Origin: a bacterium
GTDB taxonomy: Bacteria; Patescibacteriota; Minisyncoccia; Phycocordibacterales; UBA2100
Assembly (NCBI GenBank): GCA_030698935.1
Contig: JAUYLR010000014.1
Location: forward strand, 1-6,865
DNA length: 6,865 nt
Direction: 5' to 3'
The position numbers were made by a program, and so were the translations under genes. The notes beneath the pieces were generated by a model, which made no database searches, was not told the DNA's origin, and saw only the letters and a program-made list of their open reading frames with translations. Positions 1-6,865 of the stretch are shown here, piece by piece; positions within the stretch are counted from its first letter, which is position 1; every line of letters starts with the position of its first letter.

Positions 1-516
1 CCGACATTCCTCCGCACGGCGAAGAATATTTATAAACAGCACCGGCGCTGGACATACGGAGCCGAGAATATCGCTTACATACTTTTCACCTTTATGAAAA
101 ATCCGCGCATTCCGTTCGGAAAAAAATTCCGTGCCGCGTTCGTGCAAATTGAAGGGTTCTGGTCTTTGGTTACGCATCCGCTCGTTCTCTTTGCTGTCGG
201 GTGGCTTCCGCTACTTGTGGGCGGCAGGGGATTCAATGCAACGGTGCTTTCGTATAATCTTCCGCTCGTCGCTAAGGTATTTCTGACGGCGTCGCTGTTC
301 GGGCTCATCGTGTGCGCGGCAATCGGCATGCAGCTCGTCCCCGTCCGTCCGAAAGAATACGGGAAATGGCGGAGTATTCAGCTCATGCTCCAATGGGCGC
401 TCGTCCCCGCCACGATGGTGATATTCACCTCTATTCCGGGGCTGGACGCGCAACTGCGCCTCTTTCTCGGGCGATACTTAGGGTTCTGGGTGACGCCGAA
501 GATAAAAAGGCCATAA
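1..516 (+). CDS. Membrane glycosyltransferase family 2, C-terminal part (5' end outside window)
   Basis: The reading frame is open from base 1, so the gene starts upstream; 171 residues are visible. Residues 13-17 read QHRRW, the QxxRW motif that closes the active site of processive GT2 enzymes such as cellulose and hyaluronan synthases. Three hydrophobic segments follow at about residues 55-74, 88-113 and 126-145. The protein ends with a short conserved-looking stretch, FWVTPK, and a basic tail. The nucleotide-sugar-binding GT-A domain with its DxD motif must lie upstream. GT2 proteins of this build transfer sugars at the inner face of the plasma membrane, often making or exporting a surface polysaccharide or glycolipid. 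The substrate cannot be read from this fragment. The gene ends 13 bases before the PEGA gene, suggesting co-transcription. An internal ATG at 94 is not a likely start, because the QxxRW motif lies before it in the same frame. Confidence 0.8.
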   Translation, partial: PTFLRTAKNIYKQHRRWTYGAENIAYILFTFMKNPRIPFGKKFRAAFVQIEGFWSLVTHPLVLFAVGWLPLLVGGRGFNATVLSYNLPLVAKVFLTASLFGLIVCAAIGMQLVPVRPKEYGKWRSIQLMLQWALVPATMVIFTSIPGLDAQLRLFLGRYLGFWVTPKIKRP

Positions 517-529
517 TGGTACTAAGGGT

Positions 530-1351
530 ATGATGCAACCGCTTTCACGCAACAAACGACGCCTGTATCTTTTCGGACTCATCATTCTTTTCTTCATCTG
601 TCTGCCCGTCGCGCTCTTTTTCGCGAGCGGCTACAGCTTCAGGACCGGATTCGGATTGATAAAAACGGGCGGCATATATATTTCGGTTCCCTATGCGGGC
701 GCCGATGTTTCCCTGAACGGCAAAATCGTGGGGACAAGCGGCATTCTCAAGCGCGGATTCTACATAGACAATCTCGCCCCGAGTTCGTACGAGGTTGTGG
801 TGACCCGCGAGGGTTCGCGGCCGTGGCGCAGGACGCTCGTGGTGGAGGAGAATCTCGTGTCCGACACGAGCGCGTATCTTATTCCCGCCGATATCCGGGC
901 AGTTATGCTCTCGTATACGGAAAGCGCATCAACGACCAAAATGATATCGCGCGCGCAATACAATTCATACATGGCCGCATTTGATGTGCCCGCCGCGACA
1001 ACGACGCGCGGCACGCGCGGCGAATCGGTGTTTGTGGAGAACGGCAACATTAATGTGCGGTTGAGTGACAAAGGCGCCCTGCCCACAAGTAATTTCTGCG
1101 GCCGCCCATCGTATTGCGTGAAAGTAATTCCGATTGAAAACGGACCGCAAACGAGCGTTGCGGCGGCCTTTTTTGGAGGCGGAATCGTGTATGCAACAAA
1201 AGAGAAAGGCGTATTTATTGCGGAAGCCGATGTTCGCCCGACGCCGAGCGCTGCCCCCGTCTATGCGCGCCGCGGCGCAACCTTCCGCGTTATCGACGGC
1301 AATCTCATCGTGAAGGATGGAAAGAATCTCTACGAAATAGAAGGACTGTAA
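530..1351 (+). CDS. Membrane-anchored PEGA-domain surface protein
   Basis: A 273-residue protein with a short basic N-terminus, one strong membrane segment at about residues 12-33, and the rest predicted outside the cell. Residues about 47-118 fit a PEGA domain, a small beta-sandwich found in bacterial surface proteins: YISVPYAGADVSLNG, then GTSG, then a long strand pair ending PWRRTLVVEEN. The C-terminal part (about 165-273) has short repeated beta-type strands (VFVENGNINVRL, GGGIVYATKEKGVFIAEA, FRVIDGNLIVKDGKNLYEIEG) that could be a few propeller-like blades. Cys190 and Cys196 could form a disulfide. Start: ATG codons lie at 530 and 533; AAGGG at 524-528 is better spaced for 533, so the true start may be one codon later. 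It follows the GT2 gene by 13 bases and probably shares its transcript. The function is unknown; a cell-envelope role is inferred from topology and neighbour. Confidence 0.78.
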   Translation: MMQPLSRNKRRLYLFGLIILFFICLPVALFFASGYSFRTGFGLIKTGGIYISVPYAGADVSLNGKIVGTSGILKRGFYIDNLAPSSYEVVVTREGSRPWRRTLVVEENLVSDTSAYLIPADIRAVMLSYTESASTTKMISRAQYNSYMAAFDVPAATTTRGTRGESVFVENGNINVRLSDKGALPTSNFCGRPSYCVKVIPIENGPQTSVAAAFFGGGIVYATKEKGVFIAEADVRPTPSAAPVYARRGATFRVIDGNLIVKDGKNLYEIEGL

Positions 1352-1364
1352 AAACAGGTGCTAG

Positions 1365-1388
1365 CCCCGACGCGCGAAGCGGTCGGGG
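1365..1388. terminator. GC-rich hairpin between convergent genes, possible bidirectional terminator
   Basis: CCCCGAC at 1365-1371 pairs perfectly with GTCGGGG at 1382-1388 around a 10-base loop. It lies 13 bases after the PEGA stop and about 105 bases beyond the PheRS stop, between genes that converge. On the minus strand it is followed by a short T run (complement of 1350-1354); on the plus strand there is no clear T tract. A third partial copy of the arm (GTCGGGAC, 1399-1406) follows. It may be a terminator or just one of the palindromic repeats scattered in this genome. The rest of 1352-1492 shows no gene. Confidence 0.45.
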
Positions 1389-1492
1389 TGTGCGGAGCGT
1401 CGGGACTTCGGACATCTAACGGGATATGCTATTGAATTATGGAAGCGATAACGCAAAGATGATGAGACAACGAGGGAAGCGGGATGCCACCT

Positions 1493-2638
1493 CTACCTCA
1501 CCGTCGCGCCATACTCCCGCGCCGTCGCCTGCTCAAGCTTCTTGTGGAGCGCATCTACTGCCGCGTTCGTGAGCGTGCGTTCACGCGAGCGATAAATGAT
1601 GCGGTACGCATAACTCACCCTGCCCGCGCCGAATTTCTTGGCGTCTTCGTATCTGTCAATAAGCTTCACTTCTTCCACAAGTTCGTCCCCCACAGTCTCG
1701 CGAATGAGGTCAAAGTAGTTGTTCGGCGCAAAGTCACCCGCGACCACGAACGAGATATCGCGCGCGACGGGCGGGTATTTACTCACCTCTTTATACGCGC
1801 GTCCGAGCCGGAGCTGTTTCGTAACTCGCGGGTCGGTTGACCACAGGAGGCGAATGTCAGGCAATTCAAGACTGATGATGGCCCAGCGTTCAAGGCCGAA
1901 CCCGAACGCCCAGCCGTTGTATAGGTCCGCGTCTACGCCGAGTTTTTTCAGGACCGAGCCCTTCACCACGCCGCTCCCGAGAATCTCCATCCAACTCTCC
2001 CCCCTCTTGATTTCAATTTCGGTGCTCGGATGCGTGTAGGGGAACGTCTCCTCGTGGAAGCGGTACTCCATGTCGGCGCCGAAGACGGACGTCACCACTT
2101 TTGCCTCAATGTCCTGCAGGTCTTTCAACTCTATGAGCTTCTTCTTTTTCGGCGTGAGATAGAGCCCATCAATCTGGTGAAAGACGTTCATATGCGTCCG
2201 GTCGATCTCGTCTTTACGGTACACCTTGCCGAACGAGAACACACCGATGTCCTCGCCGCGCGCGAGTCGCTCTCTCACGGACTCCGACCCAAGGTAGTAG
2301 TACCACATAACGGTCGTGTGCGGCCGGAGGATGTGCCTCTCGTTCGCGAAGTACGTGTCGGAGCGGCTTCGTGCGGGATGATTTGGCCCGAAATCAAAGA
2401 GGTCAAAAGCAATGTCCGTTGAGATTATTTCTGGCGCGTCGACGCGGTCAAAATCTTTGAAATCCGGAATGGAAAGTATCTTATCCACCAACTCTTTGAT
2501 AGGACTGCCCGCCGTGCGCGTGAGGTCGGGCATCGCAAGATAGCGCCGCATCCTCGCCGCGTCGTGGTCTGTCCTCGCTTCGAGCGTTTTCAGTATTTCT
2601 CGCTCCTCGTCCCGTGGAATAGCGTATTCTTTTTTCAT
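1493..2638 (-). CDS. pheS: Single-chain (mitochondrial-type) phenylalanyl-tRNA synthetase
   Basis: Attaches phenylalanine to tRNA-Phe using ATP, in the cytoplasm. The 381-residue chain carries a class II catalytic core like PheS: HPAR at 87-90 and SDTYF at 93-97, LRPHTT at 104-109, motif 2 around KVYRKDEIDRTHMNVFHQ at 138-155, THPSTEIEI at 202-210, EILGSGVV at 218-225, and motif 3 GWAFGFGLER at 242-251 followed by PDIRLLW. From about residue 285 it continues straight into an FDX-ACB anticodon-binding domain (KYPPVARDIS, then LIDRY, SYAYRI, ERTLT, final VR). In ordinary bacteria that domain ends the separate beta subunit PheT. A fused core plus FDX-ACB is the plan of monomeric mitochondrial PheRS, and the C-terminal half resembles human FARS2 as I recall it. 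The N-terminal tRNA-binding coiled coil of bacterial PheS and the PheT editing domain are both absent. The start is the ATG at 2638, 24 bases from the predicted transcription start; no strong ribosome binding site is seen. Annotation pipelines may label it simply as the alpha subunit. Confidence 0.93.
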   Translation of the reverse strand: MKKEYAIPRDEEREILKTLEARTDHDAARMRRYLAMPDLTRTAGSPIKELVDKILSIPDFKDFDRVDAPEIISTDIAFDLFDFGPNHPARSRSDTYFANERHILRPHTTVMWYYYLGSESVRERLARGEDIGVFSFGKVYRKDEIDRTHMNVFHQIDGLYLTPKKKKLIELKDLQDIEAKVVTSVFGADMEYRFHEETFPYTHPSTEIEIKRGESWMEILGSGVVKGSVLKKLGVDADLYNGWAFGFGLERWAIISLELPDIRLLWSTDPRVTKQLRLGRAYKEVSKYPPVARDISFVVAGDFAPNNYFDLIRETVGDELVEEVKLIDRYEDAKKFGAGRVSYAYRIIYRSRERTLTNAAVDALHKKLEQATAREYGATVR

Positions 2639-2668
2639 GCGTGCAAACGTCTTTCGTCGGTACGCCGT

Positions 2669-2696
2669 ATTATATCAGCGGAAGAGTATTTTCCAA
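2669..2696 (-). promoter_or_regulatory. Sigma70-type promoter of the PheRS gene
   Basis: Reading the minus strand: TTGGAA (complement of 2691-2696) as -35, a 16-base gap, then TGATATAAT, a perfect extended -10 (TATAAT is the complement of 2669-2674). Transcription would start near 2662, giving a leader of about 24 bases before the ATG at 2638. The -35 abuts the start of the stranded pheT tail, so the promoter sits at the presumed rearrangement junction. Confidence 0.65.
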
Positions 2697-2809
2697 CGAC
2701 TCGTCTTGTTTTCCAATCATTTGAGAAAACATTAACCGATGAGGAGGCGAACGCGGTCATGGAAAAGGTCTATCAAGCGGTCAAAAAAGAGGGTTGGGAA
2801 GTGAGGTAA
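2696..2809 (+). pseudogene. pheT: Remnant of canonical pheT: last ~37 codons (FDX-ACB tail)
   Basis: The plus-strand frame through 2696-2809 encodes RLVFQSFEKTLTDEEAN at 2702-2752, then a helix with MEKVYQAVKKEGWEVR (2759-2806) and a TAA stop. This is the C-terminal half of the FDX-ACB domain that ends the phenylalanyl-tRNA synthetase beta subunit in bacteria. The pattern (hydrophobic strand, E[KR]TLTDEE, amphipathic helix, ending in Arg and stop) is characteristic. Upstream of about 2696 the resemblance stops, and no PheT-like sequence is visible in the other two plus frames of 2639-2695; further upstream is the antisense of the PheRS gene. An eye alignment with the same part of the PheRS in this window gives 11 identities in the first 32 positions, so the two are homologous but long diverged, not a recent duplication. 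The frame has no internal stop and technically stays open back to 2564, but the upstream part is antisense to PheRS. No start codon with a ribosome binding site is evident, so it is probably not expressed. Confidence 0.8.
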
Positions 2810-2837
2810 AAGGGCTAATTTTTATACACATTTCCTC

Positions 2838-2866
2838 TATACAAAGGAGTTGTTTTTTGCTATACT
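2838..2866 (+). promoter_or_regulatory. Promoter of gyrB, near-leaderless
   Basis: TATACA at 2838-2843 (4 of 6 to the -35 consensus), a 17-base gap, and TATACT at 2861-2866 preceded by TGC, which makes an extended -10. Transcription would begin near 2873, only about seven bases before the ATG at 2880. An in-frame TTG at 2850 directly abuts AAAGGAG (2843-2849), but it lies upstream of this start site and has no spacing, so it is unlikely to be the initiation codon. Confidence 0.55.
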
Positions 2867-2879
2867 GAACCCACTAAAT

Positions 2880-5015
2880 ATGGCTGAAAAGAAAAGCAAA
2901 TCCGCCAAAACGTCCGCCTTAAAAAAGGCGGATTTGCCATCCTCATCCGCCGGAGGCGGACCCTCCTCCGGAGGGAAGAAGGCGGGTTCGGCGTATGACG
3001 CGAGCTCCATTACAGTCCTGGAAGGCCTTGAGGCAGTACGCCGGAGGCCCGGCATGTACATCGGAACGACGAGCTCCTCGGGGCTCCACCATCTCGTGTG
3101 GGAAGTTTTTGACAACTCGCGCGACGAGGCGATGGGCGGATTTGCGAATGACATTGAAATCGCACTTTTGCCGGATAACCGCGTCCGCGTTGCCGATAAC
3201 GGGCGCGGAATTCCTGTAGACATCCACCCGAAGACAAAAGTCTCAACGCTTGAGACGGTGATGACCATGCTCCACGCCGGAGGAAAATTCGGCGGAGACG
3301 GATACAAAGTTTCCGGCGGCTTGCACGGCGTCGGCGTTTCCGTCGTGAACGCACTTTCTTCGCACGTGCGCGCGGAGGTGCATCGCGACGGCGGACAGTA
3401 CATGCAGGAGTATAAAAATGGAGGCAAGCCGGTCGGCAAGGCAAAGAAAATCGGCACTTCAAAATTGCACGGAACTATAATCACGTATGAATCAGACGCC
3501 ACTATTTTCCCGGACCGTGAATTGAGTTGGGAAACGATTGTCTCGCACATGCGCCAGCAGGCGTACTTGGTGCGGGGTCTGCGCATCACTATTTTGGATT
3601 TGAGAAAGGCAGAGAAAATTAAAGATGAGGACGTTTTTTATGTCCGCGAATTAGGGGTTGATGCGCCATCCGTCACCTTCTATTTTGAAGGCGGCCTGCG
3701 CTCGCTCGTCTCGTTCCACAACAGACATCTTGAACCGGTACATAAAACCGTCTTCTATGTGGAAAAAGAGCAGGACGGCGTGCAGGTGGAAATCGCGCTC
3801 CAATATGTAGACGACATCACATCCCGAATATCCGCTTTTGCCAACAACATTTACAACAGCGAGGGCGGAATGCATATCACCGGTTTCAAATCGGCACTGA
3901 CGCGCACCCTGAACGCACAGATAAAGAACGGAAACGGCACAAAGGAAAGCGAAACATTCACCGGCGATGACGTGTTGGAAGGAATCACAGCTGTCGTTTC
4001 TGTAAAGCTCCGCGAAATTCAATTTGAGGGGCAAACAAAAGGAAAGCTCGGAAGCGTTGAGGCGCGCGGAGCGGTTGAGACAGTCTTCAGCGAGTCGTTC
4101 GGAATGTTCCTTGAGGAAAATCCCGACGAAGCGCGCGCGATTCTTGGAAAAGTTTCTCTCGCGATGAAGGCGCGCAAAGCGGCCAAAGCGGCTAAAGACA
4201 GCATTTTGCGCAAGGGCGCGTTGGACGGGATGACATTGCCGGGGAAACTCGCCGATTGCCAGACACGGCTCGCGGAGGAAGGAGAACTATTCATCGTGGA
4301 GGGAGATTCTGCCGGAGGTACCGCGAAAATGGGGCGCGACAGGCGCATTCAGGCCATCCTTCCGCTCCGCGGGAAAATCCTCAACATTGAGCGCGCGCGC
4401 ATTGATAAAATGCTTGCCTCGGAGCAAATCAAGAATCTTGTGGTTGCTTTGGGCACCGCAATAGGCGATGTATTCAATATAGAAAAACTCCGCTACCACA
4501 AAATAATTATCGCGACCGATGCCGACGTGGACGGCGCGCACATCCGCACGCTACTCCTCACGCTTTTCTACAGGCACTTCAAGCCATTAATTGACGGCGG
4601 ATTTATTTACATCGCACAGCCGCCGCTCTTTAAAATAAAAAAGGGGAAGGAGATTCACTACGCGTATTCCGACGAGGAGTTGGTAAAACTTGTAGGAAAA
4701 GATGCGCCATTAGAAGAAGTGGACAGTGAACAGTTGACAGATGACAGTGAAGAGAGTCCTGAAGACACTGAAAACTTAAAACTTAAAACTAAAAACTCAA
4801 AGATATCCGTACAGCGCTACAAAGGTCTGGGAGAAATGAATTCAGATGAATTGTGGGAGACCACGATGGACCCCGCTCGCAGAATTCTTAAGCTCGTGAC
4901 GATAGACGACGCACAGGATGCAGACATGGTGTTTGATATGTTGATGGGAACCGATGTCCCCGCGCGCAAATCTTTTATACAGTCGCACGCGAAGGAAGCC
5001 ACCCTCGATATATAA
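2880..5015 (+). CDS. gyrB: DNA gyrase subunit B
   Basis: ATPase subunit of DNA gyrase, which with GyrA introduces negative supercoils. Counting from ATG 2880 the protein has 711 residues. The GHKL ATPase domain shows the family start VLEGLEAVRRRPGMYIG (46-62), catalytic Glu75 in EVFDNSRDEA, DNGRGIP (106-112, Asp106 for adenine) and GGLHGVGVSVVNALS (146-160). The transducer QTK loop is at 385-387. The TOPRIM region has EGDSAGG (474-480), PLRGKILN (495-502) and the Mg-binding acidic triad in DADVDG (547-552). QRYKGLGEMN (645-654) and LWETTMDP mark GyrB rather than ParE. Two parts are extra: a Lys/Ser/Gly-rich N-terminal tail of about 40 residues before the usual YDASSITVLEG, and an acidic then Lys-rich insert at about 615-641. 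Both are encoded by repeat DNA. ATG 2880 is chosen over TTG 2850 because the promoter starts between them; no other in-frame ATG lies before the conserved RPGMYIG. Confidence 0.97.
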   Translation: MAEKKSKSAKTSALKKADLPSSSAGGGPSSGGKKAGSAYDASSITVLEGLEAVRRRPGMYIGTTSSSGLHHLVWEVFDNSRDEAMGGFANDIEIALLPDNRVRVADNGRGIPVDIHPKTKVSTLETVMTMLHAGGKFGGDGYKVSGGLHGVGVSVVNALSSHVRAEVHRDGGQYMQEYKNGGKPVGKAKKIGTSKLHGTIITYESDATIFPDRELSWETIVSHMRQQAYLVRGLRITILDLRKAEKIKDEDVFYVRELGVDAPSVTFYFEGGLRSLVSFHNRHLEPVHKTVFYVEKEQDGVQVEIALQYVDDITSRISAFANNIYNSEGGMHITGFKSALTRTLNAQIKNGNGTKESETFTGDDVLEGITAVVSVKLREIQFEGQTKGKLGSVEARGAVETVFSESFGMFLEENPDEARAILGKVSLAMKARKAAKAAKDSILRKGALDGMTLPGKLADCQTRLAEEGELFIVEGDSAGGTAKMGRDRRIQAILPLRGKILNIERARIDKMLASEQIKNLVVALGTAIGDVFNIEKLRYHKIIIATDADVDGAHIRTLLLTLFYRHFKPLIDGGFIYIAQPPLFKIKKGKEIHYAYSDEELVKLVGKDAPLEEVDSEQLTDDSEESPEDTENLKLKTKNSKISVQRYKGLGEMNSDELWETTMDPARRILKLVTIDDAQDADMVFDMLMGTDVPARKSFIQSHAKEATLDI
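2896..2975. repeat. Cluster of four palindromes inside the 5' end of gyrB
   Basis: Within 80 bases: an 11-base perfect inverted repeat, GCAAATCCGCC at 2896-2906 with its complement at 2927-2937; overlapping it, TCCGCCTT (2913-2920) with AAGGCGGA (2925-2932), loop AAAA; TCCGCC (2946-2951) with GGCGGA (2955-2960), loop GGA; and CCCTCC (2961-2966) with GGAGGG (2970-2975), loop TCC. The core TCCGCC/GGCGGA recurs in three of them. The cluster encodes about residues 6-32, the low-complexity tail that typical GyrB lacks. Confidence 0.85.
4723..4798. repeat. Two heptamer arrays (4 + 4 units) inside gyrB
   Basis: Four 7-base units of form ACAGNNN start at 4723, 4730, 4737 and 4744. After a 20-base spacer (4751-4770), four units of form AAAACTN start at 4771, 4778, 4785 and 4792. 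Because 7 is not a multiple of 3, the units are read in successive frames, yielding residues about 615-641, acidic first and Lys/Asn-rich after. The span coincides with the extra residues relative to typical GyrB. The arms are only weakly complementary, unlike the intergenic arrays. Confidence 0.85.
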
Positions 5016-5017
5016 AA

Positions 5018-5117
5018 CAGGTTTCAGGTTCTAGGTATCAGGTTTCAGACCGTTAAGAACAGAACCCCCTTTTAGGATTTTTTTGTGTGGAACCTGTAAC
5101 CTGACACCTGTAACCTT
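5018..5117. repeat. Inverted heptamer arrays between convergent gyrB and CARDB genes, possible terminator
   Basis: Left arm: four 7-base units of consensus CAGGTTN at 5018-5045, with a degenerate fifth. Right arm: four units of consensus TAACCTG at 5090-5117, the reverse complement. Positions 5027-5048 match the complement of 5094-5115 at 18 of 22 bases, so a long imperfect hairpin can form, with a 44-base spacer holding a run of seven T (5078-5084). It fills the gap between two converging genes, starting three bases after the gyrB stop and ending just before the CARDB stop, so it may end transcription from both sides. Confidence 0.75.
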
Positions 5118-5118
5118 T

Positions 5119-6201
5119 CTAGATACTGACGCTCGCCGTGTTGTTGTTCTCGCTCAATTCGTTCACCTGGTTTGCGGGGTCAACCGATACATGAAATGCC
5201 CCGCCGGGGACAGCGTTCTTGAAGCGGAGCATGTTCTCAATGCTTGCACCGCGTGCGAGCGAAACCTGTGCGGGCGAGGCATAGGCATAATCGGGATATA
5301 TCGGAAGCTGTGCGGTAAAGTACCACGTGCCGGTTGATGTGCCTCCAACATTTGAAATCAAGAAGCGCACGGCGACTAATTCTTCGGGCGATGTGGGCTC
5401 GCGGGAAACGATTTCTCCGCTGATTGGGTCAATAACGCCGTGCGACAAAATGCGCACGGAGAGGTCGGGTAGCCCCGGTACGCGCACCGCAAGGGTCTCT
5501 GCCTGCCCGCCTGCCTTCGCGCCTGACTGCGAGCTTCGCTCAGGCAGGCCGGCAGGCGCGGGCAGGTTACTGACTTTGGGTTCCGGTGCGGGAGAGATTT
5601 TTGCGGTAGTGGCCGGAGAGGCGTTCACTGCATTGATGATTGTCACGGATGCGTTGCCCTGCGCCCGCGATACGGGAGTGCCGGTAGCGGCAGGCGCGCT
5701 CGGAATAAAAATAATGGAAAGAGGAACATCAAGCGAAGATGTACCGGAAAGAACGGGCGTCACTTTGAATGTGTTGTCTTTGGAGGGCATGGTGTATCCG
5801 ACTCCGCACGGAATCTCGCTTTGCGTGCCGGCCGCGATGGTCGTCTTAAATTGGAATCCCTCGCGGCACTGATAGAGGAGCGCGTATGTTCCCGGGGCTT
5901 TAGGCGTGTATCTCCAGAGAATGGGGAACTCCTCGCCGGTGGGAATTTTTGTTTTTGGCACCGTCACCACTATTGATTTGGAGGAAGCGGAAAAGAGCCC
6001 CGTGAACCATGATTTAGACAACACACCCAAATTAAAGAGCCCCCAAAAGACTATCGCAATCAAGATGACTAATCCGGTGACCGCAAGAATGTTGGAAAAC
6101 AGTCCCGTCTTCGCCGTCTCTTTCCGCGGTTCTTTGGAAACCTCTTTCCGCACCTCAATTTTCTGTAACTCAATCTTCTGCACCTCAGTTTTATCAGCCA
6201 T
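5119..6201 (-). CDS. Membrane-anchored CARDB-domain surface protein
   Basis: A 360-residue protein. Residues 1-36 are a charged, presumably cytoplasmic tail with a 5-residue repeat (VQKIE, LQKIE, VRKEV, from residue 7). A membrane segment spans about 37-60 with no signal peptidase site evident. Outside, residues about 76-166 look like a beta-sandwich with Cys112 and Cys132, a possible disulfide. Residues about 167-245 are a Pro/Ala/Ser/Thr-rich linker. Residues 246-360 fit a CARDB domain (cell-adhesion-related domain found in bacteria): PDLSVRI at the start, VRFLISNVGG in the middle, and the diagnostic ending VDPANQVNELSENNNTA. CARDB domains are extracellular beta-sandwiches linked to adhesion or to binding other surface components; the partner here is unknown. 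The start at ATG 6201 is supported by a promoter that begins transcription almost on it. The gene converges on gyrB and diverges from the KH gene. The linker contains an in-frame palindromic repeat. Confidence 0.8.
   Translation of the reverse strand: MADKTEVQKIELQKIEVRKEVSKEPRKETAKTGLFSNILAVTGLVILIAIVFWGLFNLGVLSKSWFTGLFSASSKSIVVTVPKTKIPTGEEFPILWRYTPKAPGTYALLYQCREGFQFKTTIAAGTQSEIPCGVGYTMPSKDNTFKVTPVLSGTSSLDVPLSIIFIPSAPAATGTPVSRAQGNASVTIINAVNASPATTAKISPAPEPKVSNLPAPAGLPERSSQSGAKAGGQAETLAVRVPGLPDLSVRILSHGVIDPISGEIVSREPTSPEELVAVRFLISNVGGTSTGTWYFTAQLPIYPDYAYASPAQVSLARGASIENMLRFKNAVPGGAFHVSVDPANQVNELSENNNTASVSI
5502..5566. repeat. Nested palindrome inserted in the CARDB protein linker
   Basis: CCTGCCCGC (5502-5510) pairs with GCGGGCAGG (5558-5566); CTGCC (5511-5515) pairs with GGCAG (5551-5555); GCCTGA (5521-5526) pairs with TCAGGC (5540-5545); and GCGA (5529-5532) pairs with TCGC (5536-5539) at the tip. 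The whole forms one long interrupted hairpin. It encodes about residues 212-234 of the CARDB protein, inside the Pro/Ala-rich linker, and keeps the frame open. Confidence 0.75.
6151..6195. repeat. Three 15-base tandem units in the CARDB gene 5' end
   Basis: Three 15-base units begin at 6151, 6166 and 6181 and share the pattern (C/T)A(C/A)CTCA followed by a T-rich half. Read on the minus strand they encode the repeated pentapeptides of the cytoplasmic tail. The 15-base period keeps the frame, so the copy number could vary without breaking the gene. Confidence 0.65.
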
Positions 6202-6208
6202 GCCTGCG

Positions 6209-6236
6209 ATTGTTCCATATTACGGGCACTTGTCAA
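6209..6236 (-). promoter_or_regulatory. Promoter of the CARDB gene, apparently leaderless
   Basis: On the minus strand a perfect -35 TTGACA (complement of 6231-6236) is followed after 16 bases by AACAAT (complement of 6209-6214; 4 of 6 to the -10 consensus). Transcription would begin around 6202, at the ATG at 6201. If TAATAT slightly upstream serves as the -10 instead, the leader is still only about 10 bases, but its -35 would be poor. Confidence 0.5.
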
Positions 6237-6247
6237 TTAAACAGCCC

Positions 6248-6337
6248 GTAGCTTGCAGCTGGTAGCCGGTAGCAAATTCAGCTTGGAACACGATTGTTCC
6301 TCGGTGTATGGCTACGAGCTACAAGCTACTGGCTACA
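6248..6337. repeat. Inverted heptamer arrays with a central hairpin, between divergent genes
   Basis: Left arm: four 7-base units of consensus GTAGCNN starting at 6248, 6255, 6262 and 6269. Right arm: four units of consensus (A/G)GCTACN starting at 6310, 6317, 6324 and 6331. Positions 6245-6267 match the complement of 6310-6332 at 20 of 23 bases. The 34-base spacer contains a perfect small hairpin, GGAACA (6285-6290) with TGTTCC (6295-6300) around CGAT. It lies between the CARDB promoter and the KH gene promoter, overlapping neither. Confidence 0.8.
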
Positions 6338-6349
6338 AGCTCTCGCACG

Positions 6350-6378
6350 TTGACCCCCCAGCGCTTTTCTTGTATCCT
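6350..6378 (+). promoter_or_regulatory. Promoter of the KH-domain gene
   Basis: TTGACC at 6350-6355 (5 of 6 to the -35 consensus), a 17-base gap, and TATCCT at 6373-6378 (4 of 6 to the -10 consensus). Transcription would start near 6385, leaving a leader of about 25 bases with AAGAAG at 6399-6404, five bases before the ATG at 6410. Confidence 0.55.
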
Positions 6379-6409
6379 CCACCGTATTACAAGACCGTAA
6401 GAAGATGGC

Positions 6410-6766
6410 ATGACAGATATGGAACAAGACCAGCAGTTTTTGGAGTATGTGGTTAAGGCATTGGCGGATTTTCCGGACGACGTAAAAATTACCCGCACAG
6501 TTGACGAGATGGGCGTCTTGCTCGTGCTTTCCGTCAACAAGGACGACATGGGAAAGATTATCGGGCGTTCCGGTCAGACTGCGAAAGCGATACGGACGGT
6601 TTTGCGCGTCGTAGGAATGAAGAATGACGCGCGGGTAAATTTGAAAATAGAAGAGCCGGAAGGAAGCGAGCGGGCACCGCGCGAAGGTATGAGCGCGAAA
6701 CCGGCCGAACCGTACGTCCGCGACACGACTGTTGAGGATGTGATTAGGGATTTGAAAGCGGAGTAG
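6410..6766 (+). CDS. khpA: KhpA-like KH-domain RNA-binding protein
   Basis: A 118-residue cytoplasmic protein. Residues about 8-81 match the small single-KH-domain family KhpA/YlqC: helix FLEYVVKALADFPDDVKI, strand VLLVLSVNKDDMGKIIG, then the RNA-gripping GxxG loop as GRSG (52-55), followed by QTAKAIRTVLRVV and the strand VNLKIEE. In Firmicutes KhpA pairs with KhpB (Jag) and binds many RNAs, affecting cell division and envelope growth; whether that holds here is unknown. The family is usually about 75-80 residues; this one has an extra charged tail of about 35 residues (SERAPREG to the end) that I do not recognise. The start is ATG 6410, which has AAGAAG five bases upstream; ATG 6419 is an alternative. 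A three-codon frame ATG-GCA-TGA (6405-6413) overlaps the start. It is transcribed away from the CARDB gene, and the stop is followed after two bases by a nonamer repeat. Confidence 0.85.
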   Translation: MTDMEQDQQFLEYVVKALADFPDDVKITRTVDEMGVLLVLSVNKDDMGKIIGRSGQTAKAIRTVLRVVGMKNDARVNLKIEEPEGSERAPREGMSAKPAEPYVRDTTVEDVIRDLKAE

Positions 6767-6768
6767 CG

Positions 6769-6859
6769 TTGTAAATGTTGTAGCTGTTGTAAATGTTGTA
6801 AACGCCAAAAAACGAGGCGATTTGAACGATTAGAACGTATAGAACGTTTACAACATATA
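6769..6859. repeat. Inverted nonamer arrays after the KH gene, possible terminator
   Basis: Left arm: four 9-base units of consensus TTGTAAATG starting at 6769, 6778, 6787 and 6796. Right arm: four units of consensus GAACGTNTA starting at 6824, 6833, 6842 and 6851 (the last diverged). ATGTTGTAAACG at 6793-6804 is perfectly complementary to 6845-6856, a 12-base stem. The spacer is 19 bases. The element starts two bases after the KH stop and could act as its terminator, though no T tract follows inside the window. Confidence 0.8.
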
Positions 6860-6865
6860 TGCTCC

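Follow-up and report, generated by a model that had tools for sequence, protein, structure and literature searches.

Paired heptamer arrays around a patescibacterial gyrB are probable gene-less copies of mobile elements of the IVP family

Results

Four paired repeat elements lie in and beside three genes

We analysed a stretch of 6,865 nucleotides (the window) from a draft patescibacterial genome. It carries genes for GyrB, a CARDB-domain protein and a KH-domain protein, and four elements, each built of short tandem repeats in two inverted arms (Table 1). The linker that holds element 1 has another sequence in relatives, and the gap between the gyrB and CARDB stop codons is element 2. Scanning the window with Rfam, we matched no known RNA. 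No PF05635 gene lies between the window arms; all window elements are gene-less.

Table 1. Genes and repeat elements of the window
Feature	Positions	Strand	Description
gyrB	2880..5015	+	Pfam; element 1 within variable linker ahead of QRYKGLGEMN motif
Element 1, left arm	4718..4754	+	Inside gyrB; AGTGAAC-like unit; AG run of six at 7-base pitch, from 4718
Element 1, right arm	4767..4802	+	Inside gyrB; AAAACTT-like unit; CT run of five at 7-base pitch, from 4768
Element 2, left arm	5018..5048	+	CAGGTTN; AG run of five from 5019; immediately 3′ of gyrB stop codon
Element 2, right arm	5087..5117	+	AACCTGN; CT run of four from 5094; end meets stop codon of convergent ORF 5119-6201(-)
CARDB-domain protein	5119..6201	-	Pfam; convergent with gyrB
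Element 3, left arm	6243..6275	+	GTAGCNN; AG run of five from 6243; divergent genes on either side
Element 3, right arm	6308..6342	+	GCTACNN; CT run of five from 6312
KH-domain protein (KhpA/KhpB family)	6410..6766	+	Pfam; flanked by elements 3 and 4
Element 4	6763..6860	+	9-base arrays GTTGTAAAT / GAACGTATA; inverted arms; 3′ of KH gene

Searching at a lag of 7 bases, we found six arrays in the window (starts 4718, 4767, 5018, 5088, 6243 and 6309), against a mean of 0.085 and a maximum of 1 in 200 local Markov shuffles. At lag 9, arrays start at 6767 and 6818, with a coding one at 4161 (shuffle mean 0.01). The repeats are thus real, as the original prediction had it. It also described all four elements as one plan, with four units per arm and unit sequences unrelated between elements. 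The common plan stands for the three 7-base elements, in which inverted arms carry AG on the left and CT on the right. It does not extend to element 4, whose inverted 9-base arms are of a different family, outside the AG rule. (A 9-base pair related to element 4 occurs at L071, 759-858.) The tandem arrays stand but the count of four does not: when anchored on AG or CT, the 7-base arms take about five steps (runs of 6+5, 5+4 and 5+5). Nor are the units unrelated, the oriented AG being common to all three 7-base units. A fully free unit sequence is unsupported because AG is both frequent and oriented.

The arms of three of the four elements fold onto each other when compared with shuffles (z = -2.98 for 5014-5118, -5.41 for 6240-6342 and -4.86 for 6763-6860), which bears out the predicted complementarity of the intergenic arms. 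The gyrB insert (4715-4806) shows no fold (z = +0.24). Since this insert is unfolded and arms often mismatch at their variable positions, we dropped strict complementarity as the defining feature.

Heptamer arrays are in excess genome-wide

The window's own genome is a draft, 69% complete, of which 217 kb were scanned for lag-7 arrays. We found 70, compared with 3.0 in shuffles, and the two relatives gave 61 against 4.2 and 16 against 0.8. Smaller excesses were seen at lag 6 (20 against 8.8, 18 against 10.0 and 11 against 1.6 in the three genomes) and at lag 9 (7 against 0 in the own genome, partly coding), and lags 8 and 10-14 gave only 0 to 2 arrays each. The scan of this genome and its relatives thus returned the excess foreseen at lag 7 and, in the own genome, a smaller one at lag 9, with a shared architecture and divergent units. 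Midpoints of 25 of 147 arrays fall inside ORFs of at least 120 aa (ORF coverage 0.821). An array has a partner in 52 of 70 cases in the own genome, and pairing is weaker in the relatives G023 (19 of 61) and G018 (2 of 16).

The expectation that one locus carries different units in different strains was also confirmed. By hand count, 22 orthologous sites comprise 6 with the same unit, 10 with different units and 6 with no array opposite. At the site that follows the gyrB stop codon, the unit is different in each of three strains.

Such arrays enclose IVP genes

Some inverted pairs enclose a gene of PF05635 (23S_rRNA_IVP, a four-helix-bundle family). In the own genome, five of six IVP genes, i.e. 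every intact one, lie between heptamer arrays on both sides, although the C25 gene has an inverted array downstream that reaches a laxer threshold only. Each of these array-flanked genes has its own unit. Unlike-unit pairs around normal genes (L065, with a YebC-like ORF named by eye) were left out of the element counts.

Among 35 IVP loci of the genus, 18 have arrays on both sides, 11 on one side and 6 on none; for 80 loci from many phyla the corresponding numbers are 32, 26 and 22, and 90 of 160 gene sides carry an array as against 5 of 160 control sides. The same holds for 33 viral contigs with IVP (both sides 21, one side 8, none 4), where 50 of 66 IVP sides compare with 9 of 66 control sides, so that the controls are not empty. 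A single query against phage records returned no IVP match. On cyanobacterial plasmids, both-side arrays with 7- or 8-base units were present at all 12 loci read, of 33 matches. Across many phyla, IVP arm units are mostly 7-base and sometimes 8- or 9-base. At one plasmid locus (L295), the upstream array is wrongly oriented.

The association is specific to IVP, with arrays at 37 of 58 IVP sides versus 4 of 58 gyrB sides. Gene-less arms amount to 29 arrays in 200 kb from six IVP-positive genomes versus 4 in 200 kb from six IVP-negative ones, yet the relative G018, in which no IVP was found, has 16 arrays within 89 kb. We also considered a GIY-YIG protein as the mobilising enzyme and dropped it because, of 33 GIY-YIG loci, just 1 is flanked by arms on both sides and 1 on a single side. 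At L129 in the own genome, a GIY-YIG gene lies between CTAGCTT arms. Searching 40 IVP loci with Rfam, we found rRNA at none and saw one tRNA.

No IVP gene found in the own genome, 69% complete as it is, carries the window units CAGGTTN, GTAGCNN or ACAGTGA. Other gene-less pairs there share units with its IVP arms (TAGCGNN, GTATCGT, GAAATCC), and arms similar to the window's own units were found only in other genomes. Within the genus, the closest IVP arms are those of L147 and L160, which are similar but not decisive; some loci of other phyla match the window units equally well or more closely, and for GTAGCNN no one arm stands out as the partner.

Filled and empty sites show mobility

Comparing plasmids, we found a site (A) in filled and empty versions; their flanks are 98.8% identical, and a 5-bp duplication is clean. 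Brasilonema has a gene-less version at this site. The duplication was clean in one of seven filled/empty comparisons (A). At site E a duplication can be recognised only by assuming a 1-bp deletion, and sites B, C, D, E2 and F show none. The arms come with the IVP gene and are missing from the empty site. The existence of filled and empty sites among close relatives shows IVP elements to be mobile. Of the two origins that the original prediction offered, one was a mobile element with its arms as the defining feature; these sites, together with the IVP genes between such arms, support it.

Most arms carry an oriented AG, commonly in five steps, and units covary with the protein

About three quarters of the IVP arms have an oriented AG, upstream as AG and downstream as CT. 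At IVP genes, AG is found in 75 of 102 and 76 of 99 arms, compared with CT in 8 and 14; it is absent from about a quarter of the arms (e.g. L124, L127, L128 and L159). The paired arrays of the three genomes are oriented less cleanly (left arms, AG 18 and CT 10 of 39; right arms, CT 20 and AG 5 of 34).

Counting AG/CT runs at 7-base pitch over 595 kb, we obtained 71 that are five steps long and 7 that are six; 20 shuffles averaged 0.4 and 0.05, respectively, and the excess is confined to pitch 7. Five is thus the commonest count, with a steep drop beyond. Upstream of IVP genes, 48 of 143 flanks have exactly five steps, as do 58 of 143 downstream. In the genus (60 arms), 35 arms have five, 1 has six, 2 have four and 22 have fewer; outside it, the AG steps of an arm can number from six to over a dozen.

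We also compared unit and IVP sequences. They covary (rho 0.373; permutation maximum 0.161), also after correction for GC difference (0.373; maximum 0.138) and within the genus (0.645; maximum 0.414). Shared descent of gene and arms is expected to explain part of this covariation. We know of no earlier account of the five-AG rule, of the AG orientation or of a unit that covaries with the protein.

Discussion

The 7-base pairs of the window have the anatomy of IVP-flanking arms, and we regard them as probably gene-less, MITE-like copies of IVP mobile elements. The S23p/IVP protein is a homopentamer (PMC4990558), and the solved IVP relatives 2gsc and 2rld have five chains each. We suggest that a homopentameric IVP may read an arm with one AG-headed heptamer per subunit. 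Such reading would set the count at five and leave the remaining unit bases able to drift along with the protein. Binding of IVP at the two ends might mark the element for mobilisation, and an IVP whose specificity matches could move the window's gene-less pairs in trans.

Four other explanations were weighed. Mobilisation may occur at the RNA level by a reverse transcriptase, with IVP in the Avd role as in diversity-generating retroelements and the arms or stem as priming structures. PF05635 proteins are described as resembling Avd (PMC10053308), a bAvd match at L123 lies below threshold, and weak PF05635 matches adjoin reverse transcriptase genes in four genomes. However, we found no such gene in the own genome (69% complete), and in the genus there is no association, as IVP occurs in 13 of 18 genomes with a reverse transcriptase and 22 of 34 without (hand count). 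We rejected the enzyme on these two grounds and consider this route unlikely.

The arrays could instead be simple-sequence repeats made by replication slippage in hairpin-prone intergenic DNA, the second arm being corrected from the first, with no protein or mobile element involved. Slippage has altered the copy number of some long arrays (L291 vs L292), long arrays at L229 and L300 vary likewise, and arrays lie mostly outside ORFs. It does not account for a single strongly favoured unit length, for AG that is oriented and falls steeply past five, for arrays that accompany IVP genes but not gyrB or GIY-YIG genes, for a unit that covaries with a protein, or for filled and empty sites. Slippage with arm-templated correction, the other origin first proposed, is unsupported as the main generator because variable arm bases often mismatch, the gyrB insert is unfolded and AG runs drop after five; we think it improbable.

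We give equally little credit to host-adapted terminators or RNase III processing stems, kept for regulation, which IVP merely tends to adjoin. Two window elements do lie directly 3′ of stop codons with good folds, and the Coxiella rRNA IVS is cut out by RNase III (PMC4990558). Against this, the gyrB insert is unfolded, element 3 sits between divergent genes, a terminator needs neither a 7-base pitch nor a count of five, and the arms are present alongside the IVP gene and gone from the empty site.

Least probable is a REP/RAYT-like system in which a Y1 (HUH) transposase moves hairpins: the many short palindromic intergenic elements recall REP systems, but the arms enclose IVP and the own genome (69% complete; the only one searched) has 0 PF01797 matches, so we rejected it. 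We compared TIGR arrays, CRISPR and other guide arrays of this kind by layout alone.

Returning to IVP as the reader of the arms, we see roughly even chances for a broader, pan-bacterial picture. Here, minimal mobile elements would encode a non-enzymatic pentameric IVP ring that reads its own ends as a code of five AG heptamers. Protein and unit would co-evolve, therefore giving many mutually exclusive specificities on one architecture. Cyanobacterial STRRs, Xanthomonas heptamer pairs, the rRNA IVS and CPR intergenic hairpins would all be members or gene-less offspring. Several heptamer repeats reported separately would then have a single explanation, and PF05635, a widespread family whose pentameric structures are solved but whose function is unknown, would gain a biological setting. 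The nature and movement of rRNA IVS and STRRs, an old question, becomes directly testable. If a ring does count five repeats with a specificity that drifts with the unit, the ends of mobile DNA would be recognised by a new principle, and matched protein/repeat pairs would be available as a natural set.

Several known systems resemble these elements. In REP/RAYT systems and MITEs, an autonomous gene lies between palindromic ends and many gene-less copies exist; here, in contrast, we found no Y1 transposase in the own genome, 69% complete, and the end signal is pitch and AG, not a fixed sequence. TRAP (trp RNA-binding attenuation protein) is a ring that binds one NAG triplet per subunit at regular pitch. 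It is a regulator with eleven subunits and 2-3 base spacers, and we use it as a functional model only for reading by the IVP ring. Cyanobacterial STRRs are tandem heptamers with many different units, and, like them, our arrays are intergenic and tandem; similar ones stand at the cyanobacterial plasmid IVP loci. Those loci are plasmid-borne, and among the literature matches listed none ties STRRs to four-helix-bundle genes. Nor did we find a general link between heptamer arrays and PF05635 genes; because the search spanned open-licence PMC papers only, this absence is weak evidence.

Intergenic heptamer arrays are reported from Xanthomonas and Nostoc, and two Xanthomonas genomes have 70 and 75 inverted pairs in convergent orientation (PMC4692102), so the earlier remark that such repeats are not known as paired arms is outdated. 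The Beggiatoaceae TAACTGA repeats are intergenic heptamers, some within ORFs, and their author considers that a repeat-binding protein may be the mobile element; unlike ours, they have a single unit and one inverted repeat, and no protein is identified in the account given there (PMC4679880). A further parallel is the Coxiella 23S rRNA IVS, which has an S23p ORF, is called a selfish element and is linked to inverted repeats; tandem heptameric repeats stand ahead of the S23p start codon, and their number varies between strains (PMC4990558). Our elements differ in lying outside rRNA and in that most own-genome arrays are gene-less. In the genus, in other phyla and on plasmids, though not in the window, they share with the IVS a PF05635/S23p ORF between inverted arms.

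Heptamer arrays in the source genome and its relatives

We read the three 7-base elements of the window as most likely gene-less copies of mobile elements, in which inverted heptamer arrays (arms) flank a gene for a PF05635 (23S_rRNA_IVP/S23; here IVP) four-helix-bundle protein. The window, one entire 6865-base contig, contains six lag-7 arrays, where 0.085 would be expected; between its genes there are also two lag-9 arrays. The source genome, G000, is a 678,695-base draft (69% complete, 111 contigs). Scanning 40 of its contigs (217 kb non-N; 5 of the 40 are all N), we found 70 lag-7 arrays vs 3.0 in shuffles. The genus relatives G023 (299 kb) and G018 (89 kb) gave 61 vs 4.2 and 16 vs 0.8. 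A smaller excess appeared at lags 6 and 9, part of that at lag 9 being coding; the remaining lags scanned showed no comparable excess. A complementary partner at most 700 bases away (local score at least 13) was found for 52/70 arrays in G000, 19/61 in G023 and 2/16 in G018, while reversed and complemented controls gave 4/70 and 9/70, 3 and 6, and 0 and 1, respectively. Therefore, the genome-wide array excess and arm pairing of the original prediction hold in G000, the pairing being weaker in the relatives. Most gaps between paired arms spanned 21-52 bases; others clustered at roughly 370-540 bases, and several long interiors contain genes. One heptamer pair is conserved in two strains (L031 and L102) within strongly conserved flanks that, by eye, look like a structured RNA gene.

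IVP genes between the arms

A PF05635 search identified six IVP genes in G000. All five intact genes (Pfam match obtained for 3) are flanked by heptamer arrays, and the unit differs from gene to gene; the inverted downstream array of the gene on contig C25 meets a laxer threshold only. The sixth has an in-frame stop and no array. Gene-less pairs elsewhere in G000 share the units TAGCGNN, GTATCGT and GAAATCC with some IVP arms.

PF05635 matches occurred in 35/52 genomes of the genus, and the 35 IVP loci read there had arrays on both sides (18), one side (11) or neither (6). In the best 80 of 585 confirmed multi-phylum loci, from named genomes, these numbers were 32, 26 and 22; arrays occupied 90/160 sides vs 5/160 control sides lying 500 bases away, some of which extend past the ends of short contigs. 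Among 33 viral contigs, including some near-duplicates, we counted 21, 8 and 4 (50/66 sides vs 9/66 controls). Units of 8 bases occurred on 21/160 sides vs 0/160 controls, and one IVP locus had 9-base arms on both sides. Comparing flanks within the genus, we found arrays on 37/58 IVP sides vs 4/58 for gyrB. Among 33 GIY-YIG loci, one had arrays on both sides (matching CTAGCTT arms enclosing the gene) and one on a single side. A tblastn search of a plasmid collection gave 33 IVP records, mostly cyanobacterial; all 12 loci read, among them the near-copies L289/L290 and L291/L292, had, under the laxer threshold, arrays of 7- or 8-base units at each end, the upstream array of L295 being wrongly oriented.

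Arrays go together with IVP genes: in 200 kb of IVP-positive genomes (first 20 kb of selected contigs, six genomes per group) arrays numbered 29 and five-step runs 19, vs 4 and 2 in 200 kb of IVP-negative genomes. G018 is an exception, since its 16 arrays occur in a draft where IVP was not found. Weak PF05635 hits lie about 1 kb or less from reverse-transcriptase genes (G042:C30, G020:C64, G011:C15, G065:C17); these are probably Avd genes of diversity-generating retroelements.

An AG step most often repeated five times

Setting all loci to the coding strand, we compared upstream arms with the reverse complement of downstream arms. AG was the one feature common to both (mean frequencies 0.77 and 0.80), followed by the T preceding A (0.56), all other positions being much lower. 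AG was conserved in 75/102 upstream and 76/99 downstream arms, and CT instead in 8 and 14. At an exact 7-base pitch in 595 kb of three genomes (69/80 stretches, the others masked), AG/CT runs of four, five, six, seven and eight numbered 54, 71, 7, 1 and 2; shuffle means (n=20) were 11.1, 0.4 and 0.05 for four, five and six. No comparable peak was found at pitches 5, 6 or 8-11 in the same 595 kb. Exactly five AG were present in 35 of 60 genus IVP arms (six in 1, four in 2, fewer in 22). Five was still the mode above background in 160 arms from other phyla (53, with 17 of four and 13 of six), where the tail was longer. Thus, with the window counts (Table), the "four units" originally assigned to each arm are usually five AG anchors.

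Unit similarity correlated with IVP protein identity across 105 loci, retained from 115 after dropping proteins >85% identical (rho 0.373, against a maximum of 0.161 and an sd of 0.048 over 500 permutations). The correlation persisted among pairs below 50% identity (rho 0.337, maximum 0.139), after correction for GC difference (still 0.373, maximum 0.138) and when restricted to the 28 genus loci (rho 0.645, maximum 0.414). This covariation is partly due to common descent of gene and arms, and shows that they travel as one unit; it is also compatible with an IVP that may recognise its own unit.

Filled and empty sites

Plasmid site A is filled in Trichormus variabilis and Scytonema and empty in Nostoc linckia NIES-25, whose flanks are 98.8% identical over the aligned 72%. 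GTAAT (5 bases) stands on each side when filled and once when empty. Brasilonema carries a gene-less pair of arms there, and Nostoc C052 a decayed copy. Site E is filled and empty on two plasmids of a single Nostoc strain, its 5-base duplication requiring a 1-base deletion to be allowed. Sites B, C, D, E2 and F were also found filled and empty, but without a clean target duplication. Plasmid insertions occupy gene junctions, including those of conjugation genes and, within cyanobacterial CRISPR-Cas operons, cas6-cas4 (twice) and cas10-cmr3 (once) at L294, L296 and L300. By eye, site C of Nostoc sp. C057 plasmid p057_H (L307) holds another element, AAAATTC-type arms enclosing a non-IVP interior, in the gap filled by the IVP element in relatives.

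Comparing 22 orthologous sites in the genus by hand, we found the same unit at 6, a different unit at 10 and no array at 6. At the position of one G000 IVP element, G018 has a gene-less pair with another unit. We read this pattern as insertion repeatedly hitting the same permissive gaps.

The window elements

Elements 1-3 match the arm plan and are all gene-less. Among genus IVP arms, the left arm of element 1 is best matched by those of L160, and element 2 by those of L147; no clear single partner stands out for element 3 among the loci compared. Some other-phyla loci score equal to or above the best genus loci. Element 4 lacks the AG rule and belongs to a 9-base family, with a related pair in L071.

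In the gyrB linker, relatives (L034, L035, L037, L043) have another insert, encoding a PTPEGVGVPTSDE.RSVGK-like peptide and appearing as a GTCGGGG-type palindrome in two of them; the linker seems to accept in-frame palindromic elements. By blast, a GC-rich palindromic stretch of the window resembles part of the G018 linker insert.

Table. Positions of repeat elements and related stretches
Feature	Sequence	Positions	Setting	AG/CT per arm
Element 1	window	4718-4802	gyrB linker	6 and 5
Element 2	window	5018-5117	after gyrB stop codon	5 and 4
Element 3	window	6243-6342	between divergent genes	5 and 5
Element 4, 9-base family (GTTGTAAAT / GAACGATTA type)	window	6763-6860	contig terminates directly after	
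9-base family	L071	759-858		
9-base family	L086	10619-10676		
gyrB-linker insert	window	4715-4806		
GC-rich palindromic stretch	window	1361-1414	after ORF 530-1351	
Conserved heptamer pair	L031	2336-2417		
Conserved heptamer pair	L102	4376-4452		
CTAGCTT arms	L015 (L129)	1794-2335	around GIY-YIG gene	

Comparison with known systems

Heptamers ahead of the S23p ORF are known from one rRNA IVS (PMC4990558), convergent heptamer pairs are published for Xanthomonas (PMC4692102), a mobile repeat-binding protein has already been proposed (PMC4679880) and PF05635 is likened to Avd (PMC10053308). No report joining these four strands was among the open-licence literature matches listed. Xanthomonas S23p is described as a toroidal homopentamer (PMC4990558), and the title of a structure paper referenced by PMC10053308 speaks of "five four-helix bundles". 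The solved IVP relatives that we found, 2gsc and 2rld, have five chains apiece. We predict that each IVP subunit would read one AG step; TRAP is the functional model for such subunit-by-subunit reading.
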